From positions 1-41,838 of the forward strand of contig JAJFBJ010000034.1 of assembly GCA_020697375.1 (NCBI GenBank): a DNA stretch of 41,838 nucleotides, written 5' to 3'. This document shows positions 1-41,838 of this stretch, piece by piece (positions within the stretch are counted from its first letter, which is position 1; each line of letters begins with the position of its first letter). The DNA is from Nitrospira sp. GTDB taxonomy: Bacteria; Nitrospirota; Nitrospiria; Nitrospirales; Nitrospiraceae. Made by a program: the position numbers and the translations under genes. Under the pieces are notes generated by a model. That model did no database searches, was not told where the DNA came from, and saw only the letters and a program-made list of their open reading frames with translations.

Positions 1-3000
1 GCGAAATAGAGACCGCTCACGGACGCCGCAGGCCACATGGCGAATGATTCGGTCAGGGTGACACCGCATCGCGATTCCGCCCCCAGCAAGTCGAACAACA
101 GCCGTTTCTCGGTGTGATCCGGACAGGCGGGATAACCCGGAGCCGGACGAATCCCACGATAACGCTCGCGGATCAGTTCTTCGCTCGTATACGAATCCTT
201 GCCTTCATACCCCCATTCGACGCGGGCCCTGTTGTGCAACCACTCCGCGAATGCTTCGGCCAGCCGATCCGCCAGCGCCTTGACCATGATGGAATTGTAA
301 TCGTCATGGTCCTTCTCATACTTGGCGCAGAGCGCCTCCACGCCGATGCCGGTCGTAACGGCAAAGGCCCCTAGAAAATCAACCCGTCCCGATTCCTTCG
401 GGGCGATGAAGTCCGCCAAGGCCAGATTAAACTGATCCGCCGGTTTCTCCATCTGTTGGCGAAGCGTATGGAAAATAGTCTGGACGTCCCGGCGTTCATG
501 ATCCCGGTACACCTCGATATCGTCGCCGATGCTGTTCGCCGGAAAGAATCCATAGACGCCTCGGGCGGTCAATAGTTCACCGCGAATAATTTCTTCGAGC
601 AACGCCTGCGCGTCCGCGAAAAGTTCCTTGGCTTTCGGGCCCACCGTGGCATCCTCGAAAATGCCGGGATAACGCCCCCGCAATTCCCACGTGTGGAAGA
701 AGGGTGACCAGTCGATGTAGGGAACCAATTCACGCAAGGGCAGGCGATCGATACTGCGCAGGCCAGTGAAGGAGGGAGTCGGAATATCGACGCCGCTCCA
801 GTCGGTCGCCAATCGATGGTTCCTGGCCTCGTCCAGTTTGCGCAGGATTTTCGGCCCACGATCCTGATGCGCCTGCCGGACCCGATCGTAATCGGCACGA
901 ATCTGGTTCGTGAAGCGCTCCCGTTGCTCCTCATTGATCAAGTTGCCCACAACTCCGACGGCACGTGACGCATCCAGCACGTGGACGGTCGCATGCCGAT
1001 AGGACGGGGCAATTTTCACGGCCGTATGGGCCTTGCTTGTCGTCGCTCCGCCGATCAGCAGGGGGAGATCGAACCCCTGACGCGTCATTTCCTTGGCCAC
1101 ATGGGCCATCTCATCCAACGATGGAGTAATCAGGCCGCTCAACCCGACCATATCGACTTGCTGCTCGCGAGCCGTCGCCAGAATTTTCTCGCAGGACACC
1201 ATCACGCCGAGATCGATCACCTCATAATTGTTGCATCCCAATACGACGCCCACGATGTTCTTGCCGATATCGTGCACGTCGCCCTTAACGGTCGCGAGCA
1301 GAACCTTCCCATTTGCGCGGGAGTTTCCCAACCGTTGCTTCTCGGCCTCCATGAACGGCATGAGATAGGCCACAGCCTTCTTCATCACCCGCGCGCTTTT
1401 GACCACTTGAGGCAGGAACATTTTCCCCGATCCGAACAGGTCGCCGACGATATTCATACCAGCCATCAAGGGACCCTCAATGACGTCGAGCGGTCTGGCG
1501 CTCTTCTGCCTGGCTTCCTCCACATCCTGATCGATGTAGTCCGTCAACCCCCTCACCAACGCATGCGCCAGCCGTTCCTCAACAGGTCGCGCGCGCCACT
1601 CATCGTCCTTGACGGCCGCCTTGCCCTTCTGCTTGACCGTCTCGGCAAACGTCACCAGCCGCTCCGTCGCATCCGGACGGCGATTCAACAGCACATCTTC
1701 CACCAATGCCAGCAGATCCTTGGGAATCTCCTCATACACAGCCAGCTGGCCGGCATTGACGATTCCCATGTCGAGACCAGCCTGAATCGCGTGATAGAGA
1801 AACGCGGCATGCATCGCTTCGCGCACGACATTGTTGCCGCGGAATGAGAAGGAGATGTTGCTGACCCCGCCGCTCACTTTGGCCAATGGCAAGTGCTGCT
1901 TGATCCATTTCGTCGCTCCGATGAAATCGACGGCGTAATTGTTATGCTCCTCAAGGCCGGTCGCCACGGTGAGGATATTCGGATCGAAAATCACGTCCTG
2001 CGGCGGTACTCCCACTTGTTCCGTAAGCAGATGGTACGACCGTTCGCAAATCTCGATCCGCCGCGCGACGGAGTCGGCCTGGCCGCGCTCATCGAATGCC
2101 ATGACCACCATCGCCGCACCATAGCGGCGGATGAGCCTCGCCTGTTCCAGAAACTTAGCCTCGCCTTCCTTCAGGCTGATCGAATTGACGATCCCCTTGC
2201 CTTGGACGTTGCGAAGGCCTTCTTCGATGACCTCCCATTTCGAACTGTCCACCATGATCGGCACGCGCGCGATATCGGATTCCGCCGCCAGAAGGCGCAG
2301 GAATTTTTCCATGGCCGCCTTGGAATCCAGCATCCCCTCATCCATGTTGATATCGATGATTTGCGCTCCGCCTTCGACCTGCTGGCGAGCCACGGACAAA
2401 GCCTTGTCATAATCGCCGGCCAGGATGAGCTTGGAAAAGGCCGGTGATCCGGTGATGTTCGTGCGTTCGCCGATGTTGACGAAGTTCGATTCAGGCCGCA
2501 CCGTCACCGCTTCGAGACCGCTGAGACGCAAAAACGGCTCGACTTTGGCCGACTGTCTGGGAGGGAGCCCCTGTACCGTCCCGGCAATCGCCCTGATATG
2601 GTCGGGTGTCGTCCCGCAACAGCCGCCGACGATGTTGAGCCAGCCGTTCTGAGCCCATTCACGCAACTGCGGTGCCAGGGACTCCGGGGTTTCAGGGAAT
2701 CCCGTCGGGAGCAACGGGTTCGGCAAACCGGCATTCGGGTGACTGCTTACGGCGATCGGCGCGATCTGGGACAGTTCTTCGATCAGGGGACGCATTTCCT
2801 TCGGCCCCAACGCGCAGTTCATTCCCACGCTGAGCAAGGGAACGTGAGAAATCGAATTCCAGAACCCTTCCACCGTCTGCCCTGAAAATCCGCGATTGCT
2901 TCCGGCCTGAATGAACGTGACCGAGGCCATGATCGGCACTTGCCGCGCCCCCTCCGCGAACAGTTGCTGGATCGCAAAAAATGCGGCCTTGGCATTCAAC

Positions 3001-3551
3001 GTGTCGAAAATGGTCTCGACCAACAGCAAATCGACGCCGCCGTCCAGCAAGCCGCGCACCTGGTCTCCATAGGCCCTCACCAATTCCTGATAGCTCGTTC
3101 CGCGAGCCGCCGCATCATTGGAATCCGTGGATACCGAAGAGGTCTTGGTCGTCGGTCCGATCGCTCCCGCCACAAAACAGCGCCTCCCTGGATGGTTTGC
3201 CATGACCTGCGCCGCGGCGCGGCGCGCGCATTCGGCTCCGCCCTTGGACAATTCATAACCAAGGTCATCCATGCCATAGTCGGCGAGCGACACGGATTGG
3301 GAATTGAAGGTATTCGTCTCGATGATATCCGCCCCGGCTTCGAGATACTGCCGATGGATCTCCTCGATGACGGCCGGCTGGGTGATGTTCAACAGATCGT
3401 TGTGTCCCTTGAGATCCTTATTCCAATCCTTAAATCGCTCTCCGCGAAACGCCGCTTCGTCCAGCTTGTACCGCTGGATCATGGTCCCCATGGCGCCGTC
3501 CAGAATCAGGATGCGCTGTCGCAGGAGTTCGCGAATTTCATGTTCCGGCAT
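1..3551 (-). CDS. metH: Cobalamin-dependent methionine synthase, 3' end beyond window
   Basis: Transfers a methyl group from methyltetrahydrofolate through cobalamin to homocysteine, giving methionine in the cytoplasm. About 1183 codons are visible, against roughly 1230 for the family, so only the last 30 or so residues are missing. The N-terminal homocysteine domain carries the zinc cysteines (NCALGP near residue 243 and GGCCGT with C311/C312). The cobalamin motif DVHDIGK starts at residue 758, with its axial histidine at about 760, as in E. coli. The last visible residues (SVSGLYF) match the activation domain. All checked landmarks lie in one frame, so the gene looks intact. Start: ATG at 3551 ([10 protein letters not shown]) with only a weak purine stretch upstream. 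I saw no cobalamin or SAM riboswitch in the 190 bp before the divergent gene. The family assignment is very secure. Confidence 0.97.
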
Positions 3552-3741
3552 GACTACCTATGTCTTTCTGCCATCAAGCGTCATGCGTGATGCTGACGGT
3601 ATCGATGACTCTCAAATGGAACGGCCATCATATCGGGAACGGGCTTTTTCCGGCAAGCCATGCGGGGTTTCGCGCCTTGACATTGATGACCCTGGCCGAT
3701 ACGATGCCCGCCATTGTCCGGCCCGAGCCCGAGTTTGTATT

Positions 3742-4521
3742 ATGGCGCATCAGGCAGCGACTCGCCTCTTCATTCTTGTTCTTTTCTGCGTGAGCTTTGT
3801 CCCGCCGTTGGTCGATTCCGCATGGGCCGGACCCTACTTCGAAGACGGATATCTCGGGATCACGCAGGCGGAATTACATGAGAAACTCGGCATGCCGCAA
3901 GCGGTGCGCGACCGCAAGGCGGCCCTGCGCGTCTTCACCTATTATCCGATCGGGGATTGGGATCAATATTTCAAGAAGGTCGTGTCGCCGGAAAACGGAG
4001 AGGACGTCTATACGTTCAAACGCGACGGCATCGATGTGCGCTATTCATTCAGCTATACCTTCGATCCGAACGACCATAACGAACAGCGGCCGCTCTTCGT
4101 TCGTCTGGTGGACATCGAGTTCACTCCTTCGGTGCCCCTGAGCAGAATCCCTCAGCTCGTGCCGGAATTCAAACCGTCCGATGACTCGGCCGCGCCGGTC
4201 TTTCGATCCAACGTCATGCTGTTGTTTTTTACAGGAACTTCCTCGGAGGACGCACGTTTCATCGTGAGGGAAAAGGGAAAAGAATCGCTCGACTGGTCAC
4301 TGACCTTTCAGATGTTCACCCTGCAGGGATTACCTGATCCGCTGACATCGAAAGCGCTCATCGATCGCATGGAAATCAGCACGCAGAGCCTGTCGCTGGT
4401 CAAGATGCGCCTCAGGAACACGCATGACCCCATTCTCAACCCCTACTCCAAAGACTTCGCTCTGCAAAAGCCGCCCCCTCCGGTCACGAGAAAAGTTCCG
4501 GTTCCCAAATATGCAGAGTAG
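3742..4521 (+). CDS. Secreted protein of unknown function
   Basis: I do not recognise the family. The chosen ATG gives 259 residues beginning with a clear signal peptide: a short basic start, then a hydrophobic stretch LFILVLFCVSF and a likely cleavage site after AWAG, so it should be exported. The open frame extends upstream into metH, but that part is antisense to metH and I left it out. The mature part is rich in Phe, Asp and Pro and has an ITQAELHEKLG segment resembling the start of the small lipoprotein fold in which a residue pair sets 'how a gene family folds', but this is weak. The C-terminus is Pro/Lys rich. The gene diverges from metH and converges with the gene at 4610. The ribosome site is poor, so the start is only probable. 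Confidence 0.75.
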   Translation: MAHQAATRLFILVLFCVSFVPPLVDSAWAGPYFEDGYLGITQAELHEKLGMPQAVRDRKAALRVFTYYPIGDWDQYFKKVVSPENGEDVYTFKRDGIDVRYSFSYTFDPNDHNEQRPLFVRLVDIEFTPSVPLSRIPQLVPEFKPSDDSAAPVFRSNVMLLFFTGTSSEDARFIVREKGKESLDWSLTFQMFTLQGLPDPLTSKALIDRMEISTQSLSLVKMRLRNTHDPILNPYSKDFALQKPPPPVTRKVPVPKYAE

Positions 4522-4530
4522 TGAAACGTC

Positions 4531-4611
4531 GACCCTGATTATTCACAATCGGAAAAGCCCCCATGGGCCGGAACAACCGGACCACGGCAAGAGTCATGAA
4601 TAGTCCGGGTC
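4531..4611. terminator. Inverted repeat between convergent genes
   Basis: Two 15-base arms (4531-4545 and 4597-4611) are complementary at 13 of 15 positions, GACCC...TATTCA against TGAATA...GGGTC, with a 51-base loop. It lies between two convergent genes and touches the stop of the minus-strand gene, so a bidirectional terminator or a decayed repeat element is plausible. There is no U-tract, so a classical intrinsic terminator is not demonstrated. Confidence 0.4.
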
Positions 4612-5263
4612 AGGGGTTCTGCGGTTCGACTTGATCCAATTGGCCGGCCGTTCGCTCGTTTTGCAGCCTAAAGCTTTGCTCGACTTTGGTTTTCATCTGT
4701 CTCATGACGTTCTCCTGCCCCGCCTCAGCCGCCTGCGAAGAAGAATTTCCAACCACATTCGCTGCCATGGTTCCGGCGAAATACATTTGATAGGCGGCAG
4801 TCACGCAAACAAGCATCATCAGACACTTGGAGAGCAGTCGCACCGCGGGATTGGAGCTGAGAAACATCCATAGCAGCAGCACCGACCAGCAGACGGCTGC
4901 CGCGATGACGATCGCGGTTTGATGGGGCGTGAGCCCCTTGATCGGATGTGACGAGACCTTCTGCGCGAGGGCCGTCAGCAACTTCTCCATCACATTTTGA
5001 GAAGACGGCATTCTGCCGACAGTCCTTTCCTTTTCTCCCAAGGCCGCGCCTGACGGTCCGGGCTCCGGCTCGGCCATGACTCGCACTCGCCCGCGAAGCT
5101 CGGTCGGCACCTGCCGCAAATTATCGGTCATCACCACTTGACCCTGTGAATCCGTGTAGACGTAAAGAGTTCCCGCCTCCGCCACCGTTCCCACCAGCGA
5201 GATCAGACCTAATCCCGCAAGGATGGAGGCCGCACGTCGGCCGGCGCTGAATAATGATCCCAT
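4610..5263 (-). CDS. DUF4124-like membrane protein
   Basis: A 217-residue protein with an N-terminal signal or anchor segment (AASILAGLGLISLVGTVAEA) followed by TLYVYTDSQGQVVMTDN, which looks like the start of a DUF4124 domain, a small periplasmic module of unknown role. Two further hydrophobic segments lie around residues 115-165 (AIVIAAAVCWSVLLLWMF and LMMLVCVTAAYQMYF), so it is probably an inner-membrane protein with a periplasmic N-terminal domain. The ATG at 5263 is preferred over an upstream in-frame GTG at 5278, because a GGAGGGAAGG ribosome site sits just before the ATG. Function unknown. Confidence 0.7.
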   Translation of the reverse strand: MGSLFSAGRRAASILAGLGLISLVGTVAEAGTLYVYTDSQGQVVMTDNLRQVPTELRGRVRVMAEPEPGPSGAALGEKERTVGRMPSSQNVMEKLLTALAQKVSSHPIKGLTPHQTAIVIAAAVCWSVLLLWMFLSSNPAVRLLSKCLMMLVCVTAAYQMYFAGTMAANVVGNSSSQAAEAGQENVMRQMKTKVEQSFRLQNERTAGQLDQVEPQNP

Positions 5264-5434
5264 GGTCCTTCCCTCCACCGTTCTACCTTAAGAATAGCAG
5301 GTCGAGGAAAAGACGAAGGGCAGTAATCGCCCTTCCCGCGGCTGTTTCAGGTCCCTTGACGGACCGAAAAACGATTGTTTAGCATGCAGCAGTGATCGGG
5401 CGCTTCTCCCACATTCGATGACGGAAGGATTTTC

Positions 5435-5887
5435 GTGACGGACCAGACGACCGCTGCCACCCCTGTTTCATCCATGCCCCCGGAAACCGAACCCACGCCC
5501 TTTATCCGCCAGCGGCCGGTCCGGATCATCATCTATGCGTTTCTTGTCCTGTTCGTTCTCAGCATGATCGCATTCCGTTTCGTGCCCGGCTGGCTGGACC
5601 CTGACTTTTCGAAGCACATCGAAAGCCATCGGGTGATGGTGGGGATGGATCGCCAGCAAGTGTTGAAAGCCTGGGGCGGACCCAATACGATGAATGTGTC
5701 CCATACCAGCGACGGGTTGCGACGGGAGGAATGGATTTTTGAAGATTGGGAAAGCCCGGCGGTCGTGAAACACCGCTATTTGTATTTCGAGGAAGGAAAA
5801 TTGATCGGCGGGCATTTCTCAGGATCGGATGTCCGCCTCCCACTCCCCTCCGTGCCAGAAATGGTCAAGCCACCTGGACATCCCTAG
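5435..5887 (+). CDS. Single-pass membrane protein, SmpA/OmlA-like fold suspected
   Basis: A 150-residue protein starting with GTG behind a GGAAGG ribosome site. A Pro/Thr-rich cytoplasmic segment is followed by one membrane helix (IIIYAFLVLFVLSMIAF, about residues 31-50). The outer domain contains HRVMVGMDRQQVLKAWGGPN, the 'small number followed by GxP' pattern typical of SmpA/OmlA-type periplasmic modules, and a strand-rich W-x-Y-x-F region. I infer an envelope protein of unknown function. A dispersed palindrome (copy A) begins directly after the stop codon. Confidence 0.7.
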   Translation: MTDQTTAATPVSSMPPETEPTPFIRQRPVRIIIYAFLVLFVLSMIAFRFVPGWLDPDFSKHIESHRVMVGMDRQQVLKAWGGPNTMNVSHTSDGLRREEWIFEDWESPAVVKHRYLYFEEGKLIGGHFSGSDVRLPLPSVPEMVKPPGHP

Positions 5888-6001
5888 GAGGGCATTGAAA
5901 AAGACCGCCTCGGGCCTTCACTCGCTGCGGCCTTGCCTGGGACAAAGCGCATCTTGGCGTTCCGGGTTGGGCGGGGAAGACGGTCGCCTTTTTGAACCGC
6001 C
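5888..6001. repeat. Dispersed palindromic element, copy A (divergent)
   Basis: Starts right after the stop codon at 5885-5887 with GGGCATTGAAAAAG and ends with CTTTTTGAACCGCCTGC. The interior shares CTCGCTGCGGCC..GGGACAAAGCGC with copy C near 11630-11665. It is the most diverged full-length member. The 85 bases after it, up to 6086, hold nothing I recognise. Confidence 0.6.
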
Positions 6002-6086
6002 TGCGGACACCTCAATGAAGGTCGCAGCCGGATCTACCCTTTCTGCCGAGTTGGCTCACAATGATTCCTAAGCAACCTCCTACCGG

Positions 6087-6356
6087 TCATTCCGCCTCGT
6101 CGTCGGTCGCTTCGCGTATCTGAAGAGCGAGGCGGCTCAAGAGGATTTCGGCCTTCAGTCGATCTCGCTCTTCCACCATCACGCGGCTGCATAGCAACGA
6201 AACCCCTGGATAGAGCGCCCCGATATGTTCATGATGCACGGCATAGCGGATGCCGTTGCCGTCGAGCAGGCTTTTGATCAGGGCCAGTTCACCGACATCT
6301 CCCGGCTCACACAACGTCACCAGCTTCGCAGAATTCGACCGGCTGCTGCTCGGCAT
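6087..6356 (-). CDS. DUF2007-type small protein
   Basis: An 89-residue protein matching the DUF2007 'putative signal transducing protein' pattern: VTLCEPGDVGELALIKSLLD, then GIRYAVHHEH, then a hydrophobic VMV segment. These small cytoplasmic proteins have no established biochemical role. The ATG at 6356 is chosen over an upstream ATG at 6383 because GGAGGAG lies just before it. A gene-free stretch of about 230 bases follows upstream (6357-6616 counting the leader), in which I see no convincing gene. Confidence 0.7.
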   Translation of the reverse strand: MPSSSRSNSAKLVTLCEPGDVGELALIKSLLDGNGIRYAVHHEHIGALYPGVSLLCSRVMVEERDRLKAEILLSRLALQIREATDDEAE

Positions 6357-6616
6357 CACTGACTCCTCCGGTTGGCGGTTCATCGCGCCTCGTGAACCAT
6401 GGGCTGTCAGACACCGGGCCGCCCTGGTGAAGGACAGTGCGCGAATCGTTGCAATTATTCCGTATGGTTACTACACTGACCTATGAACAATGAAGAGGCG
6501 CGCCCGCAAGAGCATTCCTCAGGAAACCACAGCAGGCGCGAACGGGTGGAGGCGATCAAGAATTCAAGGGAAACCGCATCCCTGCAATGGCCAATGGCGC
6601 CATTGTGCAGCGTCGA

Positions 6617-6901
6617 TCATGGGGTTTCGGTTATCTGAACGCGCCGTTCCTTCCCGGCTCCACCCGAAACGGTTAAGACTCGCTTCCATTCGCGCACTTG
6701 GTAGATCGCCCAGGCCTGTGGTTCGTTCTTGTAGAAGGCCTCGGGATCTTCCCCCGAAGCATTGAGATAGATCGGTTCCGTAAAACCCTCGTCCAGGACA
6801 TAATCCAGCAGGCAGTCGGTCGTGAACCCCTTGCCCTGCAGAGACACTTCAGCAAGGAAGTTAAGAATTTCGTCGGAGTCCTGAATGGTAATGGGCTTCA
6901 T
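6617..6901 (-). CDS. Small hypothetical protein
   Basis: A 94-residue acidic protein beginning MKPITIQDSDEILNFL. I do not recognise the family. The text YLNASGEDPEAFY and WAIYQVREWKRVL suggests a compact alpha/beta protein. It has no signal peptide or membrane segment. The ORF could extend 25 codons further upstream, but that would run into the divergent gene at 6949, so the internal ATG at 6901 is preferred. Its ribosome site is weak. Confidence 0.55.
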   Translation of the reverse strand: MKPITIQDSDEILNFLAEVSLQGKGFTTDCLLDYVLDEGFTEPIYLNASGEDPEAFYKNEPQAWAIYQVREWKRVLTVSGGAGKERRVQITETP

Positions 6902-6948
6902 GTCATCGATGGCTGATTGTAGCCAGTGAGAAAGAGGGAAGGCAAGGC

Positions 6949-7701
6949 ATGGCACAGAAGATACTGAGCAGGACACAATTTCTTGAACGCCTGTTGACCA
7001 TCATGGATCACAAGCACCACTGGGCCTGGCCGGTCATCACGGGACCCGGGATCACGAAAACCCAACTGAAGCTGCATTACCAGCAGGAGTTCCTCGTCTA
7101 TGTCCGGGACTTCCCCGTGCTGTTGGCTCGAGTCCATGGTCAGAATCCGCCTCCCGATGTACGGCGCATGTTGGCGGAAAACATCTATGAGGAGGATACC
7201 GGCGGTCTTTCCTTCGGCCGCTCCCACCCGGAGTTATTCAATGAGATGATGCGCGGCCTGGGCTTCAACCCCCAAGAATTTCAGGACGCCACACTCCTTC
7301 CGGCCAGCGCGAGGTACCGGGCATGGCTGGAGAAGGTCACGGCCAGCCGCGACTGGGTCATCGGCGCGGCCGCACTGGCGATATTTGTCGAGGGAAGTAT
7401 CAAAGACCGCCAGGAAATCAAAGAACCGTCCAAGCCGAAGAGCGAGGCCGACATCGAAGCCTATATCGACGCCCATCCCCTCGTTCAGCACCATCGTATC
7501 GACAGGCGGCACATGGACTTGATCCGGGCACACCAGAAGGTGGAAGCCGGTCATCGCCAGGACGCTTATACGATGGTGATCACCCATGCCGAAAGTAAAA
7601 GCCGGCAGAAGGCGGTCCTGGATTGCGTCACGCAAGGCCTCTCACTGTGGATGAAATATCGCGACGGCGTCGCCAAGGCTTGTAAGTTGAACAGGCCATG
7701 A
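6949..7701 (+). CDS. CADD/PqqC-like diiron oxygenase, possible para-aminobenzoate synthase
   Basis: A 250-residue all-helical protein of the TenA/PqqC/heme-oxygenase-like fold. Seen: an early helix with HHWAWP, the ENIYEEDTGG segment (candidate metal ligand E81), H93 in RSHPELF, E148 in IFVEGS, and H181-x3-D185-x2-H188, which matches the HxxxDxxH metal motif of the CADD family. Known for the family: Chlamydia CADD and the Nitrosomonas homolog provide para-aminobenzoate for folate, consuming a tyrosine of the protein itself. I infer the same cytoplasmic role here. Pyrroloquinoline quinone synthesis (PqqC) is the alternative, but no other pqq gene is nearby. The stop overlaps the next start (ATGA), so the two genes are translationally coupled. 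Confidence 0.8.
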   Translation: MAQKILSRTQFLERLLTIMDHKHHWAWPVITGPGITKTQLKLHYQQEFLVYVRDFPVLLARVHGQNPPPDVRRMLAENIYEEDTGGLSFGRSHPELFNEMMRGLGFNPQEFQDATLLPASARYRAWLEKVTASRDWVIGAAALAIFVEGSIKDRQEIKEPSKPKSEADIEAYIDAHPLVQHHRIDRRHMDLIRAHQKVEAGHRQDAYTMVITHAESKSRQKAVLDCVTQGLSLWMKYRDGVAKACKLNRP

Positions 7702-8600
7702 CCATAGCCTTGAGATCATTGCTGCTATCCTTTGTTTCTTTCTGGTTTCTCCTGACCATCGTCCCTCAGCCATCAGGTCTCGCTGCTTCAGGCCCGGACG
7801 ACATGCTGCTGGTCCCGGCCGGTGAGTTTACGATGGGTACCTCGGCAGGCAGTGACGGCCTGCCTGATGAGCGCCCATTGCGCCTGGTTTTTTTAAACGC
7901 ATTCTGGATCGATCGATACGAAGTCACGAATGAAGCCTATCAACGGTTCGTCCAAGCCACGGGTCATCAGGCGCCTGCCCATGCCAGCCAGGCATCGACA
8001 TTATGGGAACACAATGCGCCGCTGCCCGGAATCGAACAGCATCCCGTCGTGAATGTGAGCTGGCTCGATGCCGTGGACTTCTGCCGCTGGGCCCAGAAAC
8101 GGTTGCCGACCGAAGCGGAATGGGAAAAGGCCGCGCGGGGAACGGACGGCCGAACATACCCCTGGGGCAACGAATGGGACTTCGACAAAGGGAACAGCGC
8201 CAGCTATTGGGCGAGGCGCACCGTGCACTTTGCCGACAGCACGGAATGGGAAGCCTTCTGGATCAAAGGGGCAGGAGCAGGCATCTCCAAGGAGAAAGGC
8301 ATCAAGGGCGAGATTCTGACGTTGCCGGTCGGCAGCTTCCCTCACGGCGCCAGTCCCTATGGGGCATTGGACCTGGCCGGGAATGCCGCCGAATGGGTGC
8401 AGGATTGGTACAACCCGAATTACTACTCAACTGCGCCGCTGACTGACCCACAAGGTCCGTGGCGCGGAGCCATCAAAGCCATGCGAGGGGGCTCCTGGCT
8501 TAAACCGGCGATCAGCCTGCGCACGACCGACCGCGACTGGGGCACGATGGACAGTCACCCGTCCGGAACCGGATTCCGTTGCGCACGGGATGCCTATTGA
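7698..8600 (+). CDS. Exported SUMF1/formylglycine-generating-enzyme-like protein
   Basis: A 300-residue protein with an N-terminal signal peptide (SLLLSFVSFWFLLTIV) and a complete FGE-sulfatase/SUMF1 module: VPAGEFTMGT, the DERP segment, FWIDRYEVTN, PVVNVSWLDAVDFCRW, KRLPTEAEWEKAARG, YPWGNEWD, LAGNAAEWVQDWY, MRGGSW and a terminal GTGFRCA. This fold includes formylglycine-generating enzymes, ergothioneine and hercynine enzymes, and many modules with no known catalysis. The catalytic cysteine pair of true FGEs is not evident to me, so I infer a non-FGE secreted role. It overlaps the CADD-like gene by four bases. Confidence 0.85.
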   Translation: MTIALRSLLLSFVSFWFLLTIVPQPSGLAASGPDDMLLVPAGEFTMGTSAGSDGLPDERPLRLVFLNAFWIDRYEVTNEAYQRFVQATGHQAPAHASQASTLWEHNAPLPGIEQHPVVNVSWLDAVDFCRWAQKRLPTEAEWEKAARGTDGRTYPWGNEWDFDKGNSASYWARRTVHFADSTEWEAFWIKGAGAGISKEKGIKGEILTLPVGSFPHGASPYGALDLAGNAAEWVQDWYNPNYYSTAPLTDPQGPWRGAIKAMRGGSWLKPAISLRTTDRDWGTMDSHPSGTGFRCARDAY

Positions 8601-8638
8601 ACCTTGCGTGCGCGACTGATGACCGGCGATTCCGCTTC

Positions 8639-9301
8639 TCACCGTCCGCCCTTCAAGATGAACTCCACCGCTTCGACCTGCACCACCGGCATGATCAGCC
8701 CTTGCCCTTCTTTTTCATGCGAAAAGTCGTACAGCAGGGATTCCTCGGGAATGAGCCGGCCGAACATGAGCACATCGATCGCCACCGGTTCTCCACTGCG
8801 TAGTCGCTCGTTGAGACGCGCCGTATCGTGACCTGCCAAGGCGACGAGTGTGGCAGGCAGATCTTCCGGCTTGAATCGCACCTCTCCCCAGTCGGTTCGG
8901 TTGAACTTGGGTCCCAATGCCACGCGGAAACCACCGCTTTGATCGTCGAACCGGGACAGCTCCCCGATCCATAGAAACGCAATGCGCCATTGCAACGCCG
9001 CCCGTCCTTCACGCCTGGCGTCACGCTCGCGGTTCAGCGCGAATAATCGTTCATCATGGTCCGGATCATGGTGGCCCTTTCCGTAGATCGAAGTCCAGTC
9101 CGGCGGGGCGCTGTCCAGTTCACGGAGAAACCGTTCAATCGCCGGCTGATCGAGCAAGATATGGCTGCCGGCAGGAAGGGTACTCAAGGCCGCATCAAGC
9201 CCCCTCTGCAGAGGGCGGACGCCAATCGGTTCGACGGCAAGGGCCGCCGTGGGCGCGAGACAGCCTGGGAACCAAAGGGCCAGGATAATCACCCAGCGCA
9301 C
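8639..9301 (-). CDS. Exported protein of unknown function
   Basis: A 220-residue protein starting with GTG and a signal peptide (WVIILALWFPGCLAPTAALA). The mature part is soluble, with acidic and basic stretches (HHDPDHDERLFALNRERDARR) and a C-terminal EAVEFILKGG. I do not recognise a domain. It is the last gene of a three-gene minus-strand operon behind the FmdB-type protein and a 112-residue protein, separated from the latter by 13 bases. Confidence 0.65.
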   Translation of the reverse strand: MRWVIILALWFPGCLAPTAALAVEPIGVRPLQRGLDAALSTLPAGSHILLDQPAIERFLRELDSAPPDWTSIYGKGHHDPDHDERLFALNRERDARREGRAALQWRIAFLWIGELSRFDDQSGGFRVALGPKFNRTDWGEVRFKPEDLPATLVALAGHDTARLNERLRSGEPVAIDVLMFGRLIPEESLLYDFSHEKEGQGLIMPVVQVEAVEFILKGGR

Positions 9302-9314
9302 GTCGATGATGATC

Positions 9315-9653
9315 CTATGATGAGGCGGCGGGAGCCAATAAACGCTGAAACAACTCGCGGAGATCTCTGGTTGCCGGATGGTCCCAGGACAGCACCCCCG
9401 CCTCGATGAGCACCTCCAGGCGCGGCACGGGATCCAGTCGAACCAGGACAGCGGAGTCGAAGGACTGCGACTTCAACACCTGGGCATAGACCCCCAGCCA
9501 GGATTCTGTCACAGCCCGTAATCCGGCATCGGTCGGCTTCATCCTCCCGAGCCTGACCTCTTGAAGCAACTTGATCAAGGGGTCGGACTGCGCAAGCGTT
9601 CCGATTGCCCGTCGTATCTGTTCCTCGTGATCAGCCATCTTGTCAGTAGGCAT
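9315..9653 (-). CDS. Small hypothetical protein in fmdB operon
   Basis: A 112-residue helical protein (EEQIRRAIGTL, LIKLLQEVRLGRM, RDLRELFQRLLAP) with no signal peptide. Family not recognised. It begins 7 bases after the stop of the FmdB-like gene, so it is probably co-transcribed with it. The ATG at 9653 has a GCAGGG site upstream. A second ATG at 9638 is possible but less well placed. Confidence 0.6.
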   Translation of the reverse strand: MPTDKMADHEEQIRRAIGTLAQSDPLIKLLQEVRLGRMKPTDAGLRAVTESWLGVYAQVLKSQSFDSAVLVRLDPVPRLEVLIEAGVLSWDHPATRDLRELFQRLLAPAASS

Positions 9654-9660
9654 ACCCTGC

Positions 9661-9888
9661 TCAGTTCGTAGAACAGGAGCCGGGACCGCGTGGATCTCCG
9701 CAGGAACCGCAGGCCCCGCCGGATCCAGACGTCACAGGCCAGCCGCCGGTAGCCCCGACTCCGAAGGCCGAAAATTGTTTATCCAAGGTGTTCGCCTTGC
9801 AGGCCGGGCAGGCCGGCGCAGCGTTGCCTTGTACCAAGAGTTCAAAACGATGGTTGCATTCCCGGCAAACGTACTCGAAGATGGGCAT
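9661..9888 (-). CDS. FmdB-family zinc-ribbon protein
   Basis: A 75-residue protein that starts MPIFEYVCRECNHRFELL and carries a second CPACKANT knuckle, giving the CxxC...CxxC zinc ribbon of the FmdB/regulatory-protein family. The C-terminus is Gly/Cys rich (GSGGACGSCGDPRGPGSC), as in many members. The family is named from a putative formamidase-amidase regulator; its general function is not settled. It is the first gene of the operon and has a good ribosome site (AGAAGGAG) and a sigma70-like promoter upstream. Confidence 0.85.
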   Translation of the reverse strand: MPIFEYVCRECNHRFELLVQGNAAPACPACKANTLDKQFSAFGVGATGGWPVTSGSGGACGSCGDPRGPGSCSTN

Positions 9889-9915
9889 GGCTCTATACTC
9901 CTTCTAATTTAAAAT

Positions 9916-9945
9916 ATTATAAGTAAGGTCGGTTCTACTTCGCAA
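9916..9945 (-). promoter_or_regulatory. Sigma70-like promoter for the fmdB operon
   Basis: On the minus strand, TTGCGA (9945-9940) and a consensus TATAAT (9921-9916) are separated by 18 bases. This AT-rich patch lies directly upstream of the fmdB-like start at 9888. Confidence 0.55.
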
Positions 9946-9969
9946 TCATCAGCCATGGGAGTCGTTCAC

Positions 9970-10233
9970 ATGCGGTCGGAAGATAAAACCTTCGTGTTTC
10001 GGATCAGTCTCGAAGCTCAGTTCCCCGAGGAATATGAGGGTCCTCACGACGAATATACGTGGCTCCGTGAGTGGGAGACGCAGATCAAGCCGGTCATGAT
10101 CAAACAGCTGTTCGAGACGCTGCGACAATATCCCGCCTGGAAGGCCCATGTCCGAAACCGGGGGCTCCCGCCGGCCGATGAGATAGAAGTCGCCCTAGTC
10201 CGTGACTTTTCACCGGCGCCGCATCCGGACTGA
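9970..10233 (+). CDS. Small hypothetical protein
   Basis: An 87-residue protein rich in charged and aromatic residues (ETQIKPVMIKQLFETLRQYP). I do not recognise it. The start at 9970 is chosen because GGGAG sits 8 bases upstream; an earlier ATG at 9955 has no such site. A short palindromic element (copy B) begins three bases after the stop. Confidence 0.6.
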   Translation: MRSEDKTFVFRISLEAQFPEEYEGPHDEYTWLREWETQIKPVMIKQLFETLRQYPAWKAHVRNRGLPPADEIEVALVRDFSPAPHPD

Positions 10234-10236
10234 AAC

Positions 10237-10281
10237 GGATGCTGAAAAAGTCCACCAGCTGGACGGCCTTTTTGACCATCC
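10237..10281. repeat. Dispersed palindromic element, copy B (minimal)
   Basis: A 45-base copy that keeps only the two ends: GGATGCTGAAAAAGTCC at the left and GGCCTTTTTGACCATCC at the right, nearly complementary, with a few bases between. It follows the stop codon at 10231-10233 by three bases and looks like an internal-deletion derivative, or a minimal hairpin form, of the family. Confidence 0.75.
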
Positions 10282-10368
10282 TGCCGGCTATTCCGGCACC
10301 ATTGCCATACGTGAGATCGAGCGCCATATTTTACAATACCGAGTTTGTCCGTAGCCTGCCAAACAGCC

Positions 10369-11523
10369 ATGATGAAAGCGAACGGACGCGGTCTCTACAT
10401 CCATATTCCCTTCTGTCACCAGCGATGCCACTTCTGCGCCTTCTATCTCGAAATCCATCAGGCGCGCGCTGCGGAGGCATTCCTGCTTTCGCTTCTGACA
10501 GAATTGCGCTTGTACGGAGCAAGCCATCCGTTTGGACAGGAACCATTGGATTCCATTTACTTCGGCGGCGGAACGCCCACCACACTCATGCCCCGACAAT
10601 TAAGCAGGCTGCTGTCAGAAGCCGGAATTCTCTTCGGTCTTTCACCGGATGCGGAAGTCACGGTCGAAGCCCATCCGGGATCCGTCACAACCGACGATCT
10701 CTTCGAACTTCGCGATGCCGGTTTCACCAGGATCAGCTTCGGAGCGGAATCCATGAATCAAGCGGAGCTGGACCACGTCGGCCGCCCCGGTTCTCCCCTG
10801 AACAGCGCGCAAATGGCGACCGCCGCACGTGAAGCCGGCTTCACCGATATTAACCTCGATCTTATGTATGGCCTGCCCGCGCAGACGATCGAAAGCTGGA
10901 TGGTTTCGCTGCAACAGACGATGGCACTCTCACCGACCCATCTCTCCTGCTATGCCTTGACGATTGAAGAAGGCACGCGTTTGCAGCAAGCCATCCAACG
11001 AGGCGCTGCCCCTGCTCCTGACGACGGCCTTCAGAATGATATGGAGGATGCAGCCGAGGCCATACTGAAACAGGCCGGCTACCTGAGATACGAAATTTCC
11101 AACTATTGCCGGCCCGGGTTTGCCAGCCGGCACAACAGCCTCCATTGGACAGGCGGGCAATACTTGGGTGTGGGACCGAGCGCTCAATCCTATATCGGAG
11201 GCCGCCGCTTTGGAAATGTGAGCGATCTGGCCGCTTATAACCTCGCCCTCGGTCGGGGCAGTCTTCCCGTGGTGGAATCCGAAGAACTCTCAATGGCCGA
11301 TGACAGTTGCGAACGTCTCGTGTTCGGGCTTCGCCTGACCGACGGCGTCTCGCTGGCGGATACGGGAGCCGCCTCATTCCCGGGACTCACCGGCAAGGTG
11401 AGCGAATTGATCGCCGATTCCATCCTGGAACGCGAGGGCGATCGAGTACGGCTGACCTCCCGAGGCCGGCGGTACGCGGACAGTGTCGCGGTTGCCCTGC
11501 TGGCAAGCCTCGACGGATGCTGA
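10369..11523 (+). CDS. hemW: HemW-like radical SAM protein (heme chaperone / coproporphyrinogen III oxidase-like)
   Basis: A 384-residue radical SAM protein. The [4Fe-4S] motif is C16-x3-C20-x2-C23 inside YIHIPFCHQRCHFCAFY, followed by YFGGGTPT, the SAM-binding glycine motif, and GLPAQTIESW. HNSLHWTGGQYLGVGPSA is the HemW signature region. HemW proteins deliver heme to membrane enzymes; older annotation as oxygen-independent coproporphyrinogen oxidase is usually wrong, as this protein has the HemW CxxxCxxC context. Start at one of two tandem ATGs (10369 or 10372); a TTG further upstream is less likely. The last codons, GGA TGC TGA, are the left end of dispersed element C, so the native C-terminus has probably been replaced. 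Confidence 0.9.
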   Translation: MMKANGRGLYIHIPFCHQRCHFCAFYLEIHQARAAEAFLLSLLTELRLYGASHPFGQEPLDSIYFGGGTPTTLMPRQLSRLLSEAGILFGLSPDAEVTVEAHPGSVTTDDLFELRDAGFTRISFGAESMNQAELDHVGRPGSPLNSAQMATAAREAGFTDINLDLMYGLPAQTIESWMVSLQQTMALSPTHLSCYALTIEEGTRLQQAIQRGAAPAPDDGLQNDMEDAAEAILKQAGYLRYEISNYCRPGFASRHNSLHWTGGQYLGVGPSAQSYIGGRRFGNVSDLAAYNLALGRGSLPVVESEELSMADDSCERLVFGLRLTDGVSLADTGAASFPGLTGKVSELIADSILEREGDRVRLTSRGRRYADSVAVALLASLDGC

Positions 11524-11714
11524 AAAAGTCCGCCAGCGGCGTTCTCGCGTCGCGCAGGAGGCCCACCGTAGGCCATGGGAAAGAGCCTGTCTCGGGGTGG
11601 GCGGGTAAGAACGTGACGCGTCGCCTCTTCGCTCCCTGCGGCCATGCCCGGGACAAGGCGCGTCTTGGCGCGCCGAGGGTTGGGTGGGTAAGAAGGTTGC
11701 CTTTTTGAGCATCC
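11515..11714. repeat. Dispersed palindromic element, copy C (long form)
   Basis: A 200-base copy with ends GGATGCTGAAAAAGTCCGCC and GCCTTTTTGAGCATCC, and internal CCATGGGAAAGAG and CGGGTAAGAACG segments shared with copies D and E. The left end lies inside the hemW coding sequence and provides its stop codon. The 116 bases after it, to 11830, contain only the leader of the next gene, with GGAAGGAGGAAC close to the start. Confidence 0.85.
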
Positions 11715-11830
11715 TATTGAGATATCGATCTGTTTTTCCGCAGCCTGCCGGAGCGCATTCCTCACACGGCCCTTCCCATTGACTTCCAACCCCGGCAGAG
11801 GGGAGACTGATTTGGAAGGAGGAACATACG

Positions 11831-12031
11831 ATGCCAGTCAATATGGATCCCAGCAAACGTCGGCGGCGGCAACCGCTCGAACAAACCGCCGCATCGTCCA
11901 CTGAACAAGAACCCGCGCAGAAGAGAAAATTCGGAGAAGAAACCGATGTGGACCGCGAGAAGGCCAATGCGGATGCCGAGTGGAAAAATCTCTGGGATGC
12001 GACCGAAGTGATCGATATGGACAAATGGTAG
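11831..12031 (+). CDS. Small charged hypothetical protein
   Basis: A 66-residue, very hydrophilic protein (RRRRQPLEQ, KRKFGEE, DVDREKANADAEWKNLWDATEVIDMDKW) with a predicted coiled or disordered profile. It has a very strong ribosome site (GGAAGGAGG) 8 bases before the ATG. Family unknown. It could be an RNA- or DNA-binding or stress protein, but nothing proves this. Confidence 0.6.
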   Translation: MPVNMDPSKRRRRQPLEQTAASSTEQEPAQKRKFGEETDVDREKANADAEWKNLWDATEVIDMDKW

Positions 12032-12063
12032 CTTGTGCCCTTGCCCGATAACCATAGCGGTCG

Positions 12064-12774
12064 ATGAACGTTTCTCTCGTGCGCAACGCCTTATTTTATC
12101 CGTTTCATCTCTGCGCACCCCTCACCTTGGAACGGTTGCTCGCACGTTACCGCTCCATCCATTTTCGGGATTACATGGCACTCCGTCTCACGCCCTTGAT
12201 GGGAACCATGGCCTATCAGGACCGCATGGGAGACGGTCACCCGACCCTCGTGACGACCGGCCGTCTGGTGCAAGGTTACAATGTCAGCGGTCCGCTGGAC
12301 CCCGCCGCCGTGGCCTCCGTCAACCGGGATCTCGACGATTCCGGCTGGCGCGCCCTCTTCCATGAGGCAATCCGGAGCGATCGGCGATTCCAGCGCGGCC
12401 TCTTCGATCTCACGCACGCCGTGCGGATTGGATCGACCCTCGTGCCTGGTCCGGCTGCGCTGCTCCGCCTTCTTGAACCGGAGCGCGCCGGCAGGCCCTG
12501 GAGCGTCGCCCTGGTGCAGAGCCTCGCCGGGCCAGCTTTGGCCCTGGATGAGGCCTATCATTTCGAATATGGCCTGGCACTGCTGAAAACCGCAGCGGCG
12601 CATTGCCATACCATTCGTCTCGCGCAGGAACACGACCTTGTGGCGACGACCGATTCTCCTACGCACCATGCGCTGCTGAGCCGCACTCTGGCGCGCGAAC
12701 ACATGGATCTGGCGAATGAATTACTCAGCGTTCCGGCCGAGTCTCCACCTCACTTATCAGAGTCACATGGTTGA
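12064..12774 (+). CDS. Conserved hypothetical protein
   Basis: A 236-residue protein rich in Leu, Ala and Arg, with no signal peptide and no obvious membrane helix. It includes FHLCAPLTLERLLARYRSIHF and SLAGPALALDEAYHFEYGLALLKTA. I do not recognise the domain; a largely helical cytoplasmic protein is inferred. It lies 32 bases after the small charged gene, so they may be co-transcribed. Confidence 0.65.
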   Translation: MNVSLVRNALFYPFHLCAPLTLERLLARYRSIHFRDYMALRLTPLMGTMAYQDRMGDGHPTLVTTGRLVQGYNVSGPLDPAAVASVNRDLDDSGWRALFHEAIRSDRRFQRGLFDLTHAVRIGSTLVPGPAALLRLLEPERAGRPWSVALVQSLAGPALALDEAYHFEYGLALLKTAAAHCHTIRLAQEHDLVATTDSPTHHALLSRTLAREHMDLANELLSVPAESPPHLSESHG

Positions 12775-12852
12775 GGGAGGATATCGCGATCGGTTCGGGT
12801 TGCGCTGAACCCCATGACACCTGGTACACTTTCCGTCTGACGAGATCACCCA

Positions 12853-13146
12853 ATGAGCACACTTACTCCTGTCATGACCCCGGAAGCCCTCGACACAGGC
12901 GACGTGGGCACCGGCGACGACCTCGAGGCGCGGGTCATCGTATTCAATTGTGACTGCCACACCTATCAGCAGGTCATTGCCCTGTTCTGCAAATTCATTC
13001 CGGGAATGAACTCGTCCCGGGCCTTCGAGCTGGCATGGCGGGTCGACCATGAAGGACAGGCCACGGTCTATACGGGGAAACGAAAGCTTGCGGAGGAAAT
13101 CGGAAAGAAATTGGCAGGAGGAGGACTACGTGTCGGGGTTCAATAG
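12853..13146 (+). CDS. clpS: ClpS-like protease adaptor
   Basis: A 97-residue protein with the ClpS core: VIVFNCDCHTYQQVIALFCKF, then a helix ending in WRVDHEGQATVY, then the final strand and helix. ClpS hands N-degron substrates to ClpAP. Aligned by eye to E. coli ClpS, N32 and D34 match the substrate amine-binding Asn34 and Asp36, H66 matches His66, but the Asp35 position is Cys33. The sequence around residues 32-36 also has two extra cysteines. Substrate choice may therefore differ. No clpA is in the window. Recognition is by pattern, so moderate confidence. Confidence 0.8.
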   Translation: MSTLTPVMTPEALDTGDVGTGDDLEARVIVFNCDCHTYQQVIALFCKFIPGMNSSRAFELAWRVDHEGQATVYTGKRKLAEEIGKKLAGGGLRVGVQ

Positions 13147-13207
13147 AGCCGGAGAGCCCGCCCAAGGGAACAAGCCGTCCTTGTCGGCCGAGCCGGCGCA
13201 GACAGGC

Positions 13208-13555
13208 CTATTTCGTTCGTTTCTTCGGAGCCTGGGGCTTCTCGGCTTTGTGTTTCCCCGCAGACAAGGCCGAAGAACCGGAAGATTTCTGGCCGCCCTT
13301 TGGACCGCCATGAGAAACTTTTTGGGATTTCGACGCCTTGGTATTCGCGTGAGACCCCTTTTGCTCCTGCGCAGCCGCCGCCTTGTAATATGACTTGTTG
13401 AGTTTGCTGAGCATGTCGCCATTCAAGACACGCACTTGATAGAGTTCGAACAGCTTGCTGATGGCCTTGGGATCGCCCTTGCGGGCCAGCCCTAGAAGCC
13501 GCCGCCGCTGATTCATTTCTTCTTCTTCTGTATGAGACGCTGCTCGCCGCTCCAT
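13208..13555 (-). CDS. Small basic low-complexity protein
   Basis: A 115-residue protein. The N-terminal half is helical (RRRLLGLARKGDPKAISKLFELYQVRVLN). The C-terminal half is Lys/Ser/Gly-rich low complexity (KASKSQKVSHGGPKGGQKSSGSS, ending PQAPKKRTK), which suggests nucleic acid binding by charge. Start at 13555 is chosen for the AAAGGAG site just upstream; a start at 13582 is possible. Family unknown. Confidence 0.6.
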   Translation of the reverse strand: MERRAASHTEEEEMNQRRRLLGLARKGDPKAISKLFELYQVRVLNGDMLSKLNKSYYKAAAAQEQKGSHANTKASKSQKVSHGGPKGGQKSSGSSALSAGKHKAEKPQAPKKRTK

Positions 13556-13739
13556 GGCGCTCCTTTCAGGAAGACTCAACACTCACTGTACGACCTGTAA
13601 ATTGCCGGATGAAATGCCCCATATTTTACCAGATTCGGCCTAGCCAGTACTATACAAACTTGAGCCTGATGTAAGAAATCTTTCACAGAACGCGGAACCG
13701 GCCGATGAGCCGGCTGTTCCCTTCTCCTGCTCGTTTCCG

Positions 13740-13769
13740 TTGTAGATGAGCGTGCAGCGCCTCTATAAT
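13740..13769 (+). promoter_or_regulatory. Sigma70-like promoter for the DUF3386 operon
   Basis: TTGTAG (13740-13745) and consensus TATAAT (13764-13769), spaced by 18 bases, lie upstream of the start at 13805. The leader includes AAAGGAG before the ATG. No operator is evident. Confidence 0.6.
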
Positions 13770-13804
13770 CCCTAGAGATCCACCACGAATAAAGGAGTGT
13801 CTCT

Positions 13805-14482
13805 ATGCAACCATCAGCACCGATCGATACCACAAGCGATGTCGCCGATGACCCTCAAGCCCGTGCGCTCCTCCAGCGCGCATTTGAAAATACCGCCCGC
13901 TGGCAAGCTGACTTCCCGGGATTTTCAGCCGACCTCACGGTGAATACCAACGGACAGAAAGTGAGCGGGACGGTCGTGGTCAAGAGACCGCGTGATGTGA
14001 CGGTTCAGTTGCCGGATGAAGCTATCCAGAAATGGGCGCAGGAGCAAATCGGCATGATCGCCGTGCACCGCGCCGCACGAAAATTCGAGGAGTCGGACGG
14101 CAAACACCGCCTCACCCTGGAGGCGGATACGGACCACCCCATGGGACGGCGATTGGGCATTCACGGCGACGGCCTGCAGTCCTTCTATCGGATCAAGGAC
14201 GATCGGATCACGCAGATCAATCGGAAGATGCCCCACGTCGCATTCACGATCAACGTGGAGGAAAGCAGCAAGACACAGGACAACAAACAGCTCACCACCA
14301 AGTACAGCGTGTATTATTTCTCTCCGCAGGACGCGAAGCTCCGCAACGTCGAAAGTTTTACGGACCAGCACGTGCGGGTCGGCGCCTCCGATCTGCCGGC
14401 CGCGCGACGCATCCTTTCCTATGAGAACGGTGAAGTCATGGTCCGGACCATGACCTTCCAGAATCACAAGTTGTTGGCCTGA
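13805..14482 (+). CDS. DUF3386 protein
   Basis: A 225-residue soluble protein matching DUF3386, a family common in cyanobacteria and also seen in other bacteria: ARALLQRAFENTARWQADFPGFSADL, GTVVVKRPRDVTVQL, MIAVHRAARKFEESDGK, and a strand-rich C-terminus. No catalytic motif is known. It has a strong promoter and ribosome site and shares one base with the next start (TGATG), so it is coupled to the DUF5069 gene. Confidence 0.8.
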   Translation: MQPSAPIDTTSDVADDPQARALLQRAFENTARWQADFPGFSADLTVNTNGQKVSGTVVVKRPRDVTVQLPDEAIQKWAQEQIGMIAVHRAARKFEESDGKHRLTLEADTDHPMGRRLGIHGDGLQSFYRIKDDRITQINRKMPHVAFTINVEESSKTQDNKQLTTKYSVYYFSPQDAKLRNVESFTDQHVRVGASDLPAARRILSYENGEVMVRTMTFQNHKLLA

Positions 14483-14913
14483 TGGATTTGCGAAAAGGGT
14501 TTCCGCGCAGCATGCGCGTCACATTGGAAGACTACGTGCACCTCGCGCGCATGATCGACAAGTGTCGCGCCGTGCTGGCGGGAACCGAAGGCGAATACAT
14601 CTATCCCTGCCCGATGGATGAACGGCTCATGGAATTCGCCGGCCTCACGGCCGAGCAATTCACGACGGCGGTGAAGGACAACCAGACCGACGAAGCAGTT
14701 GCCCTGTGGTTCCGGCGAACCGCCAAACCTCACAACCAGGCTGAATTGGAGGAATGGAACCGGATGATGCTGAATCGAGGCCCCAGCACGCCGGAGAAGC
14801 AGGCCTCGTTCAACAAATATCGGGACGCCGTTGATCCCTCACGAACCGACGTCACCAGCTGGGCCGATTTGCAGGACCTGGAAGAAAGACGGACCGTTCC
14901 GCGCAGAGGATAG
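14482..14913 (+). CDS. DUF5069 protein
   Basis: A 143-residue protein matching DUF5069: DLRKGFPRSMRVTLEDYVHLARMIDKCRAVLAGTEGEYIYPCPMD, then LMEFAGLTAEQF and a C-terminal extension with charged residues. The domain function is unknown; conserved Arg and His positions suggest a small-molecule or protein-binding site. It is translated from the same message as the DUF3386 gene. The 108 bases to the next gene end (15022) hold no gene. Confidence 0.8.
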   Translation: MDLRKGFPRSMRVTLEDYVHLARMIDKCRAVLAGTEGEYIYPCPMDERLMEFAGLTAEQFTTAVKDNQTDEAVALWFRRTAKPHNQAELEEWNRMMLNRGPSTPEKQASFNKYRDAVDPSRTDVTSWADLQDLEERRTVPRRG

Positions 14914-15021
14914 CCCTCTGTCAGCAGCATTCATCCCCGATCAAATAAGCGAGGTTTTTCTTCACTGCTTTACCTTGTGGCCCGCGCGCCTTCTCTGTGA
15001 ACGTGCGCGGGCCAGGGACCG

Positions 15022-16200
15022 TCACTGCTGAGGAGCCTGCACGAGCCCAGCGCCGATATCATCCGGATCGAAGTCAGCCATCATGTCGGTTGTGGCGGCA
15101 GTGCCGATCAGGCGATCCGCGAGCAGATTTCCATTCAATTGATCCATTCCTGAGAGCTTCTCCGCCCATAGCGCTGCCACTCCGGCCACGTGAGGCGTCG
15201 CCATGCTCGTTCCGCTCATCAGGGTGAGGCCGCCGCCTCGTTTTGCGGAATTGATCGCCACGCCAGGACCCGAGACGCGCGCGCCGGCGTTGGAGAATGA
15301 CGCGATAGTGAACCCTTGCGGGGTCTTATTCACGGCCGCCACGGATACAATTCCTTCGGCGACCGCCGGCGGGCTCACCGCGATTTCGAATTTCGGATTC
15401 ACCTCGCGCCGGCTTTCATTCCCGGCCGCGGCGATCAGCAACGTCGCCTGCACAAAGGCATTTTGCGCTACGATCAACGAAGCCAGACGTTCGAAGAGCA
15501 GCACGTTGGTTCGATAGCCCTCCAGCGCCATCGATGTCGCCAGTTCCTGCGGGTAATGGTGAGTCTCCACGAGTTCCTTCACAAAACCCGGAAAATCGAT
15601 CCCGAGCGACATGGAGATGACGTTCGCGCCGCCGTTTACCGCCCATTGAATCGCCTGCACGATGCGATCGCTTCCGCCGCCGCCGCTCCCGAGGACCTTG
15701 CCGATCAACACCTTGCTGATGCCCGGAGCGACGCCTATGCGGATCCCATCGACATCGCGGCCGAAAATCGTGCCGGCGCAGTGGGTGCCATGCCCCTGCT
15801 CATCGTCGTCACTTTCAGTCGTGAAATTCTTTCGAATGATCTCCACGCCCGCGAATGCAGGGTGTGACATGTCGATGCCCGTGTCGAGGACGCACATGAC
15901 GATCCCGGCCCCGGTGAAGGGCGATGTGTCGGCGCCGACGGCCTGCACCCCCCAGGTCATGCCACCAGAAGACGGAGCGGGACCCCCATTGATACTCACC
16001 GGCGCAATCAATCGCATCGGCATCACGGGCGCGACGCTCAGGATATTCTTCTCATGCGCCAGACTCGCGGCGCGCTGAGGTTTCATCTCCTCTACTTCAA
16101 CCTTCGGAGATGCAGCCGGCGACAGGGCAGCCGGACCGGCCCTCCGCCTGCCTGTTCTTTCGGGCGCCGTTGGGGTTTGATGCAGAATGACATACTTCAT
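15022..16200 (-). CDS. Subtilisin-like serine protease (peptidase S8)
   Basis: A 392-residue peptidase S8. The catalytic triad is D106 in CVLDTGIDMSHP, H137 in GHGTHCAGT, and Ser in SGTSMATPHVAG near residue 338; the oxyanion Asn is likely in AAAGNES. The first 95 residues carry no clear signal peptide but look like a short inhibitor-like propeptide, so export is uncertain. Two insertions occur between the catalytic residues. Start at 16200 has an AAGGAGG site. It is downstream of the DUF2235 gene in the same direction (92 bases apart). Confidence 0.92.
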   Translation of the reverse strand: MKYVILHQTPTAPERTGRRRAGPAALSPAASPKVEVEEMKPQRAASLAHEKNILSVAPVMPMRLIAPVSINGGPAPSSGGMTWGVQAVGADTSPFTGAGIVMCVLDTGIDMSHPAFAGVEIIRKNFTTESDDDEQGHGTHCAGTIFGRDVDGIRIGVAPGISKVLIGKVLGSGGGGSDRIVQAIQWAVNGGANVISMSLGIDFPGFVKELVETHHYPQELATSMALEGYRTNVLLFERLASLIVAQNAFVQATLLIAAAGNESRREVNPKFEIAVSPPAVAEGIVSVAAVNKTPQGFTIASFSNAGARVSGPGVAINSAKRGGGLTLMSGTSMATPHVAGVAALWAEKLSGMDQLNGNLLADRLIGTAATTDMMADFDPDDIGAGLVQAPQQ

Positions 16201-16292
16201 AATCCGCCTCCTTGCCTAGATGGTTCAGTGCCGATAGCGACTCTGTTTCTGAAAGCAATCGACGCAATCGCATATTGCCGGCCGGGCGAGAG

Positions 16293-17912
16293 TTATGCGA
16301 CTTTTGAATCCTTCCCGGTTTGTATGCCGCGCCCGATGCTACGGGCACGCTTTAATGCTTCCCGCAGCTGTGGATGCGCCCGATACCAGAATTCTGAAAA
16401 GACGGCACTCATCCGCCGCTCCGCATGGAGCATCAGGAAATAGGCCAGGACGAACGACCCGCCCGCAAGTGAACCGATGAGCCCCGGTGACATCGCCAGT
16501 TGTCTCAGGCTTGCCCATACCTCGCCGAGCCGAAGCGTGAGAAGATTGAAAATGAACCGGCCCATATTCTCAAGGACGATCCCGGGACTTGCCAGTGACT
16601 GCCAGCCGTCAGGGGCGGAGAGAGCGATCAGCGCGAGGACAGAGGCGAACAGATAGATGTAGTAGGAAGCGAGCCCCATTGTCATTTCGGTTCCAACCCG
16701 CGGCAACAGCGATTCCTCCCCGGCATGAGCGGCGCGGAGAACCGATTCCACTTCTTTCGCTCGTTGAAGGGCAGCCCTGTCTTTTTCTCCATCGCCAGTG
16801 GGAGTGATGACGACATTCGCGCGGCCCGGCACATTGCCCGGAGCATAGTCATCCGTCCCATGCGCGATCCGTTCGAGCACGCTCAAGTGGATCGCCGGTG
16901 TGACGTGATGCATGCGGCAAATCCCGGCAATGTCCCGCAACTTCCACCGATAAAACACTCCAAGTCCTGAACGCGGGTCATACAATTTGTCGTCCACGTT
17001 CGCATGATCGTAATAGAGCGCGCGGTCGGAGCGCAGGAGCCGCAGGCCATCGCCTTCACGACCGTTGTGTTCGGCCTTTCTCAGCATCCACTCCAGCGCC
17101 ACGAGCGACATTCCTTGTTTCGGATATCCGCCGCCGACATTGGAATGGGCTCCGGCGAACCACACTTGTTCGATGCGCCCGGCATCTCCGTCGCCTTCGT
17201 GCCAAAGAAGCGGATGGAATGAGTGGCGTTCATCATCGATCGCAAGCGCGTGACAGGCATGTTTCACCAGCTTGCTGAGCTTATGATCTCGAAACTTGAA
17301 GCGGTAGAAGACCAGGTTGATGAAGTCGCCCAGGTGAAACGGAAGGCCAACGGCATCAACCGTATCCCACAAGCCCATGAAGGAGATTGGGACATCGCAG
17401 GGATAACAGTGCTCGCTCCTGAACCGCTTGATTGCAGATGTGTCCGGTTCGCCGACGAACAGCTTCGCCAATGCGGTGCGATAGGACTTGCGATAGACCC
17501 TGTATGTCATGTTCACGGCGGATTCGAGCTCTCCCGCCGTGGGCCATTTGCTGCGATCCAGCATGCCGCATGCCGCGATGAGACCAACCAGCGTGCGCAC
17601 GGTAAACGCGCCTCGGCTAAAGCCGAACAGAAAAATGCGATCCCCGGGATCATAGATCCGCACCAATTCCTTGTAGAGTTGTTTGACATTGCGGCTGAGC
17701 CCGTATCCCGTCGCGCCGGCAAATATTTTCAGCGGCTTGAAGTTTTCGGTTCCGACTCCGTCGTCATAGAGCGCCACCTGGGGAGTCAGCTCGGGCTGGG
17801 TCCTGTGACCATTCAGATCGATCGATTCAAATGCTTTGAAGACGTTGGTGCCCCGCCCCTTAATGGCGGAGTTGCCGGTTCCGTCCGAACAGATCACGAT
17901 ATTTTTTGGCAT
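16293..17912 (-). CDS. DUF2235 membrane-anchored alpha/beta hydrolase
   Basis: A 539-residue protein with an N-terminal DUF2235 domain (related to the T6SS phospholipase effector Tle1): KNIVICSDGTGNSAIKGRGTNVFKAFE at the start, LYDDGVGTE, the nucleophile elbow GFSRGAFTVRTLVG (serine in GxSxG), and WFAGAHSNVGGGYP, which carries the likely catalytic His/Asp. Two hydrophobic segments close to the C-terminus (YYIYLFASVLALIAL; LAGGSFVLAYFLML) imply a membrane anchor. A T6SS role is not supported: no T6SS genes are present. Ribosome site GGAGGAGG precedes the ATG at 17912. Confidence 0.88.
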   Translation of the reverse strand: MPKNIVICSDGTGNSAIKGRGTNVFKAFESIDLNGHRTQPELTPQVALYDDGVGTENFKPLKIFAGATGYGLSRNVKQLYKELVRIYDPGDRIFLFGFSRGAFTVRTLVGLIAACGMLDRSKWPTAGELESAVNMTYRVYRKSYRTALAKLFVGEPDTSAIKRFRSEHCYPCDVPISFMGLWDTVDAVGLPFHLGDFINLVFYRFKFRDHKLSKLVKHACHALAIDDERHSFHPLLWHEGDGDAGRIEQVWFAGAHSNVGGGYPKQGMSLVALEWMLRKAEHNGREGDGLRLLRSDRALYYDHANVDDKLYDPRSGLGVFYRWKLRDIAGICRMHHVTPAIHLSVLERIAHGTDDYAPGNVPGRANVVITPTGDGEKDRAALQRAKEVESVLRAAHAGEESLLPRVGTEMTMGLASYYIYLFASVLALIALSAPDGWQSLASPGIVLENMGRFIFNLLTLRLGEVWASLRQLAMSPGLIGSLAGGSFVLAYFLMLHAERRMSAVFSEFWYRAHPQLREALKRARSIGRGIQTGKDSKVA

Positions 17913-18331
17913 GGCCTCCTCCGGTATCGGAATGGTCTACTCAGTTCTTTGCTCACTGAACTATCAAACCAGTTCGCTCACGGAAAGATCACAGATCATG
18001 CCAGGCACCTATCAATGACTCCCGCGCAAGCGGTCATGCTTATCGTCTGATTCGATGGAGAAAGTAGTAGTACGTGCAGAGCATTGTAGGGAGGTTTATG
18101 TCGATCCGTAAGTATCCAAAATGATACTGGACCGAATCCAATCGGATACAGTCTAACAGGACGCAGGAGACGAAGCGCCATTCGAATGACCTGGTATGGA
18201 AAGAGACGAAGATCTCAGCTTCCGTCGGCCCCGCTCGATTGTTACAGACCACTAACAGGCTGCGGAAAAACTCTGTTGCCGCATTATAAATTCAAGAGCC
18301 CACACATGGAGCACCATAGAAAAACATCCCC
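17913..18331. other. Gene-free stretch
   Basis: About 420 bases before copy D with no ORF having a plausible ribosome site. I see nothing recognisable. From 18299 onward it contains the ACACATGGAGCA flank that is shared with copy E. Confidence 0.6.
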
Positions 18332-18545
18332 GCAGGATGCTGAAAATGGTGACCTTCTCACCCGCCCACCCCTGGCGCGTCAAGACGTGCATTATCCCAG
18401 GGCAAGGCCGCGGCGAGCGAAGACGCGACGCCTCACATTCATACCGCCGCCCCGAACCTGCCGAGATCGACTCTTTTCCCATGGTGGTACGTTGCGCCTC
18501 TGCGCGATGCGAGAACAAAGCTGGCGGACTTTTTCAGTATCCTGC
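18332..18545. repeat. Dispersed palindromic element, copy D (long form)
   Basis: A 214-base copy running from GCAGGATGCTGAAAATG to GACTTTTTCAGTATCCTGC, with the internal CCCATGGTGGTACG and GCGAGAACAAAGCTGGC segments. It ends on the first base of the stop codon of the minus-strand gene at 18545. A 33-base shared flank lies upstream (18299-18331). Confidence 0.85.
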
Positions 18546-18901
18546 TAGCCGGCGTAGCGCAGATCGCGAGCATCGGCAAGAGAGAGGTAGGCTTCTCCCC
18601 ATTGGTGCGGATTCGCAAGGCTCCAAGGCTCATCGAGATGGATCGGTTTGAACCGTAAGCCGTAAAGCCCTCCGTATACCAGATGGGATAATCCCGATCC
18701 CGAGTCCTCAACCAACTGAGTATAGGCCGGGCAGGCAGGCGTCCGTTCGTGGTCGCTCCAACCAGTCACCCAGTACCACTCGCCGGCCGGATTTCGGTCG
18801 TAGAGCCGAACCTGCGTCACCCGTCGAGCCGGGCCAACTTCTTTGAATCGCGCGAAGAAACTGGTTTCGCAATTCTCGTTCGATTCGACTTCCACGATCA
18901 T
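18545..18901 (-). CDS. Hypothetical protein
   Basis: A 118-residue protein with Trp-rich middle (GEWYWVTGWSDHE) and an acidic start (MIVEVESNENC). I do not recognise it. Neighbours are repeat copy D at its 3' end and a region with no certain gene upstream. Only a weak ribosome site precedes the ATG. GC content looks a little lower than in the flanking core genes. Either a real accessory gene or a chance ORF. Confidence 0.45.
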   Translation of the reverse strand: MIVEVESNENCETSFFARFKEVGPARRVTQVRLYDRNPAGEWYWVTGWSDHERTPACPAYTQLVEDSGSGLSHLVYGGLYGLRFKPIHLDEPWSLANPHQWGEAYLSLADARDLRYAG

Positions 18902-19120
18902 GGGTGGTCTCTTGGCAATTCACAGATTCGTTGCTGAACCTGACCTTACTGAAATGCGAATCGTCGTCGAAGATGAGAGCTATCGATTTCATCGCAGGAT
19001 GATGGGAGGATCTCACCGCCACTTCTGGGTTGACTGAGATTCTAACGCAAGGAGAGGTGGAGAAATACAGGGCTCGCCGTTTCAATTCTCGGGGCCTTTC
19101 GCTCAGAGTTGTCGCCATGA

Positions 19121-19315
19121 AGCGGGATATATTGCGATCTAATTGCGGCATCAGTGGACGATGTAGATCACTCAGTCAACGAACGACGATATCTGACGAT
19201 TGGATATTCTGCTCGCGGCCGGCTACTTGTTGTAGTCCATACTGATAGAGAGGCTGTAAGAATCATTAATGCCCGCCCAGCGACAGCCGGAGAGAGGAAA
19301 CGTCATAAAACGTAA
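19121..19315 (+). pseudogene. BrnT-family toxin remnant, N-terminus disrupted
   Basis: Reading from 19121 the frame gives DLIAASVDDVDHSVNERRYLTIG, then SARGRLLVVVHTDREAVRIINARPATAGERK, then stop at 19313-19315. This is the typical C-terminal two-thirds of a BrnT-type RNase toxin (RLLVVVHTDR..IRIISAR.AT..ER). The frame has a stop at 19118-19120, and no ATG, GTG or TTG at a sensible place; the N-terminal part is not recognisable in other frames. The first GTG in frame (19154) would give only 53 residues. I infer a decayed toxin, with an antitoxin gene immediately downstream. Confidence 0.7.
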
Positions 19316-19337
19316 ACGGCGAACTCCGTCGGATGGC

Positions 19338-19622
19338 ATGCGGCCGGAATATACCTTTGACTACACGACAGCGGTCCGGGGAAAGTATTACAAACGGTTG
19401 TTGAAGGAAGGCGCCAATGTTGCGGTCGTGGAGCCCGATGTCGCAGAGGCCTTCAGAGATTCGGCGTCGGTCAACGCGACCCTCCGTTCGCTCCTAGAAG
19501 TGTCGGAGGCAACTCGTCGTCACCACTCGTCCAAAGCGAAGTTCACGCAAATATACTTCTGTGTGAACATGCCTGAGATGTGGAATCTCGAAGATGGGGG
19601 ATCGGTCTTGATACGCACATGA
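19338..19622 (+). CDS. Antitoxin-like protein partnered with BrnT remnant
   Basis: A 94-residue protein. MRPEYTFDYTTAVRGKYYKR and NVAVVEPDVAEAFRDSASVNATLRSLLE match the family usually encoded next to BrnT toxins, with the pattern MRxEYDFSxxVRGKY...DPDVAxxFPDSxSVNxALR. Such antitoxins bind the toxin through the N-terminal part and DNA through the rest. The C-terminal 30 residues (AKFTQIYFCVNMPEMW..) look like an added tail. In-frame sequence extends back to an ATG at 19269, overlapping the toxin remnant; I chose the internal ATG because homologs start near it. Confidence 0.65.
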   Translation: MRPEYTFDYTTAVRGKYYKRLLKEGANVAVVEPDVAEAFRDSASVNATLRSLLEVSEATRRHHSSKAKFTQIYFCVNMPEMWNLEDGGSVLIRT

Positions 19623-19744
19623 AGGTCCTCTTCTCTAGCCATATCGGCATCGCCAGAAAATCATTCCTACCACCATTGCTGAACACCTCGTCTGTTGGCA
19701 ACCTTGCGCAAGATGCCTCATGATGCAGGATAAGCCCTTATGCA

Positions 19745-19776
19745 CATTTAAGGGGTCCGACCCCTTTATTTCTTCC
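19745..19776. repeat. GGGGTCcGACCCC hairpin repeat, copy 1
   Basis: ATTTAAGGGGTCCGACCCCTTTA followed by TTTCTTC. The GGGGTC/GACCCC arms form a stem. The same short sequence occurs at 20047 and 20715. Confidence 0.85.
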
Positions 19777-19846
19777 GAACACGGAATGTGCGCTTGCAAA
19801 GCACCTCATCTCCGCTCGGTGTAGACTCTGATTAGTATGCATGAAC

Positions 19847-20047
19847 TTAGTTCTTTGAAAGCATGCCAAGCCGACGCATGGACTCCTCAATGATGGGGCG
19901 AAAACCGGGTGGGCATGGCACCTCTCGTTTTATTCTTGATCGTCAGTTCGGTGCAAGCCGTGGACGCAGTTCGTTTAACTCCTTCACATGAGCAATCCAG
20001 CAGGTCTTCACGGCTCGTCCGTCTCGTTTCTTGACATCGTCTTGTAC
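19847..20047 (-). pseudogene. Broken small gene flanked by hairpin repeats
   Basis: On the minus strand a single frame reads QDDVKKRDGRAVKTCWIAHV, then KELNELRPRLAPN, a TGA at 19945-19943, and continues in the same frame RSRIKREVPCPPGFRPIIEESMRRLGML before TAA at 19849-19847. The coherence of the text on both sides of the TGA shows a nonsense-mutated gene of about 67 codons. The motif KTCWIAHVKEL..PCPP..RPxIEESMRRxGML looks like a recurring small protein family, but I cannot name it. The start lies at or inside hairpin repeat copy 2. Selenocysteine use is unlikely (no other sign). Confidence 0.6.
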
Positions 20048-20080
20048 AAATTTAAGGGATCTGACCCCTTTACTTCTTCA
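20047..20080. repeat. GGGGTCcGACCCC hairpin repeat, copy 2 (variant)
   Basis: AAATTTAAGGGATCTGACCC followed by CTTTACTTC: two changes in the left arm relative to copies 1 and 3. It abuts the 5' end of the broken gene at 19847. Confidence 0.8.
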
Positions 20081-20131
20081 CGGAGAAGGTGCAATGCGAA
20101 TTAAGGGAGTATTGCCACCTATGGCATCAAA

Positions 20132-20614
20132 TTGGCCAAACAGAAGAATACTGAACAGAGGCTTGGAATCCTGCTGATCCTGCTTCACCTTACGGTGCTC
20201 CTAGGCTGTCATCCGAAGGCAATGGGTCCTCTCTTTCAGCCTACAATAGAAATCCCCCCCGAGCACTCGATAGTCTATCTGTACTATCCATCGTTTGGAT
20301 GGAATGTTTTCCCTCGGGAAGTTTTGGTCGATGGGGTCAGCCTCAAAGTACTACATGGAGAGGAGTACTATCCGTATCTCACCGCTCCAGGCACGAAGAC
20401 CTTCACATTGCAGCATGACGAATTGAAGCGCCGCATTGAGTTGAAACTTGAACAGAAGCGGACTTATTTCCTCAAGGTGGCTTATGTTCCACTTGCTTGG
20501 ATGTTCACTGCAGGTGGGACATTAACTCTAGAGGAAGTTGCAGAATCTGTTGCTTTGGAGGAAATCAAAAGGTGTCGGCTCATGCATGAGCTAGATGAAT
20601 CAGAAAGAAGATAG
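20132..20614 (+). CDS. Lipoprotein with DUF2846-like domain
   Basis: A 160-residue protein with a lipoprotein signal: LGILLILLHLTVLLGC, where LLGC is the lipobox and the cysteine at about residue 26 is the lipid anchor. The mature part resembles DUF2846: IVYLYYPSFGWNVFPREVLVDG, LTAPGTKTFTLQ, and RTYFLKVAYVPL. Such proteins are envelope-anchored and of unknown function. The only in-frame start is TTG at 20132, and there is no good ribosome site, so the true start may have been altered by the nearby repeat. Flanked by hairpin repeats. Confidence 0.65.
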   Translation: MAKQKNTEQRLGILLILLHLTVLLGCHPKAMGPLFQPTIEIPPEHSIVYLYYPSFGWNVFPREVLVDGVSLKVLHGEEYYPYLTAPGTKTFTLQHDELKRRIELKLEQKRTYFLKVAYVPLAWMFTAGGTLTLEEVAESVALEEIKRCRLMHELDESERR

Positions 20615-20714
20615 GTACACGAGGAACCTTCTGATACCATCAAGCTTGGGGCAAAGCCTTCGATTGCTTCGGAAGGTCGATTGGTACAATCGGTATACCT
20701 TTAAACTCCCTGCT

Positions 20715-20750
20715 CAAATTTAAGGGGTCCGACCCCTTTATTTCTTCCGG
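20715..20750. repeat. GGGGTCcGACCCC hairpin repeat, copy 3
   Basis: AAATTTAAGGGGTCCGACCC followed by CTTTATTTCTTC, identical in the stem to copy 1. Orientation is the same as copies 1 and 2. Confidence 0.85.
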
Positions 20751-20795
20751 CGCCTCACCACCTTCATTTCTCGAGTTCTGAGGCCTTCTAAGGCC

Positions 20796-20952
20796 GCGCG
20801 TTGCGCGAGCACAGGAGACTAACGTGCCACACTTCTTTCCGAGCGCTCCTTCCAAGCTCCCTCGCTTCTCCAGAGAGGGTGGGCGGGACGATCCTCGACT
20901 GCGCGCGTCGAATGAGCACAGCCTTATCGTGCGCGTTCCGCGAGCAAGAGGA
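20796..20952. repeat. Imperfect direct repeat pair GCGCGTTsCGCGAGCA
   Basis: GCGCGTTGCGCGAGCA at 20796 and GCGCGTTCCGCGAGCA at 20931, each followed by purine-rich AGGA, with a weaker third match at 20901. Significance unknown. The 360-base stretch 20615-20974 that contains this and hairpin copy 3 has no supported gene. Confidence 0.45.
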
Positions 20953-20974
20953 CGACCCGCTCGCCCTCTTCCTC

Positions 20975-21712
20975 CTACTTCCACCCCTCCCCTCCCATCC
21001 CCCCTCCGAAGCCGCCGAAGTTCCCGCCGAACCCCCCTTGCCCGCTGCCCCAATATTCTCCCCGCCGCAGGCGCGCATAGGGATGGCGCAGGTCCGGACG
21101 GCTGAGCCACCAGAAAAACCAGAGCGACCCGCCGGCGGTAAAGAGCGTGAGCCAAAACCCGAGCCCGCGAGAATGCGCCCTCTTCTGTGGGCCGACGCGA
21201 ATATCCTGCGAGATCGCCCCCAACCCGACGACCGTTCGATAGAGGCCTTCGCCGAAATGTCCGTTCTTGATGGCCGGATCCAAATTTTCACGCCCGATTT
21301 TTCCGACCACCTCTCCGCCCATCACGGGCAGCATCCGCCGTCCCATGGTCACGGCCGCCTGTCGCTCCTGCACGGACAGCAGCACCAGCACGCCATGCTC
21401 ATCCTGGGCCGACCCGATGCCCCATTTTTGATAGAGGCCGATGGCGTAATCGTTGGCCGAGCCGTAGGGCGTCAACGAGGGCACGGTCACCACCACCATC
21501 TCTACTCCGGTCTTGCGTTCGAGATCCTGACAGACCGACCGGATACGCTCGCGCCACACCGCATCGATCACCCCCGCATGGTCGCTGACATACCCCAGCG
21601 GGTCATAGGCCGGCATCTTTTCCCGCGCCTGCCCGTCCGGCGTCGCCGCCGACAGGAGCAGGACACAGAGTGCCGCAACCGAGCATATCTTCATGGTCAG
21701 TCGGAGCTTCAT
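20975..21712 (-). CDS. TPM-domain membrane protein
   Basis: A 245-residue protein: signal peptide (ICSVAALCVLLLSAA), then a TPM domain (DPLGYVSDHAGVIDAVWRERIRSVCQDLERKTGVEMVVVTV, YAIGLYQKWGIG, DEHGVLVLLSVQERQAAVTMGR), one membrane helix (GFWLTLFTAGGSLWFFWWL) and a Gly-rich tail with repeated GGFGG. TPM domains include the photosystem assembly factor Psb32 and phosphatase-like proteins; the role here is unknown. The Gly-rich tail is typical of YgcG-type members. The start overlaps the stop of the nucleotidyltransferase gene by ATGA, implying coupling. Confidence 0.85.
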   Translation of the reverse strand: MKLRLTMKICSVAALCVLLLSAATPDGQAREKMPAYDPLGYVSDHAGVIDAVWRERIRSVCQDLERKTGVEMVVVTVPSLTPYGSANDYAIGLYQKWGIGSAQDEHGVLVLLSVQERQAAVTMGRRMLPVMGGEVVGKIGRENLDPAIKNGHFGEGLYRTVVGLGAISQDIRVGPQKRAHSRGLGFWLTLFTAGGSLWFFWWLSRPDLRHPYARLRRGEYWGSGQGGFGGNFGGFGGGMGGEGWK

Positions 21713-22467
21713 CGTTCACCCACTGTCCCGTTCGGTCCGACCTTTGCCATCAATGCCTCGAGGTTCGCGGCATAGCGATCGAACAATCGCGGAACCTCCG
21801 CCGGACCTGGTGTAATGATCCCCCGCTTCAAATGGAGCACATCGGTGAATCCGGCAAGATCGATTCCCGCCATCGTCTGAATAGCTGACAAAAGCGCCTC
21901 GGACTGAAAGAGCGGCGGCTGACCGGCGAGCCGTTGCAATCCTCGTAAACAGGGCAATAGGGCCGTCAAGGACAGAGACAACAATAGGGCAATCGCCTCT
22001 TCCGTGGCGCCGCCCTCGATAAATCGCTGCCTCAACCGCATGAGATTTCCTTCAAGCCCCTGCCGGACTTGATAAGCGAGATGCGTCCGGTCGATGTGCA
22101 GGCCGATGAAGGGGTCCCGTCCCCAGAGCACCCGATGCTGTTCTTGAATTTCGAGATATTCGAGTGGAAACAGCGTGCCGGGCCTCGTGAGTTCGGCTTC
22201 CGTCAACAGGAGCGGTACCGTGAATTGTTCGCGGCTCCACCGTTTATGAGTCTTGGCATAACGTTTCAATCCCTCGCGGTCGTAACTGGACACCATTAAA
22301 AGCAGATTGATGTTGGACCTGCCCGGCAGAAACTCTCCTCGCACGGCGCTCCCGTAGAGCAAGATGCCTTCCAACTGTGAGCCGAGCAACGCAGTGGTCT
22401 CCTTGACATAGCGTTGCAGGAGCTGTTGAACCTCCGATGGGACATCGAGTGCGGTGGGTTGTGTCAC
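21709..22467 (-). CDS. Nucleotidyltransferase-fold protein with degenerate active site
   Basis: A 252-residue protein with an N-terminal minimal nucleotidyltransferase motif LEGILLYGSAVRGEFLPGRSNINLLLMV. In active members GSxxxG...SDxDL gives two metal-binding aspartates; here the pair reads SNINL, so both aspartates are Asn. The rest is helical (RQGLEGNLMRLRQRF; EEAIALLLSLSLTALLPCL), like HEPN/C-terminal helical domains paired with MNT-type proteins. Catalysis is therefore doubtful; a regulatory or binding role is inferred. Start: GTG at 22467 with GAGAGG upstream is preferred over a GTG at 22515. Confidence 0.7.
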   Translation of the reverse strand: MTQPTALDVPSEVQQLLQRYVKETTALLGSQLEGILLYGSAVRGEFLPGRSNINLLLMVSSYDREGLKRYAKTHKRWSREQFTVPLLLTEAELTRPGTLFPLEYLEIQEQHRVLWGRDPFIGLHIDRTHLAYQVRQGLEGNLMRLRQRFIEGGATEEAIALLLSLSLTALLPCLRGLQRLAGQPPLFQSEALLSAIQTMAGIDLAGFTDVLHLKRGIITPGPAEVPRLFDRYAANLEALMAKVGPNGTVGER

Positions 22468-22540
22468 AGGTGCCTCTCTCGCGATTGTGTTGACGCAATA
22501 GAAATCAATAGCCACACATGGAGCAACAAAAGCATTCCAC

Positions 22541-22706
22541 AGGATACTCAGAATGTTCGTCCAGCAAGCCGCGGCGAATGAAGAGCCGACGCGTCATGTT
22601 CTTACCCGCCCACCCCCGCCTGCCGGGACAGGCTCCCTTTCCCATGGGCGTACGTTGAGGATCTGCGTGACGCAAGAACGCAGCTGGCGGACTTTTTCAG
22701 CATCCT
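22541..22706. repeat. Dispersed palindromic element, copy E (long form)
   Basis: A 166-base copy running from AGGATACTCAGAATGTTCG to GACTTTTTCAGCATCCT, with CCCATGGGCGTACGTTGAGG in the middle. A 30-base upstream flank (22511-22540) matches that of copy D. Read on the minus strand, its end supplies the stop codon of the FAD monooxygenase. Confidence 0.85.
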
Positions 22707-23965
22707 GTCAGATGGGCGCGCGGATCGGGGAGAAATCCGGCAGCCATCACCCGATCCAACAGGGAGAAGGGCGGTTGGCTGCGCAAGCCCGCCGTGGTCG
22801 AGAGCACACGATAGCGCAGACGCGCATTCCGATCGAGCGTGCGAAACACCCGATCCCGTAACAAGGCCAGCAGCGGGTTCCCGGTATTCCAGAAAATGAC
22901 CTGCTCATCCGCCAACCGTTGCAACATGGTCACCTGCGGGCGGCGAACGACTTCGTAGGCGCGAAGCGCCTGAGCCGACAGATCATTGTTCTTGAGCCAG
23001 CCAGGAATGAGATCAGCCACCACGAGCGCATCCACCATGGCCTGCATGCGTCCCTGGGAGGCATGGGGATTCATGGCATGGGCGGCGTCCCCGATGAGCA
23101 AGGCGCCATCCGTCACCCATCGATCCGTTTTGACGCGCCCCGTCGGCATGTAGCCGGTCTGTGACCAATCGGCCAGACCTTGCACGATGGCCTCCACGCC
23201 GGGATCGATCCGAACCCAGGCCTGTCGCAACGCCTCGATTCCGCGGGCCTTGACGGCTTCGTATGATCCGGCGGCAATCATAAAAAACAGATAGACCTTT
23301 TGTCCGGCGGCTGGAAATATTCCAAGGATCGTGCCTTTGCCGACCAGGTAGCGCGCCTCCTCAAGTTCCTGCGGCGCATCCAACATGGCAATGAGATACC
23401 CTTCCGAATACCGATGCACCTGCGTGGCAATGCCGAGACAGTCCCGGACTTTGGAGAAGGCTCCATCGGCGCCCACCACCAATCGGGCGGACACATCAAC
23501 CGGCTCACCACGGCGTTCTGCCTGCAAGCCGGTCACCCGAGAACCGTCGAACCTGAGTCCGGTAAAGGTTGACTCGTACCAGAGTCCGTCGGGATTCTGC
23601 CGCTCCAACGCATCGAGAATGGCTCGGTGCGCCACGTTCGGCAACGTCACGACGGCGCGATTGTATGGAGCCGGCAGTTCGCCATAATCGACGGTGCAGA
23701 GCCGTTCACCGCCCGCCCGGCAAAAATTGAATCGCCGGATGGACTTGGTGGCCTGGGGCGGAAGTTTGTTCAAGAGCCCAAGCCGATCCAGCACCCGCTG
23801 TCCGTTGGGCTGCAAGATCTCTCCACGGAGTCCCTGCGGCGGCCCCGCGGCCCGCTCCAACAACAGCGAACGCACCCCCTGCTGGGCCAGCATCAACGCC
23901 AGCACGGCGCCTCCGCCGCCCGCGCCGACAATCGCCACATCGGTTTCGATCATTGCCCTGCCCAT
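22697..23965 (-). CDS. FAD-dependent monooxygenase (UbiH/PHBH family)
   Basis: A 422-residue flavoprotein of the aromatic-hydroxylase type. VAIVGAGGGGAVLALMLAQQG at residues 8-28 is the FAD dinucleotide-binding site, followed by the LRGEILQPNGQRVLDRLGL segment; GADGAFSKVRDCLG is the DG motif, and LLIGDAAHAMNPHASQGRMQA is the second FAD motif. These enzymes hydroxylate or reduce aromatic or isoprenoid substrates, for example in quinone synthesis or geranylgeranyl reduction. Substrate cannot be told. Start at 23965 is 10 bases after the stop of the preceding gene. The last codons, GGA TGC TGA, come from repeat E. Confidence 0.9.
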   Translation of the reverse strand: MGRAMIETDVAIVGAGGGGAVLALMLAQQGVRSLLLERAAGPPQGLRGEILQPNGQRVLDRLGLLNKLPPQATKSIRRFNFCRAGGERLCTVDYGELPAPYNRAVVTLPNVAHRAILDALERQNPDGLWYESTFTGLRFDGSRVTGLQAERRGEPVDVSARLVVGADGAFSKVRDCLGIATQVHRYSEGYLIAMLDAPQELEEARYLVGKGTILGIFPAAGQKVYLFFMIAAGSYEAVKARGIEALRQAWVRIDPGVEAIVQGLADWSQTGYMPTGRVKTDRWVTDGALLIGDAAHAMNPHASQGRMQAMVDALVVADLIPGWLKNNDLSAQALRAYEVVRRPQVTMLQRLADEQVIFWNTGNPLLALLRDRVFRTLDRNARLRYRVLSTTAGLRSQPPFSLLDRVMAAGFLPDPRAHLTGC

Positions 23966-23975
23966 GCAACCGGTC

Positions 23976-24521
23976 CTACTCCGTCCAAGCCACAAATCGC
24001 GCGCGGTCGTTCCACATGGCCAAAAATTTCTGTCGCGCCTTGGCCGTGAGACGCGCATCGGTAATCACATCGAGCCGTTCGTCGTTGTAGCGATTGCCGC
24101 TCGTCGTATGGTTCGCGGAACCGGACGCGTTGATGACATCGTCGATCACGACCTGCTTCAAATGCATCAATCCATCATGCCGGTTGATCCTGACCGGCAC
24201 GCCGGCGAGCCGCAGGGTGCTCACGGCGCTGCGCTGCTTTGGATCGTCCAATCGTTCGCGATCCGTAATGACGCGGACGTCCAGCCCTCGGCGTTTAGCC
24301 TCCGCCAGCGCTTTCACCGCCGAGGGCGCCGTCAGGGCATAGACGGACACATAGATGTACCGGCTCGCATGGGCATAGAGGCCGACGACCAGATCGATGG
24401 GCCGATCTTCGGGGGCATAGTACACATCAACGGTGGCGGATGAACAGACCGGAACCTGGCCCAGGCACACAAGGCCCACGATAATCCAGGCAATCAGGTA
24501 AAGGGAGGTCGGACGAGTCAT
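23976..24521 (-). CDS. Exported phospholipase D-like (HKD) protein
   Basis: A 181-residue protein with a signal peptide (SLYLIAWIIVGLVCLGQ) and one PLD motif, HLKQVVIDDVINASGSAN, i.e. H-x-K-x4-D-x6-G-S-x-N. A single-HKD protein is typical of the Nuc-type endonucleases, which dimerise to make the active site. Preceded by VSVYALTAPSAVKALAEAKRRGLDVRVITD, typical of the PLD fold. Likely acts in the periplasm on nucleic acid or phosphodiester substrates. The frame extends upstream into repeat F, but the signal peptide supports the start at 24521; no strong ribosome site is visible. Confidence 0.85.
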   Translation of the reverse strand: MTRPTSLYLIAWIIVGLVCLGQVPVCSSATVDVYYAPEDRPIDLVVGLYAHASRYIYVSVYALTAPSAVKALAEAKRRGLDVRVITDRERLDDPKQRSAVSTLRLAGVPVRINRHDGLMHLKQVVIDDVINASGSANHTTSGNRYNDERLDVITDARLTAKARQKFLAMWNDRARFVAWTE

Positions 24522-24601
24522 GCGGGGACTAGCTGGCAGCAGAGGTTCGATGAGCGCATGTGAATTTCGATGAGTTACACATGAAATACGGATGGATTCC
24601 C

Positions 24602-24726
24602 GCAGGATGCTCAAAATGTTCGTCCAGCAAGGCCGCAGCGAATGAAGATCCGAGGCGTACCCTTGCGGTACGTTGAGGATCTGAATGATGCGAGAACGCC
24701 GCTGGCGGACATTTTCAACATCCTGC
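24602..24726. repeat. Dispersed palindromic element, copy F (typical form)
   Basis: A 125-base copy from GCAGGATGCTCAAAATGTTCG to GACATTTTCAACATCCTGC. The core GTACCCTTGCGGTACGTTGAGG has its own small stem (GTACC/GGTAC). It stands 8 bases from the stop of the minus-strand gene that begins at 25112. Confidence 0.9.
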
Positions 24727-24734
24727 AGAGCGGA

Positions 24735-25112
24735 TCACTCGACGTCGAACAACGTTCGAAAATGCTCGTCGGATTCCTCCCAGGCTCGGGGGGACGTGTT
24801 GGCCAACCACTCCCGCAAAAATCCCTTTTGCTCCGCCGTCAGCATCTGTTTGATTTGATGCGTGCGTCCTTGCAAGGGCTGGAGAAAGCCGGCACGCGTC
24901 CGGAAATCAAGGGTCGCGGTTCGCACGTAGAGGTTCGTATAGGTGGTCGGGCGGTCGTCTTCTCCTTCACCCTGCACCCAGACCGACAGGAATTTCTCCA
25001 TCTGAAGCCCGGCGCTGTCCAACGCCGGTTCCGCATCGTGAAACAGTTCATTTTCCGACTCCTTCAGCGGAGCCGCCTCATGGGCGCGAAACAAAAAATT
25101 TTTCTTCCACAT
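24735..25112 (-). CDS. Hypothetical protein
   Basis: A 125-residue, acidic and aromatic protein (WKKNFLFRAHEAAPLKESENELF; EKFLSVWVQGEGEDDRPTTY) without signal peptide or membrane helix. Not recognised. The ATG is preceded by GGAGGG, a good ribosome site. It lies between repeats F and G. The 210 bases upstream contain a divergent promoter for the carrier cluster. Confidence 0.65.
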   Translation of the reverse strand: MWKKNFLFRAHEAAPLKESENELFHDAEPALDSAGLQMEKFLSVWVQGEGEDDRPTTYTNLYVRTATLDFRTRAGFLQPLQGRTHQIKQMLTAEQKGFLREWLANTSPRAWEESDEHFRTLFDVE

Positions 25113-25235
25113 TCCCTACCCTCCAGACCGGCGCATACTGTAAGGTAGCCACAGTGAAAGTCAAGAAATCGGGAAGCGGCGGTGCGCGACGTTTCCGCAA
25201 CGGCGGCAGCATCGGCCTAGGGGAGAGACGTTGCC

Positions 25236-25265
25236 TTGACAAAGCCAGAATGCGTTTGCTAACTT
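25236..25265 (+). promoter_or_regulatory. Candidate sigma70-like promoter for sulfur-carrier genes
   Basis: TTGACA (25236-25241) and TAACTT (25260-25265), spaced by 18 bases. This is the best promoter match before the carrier gene at 25475. It would give an untranslated leader of about 200 bases that contains repeat copy G. No known riboswitch shape was recognised. The 25113-25474 stretch has no gene. Confidence 0.5.
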
Positions 25266-25323
25266 CTTGAAATTATTTAGCAGTTTGAGTGTCGGCCCTT
25301 AGGGCACAACAAGAATACTTTTC

Positions 25324-25446
25324 GCAGGACGCTCAAAATGGCCGTCCAGCAAGACCGCAGCGAGTGAAGACGCGAAGCGTACCCTTGCGGTACGTTGAGG
25401 GCCTGAACTAGCGAGAACGCCGCTGGCGGACATTTTCGGCATCCTG
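25324..25446. repeat. Dispersed palindromic element, copy G (typical form)
   Basis: A 123-base copy from GCAGGACGCTCAAAATGG to GACATTTTCGGCATCCTG, with the same GTACCCTTGCGGTACGTTGAGG core as copy F. It lies 28 bases before the carrier start, inside the presumed leader; it is the only copy found at a 5' end. Confidence 0.9.
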
Positions 25447-25474
25447 TCAGATTCTTACCTTCTCAGGAGCGGAT

Positions 25475-25675
25475 ATGCAGGTCACGATCAATGGCAAGTC
25501 CGAGGCGATCGCGGGAGGCAGCGTGCTGGATCTCTTGAAAGCCAAGAGCATCGAACCCCAAATGGTGGCGGTCGAAGTCAACGACACGATGCTTGAACGG
25601 ACGCACCTCGAGACCACGCAACTGAAAGAGGGTGATCACGTGGAATTCCTTTTTTACATGGGCGGTGGCCGGTGA
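25475..25675 (+). CDS. thiS: ThiS-like ubiquitin-fold sulfur carrier with GGGR tail
   Basis: A 66-residue beta-grasp protein: VTINGKSEAIAGGSVLDLLKAKS, VAVEVNDTMLER, and LKEGDHVEFLFYMGGGR. Sulfur carriers act when the terminal Gly is adenylated and converted to a thiocarboxylate. Here the chain ends in an extra arginine after GGG, so the usable C-terminus is hidden until it is trimmed; a JAMM peptidase is encoded in the same cluster. The ribosome site AGGAG is 6 bases before the ATG. Stop overlaps the start of the cysteine synthase (GTGA). ThiS for thiamine is the alternative, but the neighbour favours cysteine synthesis. Confidence 0.85.
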   Translation: MQVTINGKSEAIAGGSVLDLLKAKSIEPQMVAVEVNDTMLERTHLETTQLKEGDHVEFLFYMGGGR

Positions 25676-26601
25676 CGCTCGCAGTCAATGCAGATATCAC
25701 GCAGTTGATCGGCCGCACCCCGCTGGTCCGCCTCAACCGGCTGACCAAACCGGGCTTCGCGACCATCTATGCCAAGGTCGAATCATTCAATCCAGGGGGC
25801 AGCATCAAGGACCGCATTTGTTTGAACATGATCGACGAGGCCGAGCGGCAAGGCAAATTAAAGCCGGGAGGAACCATCGTCGAACCGACCAGCGGCAATA
25901 CCGGAATCGGCCTGGCTCTGGTCGCGGCAGTGCGGGGTTACAAATTGATTCTGGTCATGCCCGAAAGCATGAGCATGGAACGAGCCAGCCTCCTCTCCTC
26001 GTATGGAGCGCAACTCGTGCTGACCGCGGCCTGGGAAGGCATGAAGGGCTCCATCAAGGAAGCGGAGAGCATCGTCGCGCAAAATCCGTCCTACTACATG
26101 CCCGACCAATTCTCCAATCCGGCCAATCCGGCCATGCACCGGAAAACGACCGGCCCGGAAATCGTGGAAGCGCTCGACGGCCGAATCGATGCGTTCGTCG
26201 CGGCTGTCGGCACCGGCGGCACGATCACAGGTTGCGGCGAAGTGATCAAAGAACGCAATCCGGCGGCTAAGATCGTCGCGGTTGAACCGGCCGGCTCGCC
26301 GGTGCTGTCAGGCGGTGATCCCGGTCCCCATAAGATTCAGGGAATCGGCGCCGGCTTCATCCCGCAGGTCTTGAATCGGACGTTGCTCGATCGCATCGTG
26401 ACCGTGACCGACGATGAGGCCTATCAAACGGCGAAACTGCTCGCGAAGAAGGAAGGTTTGTTGGTCGGCATCTCGGCCGGGGCCAACGTGTTCGCCGCAC
26501 AAAAAATAGCCGAAGAGCTTGGCCCAGGGAAAAATATCGTGACGATTCTCTGCGACACGGGCGAGCGTTACATCAGCATTGAGAAGTATTTCAACATCTG
26601 A
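25672..26601 (+). CDS. cysK: Cysteine synthase (O-acetylserine or carrier-dependent)
   Basis: A 309-residue PLP enzyme of the CysK/CysM family. The PLP lysine is K46 in PGGSIKDR, the substrate loop is PTSGNTG (72-78), and GISAGAN near the C-terminus holds the PLP phosphate and ring. PHKIQGIGAGFIP is the typical CysK text. It makes cysteine from activated serine and sulfide. Its coupled start (GTG overlapping the carrier stop) suggests use of carrier thiocarboxylate, as in CysM of mycobacteria, but the residues that would prove carrier use cannot be judged by eye. Cytoplasmic. Confidence 0.9.
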   Translation: MTLAVNADITQLIGRTPLVRLNRLTKPGFATIYAKVESFNPGGSIKDRICLNMIDEAERQGKLKPGGTIVEPTSGNTGIGLALVAAVRGYKLILVMPESMSMERASLLSSYGAQLVLTAAWEGMKGSIKEAESIVAQNPSYYMPDQFSNPANPAMHRKTTGPEIVEALDGRIDAFVAAVGTGGTITGCGEVIKERNPAAKIVAVEPAGSPVLSGGDPGPHKIQGIGAGFIPQVLNRTLLDRIVTVTDDEAYQTAKLLAKKEGLLVGISAGANVFAAQKIAEELGPGKNIVTILCDTGERYISIEKYFNI

Positions 26602-26623
26602 CCATTCCGAATGAGTGATCGAG

Positions 26624-26746
26624 GGGGATGCTCAAAATGGTCTCTCGGCAAGGCCGCAGGCGAGTGAAGGCCCGAGGCGTACCCCTTGGGGTACGTTGAG
26701 GGCGTGAACGATGCGAGATCGCTGCTGGTGACGGTTTTCAGCCTCC
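26624..26746. repeat. Dispersed palindromic element, copy H
   Basis: A 123-base copy, more diverged: GGGGATGCTCAAAATGGTC at the left and ACGGTTTTCAGCCTCC at the right, with a GTACCCCTTGGGGTACGTTG core. It sits between the cysteine synthase stop (26601) and the first moeB-like start. Confidence 0.85.
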
Positions 26747-26753
26747 GTTGAAG

Positions 26754-27578
26754 ATGGAATTTACAGAGACACAAATCAACCGCTACAGCCGCCACATCCT
26801 CCTCCCTGAAGTGGGTGGGAAGGGACAGAAGAAGATTATTCAGGCGAAGGTTCTCATCGTCGGCGCCGGGGGACTCGGCTCGCCGGCCGCGCTGTATCTG
26901 GCCGCCGCCGGTGTGGGAACCATCGGTCTCATAGATAGTGATGTCGTCGATCTCAGTAACCTGCAACGCCAGGTGATTCACCAGACTCCCGACGTGGGCC
27001 GCCCCAAGGTCTTGTCCGGCAAGGAAAAGATTCAGGCGCTCAATCCCGACGTCAACGTGGTGATGTTCGAAGAGCGCCTCACGGCAGGCAACGCGATGAA
27101 GATCCTCAGCGACTATGACGTGGTCATTGATGGCGTCGATAACTTTCCGACGAAGTTCCTCATCAACGATGCCTGCTTCTTCGCCGGCAAGCCGCTGGTG
27201 CACGGCGGGATTCTCCGATTCGACGGACGCGTCACGACCATCATCCCGAAGAAATCCGCCTGTTATCGATGCGTCTTCAAGAAGCCGCCGCCCGAGGGCC
27301 TCGTGGCCTCCTGTCAGGAAGCGGGCGTCATCGGCGTGCTGGCCGGAATCATCGGAACGATCCAGGCCACCGAAGCCCTCAAGCTGATTCTCGGCATCGG
27401 GCGCCCGCTGACCGATCGATTGCTGGATTTCGATGCGCGGCGCACCCTGTTCAGGGAAATCCGCATCAAACGGAATCCCGATTGTCCGCTCTGCGGCGAG
27501 CGGCCCACGATTACGGAATTGATCGAAGAAGGCGACGTCGGGCCGACCTGTGCGCTTCCGGGTCAACGTAACTTGTAG
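26754..27578 (+). CDS. moeB: MoeB/ThiF-like E1 adenylyltransferase, copy 1
   Basis: A 274-residue E1-like enzyme that adenylates the C-terminal Gly of a beta-grasp carrier. Nucleotide motif VGAGGLGSPAALYLA (residues 36-50), metal-binding DVVDLSNLQRQ, DGVDNFPTKFLINDAC, a zinc-binding CYRC...CPLC pair, and a candidate catalytic cysteine in SCQEAG. An ATG at 26754 aligns with the second copy (MEFT..); a TTG at 26748 is possible. It is highly similar to the copy at 29386 in the N-terminal half. Carrier partner (GGGR or GG protein) cannot be settled by sequence. Its frame ends 13 bases before the thrC start. Confidence 0.9.
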   Translation: MEFTETQINRYSRHILLPEVGGKGQKKIIQAKVLIVGAGGLGSPAALYLAAAGVGTIGLIDSDVVDLSNLQRQVIHQTPDVGRPKVLSGKEKIQALNPDVNVVMFEERLTAGNAMKILSDYDVVIDGVDNFPTKFLINDACFFAGKPLVHGGILRFDGRVTTIIPKKSACYRCVFKKPPPEGLVASCQEAGVIGVLAGIIGTIQATEALKLILGIGRPLTDRLLDFDARRTLFREIRIKRNPDCPLCGERPTITELIEEGDVGPTCALPGQRNL

Positions 27579-27591
27579 CGAAGGTGTCTCC

Positions 27592-28842
27592 ATGGCGAAA
27601 ATGAAAGCGCTCGTGTGCCGGGAATGCGGGAAAGAGTACCCAACCCAAGCGATCCACGTCTGTGAGATGTGTTTCGGCCCGCTCGAAGTGAAATACAATT
27701 ACGAAGAGATCAAGGGCGCGATCTCCCGGAAGAAGATTGAGCAGGGCCCGAACAGCATGTGGCGCTATATCGACTTGCTGCCGGTGGAAAGCGACGCCAT
27801 CATCGGACCCCATGCCGGGCTGACGCCTATGGTCCGGGCAAAAAATCTCGGGGCCTTTCTCGGCCTGGACGAGCTCTACATCAAGAATGATACGGTCAAC
27901 CATCCGACCCTGTCGTTCAAGGATCGCGTCGTCTCCGTGGCCCTGACCCGCGCCCGAGAACTCGGATTTGAAACGGTAGCCTGCGCCTCGACCGGCAATC
28001 TGGCCAACTCTGTCGCGGCCCACGCGGCGGCTGCGGGGATGAAGTGTTATGTCTTCATTCCGGCCGACCTGGAAGCCGCGAAGGTCCTCGGTAATCTGAT
28101 TTACAAGCCGAACGTGGTGGAGGTCGACGGGAACTACGACGACGTGAACCGGCTGTGCAGTGAAATCGCCGGCGAACATGGATGGGCCTTCGTGAACATC
28201 AACATTCGTCCCTACTATGCCGAGGGCTCGAAGACCCTGGCATTCGAAACCGTTGAACAACTCGGCTGGCGTACGCCGGATCAAGTCGTGATTCCCATGG
28301 CCTCGGGGTCTTTGCTGACGAAGATCTGGAAGGGATTGAACGAAATGCGCGCGTTGGGGTTGGTTGATCAGGTCCGCACCAAGATCAACGGAGCGCAGGC
28401 CGAAGGCTGCTCCCCCATTTCAACCGCCTTCAAGGCAGGCCGGGATTTCTTCAAGCCGGTCAAACCGAAGACGATCGCCAAATCCCTCGCGATCGGAAAC
28501 CCGGCCGACGGGTACTATGCGCTCAAGGCGACCGGGGAGAGCAAAGGCGCGATGGATGCGGTGACGGACGAGGAAGTCGTCGAGGGCATCAAGCTCCTGG
28601 CCCAGACCGAAGGCATTTTTGCGGAAACCGCCGGCGGCGTAACCATCGGCGTCCTGCGCAAACTCGTAAAACAGGGCTCGATCAAAAAGAGCGACGTGAC
28701 AGTCGCCTATATTACCGGCAACGGGCTCAAGACGCAGGAGGCCGTCGTGGACGCCGTGGGACGTCCCTACCGCATCCAGCCGAGCCTGGTCAGCTTTCAA
28801 AAGACATTCAAAATGGGAAAGAACGGTGGTGGTGACTCATGA
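27592..28842 (+). CDS. thrC: Threonine synthase
   Basis: A 416-residue PLP enzyme. N-terminal zinc ribbon with C9, C12, C24, C27 (CRECGKE, CEMCFGP); PLP lysine K110 in TLSFKDR; substrate loop ACASTGNLANSVAAH; GVTIG in the C-terminal half. It converts O-phosphohomoserine to threonine in the cytoplasm. The start at 27592 follows AAGGTG; the longer open frame overlaps the moeB end. Downstream start of the MoaD-like gene overlaps its stop (ATGA). Placement between an E1 enzyme and a carrier is unusual for pure threonine synthesis; see findings. Confidence 0.9.
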   Translation: MAKMKALVCRECGKEYPTQAIHVCEMCFGPLEVKYNYEEIKGAISRKKIEQGPNSMWRYIDLLPVESDAIIGPHAGLTPMVRAKNLGAFLGLDELYIKNDTVNHPTLSFKDRVVSVALTRARELGFETVACASTGNLANSVAAHAAAAGMKCYVFIPADLEAAKVLGNLIYKPNVVEVDGNYDDVNRLCSEIAGEHGWAFVNINIRPYYAEGSKTLAFETVEQLGWRTPDQVVIPMASGSLLTKIWKGLNEMRALGLVDQVRTKINGAQAEGCSPISTAFKAGRDFFKPVKPKTIAKSLAIGNPADGYYALKATGESKGAMDAVTDEEVVEGIKLLAQTEGIFAETAGGVTIGVLRKLVKQGSIKKSDVTVAYITGNGLKTQEAVVDAVGRPYRIQPSLVSFQKTFKMGKNGGGDS

Positions 28843-29111
28843 TTAAGGTTCGTATTCCGACTCCTTTGCGGCCCCTCACGAAGGGCCAGGGCGAAGTCGA
28901 ATCCCTGGCAGCCAATATTACCGATATGATCGGGTCGCTCGACGCCGCCTATCCGGGGCTGAAGAACCGGCTCTGCGACGAAAATGGAGACTTGAGGCGT
29001 TTCGTCAATATTTACGTCAACGAGGAAGACATCCGCTTCCTCAGCGGGAAAGAGACCTCACTGAAAGACGGCGACGAAGTGTCGATCGTTCCCGCGATTG
29101 CCGGAGGATAG
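28839..29111 (+). CDS. MoaD/CysO-like sulfur carrier protein (ends in GG)
   Basis: A 90-residue ubiquitin-fold protein with the exposed C-terminal diglycine: VRIPTPLRPLTKGQ at the start, LKNRLCDENGDLRRFVNIYVNEEDIRFL, and DGDEVSIVPAIAGG. The bare GG is ready for adenylation by a MoeB-type E1. It closely resembles mycobacterial CysO in length and layout. Start codon overlaps the thrC stop (ATGA), indicating translational coupling. It is followed after 2 bases by the NIL-domain gene. Confidence 0.9.
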   Translation: MIKVRIPTPLRPLTKGQGEVESLAANITDMIGSLDAAYPGLKNRLCDENGDLRRFVNIYVNEEDIRFLSGKETSLKDGDEVSIVPAIAGG

Positions 29112-29113
29112 CC

Positions 29114-29353
29114 ATGACCAGCCTGCGCTTTCATATTCGCTTTCCCGAGCCGAAGATCAAGGAGCCGATCATTTACCAGATCGGACATGAATTCAAAGTG
29201 GTTACGAACGTCCGCCGTGCCGATGTGCGGGAGACGACCGGATGGATGGATCTCGAACTAACCGGCGATACGGAGGAAATTGAACGCGCCATCGAAGGAT
29301 TCCGGACAAAGGGTTGCGTGGTCGATCCCATTGAATTGAACGTGGTGGAGTAA
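29114..29353 (+). CDS. NIL-domain protein
   Basis: A 79-residue stand-alone NIL domain: LRFHIRFPEPKIKEPIIYQIGHEFKVVTNVRRADVR, GWMDLELTGDTEEIERAIEGFRTKG. NIL domains occur at the C-terminus of methionine transporter ATPases, where they sense methionine, and in ferredoxin-fused proteins linked to homocysteine synthesis. Here it could sense methionine or help the carrier hand over sulfur; both are inference. The start is 2 bases after the carrier stop. Confidence 0.85.
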   Translation: MTSLRFHIRFPEPKIKEPIIYQIGHEFKVVTNVRRADVRETTGWMDLELTGDTEEIERAIEGFRTKGCVVDPIELNVVE

Positions 29354-29385
29354 CGAACTCTTTACCCTTACGCCTAACGGACCAG

Positions 29386-30189
29386 ATGGAATTCACCGAC
29401 CAGCAGATTCAGCGGTATAGCCGGCACATCATTCTCAATGAAGTCGGCGGCAAGGGGCAGGTCAAACTCTCCAAAGCCAAGGTCATCCTGATCGGGGCAG
29501 GCGGCCTCGGGTCTCCCGCGGCATTGTACCTGGCAGCGGCCGGGATCGGCACGATCGGTCTGGTGGATGGAGATGTCGTAGACCTGTCGAACCTTCAACG
29601 TCAGATCCTGCATACCACCGACACGATCGGACATCCCAAGGTGGAATCCGGAAGGAAAATGCTGTCGGCGATCAATCCGGATATCACCATCAAGACCTAT
29701 CAATTGAATGTCGATACGGACAATATTCTCGGGCTCCTCGCCGATTACGACATCGTGCTGGATGGATCAGACAATTTCACCACGAGATTTCTGGTGAACG
29801 ATGCCTGCTTTTTTGCCAGGAAGACGCTCATTTCAGCGAGCATGTTCCGCTTCGAAGGACAACTGACGACCATCAAGCCGCATGCCGGGCATCCCTGCTA
29901 TCGCTGTCTGTATCCTGAACCGCCTCCAGCCGGATTGGTCCCGAACTGTCAGGAGGCCGGCGTCCTGGGTGTTCTCGCCGGAACCATGGGCATCCTCCAA
30001 GCCTCGGAGGCCATCAAGGAAATCCTCGGTATCGGAGAAACGCTCGCGGACAAGCTCGTAATTTACGATGCGCTGGAAATGAAATTCCGCAAAGTGTCCC
30101 GCCCGAAAGATCCGCGTTGTCCTTTATGCAGCGCGACGCCGACGATTAAGGATTTGGGCGGGGATTACACAGTCGCCTGCACCATCTGA
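29386..30189 (+). CDS. moeB: MoeB/ThiF-like E1 adenylyltransferase, copy 2
   Basis: A 267-residue E1 enzyme with IGAGGLGSPAALYLAAAGIG (nucleotide), DVVDLSNLQRQ, DGSDNFTTRFLVNDACFF, zinc cysteines CYRCLYP and CPLC, and NCQEAG. It is a paralog of the gene at 26754, with near-identical N-terminal motifs. The extra DVVDLSNLQRQ conservation suggests recent or selected duplication. It should adenylate the carrier encoded at 28839. The stop is followed one base later by the JAMM gene start. Confidence 0.9.
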   Translation: MEFTDQQIQRYSRHIILNEVGGKGQVKLSKAKVILIGAGGLGSPAALYLAAAGIGTIGLVDGDVVDLSNLQRQILHTTDTIGHPKVESGRKMLSAINPDITIKTYQLNVDTDNILGLLADYDIVLDGSDNFTTRFLVNDACFFARKTLISASMFRFEGQLTTIKPHAGHPCYRCLYPEPPPAGLVPNCQEAGVLGVLAGTMGILQASEAIKEILGIGETLADKLVIYDALEMKFRKVSRPKDPRCPLCSATPTIKDLGGDYTVACTI

Positions 30190-30190
30190 G

Positions 30191-30703
30191 ATGGCCGATC
30201 TCACGATTCCTCAGCACATTCTGGATCAGATCGTCGCCCATGCGCGCGAGCTCGCGCCTTTCGAATGTTGCGGGCTGCTCGCGGGCACGAACAAGACCGT
30301 CACTCGCCTCTACCGCATCACCAACATCGTCGCCGTCGAAGGCGCGGAAAAACTCTCGACGTTCGATGACGACAAAGTCGCCCATCTGGAACGACTCTCG
30401 CCGGAAGAACGCGCGGAAATCGCCTTCGTGATGGATATGCAGGATTTTTCAGCGGCCAAGAAAGACATTCGCAAACAGGGCCTCGACCTGCAGGTCGTCT
30501 ACCACTCCCATCCGAAAGATCCCGCCAGGCCTTCGCACACCGACATTAAGATCGCCACCGATTACGAAGAGATTTGGGAACGAATCAATCTGCCTGTGCC
30601 GGCTTATCTCCTTGTTTCTCTCATGTATGCTCCTGCCGCGGATATTCGCACCTATTGGATCACCGGCGGCCAGGTCCGGCCGGCCGACGTCCATATCATT
30701 TGA
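30191..30703 (+). CDS. JAMM/MPN+ metallopeptidase (Mec+/HcyD-like)
   Basis: A 170-residue zinc peptidase. E25 in PFECCGLL, then H105-S-H107 with P108, S115 and D118 in PSHTD, forming the complete E...HxH(x7)SxxD JAMM signature. In mycobacteria Mec+ cuts the CysO-cysteine isopeptide to free cysteine; in Wolinella, HcyD trims the carrier C-terminus and releases homocysteine. Here it can do both: trim the GGGR carrier and release the amino acid. Cytoplasmic. It ends the cluster; the next 97 bases lead to a different gene. Confidence 0.9.
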   Translation: MADLTIPQHILDQIVAHARELAPFECCGLLAGTNKTVTRLYRITNIVAVEGAEKLSTFDDDKVAHLERLSPEERAEIAFVMDMQDFSAAKKDIRKQGLDLQVVYHSHPKDPARPSHTDIKIATDYEEIWERINLPVPAYLLVSLMYAPAADIRTYWITGGQVRPADVHII

Positions 30704-30800
30704 CGACCTCACCGCACCGGCGATTCACTGCCTGGCCCTCTACCAATCGATCAGCAAGGATGGCATAATCCCGCCTGGCCTTCATCGAAGGGAGCGTTCG

Positions 30801-31217
30801 ATGCGATTCATCCTGCCGATCATCGCACTCATCCTGTTCCTCGCCGGAATCACTGACCCCAGGGATGCCCAAGCAGACGAAAAAAGTTACTACAGTCCGA
30901 TCATCAATGTGGACATGGACAACAGCCGGATTTTGATCTCAACGCTCGGGGCGGTCTTCTGGGTGGAGGTGCCGGAAGCCGGCCGTCCCCACATGGAGAA
31001 ACTGCCGCAGTCCGGCTTGGTGGACATTGTGGTGGAAACGCGCGAGGGCCAACCGCCGCTGCTCAAAAGCTGGAAGATCAAATCCGGAGAATCCACCTGC
31101 CTGCACTTCGACGGGAAGACATGCAAATACGCGATCCCTCTGTACTGTCCACATAACCTCTCCCGGCGGTCGGTTGGCGGCGATGTAGCCGGGAGAATCC
31201 TAACGCACCTCGCCTAG
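30801..31217 (+). CDS. Exported protein of unknown function
   Basis: A 138-residue protein with signal peptide (FILPIIALILFLAG) and predicted cleavage after AQA. The mature part has many short strands (ILISTLGAVFWVEVPEAG; GLVDIVVETREGQPP) and two cysteine pairs (STCLHFDGKTCKYAIPLYC). Not recognised. The ATG at 30801 has a GAAGGGAG site 7 bases upstream; the open frame extending further upstream overlaps the JAMM gene and is rejected. Confidence 0.7.
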   Translation: MRFILPIIALILFLAGITDPRDAQADEKSYYSPIINVDMDNSRILISTLGAVFWVEVPEAGRPHMEKLPQSGLVDIVVETREGQPPLLKSWKIKSGESTCLHFDGKTCKYAIPLYCPHNLSRRSVGGDVAGRILTHLA

Positions 31218-31449
31218 TGAGTCGCGCCGGACCTCCTGCCGTCCCGCCACTGCTCAATCATTAGGTTGCTCGTCTGGGATCGTTAGATGTTTCCAGTGGT
31301 CGCATAGCGAACAGTCTCCCGTTGTGAGTCTCTTGTCATGCCATGGCAGACAGCGCACTCCTCAACAACTTTCCTGCAGAGACAAGTGTTTCCTCTATCC
31401 GCTCCGCATGAGCAATGGCAAAGGCGGAATGCTCATTTAAGAGAGCATC
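31218..31449. other. Gene-free stretch
   Basis: About 230 bases with no supported gene. A CTAACG/CGTTAG inverted pair occurs at about 31200 and 31282. On the minus strand, the frame after the HEPN-like gene stop runs on without a stop for about 40 codons (EHSAFAIAHAERIEETLVSAG...), which may be a remnant. Confidence 0.4.
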
Positions 31450-31924
31450 TCATGTATCATCGTCGCGGAAGTGGTTGGCGATATCGCTGCCAAGATGCGT
31501 GGCAGCGAACTGAATAGCAAAACTAAGCCCTTGAGCAACGATTAGATTTGCTTCTGCGCGAGTAGTTTTCCAACTGAGGTGCTCAATAGCATTGCGAGCG
31601 TTTCGGAGTGATTTAACAATCTTTGCGTCGGCGTCCTTGAGGGTTATGCCTCCAATCTGACTGAGTCTGTTGATCGCTTTCTCTACACCGACAGTCCTTG
31701 CGTCGAGTCTTGGAGATTTGTCCACATCCTCCCAGACAAGGGATGGATGAACGCGTTGAAGGCGCTCCTTGAGCAGCAGTTCAATCACGTGGGCAGTAAC
31801 CACAATGGCGTGGTTAAGGCCGGAACCCTCGTTATTCACCCTTCCAGGCTAGCAATTCCACTGCTCGCTCAATCGAGTCAATGGCGTTCTGGATCAGGCT
31901 GAACTCGAAGTTCTTTGTGTCCAT
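31450..31924 (-). pseudogene. HEPN-like gene split by a frameshift
   Basis: A start at 31924 (MDTKNFEFSLIQNAIDSIERAVELLAWKGE) runs 30 codons to a TAA at 31834-31832. The following frame starts at a GTG at 31839 (NNEGSGLNHAIVVTAHVIELLLKERLQRV) and runs to 31450. The two halves read as one continuous helical protein only if one frameshift is allowed near 31834-31842. The second half has VKSLRNARNAIEHLSWK with R-x4-H (RNAIEH), the HEPN RNase-type motif. I infer a HEPN-family protein, possibly a toxin, broken or read by translational coupling. Confidence 0.6.
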
Positions 31925-31943
31925 GTGACAGTTTGATTGCGGT

Positions 31944-32176
31944 CTAACGTCTGTGCTGACCGGCGCGTGCCATTTTTGCGCGCGTCCGAGTCGAGCGTGA
32001 GGTCAGTGGTCGCGAATGGTGCTCCACGTAGGCGTCGCAGCCACCGGATCATGCGCTGGTACTGGGTATGATGTTTCCGGGTCTCGAAAGATGAGGTCCT
32101 CCGGGCGAGGGAGAAAGTCAGGAATGACCTTGAGGTCCCCGAGAGGTTCGTCGGTGTACTTTATTTTCTCCCTCAT
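31944..32176 (-). pseudogene. CopG-type antitoxin remnant with internal deletion
   Basis: MREKIKYTDEPLGDLKVIPD, then FLPRPEDLIFRDPE from an ATG at 32176 matches the N-terminus of CopG/BrnA-type antitoxins (YTDEPxGDxxxxxDFLPxPxxLxF). The central ribbon-helix part is missing; the sequence then reads TQYQRMIRWL and, after a +1 shift, DAYVEHHSRP, which is the usual C-terminal text (KYQRMIRRLLDAYVEHHS). It ends at a TAG at 31946-31944. So it is an antitoxin gene with an internal deletion and frameshift, downstream of a decayed BrnT gene. Confidence 0.65.
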
Positions 32177-32357
32177 AGATCCGCCTGCCTTTCCGCCAGT
32201 AGCCGGGTCAGAAAATCCGAATGACGCCATTGCGAAACGTACAACGAACGGTCAAGACTCCGACCAGGCCGAAACAGTAATGCCGCTTCTCGCTTGGGCC
32301 CTGAGACAGGTCCTCTGCAATCACGTGGCGTGGATCAGCAAAGGCAAACTGAGCCAG
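32118..32357 (-). pseudogene. BrnT-family toxin remnant with in-frame stop
   Basis: Minus-strand frame from 32357: LAQFAFADPRHVIAEDLSQ, then PSEKRHYCFGLVGVLTVRC, then TFRNGVIRIF, a TGA at 32210-32208, then PGYWRKGRRIYEGENKVH. The text on both sides of the TGA matches one BrnT-type toxin (YCFGxVGxGVLTVRxTxRxxxIRIFGAGYWRKGRxIYExEN). The N-terminal part is lost or frameshifted; a TAA lies just upstream in this frame. Its end overlaps the antitoxin remnant start. Thus a dead toxin-antitoxin pair. Confidence 0.7.
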
Positions 32358-32683
32358 GTGACTTTACAGCCCGCCCCGCACCGTCAGAGTTATTGATTCA
32401 TACCCCCATTCCTTGAAGCGGGCACATTGCCTGCCGATTCGCTTACATGGTCAACTCACTCATACAGCAGCTCGGCAAATGCCGCTGTCTTGACAGGAGG
32501 AACCATCGCCAAGGAGAAAGCGCCAAGGCGAGGTCGGTTTCAGCAGAGCGATGCTATGGAGCAGAGAAAGGAGGGTGGGCGATACCGAGCCCTACTATCT
32601 CAACAGAAAGTCACCGAGACGAATGGCAGGAGTAATCGCTGCGCCGGCTTTGGCGCATCACTCGCACGAACAACGCACCGCCT
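32358..32683. other. Gene-free stretch
   Basis: About 325 bases with no ORF that has both a ribosome site and recognisable text. I see nothing in it beyond short purine-rich runs. Confidence 0.5.
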
Positions 32684-32893
32684 TCACTCCGAACTGCCCA
32701 GCATGTCATCGACCAGGGGCCGGTTGATGTCGGTGCACCCGATACAAATGCTATCGAATAGCGATTCGTGATCAGACACGAAGTTACGATCATCGACCAG
32801 TTTTTCGACGAAGACCTGTTCGTAGCAGGTATCGCACAACATCATCAGCCCGCGCGATACGGACACTGTTTTCCGGCCTGTACTTGACGGCAT
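32684..32893 (-). CDS. Small CxxC...CxxC protein
   Basis: A 69-residue protein: MPSSTGRKTVSVSRGLMMLCDTC, then YEQVFVEKLVDDRNFVSDH, then SICIGCTDINRPLVDDM. The CDTC and CIGC pairs, about 33 residues apart, suggest one zinc ribbon. Ribosome site GGGAG is 7 bases before the ATG. The family is unknown; a neighbour at 32937 also has a cysteine pair. Confidence 0.6.
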   Translation of the reverse strand: MPSSTGRKTVSVSRGLMMLCDTCYEQVFVEKLVDDRNFVSDHESLFDSICIGCTDINRPLVDDMLGSSE

Positions 32894-32936
32894 CACATAC
32901 TCCCTTCTTTATCGTCATCCGATGTAAGCGATCGCT

Positions 32937-33131
32937 TTACACCGACCCCCTTTGCCTGGCAATCCAAAAGTCTTCGGTTTCCAAGTCGATTCCGCAGTCC
33001 GGACATTCGAATGGAGTGTCCGGAGAAGGAACCGTCAATTCATTCCTCAACACACGTCCCTGACAAACGTGGTAAAAACGGCCGCGCGCGTCTTCAGTAT
33101 CCAACGGATCATGTTCATACACCAGCACCAT
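32937..33131 (-). CDS. Small protein with CPDC motif
   Basis: A 64-residue protein: MVLVYEHDPLDTEDARGRFYHV, a single cysteine in VCQG, and FECPDCGIDLETEDFW. The CPDC knuckle and the other cysteine may form a single zinc site. A GGGTGGGGG ribosome site is present. Function unknown. Confidence 0.6.
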   Translation of the reverse strand: MVLVYEHDPLDTEDARGRFYHVCQGRVLRNELTVPSPDTPFECPDCGIDLETEDFWIARQRGSV

Positions 33132-33314
33132 ATATCCCCCACCCTCTCTATTTCTAGATTTCCCGGTTGCCGCCCGCTTATGTTCTGAAAGCCGGTGTTA
33201 TTGGAAGCCCGAGCGGCGTAACGATGTCGCAACTGACTAGCGTGCTGCTTAAAAGTCTGTCGTCGCCTTCACACACAGAGAAGGCGGCGAATCCGAGACA
33301 ACTGTAAAGAACCT
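33132..33314. other. Gene-free stretch before repeat I
   Basis: A 180-base stretch without a supported gene. Nothing recognisable. Confidence 0.5.
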
Positions 33315-33439
33315 GCAGGATGCTCAAACAGGTCGTCCAGCAAGGCCGCAGCGAGCGAAGAGACAAATCGTACTCTGCGCCGTACGGTGAGTCTCTGAGC
33401 GATGCGAGAACGACGCTGGCGACCTGTTTCAGCATCCTG
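33315..33439. repeat. Dispersed palindromic element, copy I (typical form)
   Basis: A 125-base copy from GCAGGATGCTCAAACAGGTCG to GACCTGTTTCAGCATCCTG. The ends here read AAACAGGTC/GACCTGTTT, a compensated change that keeps the stem. It lies one base from the stop codon of the ABC exporter. Confidence 0.9.
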
Positions 33440-33440
33440 G

Positions 33441-35165
33441 CTAGATTTTGAACTGGGCCTCATATAGCCCGGCATAGACGCCGCTTCGCTTCATCAGTGC
33501 CTCGTGGTCCCCCTCTTCAACAATCGTCCCCTGCTCCATCACGATGATCCGATCGACATCGTGCAGTGTCGTCAGACGGTGCGCGATGATAAACGTCGTC
33601 CTTCCTTTGGTCAGATCGTTCAGCGCCTCGCGAATCTTGACCTCGGTTTCCGTATCGATATTCGAAGTCGCTTCATCGAAGATCACGATAGGCGGATCCT
33701 TCAGCAGCACCCGCGCGATTGAGACCCGTTGTTTCTGGCCCACCGACAACTTCACGCCTCGTTCGCCGATCCAACTATCGTATCCTTCCGGCAGGCGCAT
33801 GATAAAGTCATGGGCGCGCGCCGCGCGTGATGCCGCCTCCACCCGCTCATGCCCCGCTGTCAGGTCGCTATACAGGATATTTTGCCGTACCGTGCCGTTG
33901 AACAAAAATGGCTCCTGCTGCACCAGGCCGATCTGACTTCTCAGGAACGCCACCGGCAGATCTCGCACGTCGTGCCCGTCCAGCAATAGCGCTCCGCTGC
34001 GCGCATCGTAAAACCGCATCAATAATTTGAGGAGCGACGTTTTTCCCGCTCCACTAGGCCCCACCAGCGCGATGCGTTCGCCAGGCTTCACCGTAAGGTT
34101 GATATCGGACAATACGATACCGTCCTGACGATACCCAAACACCACGTTCCGATATTCCACGGCGCCCTGCAGACGTTCGACGGGCCGGACCGCGCCGCGC
34201 CGTTCTTCCACTTCCGGTTTGATGTCGAGAATTTCAAAAACCCGCTCGCTGGCAGCAAGAGCATGTTGCAACATGTGATTGAGCGAATGGATCTCGTTGA
34301 TCGGAGTATAAAACAGCCCCAGATAGGAGAGGAACATCACCAGTTGACCGAGCGTCAATTGGCCCGCCAGCACTTCTTTCGCCCCGTACCAGAGAATCAG
34401 CACCGTGCCGGTGCTGCCCACGAACACCATGCCAGGCCAATACCAGGACCACAGATACATGGCGCGCAGGCTGCTTTTGCTATAGGCCTGACTCAGCTTT
34501 TCGAACCGTTTCTCTTCGTGCTCATGCTGATTGAAACCGATGGTTTCTTTGATGCCGGACAAGGCATCTTGCAGGTAGGCATTGAGGTCGGCCACGCTCT
34601 TGCGCATGTCATAGTAATATCCGTGCACTCGCCTGGTAAACCATGCCGCGCACACAATCAGAACGGGAATCGGCACCAGCGACAGAAGCGCCAGCTTCCA
34701 GTTCAAAAAAAACAGCATGATCGTGATGCCGATCAAGGTCAGCGAAGCGGTCAGTAAGCCCTCCAGCCCATCCACGAAAATCCGTTCGACGTGCTCGGTA
34801 TCGCTGGTCACGCGCGTCATGATTTCGCCGGTCGAACGATTTTCGAAATAACTCAGCGACAGGCGTTGCAACGCCCCGAATACCTGCATGCGCAACGAAT
34901 GAACGGCCTTTTGTTCAAGCGTATTGTTGAACCGAACCCGCATCGAACTGGCCAGGTTCCTCAGCACATAGGACCCAAGTAGCGCCCCTATTACCCAGGA
35001 GAGCAATTCGGGACGCTGAGACTGAATTACGTCGTCGATCACGACCTTGATGAGGTAGGGCGGGACGAGTTCCAGCGCCGTGGCGATCCCCGCGCAGACG
35101 AAGGTCACCAACGCCAGCATCCGAAACGGTTTGAGGTAAGACAGAACGCGAAGAAGCGACTTCAC
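33441..35165 (-). CDS. MsbA-like ABC exporter (TMD-NBD fusion)
   Basis: A 574-residue half-transporter: six membrane helices in the first 320 residues (LALVTFVCAGIATALELV; IMLFFLNWKLALLSLVPIPVLIVCA and others), then an ATPase domain with Walker A GPSGAGKTS near residue 372, the signature LSVGQKQR, Walker B IVIFDEATS near 493, and the D-loop NIDTET. It belongs to the lipid/multidrug exporter group (MsbA/BmrA) and should act as a homodimer in the inner membrane; the substrate is not shown by sequence. The deformylase gene lies 24 bases upstream, same strand. Confidence 0.92.
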   Translation of the reverse strand: MKSLLRVLSYLKPFRMLALVTFVCAGIATALELVPPYLIKVVIDDVIQSQRPELLSWVIGALLGSYVLRNLASSMRVRFNNTLEQKAVHSLRMQVFGALQRLSLSYFENRSTGEIMTRVTSDTEHVERIFVDGLEGLLTASLTLIGITIMLFFLNWKLALLSLVPIPVLIVCAAWFTRRVHGYYYDMRKSVADLNAYLQDALSGIKETIGFNQHEHEEKRFEKLSQAYSKSSLRAMYLWSWYWPGMVFVGSTGTVLILWYGAKEVLAGQLTLGQLVMFLSYLGLFYTPINEIHSLNHMLQHALAASERVFEILDIKPEVEERRGAVRPVERLQGAVEYRNVVFGYRQDGIVLSDINLTVKPGERIALVGPSGAGKTSLLKLLMRFYDARSGALLLDGHDVRDLPVAFLRSQIGLVQQEPFLFNGTVRQNILYSDLTAGHERVEAASRAARAHDFIMRLPEGYDSWIGERGVKLSVGQKQRVSIARVLLKDPPIVIFDEATSNIDTETEVKIREALNDLTKGRTTFIIAHRLTTLHDVDRIIVMEQGTIVEEGDHEALMKRSGVYAGLYEAQFKI

Positions 35166-35189
35166 GACGGCTCGGCGATTCGGAACGGA

Positions 35190-35720
35190 TCAGATGGCAT
35201 TGGCCGGCTCTTTCTGCCAGTACTGCTGAAACTCCTCCATTTGCGTCAGCGTGGAAAAGTCCGCCATGCGATCGAGGAATACTTTGCCGATGAGATGATC
35301 CAGTTCATGTTGGATGCAGACGGCATACAATCCGGAAGCTTCAAAATCCAGCGGTTTTGCATCACGATCCAGCCCCGTGACCCGTACGGTCGAAGGCCTG
35401 GTCACCTTGCCGCGCAGGCCATCGACGCTCAAACAACCTTCCCAGCCCTCAACCTGCTCCGGTCCGTAAAACAGGATGGTCGGATTGATGAGGATGGTTT
35501 GCGGAAACCCTCCTTCGCCGGGACAATCCATCACCACGAGTTGTTGCGAGTTCCCCACCTGGGGCGCAGCCAGCCCGATTCCCGGTTCGTCGTACATGGT
35601 TTCGAGCATGTCATCGATGAGCTGTTGGAACGCCGGCTTCCCGATGTCGTTCGGGCTTACAGACAAGGCCTTTTGCCGCAGAATAGGATTTCCTAGTTTG
35701 CTGATCTTCAGTATCGCCAT
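35190..35720 (-). CDS. def: Peptide deformylase
   Basis: A 176-residue metallohydrolase that removes the formyl group from new peptides. All three motifs are visible: motif 1 GIGLAAPQVG (residues 47-56), motif 2 EGCLSV with metal-binding C96, motif 3 QHELDH with H138, E139 and H142. Length is typical. Start at 35720 (MAILKISKLGNPILR) follows AAGGGTG. It is probably co-transcribed with the ABC exporter downstream. Confidence 0.96.
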   Translation of the reverse strand: MAILKISKLGNPILRQKALSVSPNDIGKPAFQQLIDDMLETMYDEPGIGLAAPQVGNSQQLVVMDCPGEGGFPQTILINPTILFYGPEQVEGWEGCLSVDGLRGKVTRPSTVRVTGLDRDAKPLDFEASGLYAVCIQHELDHLIGKVFLDRMADFSTLTQMEEFQQYWQKEPANAI

Positions 35721-35850
35721 GACGCACCCTTATATGTTTGCCTGCCCGATCGTCTCCGGCAGCACAATGGCTCTTCAGTGATCGACCTGGTCAATTACCT
35801 ACCATGGCCCTTGGAACAACCGCAACCGACCCGCGGGCGGACAGCAGGGA

Positions 35851-36645
35851 CTAGGACGCTCGCTTTCGTCCCTTGGGTTCCGGCAGCTCGAATGTGTCTT
35901 TGGATGCATTCCACCATTCGATCCATTCTTGAGCCCAAGTCTGCCGGTCTTGCTTATTGGAGGCATCCCAATCGTGGAATTCCGTCTCATGCCGCGTCAA
36001 CATCCAAAGTGACTGTACGGCGGACATGGCGACATACCGTTCTTCATCGCCGACCATATCGATGAGCGGCTGGATAACGTCTTTATGGCGGACATAGCGG
36101 GCTTCGAACGCGGCCGACTTGCGAATGGCCGAATTGGGATCTTTAGCCATTACGTCGATGGCCGGCGGGGCTTGAAGCGGGTCGAGTCGCACGGCGACGC
36201 GGAGCGCATGTTCCCGAATACGTGGAAGCTCGCCGCTCTGCTTGGCGGTTTCAAGCAACGCCGGCACCGCCGCCGGGGACTTGATCATCGAGATGGTTTC
36301 AATGGCATTGTACCGGATCCGAGGACCGGGCATCACCAAGGCTTTGGTCACGACCGGCAGAACCGACTCGCCCAGGTGAACGAACTCGCCCATCGCCCAA
36401 AACTCCTGCTTTCCCTCCAGGAGCGGCAAAAGCGCTTCCGCCCGCTGCAATTCTTCCGGAGTCAGCGCCTTCGTATTCGGCGCCACCGACACGTCAGGCA
36501 CGGGCTCCGCTTTGGGAGGCGCCTCATAGGGCATCTGCACCGGCCAAACCGTCGCAGCCGCCCACAAATCACCCCAGAACGCACCTACCGATCCAGACAG
36601 GAAGAGAACACCCGATAACAATAGCCGAAGCCGCCTTGCCGCCAT
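35851..36645 (-). CDS. Exported HEAT-repeat protein
   Basis: A 264-residue protein with signal peptide (LLLSGVLFLSGSVGAF) and a series of HEAT-like helical repeats (SVLPVVTKALVMPGPRIRYNAIETISMI; AVPALLETAKQSGE; IQPLIDMVGDEERYVAMSAVQSLWML). It may scaffold other proteins in the periplasm. Start at ATG 36645, behind GAGGTAGGTG, rather than the adjacent GTG at 36648. It is the last gene of the czc transcription unit (31 bases after czcA), and a link with metal efflux is only contextual. Confidence 0.75.
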   Translation of the reverse strand: MAARRLRLLLSGVLFLSGSVGAFWGDLWAAATVWPVQMPYEAPPKAEPVPDVSVAPNTKALTPEELQRAEALLPLLEGKQEFWAMGEFVHLGESVLPVVTKALVMPGPRIRYNAIETISMIKSPAAVPALLETAKQSGELPRIREHALRVAVRLDPLQAPPAIDVMAKDPNSAIRKSAAFEARYVRHKDVIQPLIDMVGDEERYVAMSAVQSLWMLTRHETEFHDWDASNKQDRQTWAQEWIEWWNASKDTFELPEPKGRKRAS

Positions 36646-36675
36646 CACATCACCTACCTCTCGAAAACATGGTCT

Positions 36676-39600
36676 TCATTGCGTGACTACATGGTCCCGC
36701 TCTTCTTCCAGCACAGGCTCGGTCCTCGTGCGCCGGTGAACGACTTCATAGAGCACCGGAAGCACGACGAGGATAAGCACCGCAGCGGTCAGCATCCCGC
36801 CCACTACCACCCGGGCAAGCGGTTTCTGAGCTTGCGATCCGATTCCGGTGGCTAAGGCTGCGGGCAGTAATCCGATGGCGGCGGCCAGGGTCGCCATGAG
36901 AATGGGGCGCATCTGGACATCCGCGCCTTTCAGGATCGCCTCCCGCAATTCGATGCCGCCCCGGCGGAAATCCTCTATACGAGAGATTAACAGGACTCCC
37001 CCGAGAATCGCTACTCCCAAGGTCGAAATGACCCCCACCGCCGCAGAGATGCTGAAATGCGTGCCTGTGAACAGCAGGGAAAAAATGCCTCCGATGAGCG
37101 CAAACGGCACGGTGGCCAGGACGAGCAGGGCATTCTTCAGTGAATTGAAGATCGTATAGAGCAGGAAAAGAATCATCACGAGGCTCACCGGCACGATCAT
37201 CGTGAGCCGTTTCTGTTCTTCCGTCAGTTGATCATACTGGCCGGCCCATTCGAGTCGATACCGTTCCGGAAGCGTGACGGCCTTTGCCATTTTCGCCTGC
37301 GCCTCTTTTACCGTGCTTTCGAGATCGCGATCGCGGACACTGAACTTGATGGGGATGTACCGTTCGTTATTCTCCCGATAGATGATGAATGCGCCGGTCT
37401 GGGTCTTGATCGTCGCCACCTGTTTCAACGGAACCCGCGCGCCGTCCGGCGTGTTGACGAGGATATTGCCGATGGCTTCGGCATCCCGCCGGAACTCCGG
37501 CAAGAAGCGGACGACCAAGTCGAACAGGCGCTCTCCTTCGAACACCTGGGTGACCGCCTGGCCGCCCACCGCGGCTTGAACCACCGCGTTGACGTCCGAC
37601 ACCCGCAGTCCGTAGCGGGCACTGGCTTCCCGGTCCACCTGAATCAAAAGGTTTGGTTGCCCCACCAGCCGGAAGATCCCCAAATCCTTGACCCCCCGCA
37701 CGCCTTTCATGACCGATTCGATTTCCCCCGCCTTCGCCTCCATCGTTTTCAAATCAGAGCCGAATAATTTGATCGAGTTCTCGCCCTTCACACCCGACAT
37801 GGCTTCTTCGACATTGTCCTGGATCACCTGGGAAAAGTTGAAGATGACGCCGGGGATGGTCTTGAGGCGCGCTTCGATTTCTTCCACCAGCTGATCCTTG
37901 TTCAACCCGGACCGCCAATTTTTGTGCGGCTTGAGCTTCGCGAGAAACTCGGCGTTGAAAAAGCTGGTCGGGTCGGTCCCGTCGTCGGGTCTGCCCAGTT
38001 GAGAAACGATCGTGATGACTTCAGGCGAGCGCCGGAACATCTGCCGGATTTCTCCGGTCAATCGTGCGGCCTCGTCAAAGGAAATGTCGACCGGCATCGT
38101 GGCGCGTACCCATAGGTTGCCTTCTTCCAGAGCCGGCATGAATTCTCCACCGACGAACTGCATGGCGCCGAAGGCCAGGACCATGAGAAGCAACGATGCG
38201 CCGATCACCTTGATGTTGTTGTTCAAGGCCCATCGCAAGACCGGGAGATATATCCGCCGGATCATGCCGACGAACTTCGTATCCTCTTCCTTCATCACAC
38301 CGGTCAGCAGGAGCGAGCAGAGGACCGGCGCGAGCGTGAATGCCATCAACAGAGCGCCGAGCAGCGCAAATCCATAGGTAATGGACATGGGCGCGAAAAT
38401 CTTACCCGGCACGCCGGTCATCGTGAACAGCGGAATGAACGCGACCACGATGATAGCCGTGGAAAAGAAAATCGGCCGTCCCACCTGGCGGGCGGCGCGC
38501 AGGATCTGCTGCGGCACCGTGAGACCCAAACGGCGATCGTGCGCGAGGTGGAAGAAAATGCTTTCCACCATCACCAGCGTCGCATCCACGATGATGCCGA
38601 AATCGATGGCGCCGAGAGAAATCAGGTTGGCAGACTGTCCGATCAACACCATCATTGTGAACGTAAACAGCAGGGACATCGGAATCGTCAGCGCGACGAT
38701 GATCGAGGCTCGGAAATGGCCGAGAAACACGAACAGGATGATGAACACGAGCACCATGCCGCTGATCAGAATATCGGTGACTGTTTCCACCGTGGTATGA
38801 ATTAAGGCTGTCCGATCGTAAAAGGTCTTGATTTTCACCCCTTCCGGCAGCTTCCACTTGTTCAACTCGTCGACCTTTTCCCGCACCCGCTCAAGCACGG
38901 AGAGCGCCTTATAACCGCGCTGCAACAAAATCACCCCTTCAACCACATCGTCCCTGTCGTCGATCCCGACCTTGCCAAGCCGCACCCGGTGGCCCACGGA
39001 CACCGTCCCCAATGTCTTGACGAAAATGGGGGTGCCTTCCTTCTCCGCCACCATGACATTCTCGATATCCTCCAGCCCGTTGATGAGTCCAAGCCCCCGG
39101 ATGTTGTAGTTCTGCGCGCCGAGGGTCAGGTAGTTACCGCCGACGTTGGCATTGCTGTTCGTCAAGGCTTCCATGACCTGCGCGAGACTGACTTCGTAAC
39201 TGATCAGTTTCCCGGGATCGACATCGACGTGATACTCCCTGGTCGTTCCCCCGAAGGCCGTCACATCGATGATTCCGGGTACCCGTCTGAACTCCCGCCG
39301 CACCTGCCAGTCTTGAATCGTTTTGAGATCGGTCAGGCTGGTCTTCCCGTCTCCCTCCAGCTGATACCGATAAATTTCCGCGATTGCCCACCAGGGCGAC
39401 AGGGCCGGTTGCACATTTTGAGGGAGGCTGATCGTCGACAGGCGGTTGATGACTTCCTGCCGGTCGAAGAAATACTCAGTTCCGAAATCGAAGTAAATTT
39501 TGATGTCGCTCAACCCGAAAATCGACAGGGACCGGATGTCGGTGAGACCAGGAGCGCCGTTCAAGGCCACTTCGATGGGAATCGTGATCTGCCGCTCGAT

Positions 39601-39780
39601 CTCTTCGGCCGACCAGCCGGGAAACTGCGTGATCACCTCGACCATGGGAGGTGAGGGGTCCGGATAGGCCACGATGTCGAGCTGTTGGAAGGCGTAGAGT
39701 CCCCCGAACAGAAGACTGACTCCGAGGGCACAGACGAGGAAACGCTGTACGAGGGAGAGTTCGACGATTCGAACGATCAT
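36676..39780 (-). CDS. czcA: Heavy-metal efflux RND pump (CzcA type)
   Basis: A 1034-residue RND protein of the heavy-metal efflux group, with 12 membrane helices and two large periplasmic loops. In the fourth helix the sequence GAIDFGIIVDATLVMVE carries D393, D399 and E406, the proton-relay pattern DFG...VD...E of CzcA-type divalent cation pumps (zinc, cobalt, cadmium, nickel); CusA-type copper/silver pumps lack the first aspartate. So a divalent cation pump is more likely than a copper pump. Signals such as AEEIERQITIPIEVALNG support the family. Together with the two genes upstream it forms a tripartite export complex spanning both membranes. Confidence 0.93.
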   Translation of the reverse strand: MIVRIVELSLVQRFLVCALGVSLLFGGLYAFQQLDIVAYPDPSPPMVEVITQFPGWSAEEIERQITIPIEVALNGAPGLTDIRSLSIFGLSDIKIYFDFGTEYFFDRQEVINRLSTISLPQNVQPALSPWWAIAEIYRYQLEGDGKTSLTDLKTIQDWQVRREFRRVPGIIDVTAFGGTTREYHVDVDPGKLISYEVSLAQVMEALTNSNANVGGNYLTLGAQNYNIRGLGLINGLEDIENVMVAEKEGTPIFVKTLGTVSVGHRVRLGKVGIDDRDDVVEGVILLQRGYKALSVLERVREKVDELNKWKLPEGVKIKTFYDRTALIHTTVETVTDILISGMVLVFIILFVFLGHFRASIIVALTIPMSLLFTFTMMVLIGQSANLISLGAIDFGIIVDATLVMVESIFFHLAHDRRLGLTVPQQILRAARQVGRPIFFSTAIIVVAFIPLFTMTGVPGKIFAPMSITYGFALLGALLMAFTLAPVLCSLLLTGVMKEEDTKFVGMIRRIYLPVLRWALNNNIKVIGASLLLMVLAFGAMQFVGGEFMPALEEGNLWVRATMPVDISFDEAARLTGEIRQMFRRSPEVITIVSQLGRPDDGTDPTSFFNAEFLAKLKPHKNWRSGLNKDQLVEEIEARLKTIPGVIFNFSQVIQDNVEEAMSGVKGENSIKLFGSDLKTMEAKAGEIESVMKGVRGVKDLGIFRLVGQPNLLIQVDREASARYGLRVSDVNAVVQAAVGGQAVTQVFEGERLFDLVVRFLPEFRRDAEAIGNILVNTPDGARVPLKQVATIKTQTGAFIIYRENNERYIPIKFSVRDRDLESTVKEAQAKMAKAVTLPERYRLEWAGQYDQLTEEQKRLTMIVPVSLVMILFLLYTIFNSLKNALLVLATVPFALIGGIFSLLFTGTHFSISAAVGVISTLGVAILGGVLLISRIEDFRRGGIELREAILKGADVQMRPILMATLAAAIGLLPAALATGIGSQAQKPLARVVVGGMLTAAVLILVVLPVLYEVVHRRTRTEPVLEEERDHVVTQ

Positions 39781-39837
39781 CGTGCAGATGACCTATGCCG
39801 GTTGTGAAAACAGGCGTTTACCGGCCGGGGCATGTTC

Positions 39838-40983
39838 TCATCCTTTCACCTCTTGCCCCTTGATGAGAACCACCCCCTTGGTCACGATTCGCTGACCGGC
39901 TGTCAAACCCTCGAGAATGCGGACCTGATCGCTCGAAACGTTGGAGACCCTTACCTCGCGCCTCGCATAGTGACTGGCGGCTTCCACCACGTACACGAAA
40001 TGTTTTCCGTCGATTTCGACGACCGCTTCCTTGGGAATCGTCAAGAACGGCTTCGTGTCACCGATATCCAGTTTGAGTCGCGCGAACATTTCCGGTTTCA
40101 AATGCTGTTCCCGATTGTCCACCCAGGCCCGGACCTTGATCGTGCGGGTGCTCGGATCGACGACATCCCCGATCGATGCCACCACGGATGCAAAATCCGT
40201 CTGCGGATAGGCCTCCACATTGATGCGTCCCACCTGACTGACCTTGACCAGCGCCAAATCCCGCTCATAGACATCGGCCACCACCTGTAATCGGTCCAAA
40301 TCGGCCACTGTGAACAATAGCTGGCCGGCGTCGTTTCCGACGGATTGTCCCGGCGTCACAGTCCGCTCGACCACCGTGCCGGTCAAGGGACTCTTCATCT
40401 CGAATCGCGAAGTGATGCGCTGTTGCGCCAAGGGCTTCTCTAATTCGGTCGCAGCGATCCGTAGAGAAAGCAATCGTTCCTTCGCCCTCCGGAATTCAGC
40501 GCGCGCCTTGATTAAATCGTTTTCGGCCAGTTTGAGATCTTTCAGGGCCAACGCTTTGGTGGCATACAACTCCTTGGCAAGCTCCTGCGCCCGCGTGGAA
40601 TATTCGAGCTCCGACGCTTCCTTCACGAATTCCGAATAGGCCGCCGTAATATCAGGACTATCGATGACGAGGAGCGTTGAGCCCGCCTCCACCCGGTCGC
40701 CCAGGCGCGCCCGCACTTCCACCACGCGCCCTTGGAGGGGAGAAGAGATCTTCGAGTACCGGTCTTCGCCATAGGCGATCTTGCCGACGAGCACCAATTC
40801 AGGCTGCACCGGCTTGAAATCCACCACCGATGTTTCAACTTGGGCAGCGGCTTGAGCTCCCGACTCGGACAGGACGTTTGTGGAGGAGGTCGCGGCCGGT
40901 GAGGAGTTCGGCTCCTGCGTTTGACTGCAGGCCGGAAGCGCCAGGATTCCGACAAGCAGTACGAGGAATATGGCTGGCTTCAT
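39838..40983 (-). CDS. czcB: RND periplasmic adaptor lipoprotein (CzcB/CusB type)
   Basis: A 381-residue adaptor with a lipoprotein signal (FLVLLVGILALPAC, cysteine at about residue 19). The barrel-sandwich and hairpin are visible: VGKIAYGEDRYSKISSPLQGRVVEVRARLGDRVEAGSTLLVIDSPD, long helical hairpin EASELEYSTRAQELAKELYATKALALKDLKLAENDLIKARAEF, and ITSRFEMKSPLTGTVVERTVTPGQSV. It links CzcA with the outer-membrane channel. Its start overlaps the stop of the TolC-like gene by four bases (ATGA). Confidence 0.92.
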   Translation of the reverse strand: MKPAIFLVLLVGILALPACSQTQEPNSSPAATSSTNVLSESGAQAAAQVETSVVDFKPVQPELVLVGKIAYGEDRYSKISSPLQGRVVEVRARLGDRVEAGSTLLVIDSPDITAAYSEFVKEASELEYSTRAQELAKELYATKALALKDLKLAENDLIKARAEFRRAKERLLSLRIAATELEKPLAQQRITSRFEMKSPLTGTVVERTVTPGQSVGNDAGQLLFTVADLDRLQVVADVYERDLALVKVSQVGRINVEAYPQTDFASVVASIGDVVDPSTRTIKVRAWVDNREQHLKPEMFARLKLDIGDTKPFLTIPKEAVVEIDGKHFVYVVEAASHYARREVRVSNVSSDQVRILEGLTAGQRIVTKGVVLIKGQEVKG

Positions 40984-41838
40984 GAGGCGATCTCCTGCCC
41001 GACCGAACTTTCCAGTTGAAACAAATTGTGCTGATAGGAGAAGAGCGCTTCGATGAAGTTCTGTTGAATCGTACGGGAGGTGCGGGCGGCATCGAGGAGA
41101 TCCAGAATGGTGGCGCCGCCGCGTTCATAGGCCCGCTCGACGATCGTGAAGGTCGAGCGGGCATCGTCCAGCACGCCGGCCAAGTAGGCCTCCACCAGTC
41201 GGCGGCTCTGGAGCAGGTTCCGATACGCCACCTCCACCTGGTTTTCCACTTGGTTCACCGTCCGGTCGAGATCCGCCTGGGCCGATTGCAGGCCGACTTC
41301 AGCCTGAACGATCCCGCCCTGATTTCGATCGAACAGCGGCAAGGGCACGCCGAGGGTCAATATTCCCGTTTGCGGATTGTCGGGACCTCGAGGACCTTGC
41401 ACCGCATATCCGGCGCCGATGGTCACGTCGGGATACCGATAGGCCTTGGCCAGCTTCAAGTCGGCTTCGCGTTGCGACAGGGTCGCTCGCCTGCCCCGGA
41501 TGTCCGGGCGGACTTCCAAGGCCACTGACCTGAGTTTCCCCATGTCCGGATCTACACGCCGATAGTCCATTTCCGTCGTGAGCTCCAGTTTCGTGGCGGG
41601 AGACAACCGAAGAAGCTGGCGCAGGTCGGCTCTGGCCGACTCACCTTCCTGAATGGCCTCGATCACTTGCGATTGAAAGTCGACGACTTGAAGCCTGATC
41701 CGGATCAGATCGACCTCGGCGATGTAGCCCTTTTTAAAGCGGATGGTATTGACGTCCAGGATCCGCGCAAACCGATCCCGATTCTCCTCCGCCAAGGCCA
41801 GTCGCCGTTGCGCCACGAGCACACGATAGTAGGCATCC
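40980..41838 (-). CDS. czcC: TolC-family outer membrane channel (CzcC type), 5' end beyond window
   Basis: About 286 residues of the C-terminal part of an outer-membrane efflux protein. The frame continues past the window end (DAYYRVLVAQRRLAL..). TolC-family text includes KGYIAEVDLIRIRLQVVDFQSQV, ATLSQREADLKLAKAYRYPDVTIGAGYAVQGPRG, GVPLPLFDRNQGGIVQAEV and LLQSRRLVEAYLAGVLDDARSTFTIVERAYERGGATILDLLDA. It forms the exit duct of the Czc complex. It ends four bases into the czcB start. Confidence 0.92.
   Translation of the reverse strand, partial: DAYYRVLVAQRRLALAEENRDRFARILDVNTIRFKKGYIAEVDLIRIRLQVVDFQSQVIEAIQEGESARADLRQLLRLSPATKLELTTEMDYRRVDPDMGKLRSVALEVRPDIRGRRATLSQREADLKLAKAYRYPDVTIGAGYAVQGPRGPDNPQTGILTLGVPLPLFDRNQGGIVQAEVGLQSAQADLDRTVNQVENQVEVAYRNLLQSRRLVEAYLAGVLDDARSTFTIVERAYERGGATILDLLDAARTSRTIQQNFIEALFSYQHNLFQLESSVGQEIAS

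Follow-up and report, generated by a model that had tools for sequence, protein, structure and literature searches.

Gene content and conservation of the block

The window, by which we mean the whole stretch of 41,838 nucleotides of Nitrospira sp. DNA that was analysed, contains a block of eight genes on the forward strand (25475..30703), all of which are intact and encode products that score above their Pfam cut-offs. The first gene encodes carrier A (25475..25675), a ThiS-like ubiquitin-fold sulfur carrier of 66 aa that ends in MGGGR (PF02597, 39.6 bits; TIGR01683, 58.5 bits, above the cut-off), and its stop is overlapped by the GTG start of a CysK-type cysteine synthase (25672..26601; TIGR01139, 458.6 bits, cut-off 350.95). 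E1-A (26754..27578; PF00899, 289 bits), a MoeB/ThiF-type adenylyltransferase, is followed by a ThrC paralogue of probable MetM type with an N-terminal Cys4 ribbon (27592..28842; TIGR00260 thrC, 293.7 bits, cut-off 167.1) and by carrier B (28839..29111), a MetO/CysO-like ubiquitin-fold carrier of 90 aa with the tail AIAGG (PF02597, 60.3 bits). The block ends with a stand-alone NIL domain (29114..29353; PF09383, 49.9 bits), E1-B, a second MoeB/ThiF-type adenylyltransferase (29386..30189; PF00899, 271.6 bits), and a JAMM (Prok-JAB) peptidase with the motif ECCG ... HSHP...S..D (30191..30703; PF14464, 68.2 bits). An earlier sequence-only reading had listed this content, including two carriers with GGGR and GG tails, two E1s and a JAMM, and all eight genes were found at the place it gave.

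The conservation of the block was examined in 100 loci collected by means of carrier B, 80 of them the best matches of one search and 20 chosen by hand from another. In 53 of the 100 loci, and in 47 of the 71 with enough flanking sequence, all eight genes lie collinearly on one strand, which goes beyond a chance arrangement. The block is therefore a conserved unit, a point that had been set beforehand as one on which the reading might fail. Carrier A adjoins the cysteine synthase in all 65 loci that have both, with an in-frame fusion of the two in two loci (L069 and L167), and the ThrC homologue has carrier B as its neighbour in 90 of 92. The proposed division into two carrier/E1 sets is borne out by their separate occurrence: one genome (G003, locus L093) has a second, free-standing set of carrier A, CysK and an E1 that belongs to the E1-A clade, and the carrier B operons of Mariprofundus have an E1 of the E1-B clade only.

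The palindrome that the sequence-only reading had noticed between the cysteine synthase and the first E1 (26611..26757, no strand assigned) is real, but it proved to be a copy of a dispersed repeat, roughly 130-150 nt long. Seven stretches of this repeat were found in the window with blastn, and a repeat search returned further inverted copies there. Among the 67 loci with both genes, a copy lies within the gap between the synthase and E1-A in 10, two of which are in N. defluvii, and none was found in the gap of the other 57; the repeat is therefore not among the conserved elements of the cluster. A regulatory function of the palindrome was rejected on the grounds of this distribution, and we regard it as no working part.

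Carriers, E1 enzymes, JAMM peptidase and NIL protein

The two carriers differ in their affinities. Carrier B has as its nearest PDB chain 3dwg_C (E=2.5e-21), and by sequence it lies nearer to M. tuberculosis CysO than does the ThiS-like carrier A. The cysteine synthase scores as CysK and does not reach the cut-off of the CysM models of E. coli type. Carrier A is the probable sulfur donor of this adjacent synthase. CysE is above the cut-off in 11 of 12 genomes, and CysK could therefore simply use free sulfide; moreover, in the Mariprofundus operons with a cysteine synthase, MetM, carrier B and a single E1 are present and carrier A is missing, which, together with the likeness of carrier B to CysO, implies that carrier B may also serve CysK. 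The genome of Ca. N. defluvii has separate thiS- and moaD-like genes elsewhere, the latter with moaC/E/A. We read the neighbour of thiS (L091) as ThiG-like, and no NCBIfam match was obtained for it. These separate loci make it unlikely that the block carriers are charged solely for thiamine or molybdopterin, and carriers A and B were rejected as the genome's own ThiS or MoaD.

E1-B is 56% identical to E1-A, and the two belong to different clades, that of E1-B including the Mariprofundus E1s and that of E1-A standing on its own. ThiF is the sole domain above the cut-off in both enzymes, neither of which has a rhodanese domain. The E1-A of the window retains the cysteine of the CQEAG motif and two CxxC motifs. 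The catalytic-cysteine pattern is present in 66 of 69 E1-A and 67 of 73 E1-B sequences, and the two CxxC motifs in 69 of 69 and 71 of 73, respectively; the sequences that lack either feature include Mariprofundus E1s. Just two full E1s, both inside the block, were found in 11 of 12 genomes. The E1s of the block are the only full ones of Ca. N. defluvii, which encodes three further carriers elsewhere: ThiS, MoaD and a TtuB-like carrier that scored 24.6 bits in the ThiS-family profile search and, alone, has no Pfam match at 1e-5. Because of these additional carriers, the E1s are probably not private to carriers A and B.

The HxH..S..D motif of the JAMM is conserved in all 72 loci with a match to it, once matches covering less than 70% of the query are dropped, and its nearest PDB entries are 2kcq and 2kks. 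The only other candidate place for a JAMM in N. defluvii (24.6 bits, cut-off 25) proved to be RadC. We count the suggestion that the two product lines share the single peptidase of the block as supported. Residues extend beyond the glycine tail in 45 of 61 carriers from 12 genomes, these being the 67 ThiS-family places minus six without a glycine tail. Judging from these sequences, one JAMM plausibly matures the carriers that have extra tail residues or a CysK fusion.

The profile of the NIL protein matches MetN (3dhx, E=2.5e-8), and the top PDB folds for its AF2 model (pLDDT 91) are MetN C-terminal domains. It thus has the NIL fold and is a relative of the C2 domain through which MetN senses methionine, and we propose it as a candidate methionine sensor of the MetM arm.

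The ThrC homologue and the routes to homocysteine

The gene that had been labelled a threonine synthase very probably does not encode ThrC, as indicated by sequence comparisons. A separate canonical ThrC, 33-36% identical to the block homologue, is present in 12 of the 12 genomes examined, and the split between MetM-type and canonical ThrC sequences has 100/100 support in a tree of 37 MetM-type rows (36 of 92 loci plus the window) and 21 ThrC rows. When 93 MetM-type rows (length above 380, identity above 45%) were compared with the 21 ThrC rows, 37 alignment columns were conserved yet different between the two, including residues around R206/Y209. The order MetM-MetO-NIL-ThrC, with both paralogues side by side, occurs at nine deep Nitrospirota loci, and the canonical thrC of N. 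defluvii lies between a homoserine dehydrogenase gene and an apgM (proposed homoserine kinase-like) gene. The name "threonine synthase" appears on records among the best 120 of 8000 matches to the MetM-type protein, a set in which only close relatives are listed.

The MetM/MetO pair of Streptomyces, which Hasebe and colleagues are said to have described in 2024, reportedly uses O-phosphohomoserine and a carrier thiocarboxylate to make homocysteine; in S. albulus, a SAM riboswitch is said to lie upstream, a regulatory rather than a defining trait. By analogy with this pair, and with a cyanobacterial relative (L076) that is 63% identical to the block protein, the ThrC homologue is a probable MetM-type, carrier-dependent homocysteine synthase, a role that the sequence-only reading had missed. 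Six of the 33 related loci scanned have a SAM riboswitch 5' of MetM or NIL-MetM, namely all five Mariprofundus loci (upstream of MetM) and L080 (upstream of NIL-MetM); none was found in the window, nor in any of the 10 scanned loci of deep Nitrospirota. An identity of 51.6% is reported between a Microcystis ThrC and MetM. A MetM-like ThrC of M. aeruginosa is reported to act in vitro both as a threonine synthase and as a threonine deaminase, and its authors saw no clear function as MetM in cells (PMC12172450).

All 12 genomes have an S-methyl_trans domain in large MetH-like frames. A full-length PF01053 enzyme for transsulfuration or sulfhydrylation was found in just three of them, which leaves nine with a methionine-synthase domain and no such full-length enzyme. 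A full-length MetX-like protein is present in two of the 12, and the archaeal-type HcyBio route was rejected, as PF01837 was found in none of them. Across 198 Nitrospirota genomes, 129 combine a carrier B relative with the lack of a strong PF01053 match. PF01053 enzymes are present in 60 of the 198, and an anticorrelation with carrier B was not seen (56 of 185 genomes with carrier B and 4 of 13 without it). The sequence-only reading had offered two pairs of products, cysteine with homocysteine or cysteine with thiamine/molybdopterin; the probable MetM-type identity and the lack of a full-length PF01053 enzyme in 9 of 12 genomes lead us to two product lines, which are probably cysteine and homocysteine, the better of the two options.

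Proposed scheme, alternatives and known systems

Enzymes of the ThiF/MoeB/MoeZ type adenylate the carrier tail, after which sulfur is loaded as a thiocarboxylate. We consider it likely that the block is an operon for sulfur assimilation in which two product lines each depend on a carrier. In the scheme that we infer for the chemical steps, for the pairing of carriers with enzymes and for the role of the NIL protein, E1-A and E1-B would activate carriers A and B by adenylating their glycine tails, and the carriers would then be loaded with sulfur as thiocarboxylates. The CysK-type enzyme would combine carrier A-COSH with what is most likely O-acetylserine to form a carrier-cysteine adduct, and carrier B-COSH would be used with O-phosphohomoserine by the MetM-type paralogue to supply homocysteine for MetH. 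The JAMM would trim the residue or residues past the glycines and hydrolyse the carrier-amino acid adducts, the NIL protein would sense methionine and exert feedback on the MetM arm, and the two E1s, and probably the JAMM, would also serve the ThiS, MoaD and TtuB-like carriers encoded elsewhere.

It is very unlikely that the ThrC homologue works as a true second threonine synthase, so that threonine and cysteine would be the products of the block, with no homocysteine line. Its thrC score is above the cut-off, and a cyanobacterial member is reported to be active as a threonine synthase in vitro (PMC12172450), but each of the 12 genomes already has a ThrC, both proteins stand side by side in nine loci, 37 positions are fixed differently, SAM riboswitches precede six related loci and the homologue has a constant carrier partner. 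Somewhat more room, although still little, is left for an arrangement in which carrier B is the sulfur donor of MetM as well as CysK, carrier A and E1-A work in another (ThiS-like) pathway, and the sulfur for CysK comes from free sulfide or from carrier B. The affinities of the two carriers, B being nearer M. tuberculosis CysO and A nearer ThiS, would fit it, as would the Mariprofundus operons of CysM/K, MetM, carrier B and one E1; it is opposed by the invariable adjacency of carrier A and CysK, their fusion in two loci, the duplication of carrier A along with CysK and E1-A in G003, and the presence of another ThiS-like gene in N. defluvii. There is a very slim chance that the carriers chiefly modify proteins by SAMP/TtuB-like conjugation, with the JAMM as deconjugase and the metabolic genes as regulated neighbours. 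The loss of a JAMM in T. thermophilus is reported to alter TtuB conjugates (PMC3980101), and the SAMP1 and desampylase models give 55.3 for carrier B and 56.7 for the JAMM, respectively, yet both scores are under their cut-offs (60 and 130, respectively), and the carriers are constantly adjacent to two PLP sulfur-acceptor enzymes.

The operon with two product lines that we favour resembles Streptomyces MetM/MetO in having a ThrC paralogue beside a ubiquitin-fold carrier, a separate ThrC and a riboswitch in relatives, and the usual homocysteine enzymes may likewise be missing from most genomes. It differs in the additional cysteine synthase with its own carrier, the two E1s, the NIL protein and the JAMM, and in the lack of a riboswitch in the window. 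The HcyS-HcyF-HcyD system of Wolinella likewise combines a carrier, an E1 and a JAMM to make homocysteine, and its partner enzyme is MetY (O-acetylhomoserine sulfhydrylase). None of the eight proteins belongs to PF01053, and the block, which has a MetM-type enzyme instead of one of the MetY family, is therefore not of this type, which the sequence-only reading had named as the established homocysteine system. The synthase of the CysO-CysM-Mec+ system of M. tuberculosis is of the CysM type and uses O-phosphoserine. That system shares with the block a carrier beside a cysteine synthase and a Mec-type JAMM in one block, whereas here the synthase scores as CysK, its neighbouring carrier is ThiS-like and the E1s are free of the rhodanese domain that MoeZ, the E1 of that system, carries (PMC3227635). 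The class 4c/4e operons of Iyer et al. 2006 also join a ThiS/MoaD-type carrier, an E1, a JAB protein and a cysteine synthase, but they have one E1, and MetM or NIL was not found in the passages describing them (PMC1779556). In T. thermophilus, the E1 TtuC is reported to be common to ThiS, MoaD and TtuB (PMC3980101), a similar sharing by a single E1 rather than by two ancient paralogues.

More tentatively, and with somewhat less than even probability, the block may be the cell's single centre of ubiquitin-like activation and maturation, in which the two ancient E1 paralogues and one JAMM would act on five or more carriers, those of the CysK, MetM, thiamine, Moco and tRNA lines. The majority would be pro-proteins, with tails or with CysK or MoaE fusions, that the JAMM must cut before sulfur loading, much as deubiquitinases act on ubiquitin precursors, and the stand-alone NIL protein would report methionine to the MetM arm.

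The sharing of several carriers by two E1s, the maturation of pro-carriers by a JAMM and the sensing of methionine by a free NIL domain become directly testable questions. If the proposed scheme is true, two carrier-dependent amino-acid syntheses lie within one operon, the "threonine synthase" label on many records would be corrected, and nitrite-oxidising Nitrospira, most tested genomes of which have no annotated homocysteine enzyme, would have a complete route to cysteine and methionine.

The eight-gene block and its modules

The block described by the sequence-only reading was borne out: at 25475-30703 (+ strand) all eight genes are intact and each exceeds its own Pfam cut-off. Carrier A, a ThiS-family sulfur carrier of 66 aa with the tail GGGR, is encoded by a gene overlapping the start of the CysK-type synthase gene, while that of carrier B (90 aa, ending in GG) overlaps the 3' end of the ThrC homologue gene. 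The two adenylyltransferases, E1-A and E1-B, are 56% identical; in both, ThiF is the only domain above the Pfam cut-off, and both retain the cysteine of the CQEAG motif as well as two CxxC pairs. The JAMM (Prok-JAB) peptidase possesses the ECCG and HSHP...S..D residues, and its HxH..S..D pattern is kept in 72/72 loci with a JAMM match.

Among named relatives, Ca. Nitrospira defluvii (L008) is the nearest, with each gene 93-96% identical. We compared 100 loci, comprising the best 80 carrier-B loci of a longer list and 20 picked from the Nitrospirota carrier-B set; all eight genes are collinear in 53 of them, and in 47/71 where the flank suffices, which confirms conservation as a unit in relatives, the check proposed earlier. 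A carrier B relative is present in 185/198 Nitrospirota genomes. Gene order varies from MetM-MetO-NIL-ThrC in nine deep Nitrospirota loci (MetM being the probable type of the block's ThrC homologue and MetO its carrier, of the carrier B type) to MetM-MetO-NIL-CysM/K-E1 in Mariprofundus, and the Omnitrophota variants have one E1. The block therefore combines two modules, carrier A-CysK-E1-A and MetM-carrier B-NIL, with E1-B-JAMM.

The palindrome reported between the cysteine synthase and the first E1 is present, as a copy of a dispersed repeat that occupies this gap in 10/67 loci. The repeat is ~130-150 nt long, has a palindrome at its centre and is also found in 16/100 related loci; its copies in the window lie at 18486-18545, 22537-22713, 24577-24735, 25301-25455, 26611-26757 and 33312-33447, with inverted copies near 5906 and at 11515-11642. 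A 35-nt repeat containing the palindrome GGGGTCCGACCCC occurs three times, at 19743-19777, 20047-20081 and 20715-20749. Our literature search, which most subscription papers lay outside, found no paper that connects Nitrospira with both a sulfur carrier protein and a cysteine synthase.

Probable partners of the two carriers

Carrier A is closer to a ThiS (PDB 2k5p), and carrier B to M. tuberculosis CysO (E=2.5e-21 to PDB 3dwg_C, which we take to be that protein). Genomic context pairs carrier A with CysK, which it adjoins in 65/65 loci; two in-frame fusions have MGGG at the joint (L069:5827-6939, L167:3704-4822). In genome G003 another carrier A-CysK-E1 set lies apart from the block (L093:4210-6293), and its E1 belongs to the E1-A clade. 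Carrier B is paired by context with MetM, which it adjoins in 90/92 loci. The Mariprofundus E1s, from operons with carrier B only, group in the E1-B clade; a cysteine synthase is present there and carrier A is absent, so carrier B may serve both cysteine synthase and MetM in these organisms.

The NIL protein adjoins carrier B in 88/93 loci, including loci without CysK, and therefore belongs to the MetM arm. All 39 aligned NIL proteins match PF09383, the first matches of their profile are MetN C-terminal domains, and the best PDB folds for the predicted structure (pLDDT 91) are MetN domains. The C2 domain of MetN senses methionine.

The ThrC homologue

Each of the 12 genomes examined also encodes a canonical ThrC that shares 33-36% identity with the block's homologue; it was identified by NCBIfam in N. 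defluvii and assigned by similarity and tree in the other eleven. That of N. defluvii adjoins the gene of homoserine dehydrogenase and one that is apgM/proposed homoserine kinase-like. A tree with 37 block-type and 21 canonical sequences separates the two groups at 100/100; 37 alignment columns are fixed differently between them, and an N-terminal Cys4 ribbon is found in 92/93 block-type proteins but in 0/21 canonical ones. Rfam SAM riboswitches occur in 6/33 scanned related loci: all five Mariprofundus loci have one upstream of MetM, and L080 has one upstream of NIL-MetM; the Rfam scan found none in the window.

As for other methionine and homocysteine enzymes, all 12 genomes have an S-methyl_trans domain within a large, MetH-sized frame, only 3/12 have a full-length enzyme of the transsulfuration/sulfhydrylation family PF01053, and HcyBio was found in 0/12. 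A full-length MetX-like protein occurs in 2/12, below the strict cut-off, as are the controls. Across the 198 Nitrospirota genomes, a carrier B relative is present without a PF01053 match at 1e-30 in 129 and together with one in 56, while 4 have PF01053 only and 9 neither, a split in which carrier B and PF01053 enzymes are not anticorrelated.

Taken together, the separate ThrC, the 100/100 split, the riboswitches and this survey fit the MetM/MetO pathway, reportedly described by Hasebe et al. 2024. A cyanobacterial relative (L076) shares 63% identity with the block's homologue. The pathway is also treated in PMC12172450, which reports threonine synthase and deaminase activity for a cyanobacterial MetM-like ThrC and no clear MetM role in cells; both points count against the MetM/MetO reading.

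Probably shared E1s, carrier tails and the JAMM

In N. defluvii only the block's two E1s reach the Pfam cut-off, and there are five ThiS-family proteins: carriers A and B and, outside the block, a MoaD-like carrier with moaC/moaE/moaA, one ThiS-like carrier and another next to a TtuA-like gene. At a score above 200 bits, 11/12 genomes have two E1s and G003 has three; G009 and G012 have extra, weaker matches still above the cut-off. One E1 common to several carriers has precedents in TtuC (PMC3980101) and MoeZR (PMC3227635).

Among 61 glycine-tailed carriers from the 12 genomes, 41 have extra residues, 4 are fused to MoaE and 16 end at the glycines. The proportion with residues beyond the glycines is 13/13 for carrier A, 12/12 for MoaD, 9/11 for ThiS, 6/12 for carrier B, 5/11 for TtuB-like proteins and 0/2 for a sixth carrier. 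This sixth carrier, CysO/MoaD-like, ends in LSGG (L120, L121; genomes G004, G005). ThiS-like proteins with 16-21 residues beyond GGG are found at L104, L111, L113 and L115, and six genomes have ThiS-family places without a glycine tail (L118, L119, L122-L125). The MoaD-MoaE fusions (L098, L099, L106, L110) carry an AGG motif where the two proteins join, which keeps the tail of MoaD internal until cleavage.

Prok-JAB exceeds its cut-off once in 11/12 genomes and three times in G009. A candidate second JAMM in N. defluvii was rejected, the near-cut-off place being RadC. A single 479-aa frame matching ThiF and JAB (G009:C66:1393-2319) is perhaps an E1-JAB fusion. That a JAB could free fused ThiS/MoaD was already suggested by Iyer et al. 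2006 (PMC1779556); this, the carrier tails and fusions and the single Prok-JAB of most genomes make it plausible that the block's JAMM would be a common maturase of the carriers. The E1s and JAMM likely have a wider role beyond the block, which is itself a conserved, probably essential sulfur operon uniting two known kinds of carrier-dependent synthesis.
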